Assembly (NCBI GenBank): GCA_947589685.1
Contig: CANQCN010000007.1
Location: forward strand, 1 to 47,326
Length of the DNA stretch: 47,326 nucleotides
Direction: 5' to 3'
DNA from: an uncultured Clostridia bacterium
Lineage (GTDB): Bacteria; Bacillota; Clostridia; Christensenellales; CAG-314
Shown here: positions 1-47,326 of the stretch, piece by piece
How the letters are laid out: every line of letters starts with the position of its first letter
Numbering within the stretch: the stretch's first letter is position 1
The notes under the pieces: generated by a model
The model's input: only the letters and a program-made list of their open reading frames with translations
What the model was told of the DNA's origin: nothing
Database searches by the model: none
Position numbers and translations under genes: made by a program

Positions 1-170
1 AAGTCAAACGGCTTGAGTGTTTTGAATAAATACTTGCAAATATGCAGAAGGGCCGCCGCTTAACGCGACAGCCCCCTCGTTTTTACTGTGGAAATTTTAC
101 GCGGCGCGTAATGTGAACACATCGGCGCACAAATCAATGTGTGATGAGCGATAACGTTAATCAAACCGAC

Positions 171-204
171 AAAAAAATTCAAGGCGCTCGGTATACCGAG
201 CGCC
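171..204 (-). terminator. Intrinsic terminator after the giant lipoprotein gene
   Basis: Perfect 22-nt palindrome GGCGCTCGGTATACCGAGCGCC (183-204); on the minus strand it is followed closely by a T7 tract (171-177 A on plus). Confidence 0.85.
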
Positions 205-234
205 CGAATAATTAAATAGAATTTGCCGTAAGGT

Positions 235-3200
235 TTATGCTCCTAAATTGGAGAACGTAATTGCTTTCAACGCCACAAACTTGTTACCTGTAGCTGTAAC
301 TTTAACATGGAAAGTAAATTTGAAGTAACAATTATCCCATGTTCCGTCAGCGTTAATAAACGAGTACGTTGTATTTGCAGAAATATCAACGGTCTTTGTA
401 TAAACAGCTGTTGCTCCTTCCTCAGTAGGAAGTTTTGTGAATACTTCGAACGTCACGGAAGCTGTAATAGATTCAGCTGCGCCTATTCCCAAGCCAACCG
501 CTTTGACGCTACCTGTATATACGGTTGTACTGTAAACAACTCTGTCTGCTTCCAAAGGAGATGTAGTGCTTGACGCTTTGCCACCGATTCTCCAAGGATT
601 CATCGATATATTACCTTGTCCACTCCATGTGACTCCGTTTACAGTAACTTCGCCACTCTTGTCATAATAGTTATTAGTACCTTTGTTTGCGGTCAAAGTT
701 GTGTCCAACTTGTAGAGTTCCACAAGTCCTTCGAGCGTGACTGATACATTGACTGTGGCAACGCCTTTGCCGCTATCACCGGCAACGCCAACATATTTGC
801 CTTCGCCGTTGGGTTCACATTCGACATCGCAAATAGTCACCGAAACAAGTTTGAAGTTCGGCTTCAACTCTACCGTCACGATAATTTGTTCGCCGTTTCG
901 AATCGTTGTTTTGTCGGCTGTTACGGTTGCGCCCTCACAATCTATGTCTACTGTGTGTTCTGTCTCATCACGTTCAATCACTTTTACGATATGAGAGCCT
1001 GCACTACTTGAACTATCTTTGGCAGTTTCAATAGTTACGCCGTTGTTGTAAAAGTTTTCCAAAACTCCGTAAACCTTTACCTTGTCGCCGATGAAAGGAT
1101 GTTCGTCACATGCAGCCCAAAATACCGTAATCGTGCTTGCGGGGTTACCCTTTACGTCTGTAATAAGAAATTGATAATCGCCTTTGGAAATTGATACAGA
1201 ACCGATAACGTAACCTTCAATCCATACAGAGTAATCTGCATAAATTCCACCCCAAGAGGTGTTGCTTGCTTCACGGAGACCATTGCCCAATTCAATGGCT
1301 TGCGCCACAGTAAGGGGAGCATTTTCCGTTCCGTGGTTTTCCGGTGTGGGTTCCGGATCGGGTGTGGGATCAACATCACCGCCACCATCGCTTTCAGTCG
1401 ACGCAAAGGTAATCGACTTGAGTTGAACGTATTGGTTGCTACTACTACCGCAAGTCACATTGACAGTAAGCTTGTAGAAACAATCTTTCCAAGTTCCGCT
1501 TTCGGGCGTTACTTCGATAGTTTGGTTTTTAACAACACTCAACGTCTTGGTTGCGATCGGAGCAGCCCCTGCTGCTGTCGGGTCGCTACTGTATACTTCT
1601 AACTTGGCACTATTGACCGTAGCTGTGATGCCGCCGATCTCAAAGATAACTTTTTTTACTTCACCGAAAATCGGAGAAATCGTTGCAAGAGATCTATCTA
1701 CTCTATCCAAATTCTTTCCGCCGATACGCCACGGGTTGATGTTAAAGTTTCCTTTACCTTGCCAAGTGACCTCGTTTACCATCATTGTATGAGTGTCGGC
1801 ATAGGCAGACGCGTATGAAATTTTGTTCTCGGCAAGAGTTGTATTGAGTTTGTAAATGACTCCTTCTGCCAATTCCGGCGCGGCTTTGAAAGTCACTTCG
1901 ACCTTTTGCGGACCGGCATTTGCACTAAACTTGTAACTGCCGTCTGCCTGACGGAATGCAAGTTGCCCGTTTACGATGATGGACGAAACAATATAACCAG
2001 CCTTGGCTTGAATATTGATCGTTACCATTTCGCCATAGACAATGCCCGTTGTTTTTGAAAGTGTTGCAGTGCCGTTTTCGGCAGGCGTGCAAGTTACTGT
2101 GGCATCATATTTTATGTTTGAACCATCCTCAACTTTTTCGACAAAGTAGGACGCCCATTGCTTGTTGCTATAATTTGCACCTATATCGTAAGACACACCG
2201 AGCTTGATTTTGTCGCCGGCTTTGAATTTTGTTTTTAATTCTTGGAATTTCTTGGGATTGGTGAAGGAATATTTTCCATCATCCGAACTCCAAGTAAACG
2301 CCTCTTCGCTGTCAGCCATTCCGTAAATTTGTATGTACTTGCCGGTTGCGGGGTCGTAGAGATATCCGTTGCCGTATTCGTCATCGGCATCTCCCGTGGG
2401 AGACCAAATGCCTTCAACAATGTAGATCTGTTTTCCGGCTTCGGGAGCTGTTTGCAACTCCTCGATGGTTTTCTGTTCTGCTGTCGGTTTTTCAGTGCCG
2501 GGAGTTGTGCTTCCGCCGGGGGTCGTTCCACCGGGTTCTGTGCTGCCTTGCGATCCACCGGGGGTCGTGCCACCGGGGGTCGTACCACCAGGGGTCGTTC
2601 CACCGCTTGCTCCATAGAACTCTATCTTGTCGAGCATTGCACGTCCGTCAAAGCCTGTGCTTGTGGGTTCGTCAACGTCTATCGTGGAAAGAGTAACGGT
2701 CTTGTTGGTCGTTGTATCAACGGCTATAGCGTCATATTCTCCTTTGTCGGAGTCTTTGGTAAGATCGTAACGAATGCCGTTGATAACGATAACGGTGCTG
2801 TATGTTTTGTACTTAGCGATATAGATCTTTACATAATTTACGTCATTACCGACCTTGAAAGTTAAGGAAGCCGTAAGTTTGCTTGTTCCGAGTTTCAAAC
2901 AGCTGTTGCCCATTTTGTCACGAGCATCTTTGTAAATCTTGGAACAATTTTCTATCGTAAGCGTGTAACTTCCGGATGTGAACGTTTCACTCTCGCCGTC
3001 TGTGATACCGGCACCGTCAAAATGCGCCGCTTCGCCCTTGTCGCCAAAATCGAACGTAGCCACAACAGGGGCGTCGCCCGTGTCAACAGTGGTCGTTGCC
3101 TTGTGATCCGTTGTGCACTTGTCTTTGCACACATCCTCGGTGCAGTCAGCATTTTTGCACTTTCCGCAGATGGGGCATGCGCTTTCACATTTGGCGCCGT

Positions 3201-4650
3201 GTTCCGGATCCACATCACCGCCTTGACCGGGATCGGGTGTGGTAGCTTCGCTTGCAGCAACGATCTCACCCAACAAAGCGGGATAGTTGTCGGCATCGAA
3301 TCTGGCGAGTCCGGAAAGGTCTACATTTGCGCCGTAGTTGCCAAGGTAGAATTTGTACGTCTTTTGACTGCTGTCTACCAATTCTGTGGTAAAGCACTTG
3401 GTCGTTTCATCGTACGTCCAAACGGTTGTGGCTGTGTCCGTAATGGACAGACTGCTCTTGGAGGCGTCACCGTCGCGAGGACCGAGAGTCAAATACTGAC
3501 CGCTGCTCTTGACCTTGATGTAGTAGCCGCCACCGTCGTGAGCTTCCAAAACCACTACCGCTGCGTCGTCCTTGTTGTCAGAGGTAGCATAATAGTAGTT
3601 GTTGAAACCGCCCATAACACCGGTAAAGAAGTACCAGGTGCTACCTTGAGTGTTGTACATACCAAGGTAGTAGTCGGTGTCGGTTTTGGGCTCTGTTACT
3701 TGCTTGATACCGTACTTGGAACCTTCGTCAACACTGCCGCCGCCACCTTGTTCGGTAGTTGCAACAAAATGAATGGGAAAGTTTTTGCCGTTGTCGATGA
3801 AGTCGATCTTGGAAGCGCCAATAGCCTCTCTGTAAAGCTCTGTGGTATCGTTCTTGTAGTTTACACCCAAGAAGTACGTTGTACCGTCAAGGTCAACATA
3901 GAACGTTTTGTGCTGCGTATCCCAGGTGAGGGTGAGCAGGTCATCAGATGTGGAGGGAGTGCTGACTAAGCGCATATCTACATAGGTGCCGCTCTTGTAG
4001 ACTTCGAGATACTTGCCGTTGACTTGAATTGTGTAGCTACCGTTATCTACGGTAATTGTGAAAACATCAGCCTCGGCTTTGTCTTCGGTTATTGAAATGA
4101 AATAGCCGCCGTAAATTTCTCCTTTGGCATACCAGATCTTGTTGTTGGTTTCATCACGCATAAGGATCTTGTAGTTGCCCGTGGTGAGGGTGTCTACAAA
4201 ATCAAGCTCGGAGCTGTACTTGGGCACGATACGCTGAAGTTCAACCGTGTAGGGTTTGCCTTCGGCGTCCTTGTACTCTTTACCATCGGCGTCAACCAAA
4301 GTGCCCGTGAGGGTGTAGCTGAGATCCTCGGTAAGAGTTGTGCGATCGGGGATAGTTACCTGATAGAAGCCATTGCTGCTCATTTCGGAGGCAATGACAA
4401 CCTTGTCGGAACTGGACGTCCAGCGAACATATGCGTCCACCTCGCCGTCATCGGTGAGTGTGGTGATATGACCGATCAAGCTGAAGTTTTCTTCGGTGTT
4501 AGTCTTGTCGTTGCGGTGATACCTGCTCATTTCGGTATAAAGAGCTTGGATCGACTCGTCGGAAAGTCCCTTGTTGCAGGCAACAAGAACCAATCCGAAC
4601 ATTGCAACAGCCAGTACTACTGCAAGCAACAATGCAATTTTTTTCTTCAT
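235..4650 (-). CDS. Large multidomain surface lipoprotein with OB-fold-like domains, Cys-rich motif, PGGTT linker and a duplicated C-terminal domain
   Basis: 1471-aa ORF; lipoprotein signal MKKKIALLLAVVLAVAMFGLVLVAC; CESACPICGKCKNADCTEDVCKDKC motif; TTPGG repeat linker; two OB-like segments; two copies of a VTWxGxGNxxxNPWRIGGK domain. Confidence 0.85.
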   Translation of the reverse strand: MKKKIALLLAVVLAVAMFGLVLVACNKGLSDESIQALYTEMSRYHRNDKTNTEENFSLIGHITTLTDDGEVDAYVRWTSSSDKVVIASEMSSNGFYQVTIPDRTTLTEDLSYTLTGTLVDADGKEYKDAEGKPYTVELQRIVPKYSSELDFVDTLTTGNYKILMRDETNNKIWYAKGEIYGGYFISITEDKAEADVFTITVDNGSYTIQVNGKYLEVYKSGTYVDMRLVSTPSTSDDLLTLTWDTQHKTFYVDLDGTTYFLGVNYKNDTTELYREAIGASKIDFIDNGKNFPIHFVATTEQGGGGSVDEGSKYGIKQVTEPKTDTDYYLGMYNTQGSTWYFFTGVMGGFNNYYYATSDNKDDAAVVVLEAHDGGGYYIKVKSSGQYLTLGPRDGDASKSSLSITDTATTVWTYDETTKCFTTELVDSSQKTYKFYLGNYGANVDLSGLARFDADNYPALLGEIVAASEATTPDPGQGGDVDPEHGAKCESACPICGKCKNADCTEDVCKDKCTTDHKATTTVDTGDAPVVATFDFGDKGEAAHFDGAGITDGESETFTSGSYTLTIENCSKIYKDARDKMGNSCLKLGTSKLTASLTFKVGNDVNYVKIYIAKYKTYSTVIVINGIRYDLTKDSDKGEYDAIAVDTTTNKTVTLSTIDVDEPTSTGFDGRAMLDKIEFYGASGGTTPGGTTPGGTTPGGSQGSTEPGGTTPGGSTTPGTEKPTAEQKTIEELQTAPEAGKQIYIVEGIWSPTGDADDEYGNGYLYDPATGKYIQIYGMADSEEAFTWSSDDGKYSFTNPKKFQELKTKFKAGDKIKLGVSYDIGANYSNKQWASYFVEKVEDGSNIKYDATVTCTPAENGTATLSKTTGIVYGEMVTINIQAKAGYIVSSIIVNGQLAFRQADGSYKFSANAGPQKVEVTFKAAPELAEGVIYKLNTTLAENKISYASAYADTHTMMVNEVTWQGKGNFNINPWRIGGKNLDRVDRSLATISPIFGEVKKVIFEIGGITATVNSAKLEVYSSDPTAAGAAPIATKTLSVVKNQTIEVTPESGTWKDCFYKLTVNVTCGSSSNQYVQLKSITFASTESDGGGDVDPTPDPEPTPENHGTENAPLTVAQAIELGNGLREASNTSWGGIYADYSVWIEGYVIGSVSISKGDYQFLITDVKGNPASTITVFWAACDEHPFIGDKVKVYGVLENFYNNGVTIETAKDSSSSAGSHIVKVIERDETEHTVDIDCEGATVTADKTTIRNGEQIIVTVELKPNFKLVSVTICDVECEPNGEGKYVGVAGDSGKGVATVNVSVTLEGLVELYKLDTTLTANKGTNNYYDKSGEVTVNGVTWSGQGNISMNPWRIGGKASSTTSPLEADRVVYSTTVYTGSVKAVGLGIGAAESITASVTFEVFTKLPTEEGATAVYTKTVDISANTTYSFINADGTWDNCYFKFTFHVKVTATGNKFVALKAITFSNLGA
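2505..2605 (-). repeat. Degenerate 15-bp in-frame tandem repeat encoding a (GGTTP)n linker
   Basis: Units such as ccaccgggggtcgtg recur on the plus strand; protein reads GGTTPGGTTPGGTTPGGSQGSTEPGGTTPGG. Confidence 0.8.
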
Positions 4651-4699
4651 AATTTTCTCCTTTTTTTATTTTTTAGCATTTTACGCTTTTTATACTTTG

Positions 4700-6142
4700 T
4701 TACGCTTGAATGATCAAGTCGTTGTAGTCAACAACACGGAGCTGGTACTCGTTGTGACCGTCGTAGTTGTACCAATCCACAATGCCGATGACTGTTATCG
4801 TTTTGCCGGCAAATTCGGATGCGGTAACAAGCTCGCTACGTTGAGTTTCTTCGTTCCATTTGAACAACACTTCGGTGCGGACGGTGATATCTTTGCCACT
4901 GCTGTCCTTGCAGTAAAGCGTGAATGCGTCCTTGCTGGTGCCGGAGGCTGTTGTGTAGGAGCGATCTACAATGAGATCTACCATTTTGACTTGAGTGCCT
5001 ACCAACAAGGTGTGCAGCGGGTAGGTCTTGGGAACAGACACCACATCGCCTTCCACCGAGTGATCGACAACATCTACCGTTTTGTTGCTAAAGAATTGGT
5101 CTATCGTCAGAAGTGTCGGTTCGATCGTGTGCTTTTCGTTGTCTAACAGCTTGGTGTTGCTCGGATCATCGAGATTGATGCTGTTGAAGGACAATCCGGA
5201 AACCTGCCACGTGCCGTTGAAATCTTGCGCGGTGCCTACCACGCGAACGTGGCTGCCCACGGCAATTGCCTTTTTGATATCCGAGGCGGAGCCGTTGTAG
5301 AACACGTTGATGCCGTACCAAATGCCGTCCTCTTCGTCCAATGCCTGGATGTAGCTGGTGATGCCGCCACTGGAGCTACCGTAGCTTGCGGTGACATATC
5401 CCTCGAAGGCGACCTTGACAAGATCGTACAGCTCAAAGTTGGTGCGGAGTTCCTTGATGGTGATCTCCTGCGCTTGACCGTAGTAGTAGTTTTCGTCCTT
5501 GACGCCGGAGTGGACAATGAGCTTTGCACGCATTGCCTGATCTACTGCCGCAAGGCAGACCTCACCATAGCGGTTTTCGCTGACGGAGGAGCCGAAGCCC
5601 AAGCCTACTTGGAGCAATTCCAGATTGAGGTTGCGCCAATCGGAATTGGCGTCGGGTTTGTACCACACCCAAGCGGTAGTTCTGCCGTAGCTGTCGTTGT
5701 CCCACTTGTCGGAGTCGGACTCGACAAGCACCTTGCCGCCGTTGTTGATGGCGTCCTGGAGGGTCTTTTTGGTAAAGTTGGACGCGACCTTGCCGTAAGG
5801 CTCTACCTGACCGGTGGATTCGGGCGTGTTGACCGCAAGGTAACGCGCTTTGAGCACGCCCTCTGGGTGAGTTTCGGTGACGGGCACGTTGAAGTGCGTT
5901 GTGTCGCCGTCGATGTACATACGTATAAGCTCATTGCCGCCGGGAGCTGTCTTTTTGGTGGTGGAATTTTCGTCCAGTTTGAGTTGAGAAACGTAGTCCA
6001 CAATTTCGTACTCGGCGCCGCATTCGGTGCAAACGCCGTTTATCCATTTATGCTCGTGGTCGTCCTTTTGGCATGCCGCAAATATCCCGAAGCATACGCC
6101 GAATACCAACAAAATAACCAATAATTTTGCTGTTTTTTTCAT
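4700..6142 (-). CDS. Lipoprotein with thermonuclease (SNase-like) domain followed by OB-fold-like segments
   Basis: Lipobox FAAC; SNase motifs IDGDTTHF, ARYLAVNTPE, DSYGRTTAWVW, NLELLQVGLG; downstream EGYVTAS... and ITVIGIVDWYN segments resemble OB folds. Confidence 0.85.
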   Translation of the reverse strand: MKKTAKLLVILLVFGVCFGIFAACQKDDHEHKWINGVCTECGAEYEIVDYVSQLKLDENSTTKKTAPGGNELIRMYIDGDTTHFNVPVTETHPEGVLKARYLAVNTPESTGQVEPYGKVASNFTKKTLQDAINNGGKVLVESDSDKWDNDSYGRTTAWVWYKPDANSDWRNLNLELLQVGLGFGSSVSENRYGEVCLAAVDQAMRAKLIVHSGVKDENYYYGQAQEITIKELRTNFELYDLVKVAFEGYVTASYGSSSGGITSYIQALDEEDGIWYGINVFYNGSASDIKKAIAVGSHVRVVGTAQDFNGTWQVSGLSFNSINLDDPSNTKLLDNEKHTIEPTLLTIDQFFSNKTVDVVDHSVEGDVVSVPKTYPLHTLLVGTQVKMVDLIVDRSYTTASGTSKDAFTLYCKDSSGKDITVRTEVLFKWNEETQRSELVTASEFAGKTITVIGIVDWYNYDGHNEYQLRVVDYNDLIIQA

Positions 6143-6160
6143 TTTTTTAACCTCTGAATA

Positions 6161-7627
6161 CTAATACTCGCATTTTGCAAGAGCGTCTTTGAACTTTTCA
6201 ATGATGCCCTGTCTGATTTCGTCCGCGCTGTTGCCCTTGACGGTAACGCAGCTGTTGAGCAATGCGTCCATTTGGTCACGAGCCTCGGAAGAACCGTAGA
6301 AAGCGGGAGATACAAACAAAGCGTCCTTGTACTCCAAGCACAGCTTGGCAGCCATACCAGCCATATTGTCCTTGGTGTCGGCGGTGTCGAGTTTGTCTTT
6401 GTAGCCGGAGAGCTGTTGCACCGATTGAATTACGGGCAGATAGCCTGCCTCCAAGCCGTAGCGAGCCTCAAACTCCGCATTGGTGATAAGGTACTTGGCA
6501 AGCAGCCAGCTCGCCACCACTTCCTGGGGGTTGTCGGAGTTGAACAAGCATACGCTCGGTCCTTGGGAAATGACCTTGGACTCGGAAATGGGGGTATTTG
6601 CCGCTTTTTGGGGTATGAGGGATACGCCAACATCAAAGTTTGCACTTGCGGCAGGAACTTGTTTTGCAGCGCCTGCAGAGGAGCCGATGGAAATGTAGGA
6701 CTTTTTGCCTTGGTCGCTACTTGCGGACGTAAAATACGAGCTGGTGTAGGTGCCGCTCAGCAACTGTCTGGTGGTGAACCAGTTGTTTTGATACCATCTT
6801 CTGAGCGTTGTCAGAATGTTGTAGTTTTCTTCGTTGTCAAACAAATAGTGAGGAGCCGTAGCCTTGGTGTAGCCCGTTTCGAATTGCTCGAACAAGGTGA
6901 TGAGCCAGTTTGCGCCGGAGTCTACTCCCAACGGGGTGGATTTGGGATCCTTGTCCTTGATGAAGGCAAGCGCATACTCCATACTGGTGTGGTCGGAGGT
7001 TTCAAGACCTTCCTTGTCGTCGGACGCGAACCAGTGATCGGGCACGGGAAGCTGCCAAGAATCGAAGGACGTCTTGTTGTAGTACATCAATTCGGTGGAC
7101 TTGGCAAAGGGGATCATATACATCTTGTCGTCGCCGAAGGATCTGCCCTCGTTGTAGTAGGTCTGGATAAAGTCGGCTTTTTGCTCGTCGGTCAAGCCCA
7201 GCCTTTCCGTTGTGCCGTCGGCGCGGGTAACTTCGATGTCGCTGTCGATCAGACTATCCAGCACCACCACCGCTTTGGAACGGTTGTACAGAGCCACGTG
7301 GTCGGAGTAGCAAAACGCAAGGTTGGGTGCTTGGTTGTTGCCCAATTGCGTCTTGATGACGTCACGGTTGCTGTCGTAGTCGCCGCCGCGTTGGTGATCG
7401 ACGGTTATGTTGGGATACATTTCCTTGAATTTGGCAAGAAACTCATCCAAAATGTTGCCGTAGCTCTGGCCCATACTCGACATAAATGTGATGGTGACAG
7501 CGCTGCCGTCGTAACCCCCTTCGGGAATCACAAAATCGGCTTTGCGCTTTTTGGTGCAAGCGGCAAATACGAACAATGCCGATACGACCAAAAGCACAGC
7601 AAGAATAACTGCAATAAATTTTTTCAT
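6161..7627 (-). CDS. Extracellular solute-binding lipoprotein of a sugar-type (CUT1) ABC transporter
   Basis: Lipobox FAACTKK; fold signature VTITFMSSMGQSYGNILDEFLAKFKEMYPNITV; adjacent to MalF/MalG-type permeases. Confidence 0.9.
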   Translation of the reverse strand: MKKFIAVILAVLLVVSALFVFAACTKKRKADFVIPEGGYDGSAVTITFMSSMGQSYGNILDEFLAKFKEMYPNITVDHQRGGDYDSNRDVIKTQLGNNQAPNLAFCYSDHVALYNRSKAVVVLDSLIDSDIEVTRADGTTERLGLTDEQKADFIQTYYNEGRSFGDDKMYMIPFAKSTELMYYNKTSFDSWQLPVPDHWFASDDKEGLETSDHTSMEYALAFIKDKDPKSTPLGVDSGANWLITLFEQFETGYTKATAPHYLFDNEENYNILTTLRRWYQNNWFTTRQLLSGTYTSSYFTSASSDQGKKSYISIGSSAGAAKQVPAASANFDVGVSLIPQKAANTPISESKVISQGPSVCLFNSDNPQEVVASWLLAKYLITNAEFEARYGLEAGYLPVIQSVQQLSGYKDKLDTADTKDNMAGMAAKLCLEYKDALFVSPAFYGSSEARDQMDALLNSCVTVKGNSADEIRQGIIEKFKDALAKCEY

Positions 7628-7691
7628 AAAATTTCTCCTTTTTTGTTTTTAGTTGCAAAAGTGTTACTATATAAAACCGTACAAGACAGTT

Positions 7692-8858
7692 TTATCCTTT
7701 TAAGCCGCTGCGGCTGACTCCCTTCATAATGTACTTGCGCAGGAATATGAACACAAGGAACAAGGGAATAGATACCAAGGTGACCGCCGCCATCTGAACG
7801 GGATAGTTGATCTTGTCCTGATCGACGGAGCCATCGGGCAAATGGACAAAGAAGTCAGTGTCACGCAAACCGTTGGTAATGAGTTGGTGCAAGGAATCGT
7901 TGGCAACAAGGCGGGGCCAGATGTAGCTGTTCCAAGAACCCATCATTTTGAGAATGGTAATCGAAATGATCGTGGGCAATGCCAAGGGGATCATTACCTT
8001 CCACAGATATTTGAGGTCGCTTGTGCCGTCCACCTTGGCGGCGTAGTACAATTCGTCCGGTATCTGCAAAAAGTTTTGCCTCAACAAATAGATGTAGAAC
8101 ACGCTTACCAAGAAGGGTACGATAAGAGCCGTGTAGGTGTTTGCCCAACCGAAAAAGTTGGTGACCGTGCCATAGTTGGTGATGGTGAACAACTCGCCGG
8201 GGATCATCATCGTGGCGAGCAATGCCGCAAACAGCGCGTTTTTGCCGCGGAATTGCATACGTGCAAAGGCGAACGCCGCAAGTACGGTAATTACCAAAGA
8301 CAATATGGTAGAAACTATCCCAACGAACACGGTGTTGACAAACAGAGTGCCGAGATTTGCCGTTTTGAAGGCGTCGGCGTAGTTGCTCCACAAAATCGTT
8401 TGCGGAAAGAACGTGGGCGTGACGCGGCTGGCAAATTCGCCCTCCAAGGCGTACTCATCGTAGGACTTCAACGACGAAATGATCATCCAATAGAAGGGGA
8501 ACAGAACGCTGATAGCTACCACTATCAAAAAGATGTAAATAAGCACCTTGACAACGATCTTGACGACCTTTTGCACCTTTTTGACCGTTTCGATGTTGCG
8601 TTCTTTCATTACGCCCTTGCCAAGAGCCTTGGTGTCGCCGAGGGACTCCGTAGTGAGGGCAAAGCCGTCGTCGGTTTGCGTTTCGCCTTGAGCTACCGTT
8701 TGCGTTTGACGATCACGGCGAAAAGAAAAGTGTTTGCGACCCGTTGCACGCAAATAGAACAGATATACGATGTAGCAGAGTTCCAATAGGATAACTACGC
8801 CTAATATTACTCCAAGGGCGATCGCTCCGCCTTGGGATATAGAAAGTAAGCTTGTCAT
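7692..8858 (-). CDS. MalG-type ABC permease with an extra N-terminal segment
   Basis: EAA-like motif YYAAKVDGTSDLKYLWKVMIPLALPTI; 388 aa, longer than typical because of an N-terminal TM plus linker. Confidence 0.9.
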   Translation of the reverse strand: MTSLLSISQGGAIALGVILGVVILLELCYIVYLFYLRATGRKHFSFRRDRQTQTVAQGETQTDDGFALTTESLGDTKALGKGVMKERNIETVKKVQKVVKIVVKVLIYIFLIVVAISVLFPFYWMIISSLKSYDEYALEGEFASRVTPTFFPQTILWSNYADAFKTANLGTLFVNTVFVGIVSTILSLVITVLAAFAFARMQFRGKNALFAALLATMMIPGELFTITNYGTVTNFFGWANTYTALIVPFLVSVFYIYLLRQNFLQIPDELYYAAKVDGTSDLKYLWKVMIPLALPTIISITILKMMGSWNSYIWPRLVANDSLHQLITNGLRDTDFFVHLPDGSVDQDKINYPVQMAAVTLVSIPLFLVFIFLRKYIMKGVSRSGLKG

Positions 8859-8921
8859 ATACTCACCTCCGAAAAGCTGTCGTTGCAGCTGCTAACAAGA
8901 AATTTGTCATAGTAACGCTCC

Positions 8922-9872
8922 TTAATAGTGAACTCTCTTTTTGCTGACGTACATATTGAGCATTGTTACGGCGAAAATTATTATAAACAACAATATCGCG
9001 CCTGCGCTTGCTATGCCTTCTCGCGGAGAACCGCTCATCAGATTGTGGTTGATAAATCCAACCATAGTGTTGAGCGCGCCCTGCTTGTCGGGAGGTCCCA
9101 TATCTTCGGTAAACACACCTACGACGCTGCTGTACTCTTTGAAGCCGCCGATAAAGCCCGTGATCACTACATAGGCAAGCATCGGGCTGAGCATTGGGAC
9201 GGTGATGCGGAAAAATGTGCGCACACGACCGGTGCCGTCTACCTTGGCTGCGTCGTAGTACTGCTTGTTGACGCTTTGCAGTCCGCCCAACAAAATGAGG
9301 ATCTTGAAAGGCAACGCATTCCAAACAATGTACACTATCATTACGAACATATTTGCCCAATATGTAGACCCGGTGTTTACCCAGTTGACGGGTTCGATAC
9401 CGAATATGCCGATGATGTTGTTGATGATACCGGCAGTGCTTATATAAGGATTTTCTCCCCCGAAACCGGTACCGACCATGCTGAACATCGTGGAGAACAC
9501 GATACCTATCGCAATGGTGTTTGTTACATAGGGCAAAAAGTAAATTGTTTGCAGCAATCTGTTGAGCGCCTTGATGGAGTTGAGGCATACCGCGATCAGC
9601 AACGCCAAAAACGTCGAAATGGGAACCGTGATGACCGTGAGCAACAGAGTGTTTTTGAGACAGGTGAGAAACTCCGGATTGTTGACTACCTTTTCGAAGT
9701 TATGCACTCCCACGGAAAATTCCATCCCGCCGACGTCATCCATCAACGTATAGTCATCCAAAAAAGCTATACGCACGGTGTTGATTATCGGCCAGACTGT
9801 AAATACCAACGTCAATATAATAACGGGCAACAAATACAGCCAAGCTTTCCATTGTTTTTTGCCATCTACCAT
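8922..9872 (-). CDS. MalF-type ABC permease
   Basis: EAA motif YYDAAKVDGTGRVRTFFRITVPMLSP; six-TM architecture; operon context. Confidence 0.9.
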   Translation of the reverse strand: MVDGKKQWKAWLYLLPVIILTLVFTVWPIINTVRIAFLDDYTLMDDVGGMEFSVGVHNFEKVVNNPEFLTCLKNTLLLTVITVPISTFLALLIAVCLNSIKALNRLLQTIYFLPYVTNTIAIGIVFSTMFSMVGTGFGGENPYISTAGIINNIIGIFGIEPVNWVNTGSTYWANMFVMIVYIVWNALPFKILILLGGLQSVNKQYYDAAKVDGTGRVRTFFRITVPMLSPMLAYVVITGFIGGFKEYSSVVGVFTEDMGPPDKQGALNTMVGFINHNLMSGSPREGIASAGAILLFIIIFAVTMLNMYVSKKRVHY

Positions 9873-9875
9873 GAA

Positions 9876-11012
9876 TTACTCCTCCTTGCTTTCCGTTTTT
9901 GGAGCTTGCTCCGGGTCCTTTCCAAAGCGAATGCGCTCTTCCGTTTCCTTGTTGAAAATAAACACTTTGTGCGGTTTGAGCGAGAAAGAAACCTTTTCTG
10001 CCGAGACATCTATCTTGTTGTCGGCATCTACTATCGAACGAATGATGGGATTGAGCGACGACTCGTTGGTAGAAACAATAGACACATCGCGCCCCATTAC
10101 TTCTACGTTGCGTAAAGAACAATGGAAAGGACCGCTTTCGTCATAGATAAATCCTTCCGGTCGAATGCCGATGAATACTTCCTGGTCTTCCACGCCGTCC
10201 ACATCCAAAACGCAGTCTTCGCCGATGTACAATTTGCCTTCGGTGACATTGCCTTCGAATACGTTGATGGGCGGGGTGCCGAGAAACTTGGCAACAAACA
10301 AATTGACGGGATCGTCGTAGACATTTTGAGGTTTGTCGATCTGCTGCACGACGCCGAGCTTCATAACTACGATAATGTCGGAAATGCTCATCGCTTCTTC
10401 TTGGTCGTGGGTGACGAACACCGTGGTAATGCCCGTTTCGCGCTGAATACGCTTGATCTCCTCACGCGTTTGCAGCCTAAGACGCGCGTCCAGGTTGGAA
10501 AGGGGCTCGTCCAAAAGCAAAACTCTGGGCATCTTGACGAGAGCGCGGGCAATGGCGACGCGCTGCTGCTGTCCGCCGGACAGCTCGCTGGGCTTGCGAT
10601 CCATCAAATCGTCTATTTGCACCAATTTTGCCACGTTGTAGGCGCGCTCCAACATTTCCGCTTTGGTAAGCCTGTCGGCTCCTTTGAAGTTTTGCAAAGG
10701 GAACAGAATGTTTTGCTTGACAGTCATATGCGGATACAATGCGTAGTTTTGGAAAACCAAGCCTACACCGCGATTTTCCGGCGAAAGATCGGTCACATCG
10801 TCCTCACCGAAAAATATCTTGCCGCTGCTGGGCTTTTGCAAGCCGCAGATCATATACAACGTGGTACTTTTGCCGCAACCCGACGGGCCCAATAGACCTA
10901 CAAGCTTGCCGTCCGGAATTTCGAAATCAAATTTGTTGACAGCAATGACTTCCGGCGCTTTTTTTGTTCTGCCGGGAAAGATTTTGGTTAGTTCTTTCAA
11001 AACAACTTTCAT
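9876..11012 (-). CDS. ABC transporter ATP-binding protein (MsmK/UgpC-like)
   Basis: Walker A GPSGCGKST, signature LSGGQQQRVAIARAL, Walker B VLLLDEPLSNLD, C-terminal TOBE-like region. Confidence 0.95.
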   Translation of the reverse strand: MKVVLKELTKIFPGRTKKAPEVIAVNKFDFEIPDGKLVGLLGPSGCGKSTTLYMICGLQKPSSGKIFFGEDDVTDLSPENRGVGLVFQNYALYPHMTVKQNILFPLQNFKGADRLTKAEMLERAYNVAKLVQIDDLMDRKPSELSGGQQQRVAIARALVKMPRVLLLDEPLSNLDARLRLQTREEIKRIQRETGITTVFVTHDQEEAMSISDIIVVMKLGVVQQIDKPQNVYDDPVNLFVAKFLGTPPINVFEGNVTEGKLYIGEDCVLDVDGVEDQEVFIGIRPEGFIYDESGPFHCSLRNVEVMGRDVSIVSTNESSLNPIIRSIVDADNKIDVSAEKVSFSLKPHKVFIFNKETEERIRFGKDPEQAPKTESKEE

Positions 11013-11058
11013 GTTTTTTTCCGTCCTTATATTATTTTTACTTACTATATGTTTGCTT

Positions 11059-11805
11059 TTACTTTTCTTTAATTACCGCGACAAGCACCGTATTTGCCGC
11101 TTGCCCCAAAACGGCAATGTAACTCAGTACAAGAGTTACTATCATTGTTACTTGCGACATAAGCAATTCGGATTCGCCCGCAATGCCCTTTTTGCGAAAA
11201 ACTTCCAAAATTGCGTCGTATGTATCGGATCGTTGGAAAATGTGCAAGTACAGCACAAAACCTATGCCTAATGCCAAGCCCAACCCTTTGAATATCCACA
11301 TCACAACAGGCTTTTCGGAAAAATTGAAGGACAAAAAGAACAATATCGCACTGCCAAATGCCAATATTACCGAAATTATAAGCCTATCTGCCGTGTTTTT
11401 GAAAGATAGATCGGACATCAACATATAGAATACAGCCGCAACAAACATCGTCAACGAACCGATGAGGTAGGTCGTTTTTTGAGGAGCGTCGTTTTGCACT
11501 TTTTCTATCACGGAAACAACACCCGTAAGCGCGCAAAATCCTTCGACATAAAATGCGCCTTCGGGTAAATCTCTCAATGCGTCAACGACGCTTTGGTCGG
11601 CAGCTTGCCCTTCGGCATCCTTTACAAAGGAACATCCGTTGCCGAATTCCAGCTTGCTGTCGCGACGCTTCAGTTCTCCGCGAACGGTGATCTGTTCGCC
11701 TGTTTCAAGTTTTTCGTCACCTTTCAACCGGATACAATGGATCGACACGCTGTCGTCATTGCTTCCAACCAATATGGTAACTTTTTTGTAAATAATTTTT
11801 TCCAT
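11059..11805 (-). CDS. Hypothetical membrane protein
   Basis: 248-aa ORF with several hydrophobic segments; no family recognised. Confidence 0.7.
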   Translation of the reverse strand: MEKIIYKKVTILVGSNDDSVSIHCIRLKGDEKLETGEQITVRGELKRRDSKLEFGNGCSFVKDAEGQAADQSVVDALRDLPEGAFYVEGFCALTGVVSVIEKVQNDAPQKTTYLIGSLTMFVAAVFYMLMSDLSFKNTADRLIISVILAFGSAILFFLSFNFSEKPVVMWIFKGLGLALGIGFVLYLHIFQRSDTYDAILEVFRKKGIAGESELLMSQVTMIVTLVLSYIAVLGQAANTVLVAVIKEK

Positions 11806-11826
11806 TATTACCCCCGATACAGTGTG

Positions 11827-12699
11827 TTATCTTTTTTTCTTCGACTTTTTAGATCCTGCCGCCTTGGCAATGTCGGATCGTTCCTCGCCGACAGGCGAAG
11901 TATCGATATCTGCCGACTGATCTGCCCCATACGTTTTGCCCTCGTGCTCAGCCTGCTCTCTTCCGAGCTGCTCCTTGTAGGAAATCAGCTCTTGAGTGGA
12001 TTCGAATATCATCTGCGAGGACATATCCACCACCACCGTGCTTGCCAATACGTCGTGGATGAAGGAGTGCGTCTTGGTGAAAATAAACAACCCAAATTGC
12101 AAAACTGCCAACGCCCCAATCAAAACCAAAACCGATATGGCGCCCATCCGTTGATACAGCATCAACATTATCAACATAAGAGGAAACATCGTGCCTATTG
12201 TATATTTGCCCAAGATAGTCCGCACAAACAATGCAAAGGTGGAAATCCGTACGCTATTGTTGAACACAACTCCCAAACTAAACACCTTTTTGCCGACAGT
12301 TTGACCGTTTTTTAAGCAGAGCGGAACAACAAATTCCAAAATAATGTACGAAAGCAAAATACTTATCGTTGTGATGAGTATCGGCAACATTATCGACATC
12401 CTGTATGCTTTAAAAGCATCGTGATTTTCCATAAAGATCGCCGAATAGGCGTCTTGATACAATTGTTTTTGCTCATCAGTGAGCTTGTTGTAGTCCTCGG
12501 CGGAAATTTCAAAATTTACTCCGTACTTTTGCCCATACTGCTCATAGTAGCCATGCAAAGTATCGGTGTACTTGTCCACTTGCGTTATCCATGCCAACAA
12601 AAACGCAAAACCAGCCGCCAATACGCAAAGCAAAATAAAATCCAACAAGAAAGCTGAAAATCTTTTTAGCACTCCGGCTTTTTGCACGTCGTAGATCAT
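11827..12699 (-). CDS. RDD-family membrane protein
   Basis: Internal start MIYDVQKAGVLKRFSAFLLDFILLC chosen over the track's longer ORF; RDD-like layout including NGQTVGKKVFSLGVV. Confidence 0.75.
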   Translation of the reverse strand: MIYDVQKAGVLKRFSAFLLDFILLCVLAAGFAFLLAWITQVDKYTDTLHGYYEQYGQKYGVNFEISAEDYNKLTDEQKQLYQDAYSAIFMENHDAFKAYRMSIMLPILITTISILLSYIILEFVVPLCLKNGQTVGKKVFSLGVVFNNSVRISTFALFVRTILGKYTIGTMFPLMLIMLMLYQRMGAISVLVLIGALAVLQFGLFIFTKTHSFIHDVLASTVVVDMSSQMIFESTQELISYKEQLGREQAEHEGKTYGADQSADIDTSPVGEERSDIAKAAGSKKSKKKR

Positions 12700-12980
12700 G
12701 CTATTGTTTATGCTCGGACAGCGTTCGATACCGCTGAATTTGTTTTGTACGACCGATCCCGCGCTGACAAACCGAGCATTAGTTCCTCCAAAACCAAAAG
12801 TTGCTAACACGCGCAAGGCATCCGCTTAGTATAATTATACTAATAAATCCTTAACTCCACAAATTATACCATTTTGCAGCAGTCAAGTCAATACCCAATT
12901 TTTTTCAAATTGTTATCAAAAGGTATCAAATCGGACAAATTCGGAAATATCATCCGACAAATACCGCGAGCGCACGCAAC

Positions 12981-13011
12981 AAAAAAACAAGCACCCGATA
13001 AAGATGCTTGT
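12981..13011 (-). terminator. Intrinsic terminator
   Basis: ACAAGCA-11 nt-TGCTTGT followed on the minus strand by TTTTTTG. Confidence 0.75.
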
Positions 13012-13127
13012 CAAATGTGTAACATAACGGCAAAGGGGCACAACACAAAACCCGTGCCGAAAACAGTAGGCGTTTTTGCCTGCAAAAAGGGGCTTTTGCT
13101 GTTGATAAACTCGTTTTGTTTGGACAT
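13011..13127 (-). CDS. Candidate 38-aa small ORF (or spurious ORF in a small RNA)
   Basis: ATG...TGA encodes MSKQNEFINSKSPFLQAKTPTVFGTGFVLCPFAVMLHI; flanked by a promoter-like sequence and a terminator. Confidence 0.3.
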   Translation of the reverse strand: MSKQNEFINSKSPFLQAKTPTVFGTGFVLCPFAVMLHI

Positions 13128-13212
13128 AATCACCCGTTGCCTTGCCGCAAACCTTTTTCTGCGCGCACAGCCGAAGCCGCGTTTGCAAGCGTAAAACGCT
13201 ATTGCTGTTTAT

Positions 13213-13241
13213 ATGGTAATCCATTTGTCCTTTTTTGTCAA
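13213..13241 (-). promoter_or_regulatory. Sigma-A-like promoter
   Basis: TTGACA-N17-TACCAT on the minus strand, just after the glmS stop. Confidence 0.45.
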
Positions 13242-13261
13242 ATGAAATAACGCACTTTTTG

Positions 13262-15034
13262 CTACTCGACCGTGACGGACTTGGCAAGGTGACGAGGTTT
13301 GTCCACGTCTCGCCCCAGGCTCTTGGCAGTGTAGTAGGCAAGCAGCTGCAACGGCACGACGGAAACGATACCGCTCGTTTCGGGAGAGAGACGGGGCAGC
13401 TTTACCGAAAGGGCGTTGTCGAACAAACGCGGCGAAACGGCTATCACCTTTGCCCCGCGCGAAGCGACTTCGATGACGGAGGACGCCGTTTTGTCGGCAA
13501 GCTCCGATTGAGTGGATATTGCCACCACCGCCACGGTGGGCTCCATAAGCGCCAACGTGCCGTGTTTAAGCTCGCCCGCGGGATACGCTTCGCTGTGTAT
13601 GTAGCTTATCTCTTTCAGTTTGAGGCTGCCTTCGCACGCGATGGGATAATCCGCCGTGCGCCCGATGTAGAAAACGGCGCTGCAATTTTTTATCTGCTCG
13701 GCAACGCGCGCAAGCGACGAACAATCGTCGAGAATGCCTTGTACCGCGTCGGGCAAGGCGGCAAGCTCGTCGAGCAACTCGGAGCGTCGGCTTTGGGAAA
13801 GAACGCCGCGCGCAAAAGCAATGTCCGCAAGCAGCAGCGTAAGCACTTCCAGCTGACAGTTGTACGCCTTGGTGCTGGCCACGGCGTACTCGCTGCCCGC
13901 AAAAATATTGACGGTGTGTTCGCAAACAAAGGTAAGCGAGGAACTGCGCGTGTTGGTGACGGCATAGGTCTTTCCTCCCCGTTCCCGTACGCGTTCCGCC
14001 GCCCTTACCGTATCGGCGGTTTCGCCGCTTTGACTGATCAAAAACGCAAGCGTATTGTCGTCCACGGGATAGTTGTCGTACAAAAATTCGCTGGCTATCA
14101 CGGGCAACACGTCCAGATCCAACCACTTTCGCGCCACCGCCGCCGCTTGCAAGCCGCTGTTGTACGCGGTGCCGCACCCGATAAGATAAATTCGTTTGAG
14201 CGCGTTGACGGTAAACCTTCCCAACTGCAAACCGTCGCTTTGCTTGTAACCGTCAAGCGCGCAAAGAAGCTTTTCGGGGATCTCGAAGATTTCTTTGAGC
14301 ATAAAGTCGCCCTCGGCGTTTTCCGCCTCGTCGAAGCGATCGGCGGTAAAGAAATCCGTCTCCTTTTCCTTGCCGAAAAAGTCGTAGAACTTCGCTTCCC
14401 GCGCGGAAAGCTCCACCACGGTGTTGTCGGGAGCGACGGCTACGCGCTGCGCAAAGCGGGATATGCAACGCACGTCCGAGCATAAGTAAGCGCCGCTCTC
14501 CGAAAGTCCCACCACAAGAGGGCTTTTGTTTTTGACGGCGTAGATCGTGCGCGTTTCGACGCAAACGATCGCGATGGCGAAAGAACCTTTGAGCAGTCTT
14601 GCCACCGTCAGCACCGCTTGAAGCGCGTCGCCGCGATATTCGCGCGCAAGCAGGTGCGCGACCGTTTCGCTGTCCGTCTGCGAGCCGAAGTCGACGGACG
14701 GAAGCGTTTGCTTCAACTGCTTGTAATTTTCTATTATTCCGTTGTGGACGATGGCAAACCGTCCGTCCCGCGACAAAAACGGGTGAGCGTTTTGCGTGCA
14801 AACCGCTCCGTGCGTCGCCCAACGGGTGTGCCCTATCGCCATGTCCGTTTCTTCCGCGCCTTGCACGATCTTAGCAAGAGCGGCAATGCGTCCTTCCGTT
14901 TTGTACACGTCTATATGCCCGTTTCTTTTAGCCGCAATGCCCGCCGAATCGTATCCGCGATACTCCAAAAGTTTAAGCGCCGTCAAGGTGTTGCCAACGG
15001 CGTTTTTTCCTATCATTCCGAAAATTCCGCACAT
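13262..15034 (-). CDS. glmS: Glutamine--fructose-6-phosphate aminotransferase
   Basis: MCGIFGMIG Ntn start, SIS domains, C-terminus DKPRHLAKSVTVE. Confidence 0.97.
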   Translation of the reverse strand: MCGIFGMIGKNAVGNTLTALKLLEYRGYDSAGIAAKRNGHIDVYKTEGRIAALAKIVQGAEETDMAIGHTRWATHGAVCTQNAHPFLSRDGRFAIVHNGIIENYKQLKQTLPSVDFGSQTDSETVAHLLAREYRGDALQAVLTVARLLKGSFAIAIVCVETRTIYAVKNKSPLVVGLSESGAYLCSDVRCISRFAQRVAVAPDNTVVELSAREAKFYDFFGKEKETDFFTADRFDEAENAEGDFMLKEIFEIPEKLLCALDGYKQSDGLQLGRFTVNALKRIYLIGCGTAYNSGLQAAAVARKWLDLDVLPVIASEFLYDNYPVDDNTLAFLISQSGETADTVRAAERVRERGGKTYAVTNTRSSSLTFVCEHTVNIFAGSEYAVASTKAYNCQLEVLTLLLADIAFARGVLSQSRRSELLDELAALPDAVQGILDDCSSLARVAEQIKNCSAVFYIGRTADYPIACEGSLKLKEISYIHSEAYPAGELKHGTLALMEPTVAVVAISTQSELADKTASSVIEVASRGAKVIAVSPRLFDNALSVKLPRLSPETSGIVSVVPLQLLAYYTAKSLGRDVDKPRHLAKSVTVE

Positions 15035-15077
15035 AACCCGCTCCGATATTTACAGGTTAGTATATGTGCGACGGCGC

Positions 15078-15114
15078 AAAAAAGTGCCCGCCTGCATTGC
15101 GAGCAAGCGGACAC
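15078..15114 (-). terminator. Intrinsic terminator between the zinc-ribbon gene and glmS
   Basis: 12-bp stem GTGTCCGCTTGC/GCAGGCGGGCAC (with G-T pairs) followed by T6 on the minus strand. Confidence 0.8.
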
Positions 15115-15256
15115 GCCGACGGCGAATATCGCAACTGTTGTCGATGACTTGTTTGGACGATTGAACAAACGCTTTTGCCGAACAAATATATTTCGCGCAA
15201 AACGCTTACTCGACGACCGACGAAGCTGTCGCCTTGGCAGAGTCGGGACCGCTTGG

Positions 15257-15586
15257 TCAATAAACGACGCTACCCAACGCCGCCGCGATCACGATCACGT
15301 AGATCAAAATAACAATGAAATATAATACAATTTCAACAATGGAAATTATCAATCCCGCAGTTGCAAGCCCCATTCCCTTTTCGCCGCTTTCGCGAATTTG
15401 CTTGCGAGCAATTATCGAACAGATAAGCCCCGCTATCGCGAAAATAAAAGACATCACGAGACCGACGATCGCCATTGTGTTTGTTTTGGGTTCGAGACCT
15501 TGCGACTTGCCCGACGTAAGCACACCGCATTTGGGACAAACGACGGCTTGGTCGTCGATCTCGCTTCCGCAATTTTTACAATACAT
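15257..15586 (-). CDS. Zinc-ribbon plus DUF4190-like small membrane protein
   Basis: MYCKNCGSEIDDQAVVCPKCG zinc ribbon followed by two TM helices; GGAGG-type RBS upstream. Confidence 0.85.
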   Translation of the reverse strand: MYCKNCGSEIDDQAVVCPKCGVLTSGKSQGLEPKTNTMAIVGLVMSFIFAIAGLICSIIARKQIRESGEKGMGLATAGLIISIVEIVLYFIVILIYVIVIAAALGSVVY

Positions 15587-15616
15587 AGTTTTTCCTCCGT
15601 ATTTTTATTTTTGTAC

Positions 15617-15645
15617 AGTATACTCCCATTATAATGGGAAGTCAA
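15617..15645 (-). promoter_or_regulatory. Promoter of the zinc-ribbon gene with an embedded operator-like palindrome
   Basis: TTGACT-N17-TATACT; the spacer contains TCCCATTATAATGGGA. Confidence 0.7.
15624..15639. promoter_or_regulatory. Operator-like palindrome 1
   Basis: TCCCATTATAATGGGA, a perfect 16-bp inverted repeat. Confidence 0.65.
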
Positions 15646-15652
15646 GTATTTT

Positions 15653-15668
15653 TCCCACTATTGTGGGA
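15653..15668. promoter_or_regulatory. Operator-like palindrome 2
   Basis: TCCCACTATTGTGGGA, same TCCCA-N6-TGGGA layout, 29 bp from palindrome 1; longer arms TTTTCCCAC/GTGGGAAAA. Confidence 0.65.
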
Positions 15669-15708
15669 AAATATCCGTATGATGAAAGACATTATAAAAG
15701 GCGAGGCA

Positions 15709-15927
15709 ATGCCGTACGCCGCAAAAAACGTGTTTCCCGAACGGTTGAAATCGCTCAGACAGGACAAAAACATAGGTCAGATACAATTGGCAAAGGACCT
15801 CGACGTGGGCAAATCGGTGATAAGTCTGTGGGAAAGGGGCGAATGTGAGCCGACACTGTCCAAGTTGGTAGCCATAGCAAACTATTTCGGCGTTTCGATA
15901 GACTATCTGGCGGGATTGGAAAACTGA
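15709..15927 (+). CDS. XRE-family HTH transcriptional regulator
   Basis: FPERLKSLRQDKNIGQIQLAKDLDVGKSVISLWERGECEPTLSKLVAIANYFGVSIDYLAG; start MPYAAKN assumed (track starts at 15634). Confidence 0.85.
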   Translation: MPYAAKNVFPERLKSLRQDKNIGQIQLAKDLDVGKSVISLWERGECEPTLSKLVAIANYFGVSIDYLAGLEN

Positions 15928-15974
15928 GCCGTCGATTTTTTTGCGATAGGAGCATACAGCGCGACCGTATTTGT

Positions 15975-16003
15975 TTGACGGGGCGAAAACTTAGTTGTAT
16001 AAT
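15975..16003 (+). promoter_or_regulatory. Promoter of typA
   Basis: TTGACG-N17-TATAAT upstream of GGAGAAAAG-ATG. Confidence 0.75.
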
Positions 16004-16056
16004 CTTATATATTGAACATATACTTACGGTCGCACGAAAGCGGCTTGGGAGAAAAG

Positions 16057-17880
16057 ATGATAAGACAAGATATACGAAACATCGCCATCATCGCGCACGT
16101 AGACCACGGCAAAACTACGCTTGTGGATCAACTGCTGAAACAAAGCGGCGTTTTTCGCGCCAATGAGGTAGTTGCCGAACGCGTGATGGACAGCAACGAC
16201 ATAGAGCGCGAGCGCGGCATCACGATACTTGCAAAAAACACCGCAGTGCATTACAAGGGAGTAAAGATAAACATCGTGGATACGCCGGGACACGCCGATT
16301 TCGGCGGGGAGGTGGAACGTATCCTCTCTATGGTGGACGGCGTACTGCTGCTTGTGGACGCGATAGAAGGCTGTATGCCGCAAACGCGATACGTACTCAA
16401 AAAGGCGCTCGGTCTGGGCAAAAAGGCGCTTGTGGTCATCAACAAGGTGGACAAGGGCGAATTTGACGAACACGAGCTGCGCGAACAAATAATGGAACTG
16501 TTTATGGAGCTGGGCGCAAACGACGAGCAGTTCGATTTCAAGGTGATATACGCTTCCGCCAAACAAGGCTGGGCAAGCGAAAGTCTCGACAAGCCCGGCA
16601 CGGATATGAAACCGCTGTTGGACGCGATACTTGCCGAGATCCCCGCACCCGAAGGCGTGGACGACGACGGTCTGCAAATGCTAATTTGCAATATCGACTA
16701 CGACGAATACGTGGGACGTATCGGCATAGGCAAGGTGAACAGAGGCAAAATAACCGTCGGTCAACCCGTGATACTCTGCCACCGCAACAACAGCTTCAAC
16801 ACCGCCAAGGTGACGCGGCTGTACCAATTCGAAGGGCTCAAACGCGTGGAATGCGAAAGCGGCTATATGGGGGACATCGTTGCGGTAAACGGAATTTCCG
16901 ATATGAACATAGGCGAAACGCTGTGCGACATCGACAAGGTGGAGCCGCTGCCCTTTGTGAGCATAGACGAACCGACCGTCAGCATGCTGTTCAAGGTGAA
17001 CGACAGCCCCTTTGCCGGACGCGAAGGCAAATATGTCACCAGCCGACATCTGCGCGCGCGCCTCTTCCGCGAGGTGGAGACGAACGTGTCTATGCGCGTG
17101 GAGGAAACGGACTCCGCCGATTGCTTCAAGGTGTACGGCAGGGGCGAACTGCACCTCTCCATATTGATAGAAAATATGCGCCGCGAAGGGTACGAATTTG
17201 CAGTATCGCGCCCCAAGGTAATAATGAAAGAAATAAACGGAGTGCTGTGCGAGCCTATCGAATACCTTGTGGTCGAGGTGCCCGAAGCGTATGTCGGCGC
17301 GGTGATGAACAAGCTGGGCATGCGCAAGGCGGAGCTTATCAATATGTCGCCCGACAACCAAGGCGGCACCAAGCTGGAATTCAAGATACCCAGCCGCGCC
17401 CTGTTCGGCTACCGCAGCGAACTGCTGACGGACACCAAGGGCTTCGGCGTGATGAGCAGCGTGTTGGACTGCTACGAGCCCTTCAAAGGGGACGTGCAGG
17501 AGCGCACGCGCGGCAGTCTCGTTTGCTGGGAGGACGGCGTCACCACCGCTTACGGCTTGTTCAACGCGCAGGAACGCTGCCGTCTGTTTGTGGGAGTGGG
17601 CTTGCCCGTTTACGCGGGAATGGTCGTCGGCGAAAACAGCCGAGAGGACGACATAACGGTAAACGTATGCAAAACCAAGCACCTTACCAACAACCGCGCC
17701 AGCGGCTCGGACGAGGCGTTGAAGCTTACGCCGCCCACCGTGCTTAGCCTGGAACAGTGTCTGGAATTTATCGGAGACGACGAGCTTGTGGAAGTTACGC
17801 CGCAGTCTATACGGTTGCGCAAACAAATACTCGATCACTCGGAACGTATGCGCATATGGGCAAGAAACAATAAAAAATAG
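16057..17880 (+). CDS. typA: Translational GTPase TypA/BipA
   Basis: IRNIAIIAHVDHGKTTLVDQLL, DSNDIERERGITILAKN, DTPGHADFGGEVER; BipA-type C-terminal region; start MIRQD preferred. Confidence 0.97.
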   Translation: MIRQDIRNIAIIAHVDHGKTTLVDQLLKQSGVFRANEVVAERVMDSNDIERERGITILAKNTAVHYKGVKINIVDTPGHADFGGEVERILSMVDGVLLLVDAIEGCMPQTRYVLKKALGLGKKALVVINKVDKGEFDEHELREQIMELFMELGANDEQFDFKVIYASAKQGWASESLDKPGTDMKPLLDAILAEIPAPEGVDDDGLQMLICNIDYDEYVGRIGIGKVNRGKITVGQPVILCHRNNSFNTAKVTRLYQFEGLKRVECESGYMGDIVAVNGISDMNIGETLCDIDKVEPLPFVSIDEPTVSMLFKVNDSPFAGREGKYVTSRHLRARLFREVETNVSMRVEETDSADCFKVYGRGELHLSILIENMRREGYEFAVSRPKVIMKEINGVLCEPIEYLVVEVPEAYVGAVMNKLGMRKAELINMSPDNQGGTKLEFKIPSRALFGYRSELLTDTKGFGVMSSVLDCYEPFKGDVQERTRGSLVCWEDGVTTAYGLFNAQERCRLFVGVGLPVYAGMVVGENSREDDITVNVCKTKHLTNNRASGSDEALKLTPPTVLSLEQCLEFIGDDELVEVTPQSIRLRKQILDHSERMRIWARNNKK

Positions 17881-17965
17881 GCTCTTTGTCAAATGTTGGG
17901 GTGCATATAGTAAAAAAGAATGCTAAAATTGTTTCTTTTGCACCCCAACATTTGTCAATTGAGCC
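17880..17965 (+). repeat. Long imperfect hairpin forming the end of interspersed element copy A
   Basis: CAAATGTTGGGGTGCA (17890-17905) pairs perfectly with TGCACCCCAACATTTG (17939-17954); outer GGCTC/GAGCC arms; first G is the last base of the typA stop codon. Confidence 0.8.
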
Positions 17966-18169
17966 TACCGACCACACGTGCGTCGGTCGATTGCTTGCTG
18001 CTGCGCTGACGCATGCGCAATCGACACGATGTGCGCAAAAGCGCCGCCGCAGTCGGACTTGTGGGTTGCGTGTGAACGCACGCGCGGTTGGATAGACTTT
18101 CGCCGGGGAGTCGCATGCCCCGGCATCCCCCGCAAGGACCGCAATCTCGGCGCAGGTCCGTGATTGCGG
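17880..18169 (+). repeat. Interspersed structured element, copy A
   Basis: Shares GCACCCCAACATTTG...TGAGCCTACCGACCACA and GCACGCGCGGTYGGATAGACTTTCGCCG...GGACCGCAATCTCGGC-CAGGTCCGTGATTGCGG with copy C (reverse complement). Confidence 0.8.
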
Positions 18170-18313
18170 AGTTTGATTGGAAATTATGCGTTTGACTTCA
18201 TCGTTGTATTTGTTAATACTGACGTTTTGTAGGCACACAAAAAAGCTCTTCGCTATTTATCGAGCGCATTGTCGCCGAAAGCCGAGATCACAAAAGAAAT
18301 TTTACAAAATGGA

Positions 18314-18344
18314 AAGTCCCGACGGAATTTGATCGTCGGGACTT
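18314..18344. terminator. Hairpin, probable terminator downstream of the CMD-cupin gene
   Basis: AAGTCCCGACG-9 nt-CGTCGGGACTT perfect 11-bp stem; T-rich on plus side (GTTTTGG). Confidence 0.6.
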
Positions 18345-18428
18345 GTTTTGGAATAGGTACTTTGCCTGCGCATAAACTGCGATCGGCAGTCGAATCGTTT
18401 TGCGGTCGCGAAAGCGGCGCTGCGCCGA

Positions 18429-19142
18429 TCAGCCGAGCTTGTCGTAATGCTCGTCGTCGACGGGTTCGCACCACTCGTTGCCGCCATGCTCGGAGGGGAT
18501 CTCTATCGCTATATGCGTAAACCAACCGTCCTTTGCCGCGCCGTGCCAATGCTTGATCTCCGGCGCAATGTACACAACGTCGCCGGGACGCAGCGCGCGG
18601 GCTTCTTCGCCCCACTGTTGATACCAACCGTTGCCGTCTGTACACAAAAGGATCTGACCGCCGCCGTGATGAATGTGCCAATTGTTGCGGCAACGCGGCT
18701 CGAAACTGACGTTGAATACGCCGACGCCCGCCATATTGAGCGGTTTGAGATAGCTTTGTCCCGTGAAATATTTGCCGAAAGCCGTATTTGGCTCGCCCAA
18801 ACCGAACAGCGGACGCTGAACGTCCTCGTCGGCGTACACTTCTTCTATCAAGGGAAACGTACTCCACGCTTTGGGCCAACCGCAATAGAAAGCGAGATGA
18901 GTGACAAGCTCTACCGCTTCGCGCTTGGTGACGCCGTGTTCTTTGCCCATTTGCAAGTGACTTTTCAGCTGCGGATACTGTCCCGCCGAGAAAAGCGCCG
19001 CAATGGTTATCATACTTCTGTCGCGAGCGGACAATTGCTCTTCGCGCGACCAGACCTCGCCGAACAGCACGTCGTCGTTGAGATGAGCAAATTGCGGAGC
19101 AAGTTTGCCGAGTTTGTCTCTGCCTGCCGTTTGTTTTTTCAT
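18429..19142 (-). CDS. Carboxymuconolactone decarboxylase-like and cupin domain fusion protein
   Basis: N-terminal LSARDRSMITIAALFSAGQYPQLKSHLQMGKEHGVTKREAVELVTHLAFYCGWPKAW; C-terminal cupin WHIHHGGGQILLCTDGNGWYQQWG...LRPGDVVYIAPEIKHWHGA. Confidence 0.9.
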   Translation of the reverse strand: MKKQTAGRDKLGKLAPQFAHLNDDVLFGEVWSREEQLSARDRSMITIAALFSAGQYPQLKSHLQMGKEHGVTKREAVELVTHLAFYCGWPKAWSTFPLIEEVYADEDVQRPLFGLGEPNTAFGKYFTGQSYLKPLNMAGVGVFNVSFEPRCRNNWHIHHGGGQILLCTDGNGWYQQWGEEARALRPGDVVYIAPEIKHWHGAAKDGWFTHIAIEIPSEHGGNEWCEPVDDEHYDKLG

Positions 19143-19176
19143 ATTTATCGCTCCTTATTTGTAATTTCGATCGTAT

Positions 19177-19300
19177 CGAGGGCATAGAAACCTCGGCGAG
19201 AGTCTATCCGACTGCGCGTGCGACTAATTTGCAAACAATTCCCCCGAATGCACTCCAACATTTGCAACATTGGGCGTATGCACGAACATAGAGCCTCAAA
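19177..19300 (-). repeat. Interspersed structured element, copy B (truncated)
   Basis: cctcggcgagagtctatccgactgcgcgtgcgactaatttgcaaacaat matches copy C; TGCACTCCAACATTTG resembles the terminal arm; right end approximate. Confidence 0.7.
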
Positions 19301-19310
19301 AACGCAGCGG

Positions 19311-19766
19311 TCACCTGCGTTCCGAATACTCTTTTAACGTTCTTTGCAAGTCGCGCTCGGCGTCTTTTTTGGCAATGGTTTCTTTCTTGTCGTAGTCGCG
19401 CTTGCCCTTGCACAAAGAAACCTCCACCTTGACGAGGCTATCCTTGAAATACATTTTTGTGGGCACGAGGGCGTAGCCTTTTTCCTTGACCTTGCCGAGC
19501 ATACGCATAATTTCCCTCTTGTGAGCAAGCAGCCGTCTGTCCCTGCGCGACGCCACGTTGCTGTAACTGCCCTTGTCGTAATTTTTTATGTGACAATTGA
19601 CGAGCAGCAAATTTCCGTCCGATATGCGGCAATAGGAATCGGCGAGGTTCACTTCGCCTTTGCGCAGCGACTTTACCTCGCAGCCTATCAGATTTATGCC
19701 GCATTCCAACGACTCCACGATATTGTAGTCGTGATACGCTTTTTTGTTTGTGGAGATAGGTTTCAT
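19311..19766 (-). CDS. smpB: SsrA-binding protein
   Basis: NKKAYHDYNIVESLECGINLIGCEVKSLRKGEVNLADSY; start MKPISTNKK preferred over the longer track ORF. Confidence 0.95.
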   Translation of the reverse strand: MKPISTNKKAYHDYNIVESLECGINLIGCEVKSLRKGEVNLADSYCRISDGNLLLVNCHIKNYDKGSYSNVASRRDRRLLAHKREIMRMLGKVKEKGYALVPTKMYFKDSLVKVEVSLCKGKRDYDKKETIAKKDAERDLQRTLKEYSERR

Positions 19767-19818
19767 AATTCGATCGTTTATATCGCCGCCGCAAAAGTAC
19801 GCGGCAAGGCGAATTTCG

Positions 19819-20211
19819 TCACTCGGATCGGTCGTTCGTCGATCCCGCCGAGGCGTCGTCGGACGGCTCGTCCCGTTTTTCGGCGACGGTTTTTGCGTTT
19901 TTGCGTTTGCGACGGGCAAGCCGTATGTCGCCCATCATTGTGATCGCGTCCAACAGCACGTATATCCAAAACAAAGCTATCCAGGCAAAGGACGCCAACG
20001 CGGGCCAACCGCTGCCGTCGGGAAATACCGCGGGCAGGATCAGATCGGTGACGGCGTAACCGATGACCGCCACGGAAAGCAATACCAATGCGATAATGTT
20101 TGTCTTGGTTTTGTCGCGCTTTTTGATAGTGACGATCACATCATAAAAAATCAGTATCAATCCCACTGCGGCGAACATTCCGCCGACCCAAGGGAGGATC
20201 TTTTCCAACAT
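19819..20211 (-). CDS. Hypothetical small membrane protein
   Basis: 130-aa ORF with several hydrophobic stretches and a charged C-terminus. Confidence 0.65.
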   Translation of the reverse strand: MLEKILPWVGGMFAAVGLILIFYDVIVTIKKRDKTKTNIIALVLLSVAVIGYAVTDLILPAVFPDGSGWPALASFAWIALFWIYVLLDAITMMGDIRLARRKRKNAKTVAEKRDEPSDDASAGSTNDRSE

Positions 20212-20310
20212 GTGTACGTTCCGCCTTTTTGAGCAATAAAGCCCTTTTATTCGGTTTACATATTATAACCCGAAAGTAAACTTTATGTCAACGGTCAGCG
20301 CAAAGCAGAC

Positions 20311-22431
20311 CTATTTGCGAGAGTCTTTTGCCGACGAACTGCGCGATACAAGAGAAAAATCTATCCTGCATGCCTGTCTGTCGACGGACGCTATCGCTAT
20401 CTTTATTTCGTCGCCCAGGCTGTAACGCGACGCTTGATTGCAAAGGCAGAAACGATCGGGATCGTAGACAAGGTCGTCGCCCAATTGCTCGATAGAAATA
20501 AATCCCTCGACGGTGTTGGGCAATTCGGCAAAAATGCCGCGTTCGGTTACGCCGGAAACAAGTGCGTCGAATTCCCTGCCTATCATTCGCGCGGCGTAGG
20601 CGCATTTTTTGACGTCTTGGGCTTTGCGCTCCGCCTCGTCGGCGATTTTTTCGCGTTCGCTTGCCCGACGCGCCGCTTCGCAGCACCTTTCGTCGTAGAA
20701 GTTGGCGGCTTTTTCCGTCATTTTGCCCGCAAGCGCCGTTTTGAGTACGCGATGTACCGTAAGATCGGCGTAACGCCTTATGGGCGAGGTGAAATGACAG
20801 TAACAGCGTGAAGCCAGCCCGAAGTGCCCCGTGTTTACGTCGCTGTACTTTGCCTTTTGCATAGTGCGCAGCATAACGTCGTTTACCAGATTGAAATACG
20901 GTGTCCGTTCCGCAGCCAAAAGAGCGGCTTGCAGTACGGAATTGTGCATTTCGCGGGTGCGGCGTACGTTTATCCCCAACCCGCTCATCAGAGCGAACAA
21001 CACGTTGAGCTTGCTTTCGTCCGGCTTGGCATGCACGCGATACACAAAGGGCAGCTCGCAATTTTCGGCGTAACGGGCAACGCACTCGTTTGCCGCGATC
21101 ATAAATTCTTCTATTATCCGATGAGAAAAACCGTTGTCGGCAAGCCGCACGTCCACCGTTTCGCCCCGTTCGTCGTACACGAATTCCACCTCGCGGGAGG
21201 CAAACTCGATGTTGCCGCGGCGAACGCGCGCGTCTTGCAAAATGCGAGCGAGCTTTTCCATTGCAAACAGACTGTCCGCAATGTCGGCATATTGGTCTTG
21301 CGCGGCTTTATCCCCGTCCAAAATCGCCTGCACCGCCGTGTAGGTCATTCGGTGACGGCTGTTTATAACGGACGGAAAAACGGAGTAGTCCGTCACCTTG
21401 CCCCTGCCGTCCACCTGCATCATGCAGCTGACGGTAAGCCTGTCTACGCCCTCGTAAAGGGAACAAATACCGTTGCTGAGTTCGCGCGGCAGCATTGGAA
21501 ACACTCTGTCGGGAAAATAGACGCTCGTTCCGCGCTCGAATGCCTCCTTGTCGATGTCGCCGCCCGATACGACGTAGTGACTGACGTCCGCTATGTGTAC
21601 GCCCAAGGAAAACGTGCCGTCGGGATTTTCGATCACGCTCACGGCGTCGTCCAGATCCTTTGCGTCCTCGCCGTCTATGGTAAAAATTATCTCGCCGCGC
21701 AGATCCGTCCTGCCTTGCAGATCCGCTTCGCTCGGTTGCTGCGAAACGGCTTGCGCTCGGCGCTGCACATTGTCGGGGAACCCCTCGTGAAGCCCGTAGC
21801 TTGCCGCAACGGACAACATATCCACATCGCGGTCGTCGGGAAAACCGAGAACTTCCTCTATTTCGCCTTCGGGACAGTTGCGGTTGTCATCGGGATAATG
21901 AGTCACGCGCGCCACCACCTTTTGCCCGTTTTTGGCGCCGAAATCTTTTTTCGGCAACACATAAATGTCGCTGATGAAGCGTCTGTCGTCGGGGATAACA
22001 AAGCGGGCGTTGTGCCCCTTTTCATAAGTGCCGACGATGTGCGACGACCCGCGTTGCAGGATACGCACTATTTCCGCTTCGTCTTTGGTGCTCGGTAGCC
22101 TGCGATACAACACCTCGTCCCGATGAAACGCGCCGTTGGTCTTGCTTGCGGGGACAAACAGATCCTCGCCGTCGTCGCGCAACAAAAAACCGAAGCCGCG
22201 GGCGTTGGCTTGAAATATCGCCTTGCCCGTTTCTCCGCGCAGCTTGCGATAGCGGTCGTTGCGGCGATCGTATACGAGCTTGCAGTCGTTTGCCAGCTCC
22301 GAAAGCGCCTCTTTGACAGCCATACGCTCCGCCGTCGATTTGGTTTGCAAAGTACCGTAAAGCTGTTTTGCGGTGAAATACTCGGCGTTTATGTTTTCGA
22401 TGATTTCGTTTAGTCGTTCTTTGAAATTCAT
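20311..22431 (-). CDS. rnr: Ribonuclease R
   Basis: RNB-domain motifs FTIDGEDAKDLDDAVSV, GVHIADVSHYV, HFTSPIRRYADLTVHR; C-terminal S1 region; secG-rnr-smpB synteny. Confidence 0.95.
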   Translation of the reverse strand: MNFKERLNEIIENINAEYFTAKQLYGTLQTKSTAERMAVKEALSELANDCKLVYDRRNDRYRKLRGETGKAIFQANARGFGFLLRDDGEDLFVPASKTNGAFHRDEVLYRRLPSTKDEAEIVRILQRGSSHIVGTYEKGHNARFVIPDDRRFISDIYVLPKKDFGAKNGQKVVARVTHYPDDNRNCPEGEIEEVLGFPDDRDVDMLSVAASYGLHEGFPDNVQRRAQAVSQQPSEADLQGRTDLRGEIIFTIDGEDAKDLDDAVSVIENPDGTFSLGVHIADVSHYVVSGGDIDKEAFERGTSVYFPDRVFPMLPRELSNGICSLYEGVDRLTVSCMMQVDGRGKVTDYSVFPSVINSRHRMTYTAVQAILDGDKAAQDQYADIADSLFAMEKLARILQDARVRRGNIEFASREVEFVYDERGETVDVRLADNGFSHRIIEEFMIAANECVARYAENCELPFVYRVHAKPDESKLNVLFALMSGLGINVRRTREMHNSVLQAALLAAERTPYFNLVNDVMLRTMQKAKYSDVNTGHFGLASRCYCHFTSPIRRYADLTVHRVLKTALAGKMTEKAANFYDERCCEAARRASEREKIADEAERKAQDVKKCAYAARMIGREFDALVSGVTERGIFAELPNTVEGFISIEQLGDDLVYDPDRFCLCNQASRYSLGDEIKIAIASVDRQACRIDFSLVSRSSSAKDSRK

Positions 22432-22526
22432 ATACCGTTAGTTTGTTCCGTCACAATGTGATATAAGCGTCGCCGTCGACAAATAGTTTTTGCGAGGCAC
22501 AACGCCACCGTTAGTGATCAAGCCTC

Positions 22527-22561
22527 AAAAAAACGGCGGCTAATACAACGATCAGCCGCCG
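22527..22561 (-). terminator. Intrinsic terminator after secG
   Basis: CGGCGGCT-12 nt-AGCCGCCG followed by T7 on the minus strand. Confidence 0.8.
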
Positions 22562-22582
22562 AAAATTCATTTCCGATAGTGG

Positions 22583-22882
22583 TCAGGAAATCACTCCCGC
22601 CATGATCACGAGCGCAATACTGCAAACTGCGAAAACTATCGAACAAATATATGTCCACAATTTGAGACGCGCCTCGGTGCGAGAGCTTGCGTTCTTTCCG
22701 TAGTAGGACTCGTTGTCGTCGGATTTGGAGCCGCCCGTAAAGGCTTCGGTACCGTCGGAATTTCCCGACTGCTTCATAACAACGAAAATGATGAATCCCA
22801 TGCAAATCAAAATGATCGCGGCAAGGGCGATACGTATGCCGGCTACTATGTCGGCTGTTGCAACTGCTAAGAAATTGAACAC
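22583..22882 (-). CDS. secG: Preprotein translocase subunit SecG
   Basis: 99 aa with two TM segments; FIIFVVMKQSGNSDGTEAFTGGSKS; adjacent to rnr/smpB. Confidence 0.85.
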   Translation of the reverse strand: MFNFLAVATADIVAGIRIALAAIILICMGFIIFVVMKQSGNSDGTEAFTGGSKSDDNESYYGKNASSRTEARLKLWTYICSIVFAVCSIALVIMAGVIS

Positions 22883-22945
22883 TTTTGTGACCTCCGTCTA
22901 TGAAACAGGGCATAAATTGCCCTTATCGTCTTATCATACTTGTAT

Positions 22946-22974
22946 ATTGTAGCACACGGATAGAGTTTTGGCAA
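22946..22974 (-). promoter_or_regulatory. secG promoter
   Basis: TTGCCA-N17-TACAAT on the minus strand. Confidence 0.6.
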
Positions 22975-23051
22975 CTATTTGACGCAAAAAACACGATTTA
23001 GTTGCAACAAAACCCATTACTTATGTTTTTGCGGCGATGTGGCGGCGCGTG

Positions 23052-24623
23052 TTACGCCTTTTTGCCGCGCGAACGTCCCTTTTGAATGAGTACTCTGCCC
23101 GTCATCTCCGCGGGGATCTGCTCGCCCATGGCAAACAACATCGTGGGAGCGATGTCGCAAAGAGCGCCCTCTACAAGCGTAGCCTTGCCCCGAAGCTCTT
23201 CATCAACGGCTATGAAAGGCACTTTGTTTGTGGTGTGCGCAGTGAAGGGCTGTCCGTTTTCGTCCAACATCTTTTCCGCGTTGCCGTGGTCTGCCGTTAC
23301 GAAAGCTCTGCCTCCGTTGCTCAAAATGCTTTCCACCACGCGTCTGACGCATTCGTCCACGGTGGCGACCGCCTTTTCCGTGGCGGGTATCACTCCCGTG
23401 TGACCTACCATATCGCAGTTGGCATAGTTGAGGATCATCACGTCGTACTTGCCCTTTTCTATTTCCGCGACGGCGCGACTGCACACTTCTTCGGCGGACA
23501 TTTCAGGCTGCAAATCGTAGGTAGCCACCTTGGGAGAGGGTACGAGGATACGCGTTTCGTTTTCGTTGGGCGCTTCTACGCCGCCGTTGAAAAAGAAGGT
23601 GACGTGGGCGTACTTTTCCGTTTCCGCAATGCGCAGCTGAGTTTTGCCCAGCTTGGCAAGATACTCGCCCAATGTGTTGACGTAGGTTTCGGGACGGTAG
23701 GCGATGTCGACGTTTTCGAATTTTTCGTCGTACTGCGTCATACATACCCAATGCACGTGACGTTGTTTGCCGTGCAGGCTAAACCCGTCGAAACCGCTTT
23801 GAGTAAACGCTCCCGTCATTTCGCGGGCGCGGTCGGGACGGAAATTGAAGAATATTACGCTGTCGCCGTTTTCGATGGCGGCTACGGGCGAGCCGTCCTC
23901 GCGCGTGATGACTGTGGGCAGCACAAATTCGTCCGTGACGCCCTTTTCGTAGCTGAGTTCCAACGCCTTGACGGGATCGGAGGCTTTGTTGTCGCACACG
24001 CCCAACAGCATGTCGTACGCCTTTTCCACGCGGTCCCAGCGTTTGTCGCGATCCATAGCGTAATATCTGCCGCACACCGTCGCTATCGCGCCGAAGTCAA
24101 GCTCGGCGAGCTTGTCGCGCAGCTGCGCCACAAAACCGACTCCGCTTGTGGGGGACACGTCGCGGCCGTCCATATAGCAGTGAATGTACACATTGTCCAG
24201 ACCTTGGCGCTTGGCAAGCTCCACCAAAGCGAACAAATGGGTAAGATGAGAGTGTACGCCGCCGTTGCTGCACAAACCCATAAGGTGCAGCTTGCCGCCG
24301 TTCTTTTTAGCCGCTTCAATAGCGCTCAAAAAAGCGGGATTTTCAAAGAAATCGCCGTCTTGTATCGACTTGGTGATACGGGTGAGATCTTGATAAACGA
24401 CTCTGCCCGCGCCGATGTTGAGGTGTCCCACTTCGCTGTTGCCCATTTGTCCTTCGGGCAAGCCGACAGCCAATCCGCTGGCTTTCAACGTCGTTGTGGG
24501 ATAGGTGTGCATAAGATAACGGACGTAAGGCGAACACTCGACGCCTACCGCGTTGCCCTTTTCTTCCGCGGACAGACCGTAGCCGTCCATTATGATAAGA
24601 GCGGTTATACGTTTGTTTTCCAT
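23052..24623 (-). CDS. gpmI: 2,3-bisphosphoglycerate-independent phosphoglycerate mutase
   Basis: LIIMDGYGLS, MGNSEVGHLNIGAGRVVYQDLTRI, VTADHGNAE. Confidence 0.97.
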   Translation of the reverse strand: MENKRITALIIMDGYGLSAEEKGNAVGVECSPYVRYLMHTYPTTTLKASGLAVGLPEGQMGNSEVGHLNIGAGRVVYQDLTRITKSIQDGDFFENPAFLSAIEAAKKNGGKLHLMGLCSNGGVHSHLTHLFALVELAKRQGLDNVYIHCYMDGRDVSPTSGVGFVAQLRDKLAELDFGAIATVCGRYYAMDRDKRWDRVEKAYDMLLGVCDNKASDPVKALELSYEKGVTDEFVLPTVITREDGSPVAAIENGDSVIFFNFRPDRAREMTGAFTQSGFDGFSLHGKQRHVHWVCMTQYDEKFENVDIAYRPETYVNTLGEYLAKLGKTQLRIAETEKYAHVTFFFNGGVEAPNENETRILVPSPKVATYDLQPEMSAEEVCSRAVAEIEKGKYDVMILNYANCDMVGHTGVIPATEKAVATVDECVRRVVESILSNGGRAFVTADHGNAEKMLDENGQPFTAHTTNKVPFIAVDEELRGKATLVEGALCDIAPTMLFAMGEQIPAEMTGRVLIQKGRSRGKKA

Positions 24624-24696
24624 AAATTTGCTTCCTTTGCGTGACGATCACGCAGATATGACGGCTGCAAACGCGCAGCCGTCGATATTTATTGTT

Positions 24697-25449
24697 TTAT
24701 TCGTGAGCGTGAACTATCGCGGCAAATTTCTTTGCGACGAGGCTGGCTCCGCCGATAAGACCGCCGTCCACATCGGACATCGAAAGCAATCCCGCCGCGT
24801 TTGCGTCGTTCATGCTGCCGCCGTATTGAATGTACAGCTCTTCCGCCGCCTTGCCGCCGAATTTGTCGGCAAATACTCCGCGCACGAACTTGATGGCGTC
24901 GTTTGCCTGTTCGTCGGTGGCGGTCACTCCCGTGCCTATCGCCCAAACGGGCTCGTAAGCGACGACGATATTTTTAAGCTCGTCGGGGGTGACGTCCTTG
25001 AAGCCCTCTTGCACCTGACGGGTGAGGACCTCTTCCATTCTTCCGCTTTGACGCTCGGCAAGCGTTTCGCCTATGCACACGATGGGTCTGAGCCCCGCGG
25101 CAAGCGCAGCCTTGGTACGGGCAAGCACGGTAGCGTCCGTCTCGCCGAAATAGGTGCGCCTTTCGCTGTGACCTATCACGACGTACTCTACGCCCATTTC
25201 TTTGAGCATAGAGGGCGCGATCTCTCCCGTATAAGCCCCCGATTCCTTCCAATGGCAATTTTGCGCGCCGACGCGTATGTTGCTGCCCGCGGTGAGGCTC
25301 AGCGCCGTATCGAGGTCGGTAAAGGGCACACAGATGATCACCGTGTTGGGCGTATCCGCAACGAGGGGCAGCAGCTCTTCGATAAGGGCGGCGGCCTCCG
25401 CGCGCGTTTTGTTCATTTTCCAATTTCCCGCAATGATTTTGTTTTTCAT
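24697..25449 (-). CDS. tpiA: Triosephosphate isomerase
   Basis: AGNWKMNKT, VIGHSERR, VAYEPVWAIGTG, QYGGSM. Confidence 0.97.
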   Translation of the reverse strand: MKNKIIAGNWKMNKTRAEAAALIEELLPLVADTPNTVIICVPFTDLDTALSLTAGSNIRVGAQNCHWKESGAYTGEIAPSMLKEMGVEYVVIGHSERRTYFGETDATVLARTKAALAAGLRPIVCIGETLAERQSGRMEEVLTRQVQEGFKDVTPDELKNIVVAYEPVWAIGTGVTATDEQANDAIKFVRGVFADKFGGKAAEELYIQYGGSMNDANAAGLLSMSDVDGGLIGGASLVAKKFAAIVHAHE

Positions 25450-25458
25450 AGTACTCCG

Positions 25459-25668
25459 TCAAAATTTCATATTTTGGTCTTTGATCGCCACCACCTTGAC
25501 GATCTGGCAGAGAGGAATTATTACGCTTTTGACGCAGCGGCGCATATTGATTTCCAACACAAGCACGCTGTCCGTCACTTGGCGCAATATACCGGCGGAA
25601 TAACAGTCGCTGCCGTGGGTGTACACGGATATTTCTCTGTCAAGATATTCTTCGAGTGCGTTTTTCAT
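25459..25668 (-). CDS. Conserved-looking 69-aa small protein between pgk and tpiA
   Basis: [62 protein letters not shown]; beta-rich pattern; a few bases from both neighbours. Confidence 0.75.
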
Positions 25669-25669
25669 A

Positions 25670-26983
25670 TTATCTCTCGTTGAGGCAGGCGATGCCGGGA
25701 AGGACCTTGCCTTCGAACAATTCCAGGCTGGCTCCGCCGCCCGTGGATACGTGCGTCATTTTGTCCGCATAGCCGAGTTGAGTTACCGCCGCGGCGCTGT
25801 CGCCTCCGCCGATGATGGTCGTGGCGTTGCTCTCCGCCATCGCCTTTGCGACGGAATTGGTGCCTTGCGCGAGGATGGGATTTTCAAACACGCCCATAGG
25901 ACCGTTCCATATGACCGTCTTGGCTTCTTTGATTATGCTTGCAAACAGCTCGCAGCTCTTGGGGCCGATGTCCGCGCCCTCGCGATCCGCGGGGATATGC
26001 TCCGCGTCCACGATCTCCGTTTCCACGGGAGCGTCGATGGGGTTGGGAAATTCGGGGATAGTCACTGCGTCTACGGGCAAGACGATACGTTTGCCCTCCG
26101 CCTTGGCTTTTGCCAACATCTCGCGGCAGTAATCGAGCTTTTCTTCGTCCAACAGAGATTTGCCTATCTCATAGCCCTGCGCTTTGAGGAAGGTGTAAGC
26201 CATGCCGCCGCCGATGATGAGCGTGTCGCATTTGCCGAGCAGATTGTTGATAACGTTGAGCTTGTCGCTTACCTTGGCTCCGCCGAGAATGGCGACAAAC
26301 GGATGAACGGGATGCTCCAAAGCGTCCGCCATTACTGACAGCTCTTTTTCGATAAGGAAGCCGCAAACAGCGTCCTTTACAAAGCCGTACTCCACGATAG
26401 CCGCCGTGCTTGCGTGCGAACGGTGAGCCGTTCCGAAAGCGTCATTGACGTAAATGTCGGCAAACTGCGCAAGCTTTTTGCAAAATTCCTCGTCGCGAGC
26501 CTCTTCGCCCGCGTCGAAACGGGTGTTTTCCAACAGCACCGCTTCGCCCGGTTTCAAAGCGGCGACCTTTGCCTGCGCGTCCTCGCCCACTATGTCGGTG
26601 GCGAATGTTACCTTGCCGTCAAGCAACTGATTGAGTCTGTCCGCTACGGGTCTGAGCGTAAATTTCTTTGCGTCGCCTTTGAGCGCCTTTGCTATCATCT
26701 CTTCCTTTGCGGCGGGACGTTCCGCCTCCGGCAGAGCTTCGAGAGCCGCCTTTTCCTTTTTGTTGAGCTTGAAGCCGGGCGTAAAAATGTTGTGGGGTTT
26801 GCCCAAATGCGAGCAAAGTATGACCTTTGCGCCATGATCCAACAGATACTTGATGGTGGGCAACGCGCCTTGAATACGGTTTTCGTCGGTGATGACGCCG
26901 TCCTTCATAGGTACGTTGAAATCAACGCGTACCAAACATTTTTTGCCTTTGACGTTTACGTCTTTGATGCTTTTTTTGTTCAT
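25670..26983 (-). CDS. pgk: Phosphoglycerate kinase with an N-domain insertion
   Basis: [48 protein letters not shown]; extra segment [37 protein letters not shown]. Confidence 0.96.
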
Positions 26984-27047
26984 CTGTGTTTGCTCCTTGT
27001 ATTGAATTAGATAGCCGCGCGTCTTTGGCGCAACTTTGTCCTTTACA

Positions 27048-27076
27048 ATTATAGTTTTTTATGTCAAGCGTGTCAA
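27048..27076 (-). promoter_or_regulatory. Perfect-consensus promoter of the glycolytic operon
   Basis: TTGACA-N17-TATAAT on the minus strand. Confidence 0.8.
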
Positions 27077-27130
27077 GCGGAAACGAAGATTTGTGTTTAT
27101 TGCTAAAATTTATAACGATATAGGTTTATT

Positions 27131-28159
27131 TTATCGGAAAAACGGTTCGTTTGCGATCACCGTCGGATGCAAAGGCGCAATGCGTTTTGCCGCGTTGTGA
27201 AAAGCCCGCGCCTCGGCAAGACAGCCCATTCGAAAAAGGCACACCGACAGCTGCACGTCGGGCAAAAAACCGTTGAAATACTCGTTGACGAAACCGCTTG
27301 CGGCGTGATCGACAAGCGCCATGCGGTACCACTCCGCCGCGGCGGACCAAAGCTCCCGCTCGAAATACGTCTGACCGAACAGACAGCACGCTTCGCCGTC
27401 GGGAGGAAGCAAACGCACAAAACGGCTCAAAAAGCGCAGCGCGGAGGCGTGATCGTGTCGGGAAAGGCTGAGTTTTGCAAGGATTTTGAGCGCTTCCGCC
27501 CTGTCGAAGGTATTTGCACGACGGTCGGAAGCGAATTTTCGCAATATCGGCTCGGCTTGCTCGGTCAGTCCGTTGTCTAAAAGAGTGCGCGCATAGTAAT
27601 ATCTGTCGCGCAGTCCCAATCGCTTGCCCGCGGCAATGGCTTTGCGATATATGCCGAGATTGCGCTCGGCGTGCGTTGCCGAGGGACGATGCTCGATGTC
27701 GCAGTCCAGATACTCCGTCCTGCCGAAAGGAGAAATAGCCTCGTGGATAAAGCCGCGAAATCGGCATTTGTCCGTGCGCCGCACCACTCGCTCGCGCCAA
27801 AACCAAAAGGGAAATTCGCCGTCCATAAGATAACGCATATAGTAAAAATCCGCTTTGGGAGAGGAATTTTTCCACCCCATTAGCATTTTTTGCGTTTTTT
27901 CGGGCAAAACGTCGTCGGCGTCCAACCACATAACGAAATCGCCCTCGGCATGCGCTATCGCATAGTTGCGCGCGGCGGAAAAGTCGTCCGTCCAATCGAA
28001 ACAAAACAGCTTGGCTCCGTGAGACGCAGCCACCTCGCGCGTTTTGTCGTCGGAGCCCGTGTCCACCACCACGACCTCGTCGGCAAAGCCGAGCATGGGC
28101 AAAAGTCTCATAAGATTTTTTTCTTCGTTTCGCACAATGATAGTTACGGACAGCGTCAT
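27131..28159 (-). CDS. Family 2 glycosyltransferase with TPR-like C-terminal region
   Basis: MTLSVTIIVRNEEKNLMRLLPMLGFADEVVVVDTGSDDKT and WLDADD motif. Confidence 0.9.
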   Translation of the reverse strand: MTLSVTIIVRNEEKNLMRLLPMLGFADEVVVVDTGSDDKTREVAASHGAKLFCFDWTDDFSAARNYAIAHAEGDFVMWLDADDVLPEKTQKMLMGWKNSSPKADFYYMRYLMDGEFPFWFWRERVVRRTDKCRFRGFIHEAISPFGRTEYLDCDIEHRPSATHAERNLGIYRKAIAAGKRLGLRDRYYYARTLLDNGLTEQAEPILRKFASDRRANTFDRAEALKILAKLSLSRHDHASALRFLSRFVRLLPPDGEACCLFGQTYFERELWSAAAEWYRMALVDHAASGFVNEYFNGFLPDVQLSVCLFRMGCLAEARAFHNAAKRIAPLHPTVIANEPFFR

Positions 28160-28234
28160 ATCAACACTATATGAAATTTGTTTTTGCTTTGTCACATAAC
28201 TCAATTGCGACATACATTGTACTTGGAGACGACA

Positions 28235-28738
28235 ATGAAACCACTTGTACTCGACCTACCCTACCCCGACATAGCGGATCTTTCCGCAGACGCAAGGAGC
28301 GGCAACATAATTTCCTTCGGCTACGCCACGACGAGGGGCGAAGTCGCCGCCGTTTTGCAATACATTTATCACCGATTTTACTTCGGCTTGACGGACAAGG
28401 ACTCCGCGGAAACATTGATGTCTATCGCACTTGCCGAAATGAAGCACGTGGATATATTGGGCAGCGCCATGCTTAAACTCGGCACATCGCCGCGCTATGT
28501 GCAATTTCCCAATTCCTGCGCGTACTTCAACACCTCGCTCGTGTCGCAAGCGACCTCGCCCACGAAAATGTTGATGGACGACATTCAAGGCGAAATGAAC
28601 GCGATCGCAGATTACAAAAAAATGCTGTTCGAACTTAAAAACGAAAAAGTTGCAGCCGTCATCCAAAGAATAATTCTGGATGAACAGCTGCATCTCGAAA
28701 CTCTCAAAAATATGTTGGAAAAGTATTCGGGAAAATGA
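28235..28738 (+). CDS. Ferritin-like domain protein
   Basis: Metal-ligand pattern: E in TRGEVAAVLQY, AEMKHVDIL (ExxH), GEMNAIADY, DEQLHLETL (ExxH). Confidence 0.75.
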   Translation: MKPLVLDLPYPDIADLSADARSGNIISFGYATTRGEVAAVLQYIYHRFYFGLTDKDSAETLMSIALAEMKHVDILGSAMLKLGTSPRYVQFPNSCAYFNTSLVSQATSPTKMLMDDIQGEMNAIADYKKMLFELKNEKVAAVIQRIILDEQLHLETLKNMLEKYSGK

Positions 28739-28779
28739 CGACCGCGTTGTCGTAAACAACGCGCACTGCCCGAAAAACG

Positions 28780-29865
28780 CTATACGCGGGAACGAAGCAA
28801 CGCGCAAGCCTCGACGGCTATTCCGTCGCCGTTGCCGAGCGCGCCGAGACGTTCGGTAGTTGTTGCGGATATCGCAATGCAACTCGGAGCGACCTTGCAT
28901 ATCCGAGCAAGCCGCGCTTTCATCGCGTCGATATGGGGCGCGATTTTCGGAGCTTGACAAATGACCGTCGCCGAAACGTTGACCACCTCGTAGCCGCAGG
29001 ACTCCGCAACGGAAACGCAGTCGGCAAGCAAAAGCGCGCTGTCCGCGCCCTCGTACGCGGGATCGTCGTCGGGAAAGCGATGACCGATGTCTTTGTTGCC
29101 GCTTGCCGAAAGGATCGCGTCGCAAACGGCGTGGCACAAAGCGTCCGCGTCCGAATGACCTTGGAGCTTTTTGTCAAAGGGTATCTTTACCCCGCCGAGA
29201 ACAACTCCGTCGCCCTCCGCAAAGGGATGTACGTCAAAGCCGTTGCCCACGCGGAAATCGGGCAGATCTCCCAAGTAAGTGAGCTTGACGTTGGAACGCA
29301 AGCCGTCGGTAAAATGCGGCTTGTTTCCGCCCTCCGAAAAAAGCGTGCTTTCGTCGGTGTAGCCGTTGCCCTCGAAACCGCGCACAAACGCCCCGTCAAA
29401 GGCGGCGCGCAGCTTTTGAATGTCGAACGCCTGCGGGGTCTGCACAGTAAAAATGGAATCGCGATCCACGGGCACGTCCTTGTCTCCGTCACGGCGATAG
29501 ACGGTGTCGGTGACAAAAAGACGGGGCACGGCAGAGCCGTACCGCTCCGCCTCGGCAAAAAGTCTTTCGGCAAAAGCGCGCGTGATAAACGGACGCGCGC
29601 CGTCGTGTATCGCGACCGTACCGAGAGCGTTTTCGGGCAACGCTTTCAAGCCGTTGTACACTGAGAGAAAACGCGTAGCGCCTCCCTCGGCATAAAGAGC
29701 GCCCTCCGCGTGCCGTCCCACCACGACCGTAACGTCGACCACCGAGGACAAAACGTCGACGCTGTGCTGCAAAACGCTCTTGCCGAGCAACTGCTCGTCC
29801 AATTTGTTGGTTGTGCCGCCGTAACGGACGGATCCGCCCGCGGCGACGATTATCGCATATCTCAT
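28780..29865 (-). CDS. ispDF: Bifunctional IspD/IspF
   Basis: IspD N-terminus IIVAAGGSVRYGGTTNK and HDGARPF; IspF C-terminus FRVGNGFDVHPF, GHSDADALCHAVCDAIL, TTTERLG; internal start MRYAIIVAAGG. Confidence 0.93.
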   Translation of the reverse strand: MRYAIIVAAGGSVRYGGTTNKLDEQLLGKSVLQHSVDVLSSVVDVTVVVGRHAEGALYAEGGATRFLSVYNGLKALPENALGTVAIHDGARPFITRAFAERLFAEAERYGSAVPRLFVTDTVYRRDGDKDVPVDRDSIFTVQTPQAFDIQKLRAAFDGAFVRGFEGNGYTDESTLFSEGGNKPHFTDGLRSNVKLTYLGDLPDFRVGNGFDVHPFAEGDGVVLGGVKIPFDKKLQGHSDADALCHAVCDAILSASGNKDIGHRFPDDDPAYEGADSALLLADCVSVAESCGYEVVNVSATVICQAPKIAPHIDAMKARLARICKVAPSCIAISATTTERLGALGNGDGIAVEACALLRSRV

Positions 29866-30110
29866 AGATCGGTGATCATCTCGTACATTTCGTCGGCTTC
29901 GTCCTTTTTGACGGTTTCTTTGAGCATTTTTACGCGAAAAGTAAGCGCGCCGCCCGCAAAATGCACGACGACGAGGTCGCCGACTTTCAGTTGACAGCCC
30001 GGTTTGGCGGGACGTCCGTTGACGTCCACCTTGCCTGCGCTGCAAGCCTCTTGCGCGACGGTGCGACGTTTGAGTATTCTCGAAACTTTCAAAAATTTGT
30101 CTAATCTCAT
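29862..30110 (-). CDS. S4-domain RNA-binding protein (RqcP/Hsp15-like)
   Basis: MRLDKFLKVSRILKRRTVAQEACSAGKVDVNGRPAKPGCQLKVGDLV; stop overlaps the ispDF start (ATGA). Confidence 0.88.
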   Translation of the reverse strand: MRLDKFLKVSRILKRRTVAQEACSAGKVDVNGRPAKPGCQLKVGDLVVVHFAGGALTFRVKMLKETVKKDEADEMYEMITDL

Positions 30111-30278
30111 ACAATATCTCGGCTTAACGCTTTTGCCGAACGCGCGCAAGCGCAAATTCGGCTGTGTTTATCGACGGTAAAGAATATTCGACGGGTATGC
30201 CGCGATCGGTTTAGCGTTGCCGCGAAGCGAATTTTTCGCATAGCAGTGCCTCGCCCCGCCGAAAACGACAAAGCGCCG

Positions 30279-30869
30279 TCAAACTTCCTTTCTGTTGATA
30301 AACGCGCGCGACAAGGTGACCTCGTCGGCATATTGAAGCTCGCTTCCGATGGAAATACCCTGCGCAAGACGAGTGACCTTTATGCCGTACTGCTTGACGA
30401 AACGGGCGATATAGGTTGCCGTGGCTTCGCCCTCTGCGGACGTATCGGTGGCGAGGATTACTTCTTTGACGTCCCCCGTCAGCCGCTTGAACAGCTCCGC
30501 AAGGCGAATGTCGTCCCGACCTATCCCTTTCAACGGATTGAGTACGCCGCCAAGCACGTGGTACACGCCCTTGTATTCTCCGAGGCGCTCTATCGCTATC
30601 ACGTCCTTTGCTTCCTGCACCACGCATATCGTGCTGCGGTCGCGTGTCGTGCAGATATGACAAGGGTCCGAGTCGGTGTAGTTGCCGCATACCGAACACA
30701 CGCGCACCTTGCTCTTTGCCTCCGTAACGGCGTCGGCAAAGGCTTGCGCGTCCTCATCGGACATAGCAAGCACGGTCAGCGCGTAGCGTTGAGCCGTTTT
30801 GGAACCGACCCCCGGCAGACGCGAAAACTGCCTTATCAATTTTTCGATAGGTTCGACGTAGCTCGGCAT
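30279..30869 (-). CDS. recR: Recombination protein RecR
   Basis: LPGVGSKTAQRYA, CSVCGNYTDSDPCHIC, Toprim DTSAEGEATATYIA. Confidence 0.97.
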   Translation of the reverse strand: MPSYVEPIEKLIRQFSRLPGVGSKTAQRYALTVLAMSDEDAQAFADAVTEAKSKVRVCSVCGNYTDSDPCHICTTRDRSTICVVQEAKDVIAIERLGEYKGVYHVLGGVLNPLKGIGRDDIRLAELFKRLTGDVKEVILATDTSAEGEATATYIARFVKQYGIKVTRLAQGISIGSELQYADEVTLSRAFINRKEV

Positions 30870-30870
30870 A

Positions 30871-31230
30871 TCAGAACATTCCTTTCATCGCGCCGAAAGG
30901 AGCCATTATGCGGTCCTCCTCTGCCTGCGCCTTTTGATAAGCGTCGTTGATGGCGGCGAGGATCAGATCCTCCAACATTTCCACGTCGTCGGGATCGCAA
31001 GCCTGTGGCTGTACCTTGACGGAAAGGACCGTCTTTTTGCCGTTGGCGGTCACTTCCACAAGTCCGCCCGCGGCAGTGCCCGTGACTTGCAATTCTTCCA
31101 ACTCTTGCTGAGCTTCTTGCAGCTTTTGCTGCATTTGCTGAGCTTGCTTCATCAGGCTTTGCATATTGTTGCCGCCGAAACCGCCGTGTCCGCCGCCGCC
31201 CGCGCCGTTGTAACCGTATTTGTTTCCCAT
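30871..31230 (-). CDS. YbaB/EbfC nucleoid-associated protein
   Basis: MQSLMKQAQQMQQKLQEAQQELEELQVTGTAAGGLVEVTANGKKTVLSVKVQP. Confidence 0.95.
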   Translation of the reverse strand: MGNKYGYNGAGGGGHGGFGGNNMQSLMKQAQQMQQKLQEAQQELEELQVTGTAAGGLVEVTANGKKTVLSVKVQPQACDPDDVEMLEDLILAAINDAYQKAQAEEDRIMAPFGAMKGMF

Positions 31231-31257
31231 AGTTTTCTCCTAAAAAATATTTTTGTA

Positions 31258-32745
31258 TCAGTCGAATTTGACGTTTTTGCCCAGCTCGCCGAGCTGTTTG
31301 TCTATGTCGCTGTCCGTCGGAGCGCCGTCCCTTTCCACAACAAGCTCTCCGTCCACGAATTTGGACACTTGCTCGCGCAAAATTTGCTTGTACTGCTTTT
31401 CTATAAGCCAATACGCGCCCTCCGAACAGGTCAGCACGAAATTGCGCCGTTCGTCAAAGCTCACCTTGACGTCGCCCCAAACGCCGGAAAGCAACGGCTC
31501 TTGCAGCTTGTCCAGCTCCAACTTTACGCCGCGCCAGACGGATCTCGGATCGCGCTTGTCCACAACGAACAACGTGCGATTTTCTCCCACAAGATTTTGC
31601 GGCAACTGTTCCAGACGCTTCAAGCGCATATCCAAGCCGTCGTAGTCCGTCTCGCCGCTCGAACAAGCCACCTTCAAGGCGGTCGCTTCGAACAACATCA
31701 AGGGCGAAAGGGCGTATTTCAATCCCGCTTCCGCACCCGTAAAACGGTCGATGGCGTAAAGCAATTTTTTTACGGAAACGCCGTCCGACAACTCTTTGAG
31801 ACGCTCGTATACGTCCTGCGGCAACATCAGCAAAGCGTTGGCGTCGTCGCATACCTTTGCCGTGAGCAGATCGCGCATATACAGCGACAGATCCTTGTTA
31901 AGTCGCGAAACGTCCTTGCCCTCGGATACGAGCCTGTCAGTCTCGGTGAGTATCTCCGCGGGAGAATTGGTCAATATCGCTTTGGCAAGCGCGACGATAC
32001 TGCTTTTGGAGGATACCCCCAACACGCCCAACACGTCGTCGTATTCCAGCTTGCCCGACGATACCGAATAGCACCTGTCCGCAATGGAGACCGCGTCGCG
32101 AACGCTGCCCTCGCCCGCCTGAGCGATAGCCGCGACGGCTTCTTTGGAATATTTTTTGCCCTCGGCGTCGTAGATATGCGCGATGTGTTCGGCAAGCATA
32201 TTCGTAGGCACCAACCTAAAATCGAAGCGCATGCAGCGAGACAGAATAGTCGCGGGGATCTTGTGCACCTCGGTCGTACACAAAATGAACAACGCGTGTT
32301 CGGGCGGTTCTTCCAACGTTTTGAGCAGGGCGTTGAACGCTCCCACGGAAAGCATATGGACTTCGTCGATGATGTACACCTTGTAACGACCGTTTACGGG
32401 GGGATACTGCACCTTTTCGCGAATGTCGCGGGCATAGTCCACGCCGTTGTTGCTGGCTGCGTCCATCTCTATTATGTCGAGATTGGCGTTGCCTACCGTC
32501 CGACACACTTCGCACTCGCCGCAGGGATTGCCGTTGTGTTCCAAGGCGTGCGGACAGTTGACGGCGCGCGCGAATATCTTTGCCGTGCTGGTCTTGCCCG
32601 TGCCGCGCGTTCCGCAAAACAGATAGGCGTGCGACACCTTGTTTTGCAATATCTGATTTCGCAGCGTGGTTATGATGTGATCCTGCCCTATCACCTGATC
32701 GAAGGTTTGAGGGCGGTATTTGCGATACAGCGCTACATAGCTCAT
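31258..32745 (-). CDS. dnaX: DNA polymerase III subunit gamma/tau
   Basis: LYRKYRPQTFDQVIGQDHIITTL, GTRGTGKTSTAKIFARAVNC, Cys4 zinc module, DEVHMLS. Confidence 0.97.
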   Translation of the reverse strand: MSYVALYRKYRPQTFDQVIGQDHIITTLRNQILQNKVSHAYLFCGTRGTGKTSTAKIFARAVNCPHALEHNGNPCGECEVCRTVGNANLDIIEMDAASNNGVDYARDIREKVQYPPVNGRYKVYIIDEVHMLSVGAFNALLKTLEEPPEHALFILCTTEVHKIPATILSRCMRFDFRLVPTNMLAEHIAHIYDAEGKKYSKEAVAAIAQAGEGSVRDAVSIADRCYSVSSGKLEYDDVLGVLGVSSKSSIVALAKAILTNSPAEILTETDRLVSEGKDVSRLNKDLSLYMRDLLTAKVCDDANALLMLPQDVYERLKELSDGVSVKKLLYAIDRFTGAEAGLKYALSPLMLFEATALKVACSSGETDYDGLDMRLKRLEQLPQNLVGENRTLFVVDKRDPRSVWRGVKLELDKLQEPLLSGVWGDVKVSFDERRNFVLTCSEGAYWLIEKQYKQILREQVSKFVDGELVVERDGAPTDSDIDKQLGELGKNVKFD

Positions 32746-32763
32746 TTGCGATGCACTCCTTTG

Positions 32764-33306
32764 TCAATCGATGTGTTCTAAAAGTTTTTTTCGGGCGCGC
32801 TGCAAAGCTCCGTCCACGGACTTGTGGCTCTTGCCCAGCTTCGCCGCGATATAGTCGTAGCTGTACCCGTCTGCAAACAGCGCCAGCACCCGACGCTCGG
32901 TGGGCGAAAGATTTTGCTCCGCCGCTTTGAGTACGCGCTCGAAGTTTTCCTTTTCGATAAGCTTTTCGAGGGGATTGTCCTCCCCGTCGGCGATGTGCGC
33001 GACCATGTCCAGATCGACGTAGTTGTTGAGCGCCTTTTGCTTTACGGCATTGTCGCGTTTGACGACGGCAACAAGCTGTCTGAATACGCACAGCTGCACA
33101 AAAGCGGGAAAAGAGCCCTTTTCCTCATCGTACTTGTTGATGGCGTAAAATACCCCCAACATACCTTCCTGCAAAAGATCGTCCTTGTCGCCGCCCACCA
33201 GATAAAATTTGTTGGACAGCGAACGGACAAGCCCCTTGTAGTCGGAAACCAACTGTTCTATCGCCTGTTCGTCGCCTTTTTTGGCGTCTGCAAGTAATCT
33301 GTCCAA
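32764..33306 (-). CDS. sigH: RNA polymerase sigma factor, SigH-like
   Basis: DRLLADAKKGDEQAIEQLVSDYKGLVRSLSNKFYLVGGDKDDLLQEGMLGVFYAINKYD...; TTG start at 33306 with upstream GAGAGG; neighbours rlmB/mrnC. Confidence 0.8.
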   Translation of the reverse strand: MDRLLADAKKGDEQAIEQLVSDYKGLVRSLSNKFYLVGGDKDDLLQEGMLGVFYAINKYDEEKGSFPAFVQLCVFRQLVAVVKRDNAVKQKALNNYVDLDMVAHIADGEDNPLEKLIEKENFERVLKAAEQNLSPTERRVLALFADGYSYDYIAAKLGKSHKSVDGALQRARKKLLEHID

Positions 33307-33308
33307 GC

Positions 33309-34010
33309 CTAACCTCTCTGTCTTACCGCTTCGTAAAGGGCAATTCCGCAAGCGACCGACGCGTTGAGCGAATTGACCTTGCCTTTGAGTTTGAGCGACG
33401 CTACTTGGTCGCAGCACTTCTTTGTAAGTCGGGATATGCCGTCTCCCTCGCCGCCAACGACGATGGCGACGGGACCCGTCATATCCAGGGAGGTGATCTC
33501 CTGCCCGTCCATATCCAACGCGTAGACCCACACGCCCGCTTGCTGCAACTGTTTGATCGCGTTGTTGACGTTGCCCACGCGCGCTATGCGCATATGAGAC
33601 GCGGCTCCCGCCGAAACGCGCACTACGGTGTCGTTGACGGCTACCTGACGGTTTTTGCCGATGATTATACCGTCGGCGCCAGCACATTCGCACACGCGTA
33701 TGATACTGCCGAAGTTGTGCGGATCGTTTATGCCGTCCAGCACCACGATAAGCGGACTCTCGCTTGCGGAAAGGATATCCTCCGTATCGCAATATTGAAA
33801 GTCCGTCACCTCGGCGACGTACCCTTGATGTTTTTGTCCGGGGCACATCTTGTCCAAAACGACCTTGTCCACGTACGAGATCTTTACTCCGTTGCTTGCG
33901 GCGAGAGACGTTATTTCGTCCCTTTTGCCCTTTTCGCAAAAGAGCGTGTTGACGGTAACGACGTTCGATCTGAGCGCCTCCGAGACGCTGTTTTTGCCTG
34001 CTATTTTCAT
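33309..34010 (-). CDS. rlmB: TrmH-family 23S rRNA 2'-O-methyltransferase (RlmB)
   Basis: GKNSVSEALRS, LDGINDPHNFGSIIRVCECAGADGIII, VVGGEGDGISRLT. Confidence 0.93.
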   Translation of the reverse strand: MKIAGKNSVSEALRSNVVTVNTLFCEKGKRDEITSLAASNGVKISYVDKVVLDKMCPGQKHQGYVAEVTDFQYCDTEDILSASESPLIVVLDGINDPHNFGSIIRVCECAGADGIIIGKNRQVAVNDTVVRVSAGAASHMRIARVGNVNNAIKQLQQAGVWVYALDMDGQEITSLDMTGPVAIVVGGEGDGISRLTKKCCDQVASLKLKGKVNSLNASVACGIALYEAVRQRG

Positions 34011-34393
34011 AAATCGGTATCCAAAATTTGTTGCAGTCTTTCCTGCTGTCCCGTAAGATACAAATAGCCGAGGACCGCCTCCAACCCCGTTGCCTTGCGG
34101 TAATCGGCGGCGGATTGATTTTTGGCTTTGTGATGCGGACTGCCGTTGCGACCGCGGCGGTAAACGTCAAGCTCCGTCTCCGTAAAACGCTCCGTCCACT
34201 TTTCCGCAAGAGCCGCCTGCGCCGAAGCCTTTACCCGCTCGGACGCAAGCGTGTGCAGTACGTGGGGCTTGACGTCCATTGCGACAGCCAACCTCCGTCG
34301 CACATACAGACTTTGCACCGCGTCGCCAATATAGGCAAGGGTAAGCGCGTTTAACAACAGCGCGTCCCGCTCGTTCATTGGAGAAAATGTCAT
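34007..34393 (-). CDS. mrnC: Mini-ribonuclease III
   Basis: LNALTLAYIGDAVQSLYVRRRL, YRRGRNGSPHHKAKNQSAADYRKATGLEAVLGYLYL. Confidence 0.93.
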   Translation of the reverse strand: MTFSPMNERDALLLNALTLAYIGDAVQSLYVRRRLAVAMDVKPHVLHTLASERVKASAQAALAEKWTERFTETELDVYRRGRNGSPHHKAKNQSAADYRKATGLEAVLGYLYLTGQQERLQQILDTDL

Positions 34394-34399
34394 ATCGCC

Positions 34400-34978
34400 C
34401 TACTCGTCGTCTTCGGAAAAAAGCTTTTTGCCGTAGACAACGGCTCCCGTAAGATAGTCGATGTCCTCGTAACCCATTTTTTCGTAAAAGGCGCGCGTTT
34501 CTTTGTCTTTTTGCCCGACAATGACGTAAAGCCCCTCGACGAACATTTCTTTAAGCTTGTTTTCCAACGTGGTCAGCAACAGCTCGTCCAGCCCCTCCTG
34601 CGGAAGGTCCTTAATCACGCCCAAATACAAGTGCGCCGTGTAACCTTGCCGCACGTAACGCTCGCACACGCGCGTTTCAGCAACGAAACGAAAATAGTCT
34701 CCGCCGGAAACCTTGCGGACAAGGGGCAAATACAGCTCTTGCATACGATCCTGATAGTCGTCAAGATCCGCCGCGCTGAGAATGTATCCCACGGGAATAT
34801 CCTGGTCGTCTACCGCCACAAAACAGTAATCGGACTGACAGTCGAGATAGTAATCGCAATACATCGCGCATTGCGCCGCGCGATTGAGCGGCGTATCCTC
34901 TTCGGCGTATTTGGAATTTGCCATGCAAATATCCTGCACATACCGAAAATCTTTTTTTTGATAGGGTCTTATTTTCAT
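34400..34978 (-). CDS. GNAT-family N-acetyltransferase
   Basis: MKIRPYQKKDFRYVQDIC start; C-terminal VGQKDKETRAFYEKMGYEDI. Confidence 0.8.
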   Translation of the reverse strand: MKIRPYQKKDFRYVQDICMANSKYAEEDTPLNRAAQCAMYCDYYLDCQSDYCFVAVDDQDIPVGYILSAADLDDYQDRMQELYLPLVRKVSGGDYFRFVAETRVCERYVRQGYTAHLYLGVIKDLPQEGLDELLLTTLENKLKEMFVEGLYVIVGQKDKETRAFYEKMGYEDIDYLTGAVVYGKKLFSEDDE

Positions 34979-35017
34979 AAAAGTCTCCTTGCGGACATAT
35001 TTATCCATTATGGAAAA

Positions 35018-35046
35018 ATAGTATCACTTTTACGCTCTGTTGTCAA
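35018..35046 (-). promoter_or_regulatory. Promoter of the GNAT gene
   Basis: TTGACA-N17-TACTAT on the minus strand. Confidence 0.75.
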
Positions 35047-35067
35047 GTATAGGGTTTACTGTATAAT
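35040..35067 (+). promoter_or_regulatory. Divergent promoter overlapping the GNAT -35 box
   Basis: TTGTCA-N16-TATAAT on the plus strand. Confidence 0.6.
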
Positions 35068-35073
35068 TTAATT

Positions 35074-35333
35074 ATTATCAACGCAAAGCGGGCGTAATGC
35101 GCTGCCTCTCGGCAAACACTTCGTTGAGTTTGAATTGTGCCGACATTGCGCCACCGTTATACGATGTGGGCACAAAATGCCCCTATCGGAGCGAAGATGA
35201 AGCTTGGCGGCGGCGTCGCCCGTAAAAAAGCAAACGCAATCGAAAGCGCAAAACAACGAGGTAAAAGAACGCGAAAAACAGCGCGAGGAAACAAATATAC
35301 GAAAAAAACGGCTTCTGCGCGAAGTCGTTTTTT
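35074..35333 (+). ncRNA. Candidate transcript of about 260 nt (ncRNA or small basic-protein mRNA)
   Basis: Bounded by the plus-strand promoter at 35040-35067 and the terminator at 35302-35333; internal hairpin TGTGCC...GGCACA. Confidence 0.35.
35302..35333. terminator. Bidirectional intrinsic terminator
   Basis: A7-CGGCTTC-TGCGC-GAAGTCG-T6; U-tract on both strands. Confidence 0.85.
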
Positions 35334-35356
35334 GTTGATTTTTATTTTGTCGTGCC

Positions 35357-36373
35357 TTATTCGAGACCGTCCAACAATTTGCGTATCTCCTCGATGAAAT
35401 CTTCATCATCGCCCTTGCTGTTGTTGCGAATAGCCTCTATCCGCTTGATGAGGTCGCTGTCGTTGGCTCCCGCAACGGGCGCGCGAGGCGCAGATTGACC
35501 TATCTGCTCGGCTTGCTCGGAGGTTATCTCCGTAGCGGTCGGCTCGGATGCGGCGGACGGTTGCTCCGCAGTCTGCTCCGCTGCGGGCGCAGCGTCCTCC
35601 GTCGTCTGCGGCTCGATCTGTTGCTCCGCTTCGGGGTCGGATCCGCTCATTTCCTTTATCCGTTCGAGAAGCGATCTCGTTTCGTCAACGATGCTTGCTT
35701 GACGTTCCTCTTCGGTCGGCTCGTCGGATGGCTCCGCTTCGAACTGTTCGGAAACGTCCGCGGCAGTCTCCGTCGGGGTCTCCGCGCCGTCGGCTTCCTC
35801 CTGCGCGGAAGAACGCAAGCTCTCGATGACCTTCAAAAGCTCGTCCGTATGTTTCAAATCGGAGTCGCCGTTTTCGGGAACGGGCGCGGCTTCCGTCGCC
35901 GCGGCGGGTCTTTCGGGGATATGAGGCAGTTTGAGTTCGTAAACAATGCCGAGATCTATCACTTCGTCGATAAACGCGCAGCTTGCGTCGTCGGCGTTGT
36001 CAAGTGCGATAACCTTGATACCGCGACCGCGCAGATAACTGTACAGATACACAAGATCGGTCGGCTGCGCAATGACGCACACCGCGTCTATGGCGGGAGT
36101 ACGCGCAACTGCGTCCACCACGTCCACGTAAATGCGCGGATCGAATTCCTTTCTGCCGCGACGTTTTACGCGCATAGTGCGCTCCACGCGATAACCGCGA
36201 AGCGTAGCGTCCGCAAAAATCTCCTTGTGTTTACGCTCGCCCGCGCCGTAGATCTTGCCGAAAAGAATGTTGCCCATGCTCTCCAACTGTTCCATAACGT
36301 TGGCGTAGTTTTCGCTGGTAAGCCCCACGTTGTCCACGTCGATAAAAAAGGCGATATTTCTGTCTCGAAGCAT
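35357..36373 (-). CDS. NYN-domain (LabA/DUF88-like) protein with long acidic linker
   Basis: NIAFFIDVDNVGLTSENYANVMEQLESMGNILFGKIYG...VDVVDAVARTPAIDAVCVIAQPTDLVYLYSYLRGRGIKVI. Confidence 0.85.
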   Translation of the reverse strand: MLRDRNIAFFIDVDNVGLTSENYANVMEQLESMGNILFGKIYGAGERKHKEIFADATLRGYRVERTMRVKRRGRKEFDPRIYVDVVDAVARTPAIDAVCVIAQPTDLVYLYSYLRGRGIKVIALDNADDASCAFIDEVIDLGIVYELKLPHIPERPAAATEAAPVPENGDSDLKHTDELLKVIESLRSSAQEEADGAETPTETAADVSEQFEAEPSDEPTEEERQASIVDETRSLLERIKEMSGSDPEAEQQIEPQTTEDAAPAAEQTAEQPSAASEPTATEITSEQAEQIGQSAPRAPVAGANDSDLIKRIEAIRNNSKGDDEDFIEEIRKLLDGLE

Positions 36374-36398
36374 TGTTATATCCTCCAATGGTTACTTT

Positions 36399-37247
36399 TT
36401 ATTGTACAGTATTCGGGGCGTTTTGTCTATACTTTCGTTGAAAATAAAACAAATATTGTTGACAAAGTCCCGCGTCCGCGCCGAACAAATTGCAGAAAAA
36501 AGTCGATATTTCACTGTCCTTGTGACCATGCTCGAAGTACGCGTGATACACCTTTTTGAGCCAGGTGTCCACGGGGAAAACGTCTCCGCGGCTCATACCG
36601 AACAGCAATATGCAATCCGCCACCTTCGGTCCCACTCCCATAAACGTCAACAGCTCCTTGCGCGCAGACGGAGTGTCCATCGAAAGCAGCGCGTCGAGAT
36701 CGTAGTGAAGCAGCTTTTGCGCAGTCGCCACCAGATATTTGTCGCGATAACCCGCCCCCAGGTGTGCAAAAAGCTCCGCGGGGCTTGCCGCGATAGCCTC
36801 CGTCGACGGAAACGCTTTGCCGTACGGGGTGTCCTCGCCAAGACGGTTGCAGACGCGCTCGATGATGAGTTTGATACGCTTGATGTTGTTGTTTGCGGAG
36901 ATGATAAAGCTGAAAATCATCTCCGTAAGGTCTTGATTGAGTATGCGTATACCCTTGCCGCAATCGGCTGCGGCGCGCATTATCGGAGACAAAGCGCCTA
37001 TGCGCGCTGCTTTCGCGGCGTAGTCGGCGTCGAGGTCGAAAAATTTCCAAAAGTAATCGCCGTCATCGGTATACGCTTTCACCTTGCCGTCTGCCGTGAC
37101 AAGCTCGGCGTATTTGTCCCGCGAATGTACGGCGTAACGGTCGTCGGACAGCTTTTGGTAACGGAATATCTGACCGCACTCCAAGGTGTCGCAGACATCG
37201 AAATACTCGCCGTCGTAATCGAATGCAAATGGTAGATCTGTTGTCAT
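36399..37247 (-). CDS. 8-oxoguanine DNA glycosylase (OGG-type HhH-GPD)
   Basis: CGQIFRYQ, SANNNIKRIKLIIERVC, FMGVGPKVADCILLFGMSRGDVFPVDTWLKK. Confidence 0.93.
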   Translation of the reverse strand: MTTDLPFAFDYDGEYFDVCDTLECGQIFRYQKLSDDRYAVHSRDKYAELVTADGKVKAYTDDGDYFWKFFDLDADYAAKAARIGALSPIMRAAADCGKGIRILNQDLTEMIFSFIISANNNIKRIKLIIERVCNRLGEDTPYGKAFPSTEAIAASPAELFAHLGAGYRDKYLVATAQKLLHYDLDALLSMDTPSARKELLTFMGVGPKVADCILLFGMSRGDVFPVDTWLKKVYHAYFEHGHKDSEISTFFCNLFGADAGLCQQYLFYFQRKYRQNAPNTVQ

Positions 37248-37355
37248 AAGTAAAATTTTCCGTTGTAGATCGCGTCGCACCGCCTAAAACTGCCCGCGCG
37301 ATCTTGAAAAAAACGAGATTGCGTGTGTGCAATCTCGTTTGTCGGTTTGTTTTCG

Positions 37356-37637
37356 TTACTCCGCAACGGGATAGACGGAAACTTGTCTTCTTGTCTTGGT
37401 CTGCTCAAACTTGACCACGCCGTCGATCAATGCGAACAAGGTGTCGTCCTTGCCGATACCTACGTTGTTGCCGGGGTGGAAGTGAGTGCCGCGTTGTCTG
37501 ACAAGAATGTTTCCCGCGTTGGCAAACTGACCGTCGGCACGCTTTGCGCCCAAACGTTTGCTTTCGCTGTCACGACCGTTTTTGGTGCTGCCCATACCTT
37601 TTTTGTGAGCAAACAACTGCAACTTTATGAACATCAT
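37356..37637 (-). CDS. rpmA: 50S ribosomal protein L27 with Prp-cleavable N-terminus
   Basis: [38 protein letters not shown]. Confidence 0.97.
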
Positions 37638-37638
37638 T

Positions 37639-37968
37639 TCAAATTACCTCCAAATTGATAAAGTCGGAATATTCCGTGTAGAAGTCTTTGAGACCGCACA
37701 ACATCGTGTTGAGGATCACGTCGGCGTCGTGTCGCTCCGCCGCGGTAAGTTTTTCGGGGAGAGTGAGCTTCAACGAGCCTTTTTCCTCGTCCACCTTGTA
37801 CTTGACGTTTATCTGCGCCACCTGCAACAAGCCCAGCAATGCCGACTGTATCAAGGTGGATACGCCCGCGCACACTATGTCCTCGCCGCTTACGCCGTAG
37901 CCCGTGTGTCCGCTTGCCGTCACTTCCACAATGGAATTGTTTTTGCGTGTGATTGTAATATCCGTCAT
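37639..37968 (-). CDS. prp: Ribosomal processing cysteine protease Prp
   Basis: [22 protein letters not shown]; located between rpmA and rplU. Confidence 0.93.
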
Positions 37969-38276
37969 CAGCCGAGTGCGATACTGTCTACTTTGAGCTT
38001 GGTGTAGGGCTGTCTGTGACCTTGACGGCGACGGATATTCTTCTTGGCTTTGTAGGTGAAGATGTTTATCTTCTTGCCCTTGCCGTGTTCTACTACCGTT
38101 GCCAGAACTTTGCAGTTTGCCGCGTCGGCGCCCATAACGACCTTGTCGCCGTCCGCCGCAAGCACAACTTCAAGCTCTACTGCGGAATTGACCTCGGCGT
38201 CCAGAAGCTCCGTTTCGAAAACAAGACCTTCCGTCACCTTGTACTGCTTTCCGCCCGTTTTTACGATTGCGTACAT
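37968..38276 (-). CDS. rplU: 50S ribosomal protein L21
   Basis: MYAIVKTGGKQYKVTEG ... NIRRRQGHRQPYTKLKVDSI. Confidence 0.97.
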   Translation of the reverse strand: MYAIVKTGGKQYKVTEGLVFETELLDAEVNSAVELEVVLAADGDKVVMGADAANCKVLATVVEHGKGKKINIFTYKAKKNIRRRQGHRQPYTKLKVDSIALG

Positions 38277-38385
38277 AATTAACCTCCTGATAAGACTCGC
38301 TAATAGGGTGACCTTTCCCGCCGCGCCTTCGATCAGGCGGCGCTCGGTTTCGGCGCTTGACAAAATAACCCTTTTTATGCGGCTG
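38277..38385 (-). promoter_or_regulatory. Structured 5' leader of rplU (possible L21 leader)
   Basis: About 110-nt leader between promoter and RBS, with GC-rich hairpin around CGCCGCGCCTTCGATCAGGCGGCG. Confidence 0.4.
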
Positions 38386-38391
38386 AGATAT

Positions 38392-38420
38392 ATATTACAT
38401 TAAACAAAATAAAAAGTCAA
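38392..38420 (-). promoter_or_regulatory. rplU operon promoter
   Basis: TTGACT-N17-TAATAT on the minus strand. Confidence 0.55.
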
Positions 38421-38469
38421 TCAAAAGAGGGCACTTTCAACGCATTAAGTCTAAATTATTTTTGCGAAA

Positions 38470-39066
38470 CTACCGTTCGGCGCGAGGGATAAAGCCGACA
38501 AAGCACTTGTCGCAATAGCTTGCCATTTGTTCGGGAGTCTCTTTCATTCCGCATTTGAGCCAATACACCGTGGCGTTGATTATCGCGCCCGTCCACAGCA
38601 ACGCCAAATACTTTTCCTCATCAGACAAGGCGCTCAGCCGCAATACCGTCGAATTGACCATCTGCAAATATTTGTCGTGGTAGCCCGCGGCAAATATGGG
38701 TTCCAAAATGTCGGACTTCTCCTCCACGAAACGGAACATATCCTCGTACCAACACGCGGAAAAGGTCCTGCAAAAGGGACTGCCCACCTTTTGTATCAGT
38801 TCGCTGTGAATATCGGTGACTATGCGGCGAAAGATGTCGTCCTTGCATTGAAAGTTGCCGTAAAAAGCCATGCGCGACACTCCCGCCTTGCGGCAAAGCT
38901 CGGTGACCGTGATGTTTTCGTAAGGTTTTTGACCTATCAACAGCAACAGCGCGCCTTGCAGACTTTCCACCACCAGCTTGTTGACTTCCTCGCTGTGTCG
39001 GCGCAAACCCGCCAATCGTTCGTCGCTGTGCGCCATTTTTCTGTTTCCGCAATTTTCCTCAGTCAT
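38470..39066 (-). CDS. TetR-family transcriptional regulator
   Basis: LLIGQKPYENITVTELCRKAGVSRMAFYGNFQCKDDIFRRIV. Confidence 0.88.
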   Translation of the reverse strand: MTEENCGNRKMAHSDERLAGLRRHSEEVNKLVVESLQGALLLLIGQKPYENITVTELCRKAGVSRMAFYGNFQCKDDIFRRIVTDIHSELIQKVGSPFCRTFSACWYEDMFRFVEEKSDILEPIFAAGYHDKYLQMVNSTVLRLSALSDEEKYLALLWTGAIINATVYWLKCGMKETPEQMASYCDKCFVGFIPRAER

Positions 39067-39122
39067 TTGTTTTTCCGTCAGAATAATGAAATTTTGCCAA
39101 GTTTACATTTGTAATTTTCGTA

Positions 39123-39151
39123 AGTATACCATTTTGCGAAAAAGTTGTCAA
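39123..39151 (-). promoter_or_regulatory. Promoter of the TetR gene
   Basis: TTGACA-N17-TATACT on the minus strand. Confidence 0.75.
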
Positions 39152-39202
39152 ACATATTGCCGACTGCGAGGCAAAAATCACGACGGCGCGGCGACGTTCG
39201 AC

Positions 39203-39231
39203 TTGACAAACGCGGGGATATACAGTAAATT
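39203..39231 (+). promoter_or_regulatory. Promoter of the alpha/beta hydrolase gene
   Basis: TTGACA-N17-TAAATT; the -10 box ends 6 nt before the ATG. Confidence 0.7.
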
Positions 39232-39237
39232 ATTTGT

Positions 39238-40182
39238 ATGATTTGGCTCTATATCTCATTGGGAATCGTAGCTTTTGCGCTGCTGTTTACGCTTGCGGCG
39301 GCGCTTGTGTGCTATATAAAGGCGTTTTTTCAAGATCCTCGCAAGAAGCAGGACCACTACCGCTTGCCCGATGGCAAACACTTTGACGAGGGCAAAGAAA
39401 AAATGTACGCTTTGATAAAGGAAATGGAAGAAGTGCCCTACGAACAGGTGTACACCGACTCTTACGACGGAGTGAAGCTTGCTGCGCGTTACTATCACGT
39501 TGCCGACGGCGCGCCGCTGCAAATACAATTTCACGGCTATCGGGGCACCGCCATACGCGATTTTTGCGGAGGCAACAAATTGGCGCGTAAATGCGGCTTC
39601 AACACTCTGTTGGCGGATATGCGCGCGCACGGCAAAAGCGGCGGCCGCACCATCACGTTCGGCGTACGCGAAAGACACGACGTTTTGTCCTGGATCAAAT
39701 ACGCCTCGGAGCGCTTCGGACGGGAAACGGAAATATGGCTTGCAGGCGTTTCCATGGGCGCGGCGACGGTGCTTATGGCAAGCGAACTCGGTTTGCCCGA
39801 CAACGTAAAAGGCGTGATAGCCGACAGTCCCTATGCCGTGCCGTCGGACATAATCGCCGACACGTGCCGCAAAATGCGAATTTCTCCCCGCCTTGCAATG
39901 CCCTTTATACGTTTGGGCGCGCGTATCTACGGCGGATTTCGGCTAAATTCGGCAAGCGCGCTACATGCGGTGGAAAATACCGATATTCCGATACTGATCA
40001 TTCACGGCGAGGACGACGACATCGTGCCCTGCGATATGAGCCGTATGCTGTACGAGCATTGCAAGGGCTACGCCGAGCTGCACACCTTTCCCGACGCGGG
40101 ACACGGGTTGAGCTATATGCGGGACAACGCGCGCTACGAACGGGTGATAAAAAATTTTTGGGAAAACGTAAAGAATAAGTAA
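39238..40182 (+). CDS. Membrane-anchored alpha/beta hydrolase
   Basis: N-terminal TM; nucleophile elbow GVSMGAATV; IIHGEDDDIVP; catalytic His in DAGHGLSY. Confidence 0.9.
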   Translation: MIWLYISLGIVAFALLFTLAAALVCYIKAFFQDPRKKQDHYRLPDGKHFDEGKEKMYALIKEMEEVPYEQVYTDSYDGVKLAARYYHVADGAPLQIQFHGYRGTAIRDFCGGNKLARKCGFNTLLADMRAHGKSGGRTITFGVRERHDVLSWIKYASERFGRETEIWLAGVSMGAATVLMASELGLPDNVKGVIADSPYAVPSDIIADTCRKMRISPRLAMPFIRLGARIYGGFRLNSASALHAVENTDIPILIIHGEDDDIVPCDMSRMLYEHCKGYAELHTFPDAGHGLSYMRDNARYERVIKNFWENVKNK

Positions 40183-40298
40183 AATTTTCGTTAAAGAACA
40201 ACCATTGCCCCGTTTTTTCCGAAAGATACGCCCAAAATCGTACCGCTACATATTTAACGAACTTTCGCTCATACTATCTCCAAACACAGGAGGTAACT

Positions 40299-40448
40299 AT
40301 GGCAAAAAGCAGACAGAACAATCACGAATATTACGCCAACTTCGAAACCTGTCGCAACCGTTTATTCGACACATTCGATCCCGATTGGCTGCAAATCGAG
40401 GACGCGCACCTCAGCTGGGAGGAGGCTTTCGAAGATGACGACGACTGA
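40299..40448 (+). CDS. 49-aa hypothetical protein (not in the supplied ORF track)
   Basis: AGGAGGTAACT-ATG; MAKSRQNNHEYYANFETCRNRLFDTFDPDWLQIEDAHLSWEEAFEDDDD; overlaps the next ORF by 14 nt. Confidence 0.7.
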   Translation: MAKSRQNNHEYYANFETCRNRLFDTFDPDWLQIEDAHLSWEEAFEDDDD

Positions 40449-40935
40449 CGCCAAAACCAAAAAGCCGCAATCGGAAGAGCCGACCGTTACGGAAAACAAC
40501 TGCGACGTGGAACAGACGCGTCAGGCAATGAGCGATTTGTACAAAAACGTCACCATGGCGCAAAGCTGTATCAAAACGCTGCTGCCCTTTGTGGAAAAGC
40601 AGGAAGTGACCAAGGCGTTGCACAAACAAGTGGAACAGTACGATCACTACGTAGAGCAGCTTGACGAGATGTGCGAAAACCTCAACTTCGACCCGACGCC
40701 AGCGCCGAAATTTGCGATAACCATGGCTAATATGGGCATCAAAGCGAAAATGATGACGGACAAAAGCGTCACTCACGTTGCAAAAATAATGATGCAGGGA
40801 ACGCTGAACGGCATAATCGACCTTTACCGTATGATACGCGAAAACGCCGACGTTCATCCCGACGTCATGCTGCTTCAAAAGCAGATACTTCGCTACGAAG
40901 AGGGCAAATTGGAAAGTCTGAAAGCCTATCTGTAA
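40435..40935 (+). CDS. Hypothetical helical protein
   Basis: 166-aa ORF; GGAGGAGG SD inside the preceding ORF; predicted mostly helical by eye. Confidence 0.75.
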   Translation: MTTTDAKTKKPQSEEPTVTENNCDVEQTRQAMSDLYKNVTMAQSCIKTLLPFVEKQEVTKALHKQVEQYDHYVEQLDEMCENLNFDPTPAPKFAITMANMGIKAKMMTDKSVTHVAKIMMQGTLNGIIDLYRMIRENADVHPDVMLLQKQILRYEEGKLESLKAYL

Positions 40936-40960
40936 CGAAAAAAAACAAGCAATGGGGTCA

Positions 40961-40992
40961 AAAAAACGCGCCGAAACGCTTCGGCGCGTTTT
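40961..40992 (+). terminator. Intrinsic terminator
   Basis: AACGCGCCGAA-ACGC-TTCGGCGCGTT flanked by A6 and T4. Confidence 0.85.
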
Positions 40993-41004
40993 GCTTGCAA
41001 AAGG

Positions 41005-41026
41005 GGCTGTCTTTTGCAAGACAGCC
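41005..41026. terminator. Hairpin between convergent genes
   Basis: GGCTGTCTT-TTGC-AAGACAGCC. Confidence 0.6.
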
Positions 41027-41033
41027 GATTTTG

Positions 41034-41651
41034 TCATTTGTCGGCGCACATCCTTACCAACGCTTCGTTTATCGCATTGACACAGGTGTCGATACTTTCC
41101 TCGTCGATTATGCCGCCGAGCAATTTGGCAAGGGCGCAGCGCTTTGCATCCACGCTGTCATCACGCTTGTAGATCGCTTCGGCGTCGGAGGCGAGCAATT
41201 TGACCTTGCCGATGAAATCATCGAGAGTAAGCTCCTTTGCCGCGATCTGTTTGCGTATGTTGCCGAAGTACAGCAGCTGAGTGTAAAACACGCCGAATAC
41301 GTCGTTCTTCATCAAATCGCCGAGGCTTTGCCCGGACAAGCTCTTGACGAAACGAAAACCCGTCGAAGCCAAAGCGCCTATCGCCAGGGCGGCAAATACG
41401 GTCTGCACCGCGGACGAAAAAGCAAACGCCTTTTTTTGAACGGCGAACACGTCCACCGCCGCAAACGCCAGCCCGAATATAAAGGGCAGCAACGGCGCCC
41501 AATCGAACTTGTGCAGAACGTTTACCTTTGCTTTGTCGAGAAAGAGCTTTTTTACCAACTGAGTGAGCAAGCAGGTCGCTATTGCGTACGCAATGAAGTA
41601 CGCGAGGTCAACGTCGTCGAGTATGCGCGACATAAAAGTTGCAAAATCCAT
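41034..41651 (-). CDS. Hypothetical membrane protein
   Basis: MDFATFMSRILDDVDLAYFIAYAIATCLLTQLVKKLFLDK; several TM segments. Confidence 0.7.
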   Translation of the reverse strand: MDFATFMSRILDDVDLAYFIAYAIATCLLTQLVKKLFLDKAKVNVLHKFDWAPLLPFIFGLAFAAVDVFAVQKKAFAFSSAVQTVFAALAIGALASTGFRFVKSLSGQSLGDLMKNDVFGVFYTQLLYFGNIRKQIAAKELTLDDFIGKVKLLASDAEAIYKRDDSVDAKRCALAKLLGGIIDEESIDTCVNAINEALVRMCADK

Positions 41652-41791
41652 AAAACGTATTTCTCCTTGTAAATATTGGAAAAACACAGTCCCCCACGGA
41701 TCTTTCCCGCGCGGCGCGTCCCCACGCCGCCACGCAATACCATATTACCACGCCGAAAACACGAAAATCAAATTTCGTGACGCACTTTTAC

Positions 41792-41824
41792 AAAAAAAAC
41801 GGGGTTCATAGCGCCCCGTTTTTT
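41792..41824 (-). terminator. Intrinsic terminator after the RsgI-like gene
   Basis: A8-CGGGG-9 nt-CCCCG-T6. Confidence 0.85.
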
Positions 41825-41836
41825 GTAATTACTGTT

Positions 41837-43327
41837 TCAGTCGTCGATCTCCGCCTCGAAGGTCACGCTGCCCGAAGCCGCATCCAACGTGCAGTCGAAT
41901 TCGTACCGACCCCACTTGAACTCCGCTTCGTACACTTGCCTGCCGCGTTCCACGTCCATTTCGATCTCCCACTCGTAGGTCGTCGATAGCGTAACGGACG
42001 CAAACCTCCGATCCTTGACAACGGCTTCGAGAATTTTGCTTTGTATTTGCTCGCGCGTAAGCTCCGAGTTGTATTCGCCGCCGATCTCTTTTTGCGAGGC
42101 GGAACGCACGTTGCCGTAACCGTCTATTTCGAACTCGTAGTACTTGCCGTTGTAGGAAAATTTCAATTCGTATTCCGTAACGCCGTCGTCGCGCTCGCGC
42201 TTCACCGTTACGTCTATCGCGTCTCGATCCGCCGAAGGTACGCCCGCGGCGTTAAACGCCTTGTCCTTGATCTGTTCTTCGTCCAGCTCGGTTTGATCGG
42301 GACGGACGTTTTGCATTTCGCTCTCCACGCTCAGCACCGTGCCGTCTGCGGCGTTTATCTCCACCTCGTATTCGCGTTGATCGTAGACAAACTCCACCTC
42401 GTACACCATTCTGCCGTCGTCGAAATCCATTTTGCAGGTCAATCTCTGCACGTCGTTTTGCGTAAGTCCCGCCTTTACTATGTCGAGCGCAGCCGTTATC
42501 GCGGCGTCACGTCCCGCATACTTGCTGTCGCTGGCGGAACCGTTTTGCACAAGATCGTCTTGCGGCATATCCAGCCCGTCCAAAATGAGATTGAGATCGT
42601 TGATTTTGAGACTCACCAACTGTTCTACGGTGTACTTGCCCGCGGGAGCGCTTTGCATTATCTTGTTTATCAACTGCGCCTTGCCCGCGGATATGCCGTA
42701 CTGCTCCGCAAGAGAAGACGTGTCGCTCGTATCGGAAAGCCATTGCGAAACCACGCCCGCTTGGATATTGCTTTCGTTCAATATCACCGCTATCTGGTCG
42801 GAAACCGCCTTGGACAGCTCTTCGTAAATATTTTGACTTGACGACTCCACCGATACCAACACGGAGTTGGCTTCCTCGCTGAGCTTGCCGTTGCGCAACA
42901 TACTGCCTATGAGCGCGTTGACTGTAACCTCCAACTGCGCGCCGCCGAAATCCATATTGCCGATTATCTTTTTGCCGTCGAGATTCAAAGCGTCCACGCT
43001 AACCACGCGCATATTGTCGTTTAGACGTATCGCCACGCTCGGATTGACGTCCAACGTTACGCTTGCCGTCACCTTGCCGCCGCCGATACTCGCTTGCAGA
43101 TCGTTGAGCGCGCCCTTGGTAGTCGAGTAACCGACGCCGCCCAACACTACCGCGATCACAAGCACCAGCGCAAGCGCGCAGGTGGCAAATTTCCAACCCG
43201 TAACATTGCTTTTGCGCGTTTTTGCGGGAACGCGATCGGGACACTGCGCCGCAACGTTGTCGAACACGTCCGGTCTCGCCGCGGCGAAGCTTTCGGCTAT
43301 TTTATTTTCCGTTTGTTTTTTGTTCAT
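41837..43327 (-). CDS. RsgI-like anti-sigma factor with extracellular PepSY-like repeats
   Basis: Single TM; SVTLDVNPSVAIRLNDNMRVVSVDALNLDGKKII; repeats ending EVEINAADGTVLSVE, EFEIDGYGNVRSAS, DCTLDAASGSVTFE. Confidence 0.8.
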   Translation of the reverse strand: MNKKQTENKIAESFAAARPDVFDNVAAQCPDRVPAKTRKSNVTGWKFATCALALVLVIAVVLGGVGYSTTKGALNDLQASIGGGKVTASVTLDVNPSVAIRLNDNMRVVSVDALNLDGKKIIGNMDFGGAQLEVTVNALIGSMLRNGKLSEEANSVLVSVESSSQNIYEELSKAVSDQIAVILNESNIQAGVVSQWLSDTSDTSSLAEQYGISAGKAQLINKIMQSAPAGKYTVEQLVSLKINDLNLILDGLDMPQDDLVQNGSASDSKYAGRDAAITAALDIVKAGLTQNDVQRLTCKMDFDDGRMVYEVEFVYDQREYEVEINAADGTVLSVESEMQNVRPDQTELDEEQIKDKAFNAAGVPSADRDAIDVTVKRERDDGVTEYELKFSYNGKYYEFEIDGYGNVRSASQKEIGGEYNSELTREQIQSKILEAVVKDRRFASVTLSTTYEWEIEMDVERGRQVYEAEFKWGRYEFDCTLDAASGSVTFEAEIDD

Positions 43328-43869
43328 TTCTGTTCTCCTTTAAGTATTTGCTGCAATTTCGCAAGCGCCCTCCTGTATTTGGAAAGCACGGTGTTGAGAG
43401 GAATGTTCAACTCTGCGGCGATCTCTCGATGCTTGACGCCGCCTACGGCGTGCATAACCACTATTTTCCGTTCGTCCTCGTCCAATTCGGTGAGACAGCT
43501 CATTATCACCAGCCTGTCCGTCGGATCGGCGTCGGTAGCGGAAAGCTGCTCGTTGAGCCGTTCGTCGGCGATCTCGACAAAACGCGACTGACGTCTGAAT
43601 TTGTCGTAGCACAGGTTTTTGGCTATACGCAATATCCAACTCATAGGCTTGCCCGCGGATACATAGCTCGGAGCGGCTTCGTACGCTTTGATAAAAGTTT
43701 CCTGCATCACGTCCTGCGCGTCGTACACATTGCCCGTGAAGGTAAGCGCGTAAGCATAAACGGCGTTTGCGCTCAGATCGTAAAGCGCTTTGAGCGCGCC
43801 TTCCTCGCCGTTTGCCACGCCGTACAAGGCGTTGTCCAATTTTCGACGAGACGAAACATATGTAGACAT
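43324..43869 (-). CDS. ECF-type RNA polymerase sigma factor
   Basis: DAQDVMQETFIKAYE, WILRIAKNLCYDKFRR, LTELDEDERKIVVMHAVGGVKHREIAAELNIPLNTVLSKYRRA. Confidence 0.92.
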   Translation of the reverse strand: MSTYVSSRRKLDNALYGVANGEEGALKALYDLSANAVYAYALTFTGNVYDAQDVMQETFIKAYEAAPSYVSAGKPMSWILRIAKNLCYDKFRRQSRFVEIADERLNEQLSATDADPTDRLVIMSCLTELDEDERKIVVMHAVGGVKHREIAAELNIPLNTVLSKYRRALAKLQQILKGEQK

Positions 43870-43976
43870 CTTCCGTATTCCTCTTTTCGCAATATAAACG
43901 CGGAGAACGTGCGTTTTATTGCATTGTTTTTATTTTTTTTGCTAAATTTTTTTTGCCGCGGCTTGCGGAAAAGTTT

Positions 43977-44756
43977 TTACAAGGTTTGCTTGTAAATCTC
44001 GTTTTTGGAAACATTGCGGTCTTTTGCCACGGCTTTGACCGCTTCCGACTTGCTCATTCCGTCTTTGAGGTAGTAATCGATATGCTCCCTGACGGACAGC
44101 GCGCAGAGAGGGTTGTCCGCTTCGCCGCGATCCACCACCAACACAAACTCGCCGCGGTCGTCGTCTATTTCGTCGCCGAGGCGGCAAAAACGCACCGACT
44201 CGTGCGATTTGGTAAGCTCTTTTACGAGACAGCAGTTGCGATTGCCCAAACGCGAACAAAGATATGCCATATTTTCTTTGATGTCGTGTACGGACAGGTA
44301 AAATATCGCCGTGCCAACGCTGCCGTCCAACAGCTTGTCTCTGTCGGACTTTTTGTCGGGAAGAAATCCGTAATAGGTAAATGGCGGCTCGTATCCGCTG
44401 AGAACAAAGGCATTGACAAATGCGCTCGGACCGCTGATCACCGTGTAAGGATAGCCTTTTTCTTTGAGGGCGTCGATCAACACGCCGCCCGGATCGTTTA
44501 TGCAGGGCATGCCAGCGTCGCTGATGACAGCCACGTCCTCGCCCCGCTCGCAAAAGGACAGCACAAATTCCAACTGCTTTGCTTCGTTGAACTTGTGATA
44601 GCTGTATAGTGGTTTGGATATGCCGTAGCGGTCAAGCAAGATCCTGCTGTGACGGGTATCCTCGCAAAATATCGCCGATACGCCTTTGAGCGTTTCCACC
44701 GCGCGAAAGGTGATCTCGCCGAGGTTGCCTATCGGAGTAGCAACAAAATAGACCAT
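43977..44756 (-). CDS. rsmI: 16S rRNA (cytidine1402-2'-O)-methyltransferase
   Basis: VYFVATPIGNLGEITFRAVETL, CEDTRHSRILLDRYGI, VISDAGMPCINDPG. Confidence 0.95.
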   Translation of the reverse strand: MVYFVATPIGNLGEITFRAVETLKGVSAIFCEDTRHSRILLDRYGISKPLYSYHKFNEAKQLEFVLSFCERGEDVAVISDAGMPCINDPGGVLIDALKEKGYPYTVISGPSAFVNAFVLSGYEPPFTYYGFLPDKKSDRDKLLDGSVGTAIFYLSVHDIKENMAYLCSRLGNRNCCLVKELTKSHESVRFCRLGDEIDDDRGEFVLVVDRGEADNPLCALSVREHIDYYLKDGMSKSEAVKAVAKDRNVSKNEIYKQTL

Positions 44757-44780
44757 AATATATGTTTTGACGCTCCTTTG

Positions 44781-45515
44781 TTATTTTTCCGTGCCGTACC
44801 AGACGCGCGTCTGCTCGGTGTAGTTGCCCTTTTCGTCCGCGATGTACAGCGGAGAACGCAGCTTGCAATCCGCCGCGCCGCCCTTTACCGCGCGTATCAA
44901 CACCAGATTGGGCTGTTTGTCGGGCGCGGGACACACGGGCAATATTTCCTTGACGGCAAGATAGTTGTGCGCGCACTCGGTAACTATCTCGCACAGTCGG
45001 TCCGCTTGATGGACCAGATACAGACTGCCCTTGTTGTTGAGAATCTTGGCGGAGACGGAAACAACGTCGGCGAGGGTAACGGCGATCTCGTGTCGGCAAA
45101 GAGCGATGTTGGGACTTAGCTGCCGCTCTCCGCTGCCCACGCGCCGATAGGGAGGATTGCACACCACCGCGTCGGCGTCGCGCACGATACCCGCCGCGTC
45201 TTTGAGATCGGCGTTGCGCACCTCTATCACATCATTCAAACCGTTGAGATCTACGCTGCGCTGCATCATATCGCACAATTGCGGCTGTATCTCTATCGCC
45301 ACGATATGCTTGGGGTGCTTTTTGCGGGCGAGCAAAATGCTGATGACGCCGCTTCCCGCGCCCAACTCGACGCACAGCTTTCCGCGCATATCCTTGCAAA
45401 AGTTTGCCAACAGCACCGCGTCGGTGGTAAAACGGTACTCCGACGCCGACTGTATCAAGCGCAAGCCGTCGTATTGCAGATCTTCCAATGTTTCGTTCGG
45501 TTTCAATTCGATCAT
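44781..45515 (-). CDS. tRNA1(Val) A37 N6-methyltransferase-like (TrmN6/YfiC family)
   Basis: CVELGAGSGVISILLARK, AVVCNPPYRRVGSG (NPPY motif); start MIELKPNETLEDL. Confidence 0.9.
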   Translation of the reverse strand: MIELKPNETLEDLQYDGLRLIQSASEYRFTTDAVLLANFCKDMRGKLCVELGAGSGVISILLARKKHPKHIVAIEIQPQLCDMMQRSVDLNGLNDVIEVRNADLKDAAGIVRDADAVVCNPPYRRVGSGERQLSPNIALCRHEIAVTLADVVSVSAKILNNKGSLYLVHQADRLCEIVTECAHNYLAVKEILPVCPAPDKQPNLVLIRAVKGGAADCKLRSPLYIADEKGNYTEQTRVWYGTEK

Positions 45516-45593
45516 ACGGCTATTGTACACCACCTCGGCAAAATAGTAAAGCAAAAACAATTTCGCCCATTGCGCAAACGGGCAAAAGGGTAT

Positions 45594-45622
45594 TGAAAAC
45601 GCCTCCGCAAAGCGAAGGCGTT
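45594..45622 (-). terminator. Intrinsic terminator after the lipoprotein gene
   Basis: AACGCCT...AGGCGTT hairpin with short T run on the minus strand. Confidence 0.65.
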
Positions 45623-45639
45623 CGATCGGACGTCGGTTA

Positions 45640-46788
45640 TCAATACCAAGGATACTCCGGGCTTTGGAAGAGCCCAAGCTCGCTGTAAGTGCCGAGATCG
45701 GCGGGCAAAACGACTTTGTCTGCGGTGATGACCACATTTTCCGTCATTTTCATACCGATGCTGCCGCTTACCGATACGGGTATTTGCTGCGACTTTTCGA
45801 TGTTTATGCTCGCGTCAAAATCCGCGCGACAAGAGATCTCGGCAAGCTTGTCGTCTTTGCCGAAGGAGATATACAACTCGAAAAGGCAAGCTTTGAAGGC
45901 GACGGACTTGTTGATAAGCTCGGCTACTTCTTCGGGAACGACGTCTCTATCCGCCAAAATCGCGTCAATGGTCTGCTCGCTGACGGTGAGGCGCAGCGTA
46001 TAACCTTTGGTCTTGGACACTTCCACGCCCACCTTGTACTGTTTCAGTATGTTGAGCAGCTCCGCGATACTCGCCGACAGCTCGGCTTGCATTTCGACGC
46101 GGTCGACAACGGGTTCTTCGACATCTCCGACAAATCCCACGGAAGGATAGAAGTTGCCGATATCCGACAACGACATTTTGATCTTGCCGCTTGACAACTC
46201 GATGCCCAAGCTTTCGAAAAGGTTCACAAAGCCCTCGTTGAGGTCAAGATACGCCTCGTCGCCGTCGATATATGCTTTTGCACCGTAGTTGAAGTTTTTG
46301 AGAGACTCTTGCAGTTTGGCTGTCGCATCGCTCGGCAGACCCATAGATTCAAACAACACGCCGGGAATCGTAAAACCTCCCTTTACTTCGGCGCTTGCCG
46401 AGCCGGTAAGGGAAATGCCGTTCTTCTCGGAATAAGCAAAATTGATGAGAGAGCCTTGCTCCATGGTCAAATTGCCGTCAAATTCCATCTTGGCGTCCTC
46501 ATAGTCTACGTCCAGATCGGCGTTGAAATCGAGGGAGCTGCTTATCTTTAAGCCCAACGTTGTCAGCCATTGAGACAACGCCTGCTCGTCGTCAACGTCA
46601 TCGGGAACGTTTGCAACGATCTTTGCCGCCAACGTATCCGCCAATTCTTCCTGTTGTTCGGGAGTGTCCAACTCCACGTCGTCGTAGTCGCCCGGAACAA
46701 CGCCGTCATTTTTGTCGCAGGCGGCGAGGGACAATACCATAGCCGCTACCGTCAGCAGCGCCAAAAACAATGTGACAAATTTCTTCAT
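45640..46788 (-). CDS. Hypothetical lipoprotein
   Basis: 382 aa; lipoprotein signal MKKFVTLFLALLTVAAMVLSLAAC; no family recognised. Confidence 0.8.
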   Translation of the reverse strand: MKKFVTLFLALLTVAAMVLSLAACDKNDGVVPGDYDDVELDTPEQQEELADTLAAKIVANVPDDVDDEQALSQWLTTLGLKISSSLDFNADLDVDYEDAKMEFDGNLTMEQGSLINFAYSEKNGISLTGSASAEVKGGFTIPGVLFESMGLPSDATAKLQESLKNFNYGAKAYIDGDEAYLDLNEGFVNLFESLGIELSSGKIKMSLSDIGNFYPSVGFVGDVEEPVVDRVEMQAELSASIAELLNILKQYKVGVEVSKTKGYTLRLTVSEQTIDAILADRDVVPEEVAELINKSVAFKACLFELYISFGKDDKLAEISCRADFDASINIEKSQQIPVSVSGSIGMKMTENVVITADKVVLPADLGTYSELGLFQSPEYPWY

Positions 46789-46973
46789 AATGTTTTCTCC
46801 TTAGATGTTATTTTGGATATATAATCATATCCTATGCACATAAAATATTATACTCTTAATATTTTTTTATGTACACCGTTGAACGGACACTTAATAGTGA
46901 AATTACCGTCATATTTTTCTCTTTTTGCCAAAATCCGAAAATTTCGGCAAAAAATAAAGGTTCAAAAATAAAT

Positions 46974-47326
46974 ATTGGGGTGTGACCAAACACGAAGAGG
47001 TCAAACGGATAGTTTTCATCAAAATTCCGCAATCACGGACCTGTGCCGAGATTGCGGTCCACCCCGGAGATGCCGAGGGTATGGGAGACCTCGGCGAAAG
47101 TCTATCCGACCGCGCGTGCGACTAAATTTCAAACAATGCCCTACCTTGTTCTACCCGGAGCGAGGGTGTTCCAACGTTCTACCCGGAGCGAGGGTGTTCC
47201 AACGCAAAACAATCTGCAACGAGGGCGTAGCCCGAAGCGAAGCCGTTTTGCGTGGAACACCCGATGCGACTTGTGGTCGGTAGGCTCAAATGGCAAATGT
47301 TGGGGTGCAAAAGAAACAAGTTTGGC
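46974..47326 (-). repeat. Interspersed structured element, copy C (runs off the window)
   Basis: Reverse complement shares both conserved blocks with copy A; left boundary approximate. Confidence 0.8.
47148..47203. repeat. Perfect 28-bp tandem duplication inside copy C
   Basis: GTTCTACCCGGAGCGAGGGTGTTCCAAC twice, head to tail (47148-47175, 47176-47203). Confidence 0.95.

Follow-up and report, generated by a model that had tools for sequence, protein, structure and literature searches.

Two palindromes in the DNA analysed here (the window, 47,326 nucleotides from an uncultured Clostridia bacterium) are very probably the twin operators of the XRE repressor encoded beside them, which would block the promoter of a divergent zinc-ribbon gene at site 1 and its own gene at site 2. 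Comparison across genomes takes this proposal beyond an earlier sequence-only reading of the same DNA: the layout is a family-wide cassette; related XRE proteins are each paired with other predicted operator sequences; and site 2 overlaps a probable leaderless promoter of the XRE gene itself, which would imply autoregulation. What began as a guess from a single sequence thereby becomes a regulator-operator pair that can be tested and has dozens of natural variants, and the zinc-ribbon/DUF4190 membrane protein of these mostly uncultured Clostridia is assigned a putative dedicated local regulator. We regard the order-restricted family of twin-operator switches, with its readable specificity pattern, as a modest but real discovery.

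Twin palindromes in a divergent intergenic region

The intergenic region at 15587-15678 lies between a minus-strand gene for a membrane protein of 109 aa with a zinc ribbon and a DUF4190 domain (15257..15586; PF13828, E=1.6e-13) and a plus-strand gene for an XRE-family regulator of the HTH_3, Cro/C1 type (15679..15927; 82 aa; PF01381, E=5.9e-14). The regulator scores 52.3 bits against PF01381, above the gathering cut-off of 23, and is a member of HTH_3. The predicted operators 1 (TCCCATTATAATGGGA, 15624..15639) and 2 (TCCCACTATTGTGGGA, 15653..15668) are both exact TCCCA-N6-TGGGA palindromes, located precisely where the sequence-only reading had placed them; their separation of 29 bp is a start-to-start distance that leaves 13 bp in between. 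That reading had also called for a genome scan, and the motif proves not to be scattered: in the 1,475,231-base assembly the exact sequence occurs at these two places only, and a reversed control pattern does not occur. Dinucleotide shuffles of the window, with one mismatch allowed, gave a mean of 0.56 matches. Together, these three results argue that the palindromes are more than chance. An extended motif with one mismatch matched three other places in the whole genome, and its reversed control also matched three. Because these extras are no more numerous than those of the control, a wider regulon outside the locus was rejected, and a regulator whose regulon would be limited to its own locus is favoured.

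A consensus promoter scan of the intergenic region returned a single promoter, on the minus strand, consisting of TTGACT (15645-15640), N17 and TATACT (15622-15617) and reading into the zinc-ribbon gene, whose Shine-Dalgarno sequence GGAGG lies at 15598-15594. Its -35 element falls within the conserved 13-bp linker between the sites. Among the 55 aligned TCCCA loci, across which operator 1 is conserved, the -35 is TTGACT in 47 and the -10 is TATAAT in 41. Site 1 covers 16 of the 17 spacer bases, very nearly the complete filling that had been claimed for it, and its position between the -35 and -10 elements agrees with the earlier suggestion that occupancy would block RNA polymerase. Computed from coordinates, site 1 is centred near -21 of this promoter and site 2 near -50.

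Each palindrome could also fold into a short hairpin, and we therefore weighed whether both act in RNA, as terminators or attenuators, instead of as DNA operators. No terminator-like site was called at either palindrome, however, and the T-runs stand before the stems, not after them. Neither predicted transcript would include site 1, which is upstream of both, and within a clade the arms are nearly constant rather than showing compensatory pair changes. On these four grounds the RNA reading was ruled out; we consider it extremely unlikely.

A candidate leaderless promoter for the XRE gene

For the XRE frame the most likely start is the ATG at 15679, 10 nt after site 2; comparison with orthologues favours it over an internal ATG at 15709, which would give a protein of 72 aa. 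The start codon lies 10-13 nt 3' of site 2 in 53 of the 55 TCCCA loci. A Shine-Dalgarno-like sequence precedes it in one of the 55 and in none of the other 54. The right arm of operator 2, which stands immediately 5' of the start codon, overlaps a candidate -10 element of a leaderless XRE transcript, GAAAAT (15667..15672, plus strand). This hexamer is present at the same place in 46/55 TCCCA loci, its final T is invariant across the aligned loci in both main operator classes, and its distance to the ATG is compatible with a leaderless transcript. A -35 element for this promoter was recognised neither by the promoter scan of the locus nor in the aligned loci, which makes the leaderless start a prediction. 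Relative to that start, computed from coordinates, site 1 would be centred near -47 and site 2 near -18. This arrangement suggests that the XRE mRNA is leaderless and self-repressed.

The site pair is conserved with the XRE gene

When 41 relatives were searched with the protein, close XRE homologues came up in five genomes, G014 (93%), G019 (77%), G031 (73%), G005 (69%) and G029 (59%), two of which (G031 and G029) belong to other families than the window genome. All except G005 carry twin sites at exactly the 29-bp spacing. Relatives without an XRE orthologue have 0-3 isolated TCCCAN6TGGGA matches each and never the 29-bp pair. Within the order, the 45-bp pair with 29-bp spacing is found in 24 of 396 genomes, spread over five families. 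None of the 373 genomes from other orders of the class has it, and a class-wide draw gave two matches only, the window genome and G065, both within the order. Across 84,980 species genomes a scan found at least 35 loci with the 29-bp spacing; among the matches listed, these lie in records labelled Clostridia, Christensenellaceae, Eubacteriales or Pumilibacter, and an XRE homologue adjoins the pair in all cases. The isolated matches in relatives speak for chance palindromes or a dispersed repeat. That account has next to no probability here, given that the 29-bp pairs occur with the XRE gene and are conserved across families, that the reversed control pair is found in 0/396 genomes of the order, and that the window genome holds no exact site beyond the two.

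When the upstream DNA of 146 distinct XRE homologues was searched letter-free for two similar palindromes with 5-bp arms, 24-36 bp apart, a twin pair was found for 85 of the 146 versus 2 of 730 shuffled upstream regions; some loci in this set had been chosen by the motif itself, and those reached by protein similarity were also counted separately. Twin operators accompany 23/23 protein-reached XRE proteins that are at least 70% identical. At 58-70% identity the count is 14/22, the strict pair being missing in the other eight, several of which show diverged versions. It is 26/43 at 50-58%, 6/21 at 45-50% and 1/12 below that.

Pairs of the motif at other spacings, in Mediterranea, Treponema and others, were rejected as instances of the same switch, being repeat arrays or isolated cases. 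In one Mediterranea sp. MAG (JAISIX0100..., including L035, L049, L051 and L084) TCCCAN6TGGGA pairs with 22-bp spacing occur on many contigs, frequently as arrays; these pairs probably form a family of dispersed palindromic repeats that has no relation to the XRE cassette. One Treponema sp. MAG (JAISAE0100...; L085, L090, L097 and L107) has tandem arrays with the motif every 23 bp.

The exception among the close homologues is instructive. In G005 (L007) the XRE frame has lost one residue and carries Glu in place of Lys in the recognition helix, and the region upstream of the XRE gene is scrambled, both palindromes being gone. The -35, the -10, their 17-bp spacing and the open zinc-ribbon gene are all kept. 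Loss of the sites from a retained promoter argues that the regulator, and not the promoter, is the reason why the spacer letters are maintained.

Operator letters track the recognition helix

Proteins with the recognition helix VGKS are paired with TCCCA-N6-TGGGA, those with VSKG or VSNG with TCTTAC-N4-GTAAGA, those with LSNAS with TCTAATTATAATTAGA (the TCTAAT class, at 31-bp spacing) and those with VSYS or SSES with ACTCAA-N4-TTGAGT at 28-bp spacing. Residue 46 (82-aa numbering) is the clearest correlate: Ser accompanies CC at operator positions 3-4 in 58/58 loci (36/36 protein-reached), and Gly accompanies TT in 18/18 (18/18 protein-reached). One locus (L264) combines the helix VSKS with an operator that is still TCCCA, which indicates residue 46 and not residue 44. 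Replacement of L50 by Gln accompanies A to G at operator position 5 in L225, L226 and, partly, L246. L226 (G284:C11) has a tandem pair of XRE paralogues next to TCCCG-type operators, and each of the two carries Gln at the L50 position. In the alignment, S46 and L50 of the window XRE correspond to V33 and Q37 of P22 c2, both of which contact DNA in that repressor.

On a tree of 85 regulators, built on 67 columns, operator class changes six times, against a mean of 27 with shuffled labels. In essence the tree holds a single CC/TT switch, so that the perfect correlation does not amount to many independent tests; the tree result indicates that operators travel with their regulators, and repeated evolution of a code is not shown by the correlation. 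Three genomes (G176, G065 and G384) each contain paralogues of different operator classes, which means that class is tied to the regulator, not to the genome.

These observations bear on the identity of the ligand. Neighbouring genes need not be ligands, and another transcription factor could in principle bind the palindromes; yet across families the pair of sites goes with the XRE clade, and the operator letters shift with the XRE recognition helix, different classes occurring with paralogues of one genome. We consider a different factor very unlikely. The divergent XRE protein, the ligand that the sequence-only reading had put forward, is instead favoured by its co-conservation with the pair, by letters that follow its recognition helix even within genomes, and by the joint decay of protein and sites in one relative. 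Co-conservation and covariation thus lend indirect support to sequence-specific binding of palindromic operators by an XRE dimer.

We lean slightly towards a broader reading, in which genomes of the order hold sets of XRE switches that are paralogous, insulated from one another and share one frozen frame (operator, a linker of about 13 bp with the target's -35, operator, and leaderless XRE start), each with private letters set largely by S46/G and L50/Q, as a readable specificity code for divergent promoters. The paralogue set is a ready series for studying how DNA specificity changes in small Cro/C1 proteins, and possibly a source of orthogonal repressors for synthetic circuits.

Proposed mechanism and comparison with known regulators

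We propose that an XRE dimer at operator 1 would occupy the spacer between the -35 and -10 elements of the divergent promoter and thereby deny RNA polymerase access to the zinc-ribbon/DUF4190 membrane-protein gene. At operator 2, a second dimer would cover the -10 element and the start of the XRE gene; as this gene is probably transcribed as a leaderless mRNA, binding there should result in negative autoregulation. Binding, repression and any cooperativity between the two dimers are predictions from sequence.

What is new here is an order-restricted, paralogous family of such switches, which would work like lambdoid repressors and the C proteins of restriction-modification systems. C proteins of the C.Csp231I/C.EcoO109I type are small HTH autoregulators that bind CTAAG-N5-CTTAG twice, with 18 bp between, upstream of their own gene, which gives a leaderless transcript (PMC4321490, PMC4824078); they carry an SQE sigma-contact motif (PMC4824078). 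The window XRE is likewise a small HTH protein with twin palindromes upstream of its own gene, and the leaderless trait is predicted at this locus from the absent Shine-Dalgarno sequence and GAAAAT. Unlike C proteins, it has TCCCA-N6-TGGGA sites 13 bp apart, its putative target is a divergent membrane-protein gene, and it reads GQI where SQE is expected. No restriction endonuclease or methyltransferase gene adjoins it, and for want of this linkage we do not place it in the C-protein group.

The C-protein parallel raises the possibility of a dual-acting regulator, in which a dimer at operator 1 activates the XRE gene while repressing the divergent gene, and operator 2 caps XRE expression at high dose, as with C proteins and lambda PRM. 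Such activation would fit an XRE promoter that has no recognisable -35, and C proteins, whose dimer activates when bound at OL, typically combine twin operators with leaderless transcripts (PMC4824078). The GQI sequence, however, means that the acidic residue of the sigma contact is missing, and one locus (L236), with a near-match beside the XRE start and no recognisable site 1, appears to retain operator 2 only. We therefore regard dual action as unlikely.

Among solved structures, P22 c2 in complex with DNA (2r1j) is one of the closest relatives of the window XRE. As with the lambdoid phage repressors (P22 c2, 434 and lambda), the predicted operators lie within divergent promoters, and the lambda cI mRNA from PRM is leaderless. 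Unlike those repressors, the window XRE has no C-terminal oligomerisation domain, and its locus is chromosomal with two sites, not three. The best NCBIfam match is the RstR-type small phage repressors (NF041951), at 53.4 bits, below the 80-bit cut-off and thus outside that family; unlike RstR-type repressors, the window XRE neighbours housekeeping-type genes. A phage immunity region was rejected as an explanation, since no viral contig with a 29-bp pair was found (five with paired motifs have other spacings), phage homologues are all below 60% identity, and the neighbours are not phage genes. In the open-access literature on XRE proteins with DUF4190, on the motif and on leaderless XRE autoregulators, we found no earlier account of this switch.

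Divergent targets and neighbouring genes

The divergent gene begins 25-45 nt from site 1 at 32 loci; it has a Shine-Dalgarno sequence at 31 of these, and its product contains a zinc ribbon at 28 and is predicted to include a membrane segment at 29. The divergent gene does not encode a zinc-ribbon protein in every locus. At L038, L088 and L092 the gene divergent from the XRE gene resembles phosphoglycerate kinase and lies about 200-540 bp off; these cassettes seem to have lost or swapped their zinc-ribbon target. XRE genes of the TCTTAC/TCTCA class at L010, L253 and L292 stand opposite another divergent family, which shares an LTVTNKR-like motif and resembles a PH-like membrane protein. Further neighbours of the XRE gene are a glmS-like SIS/GATase gene and a translation-GTPase-like gene. 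A strong sigma-70-like promoter for this downstream translation-GTPase-like gene, TTGACG-N17-TATAAT, lies on the plus strand at 15975-16003, outside the operator region.
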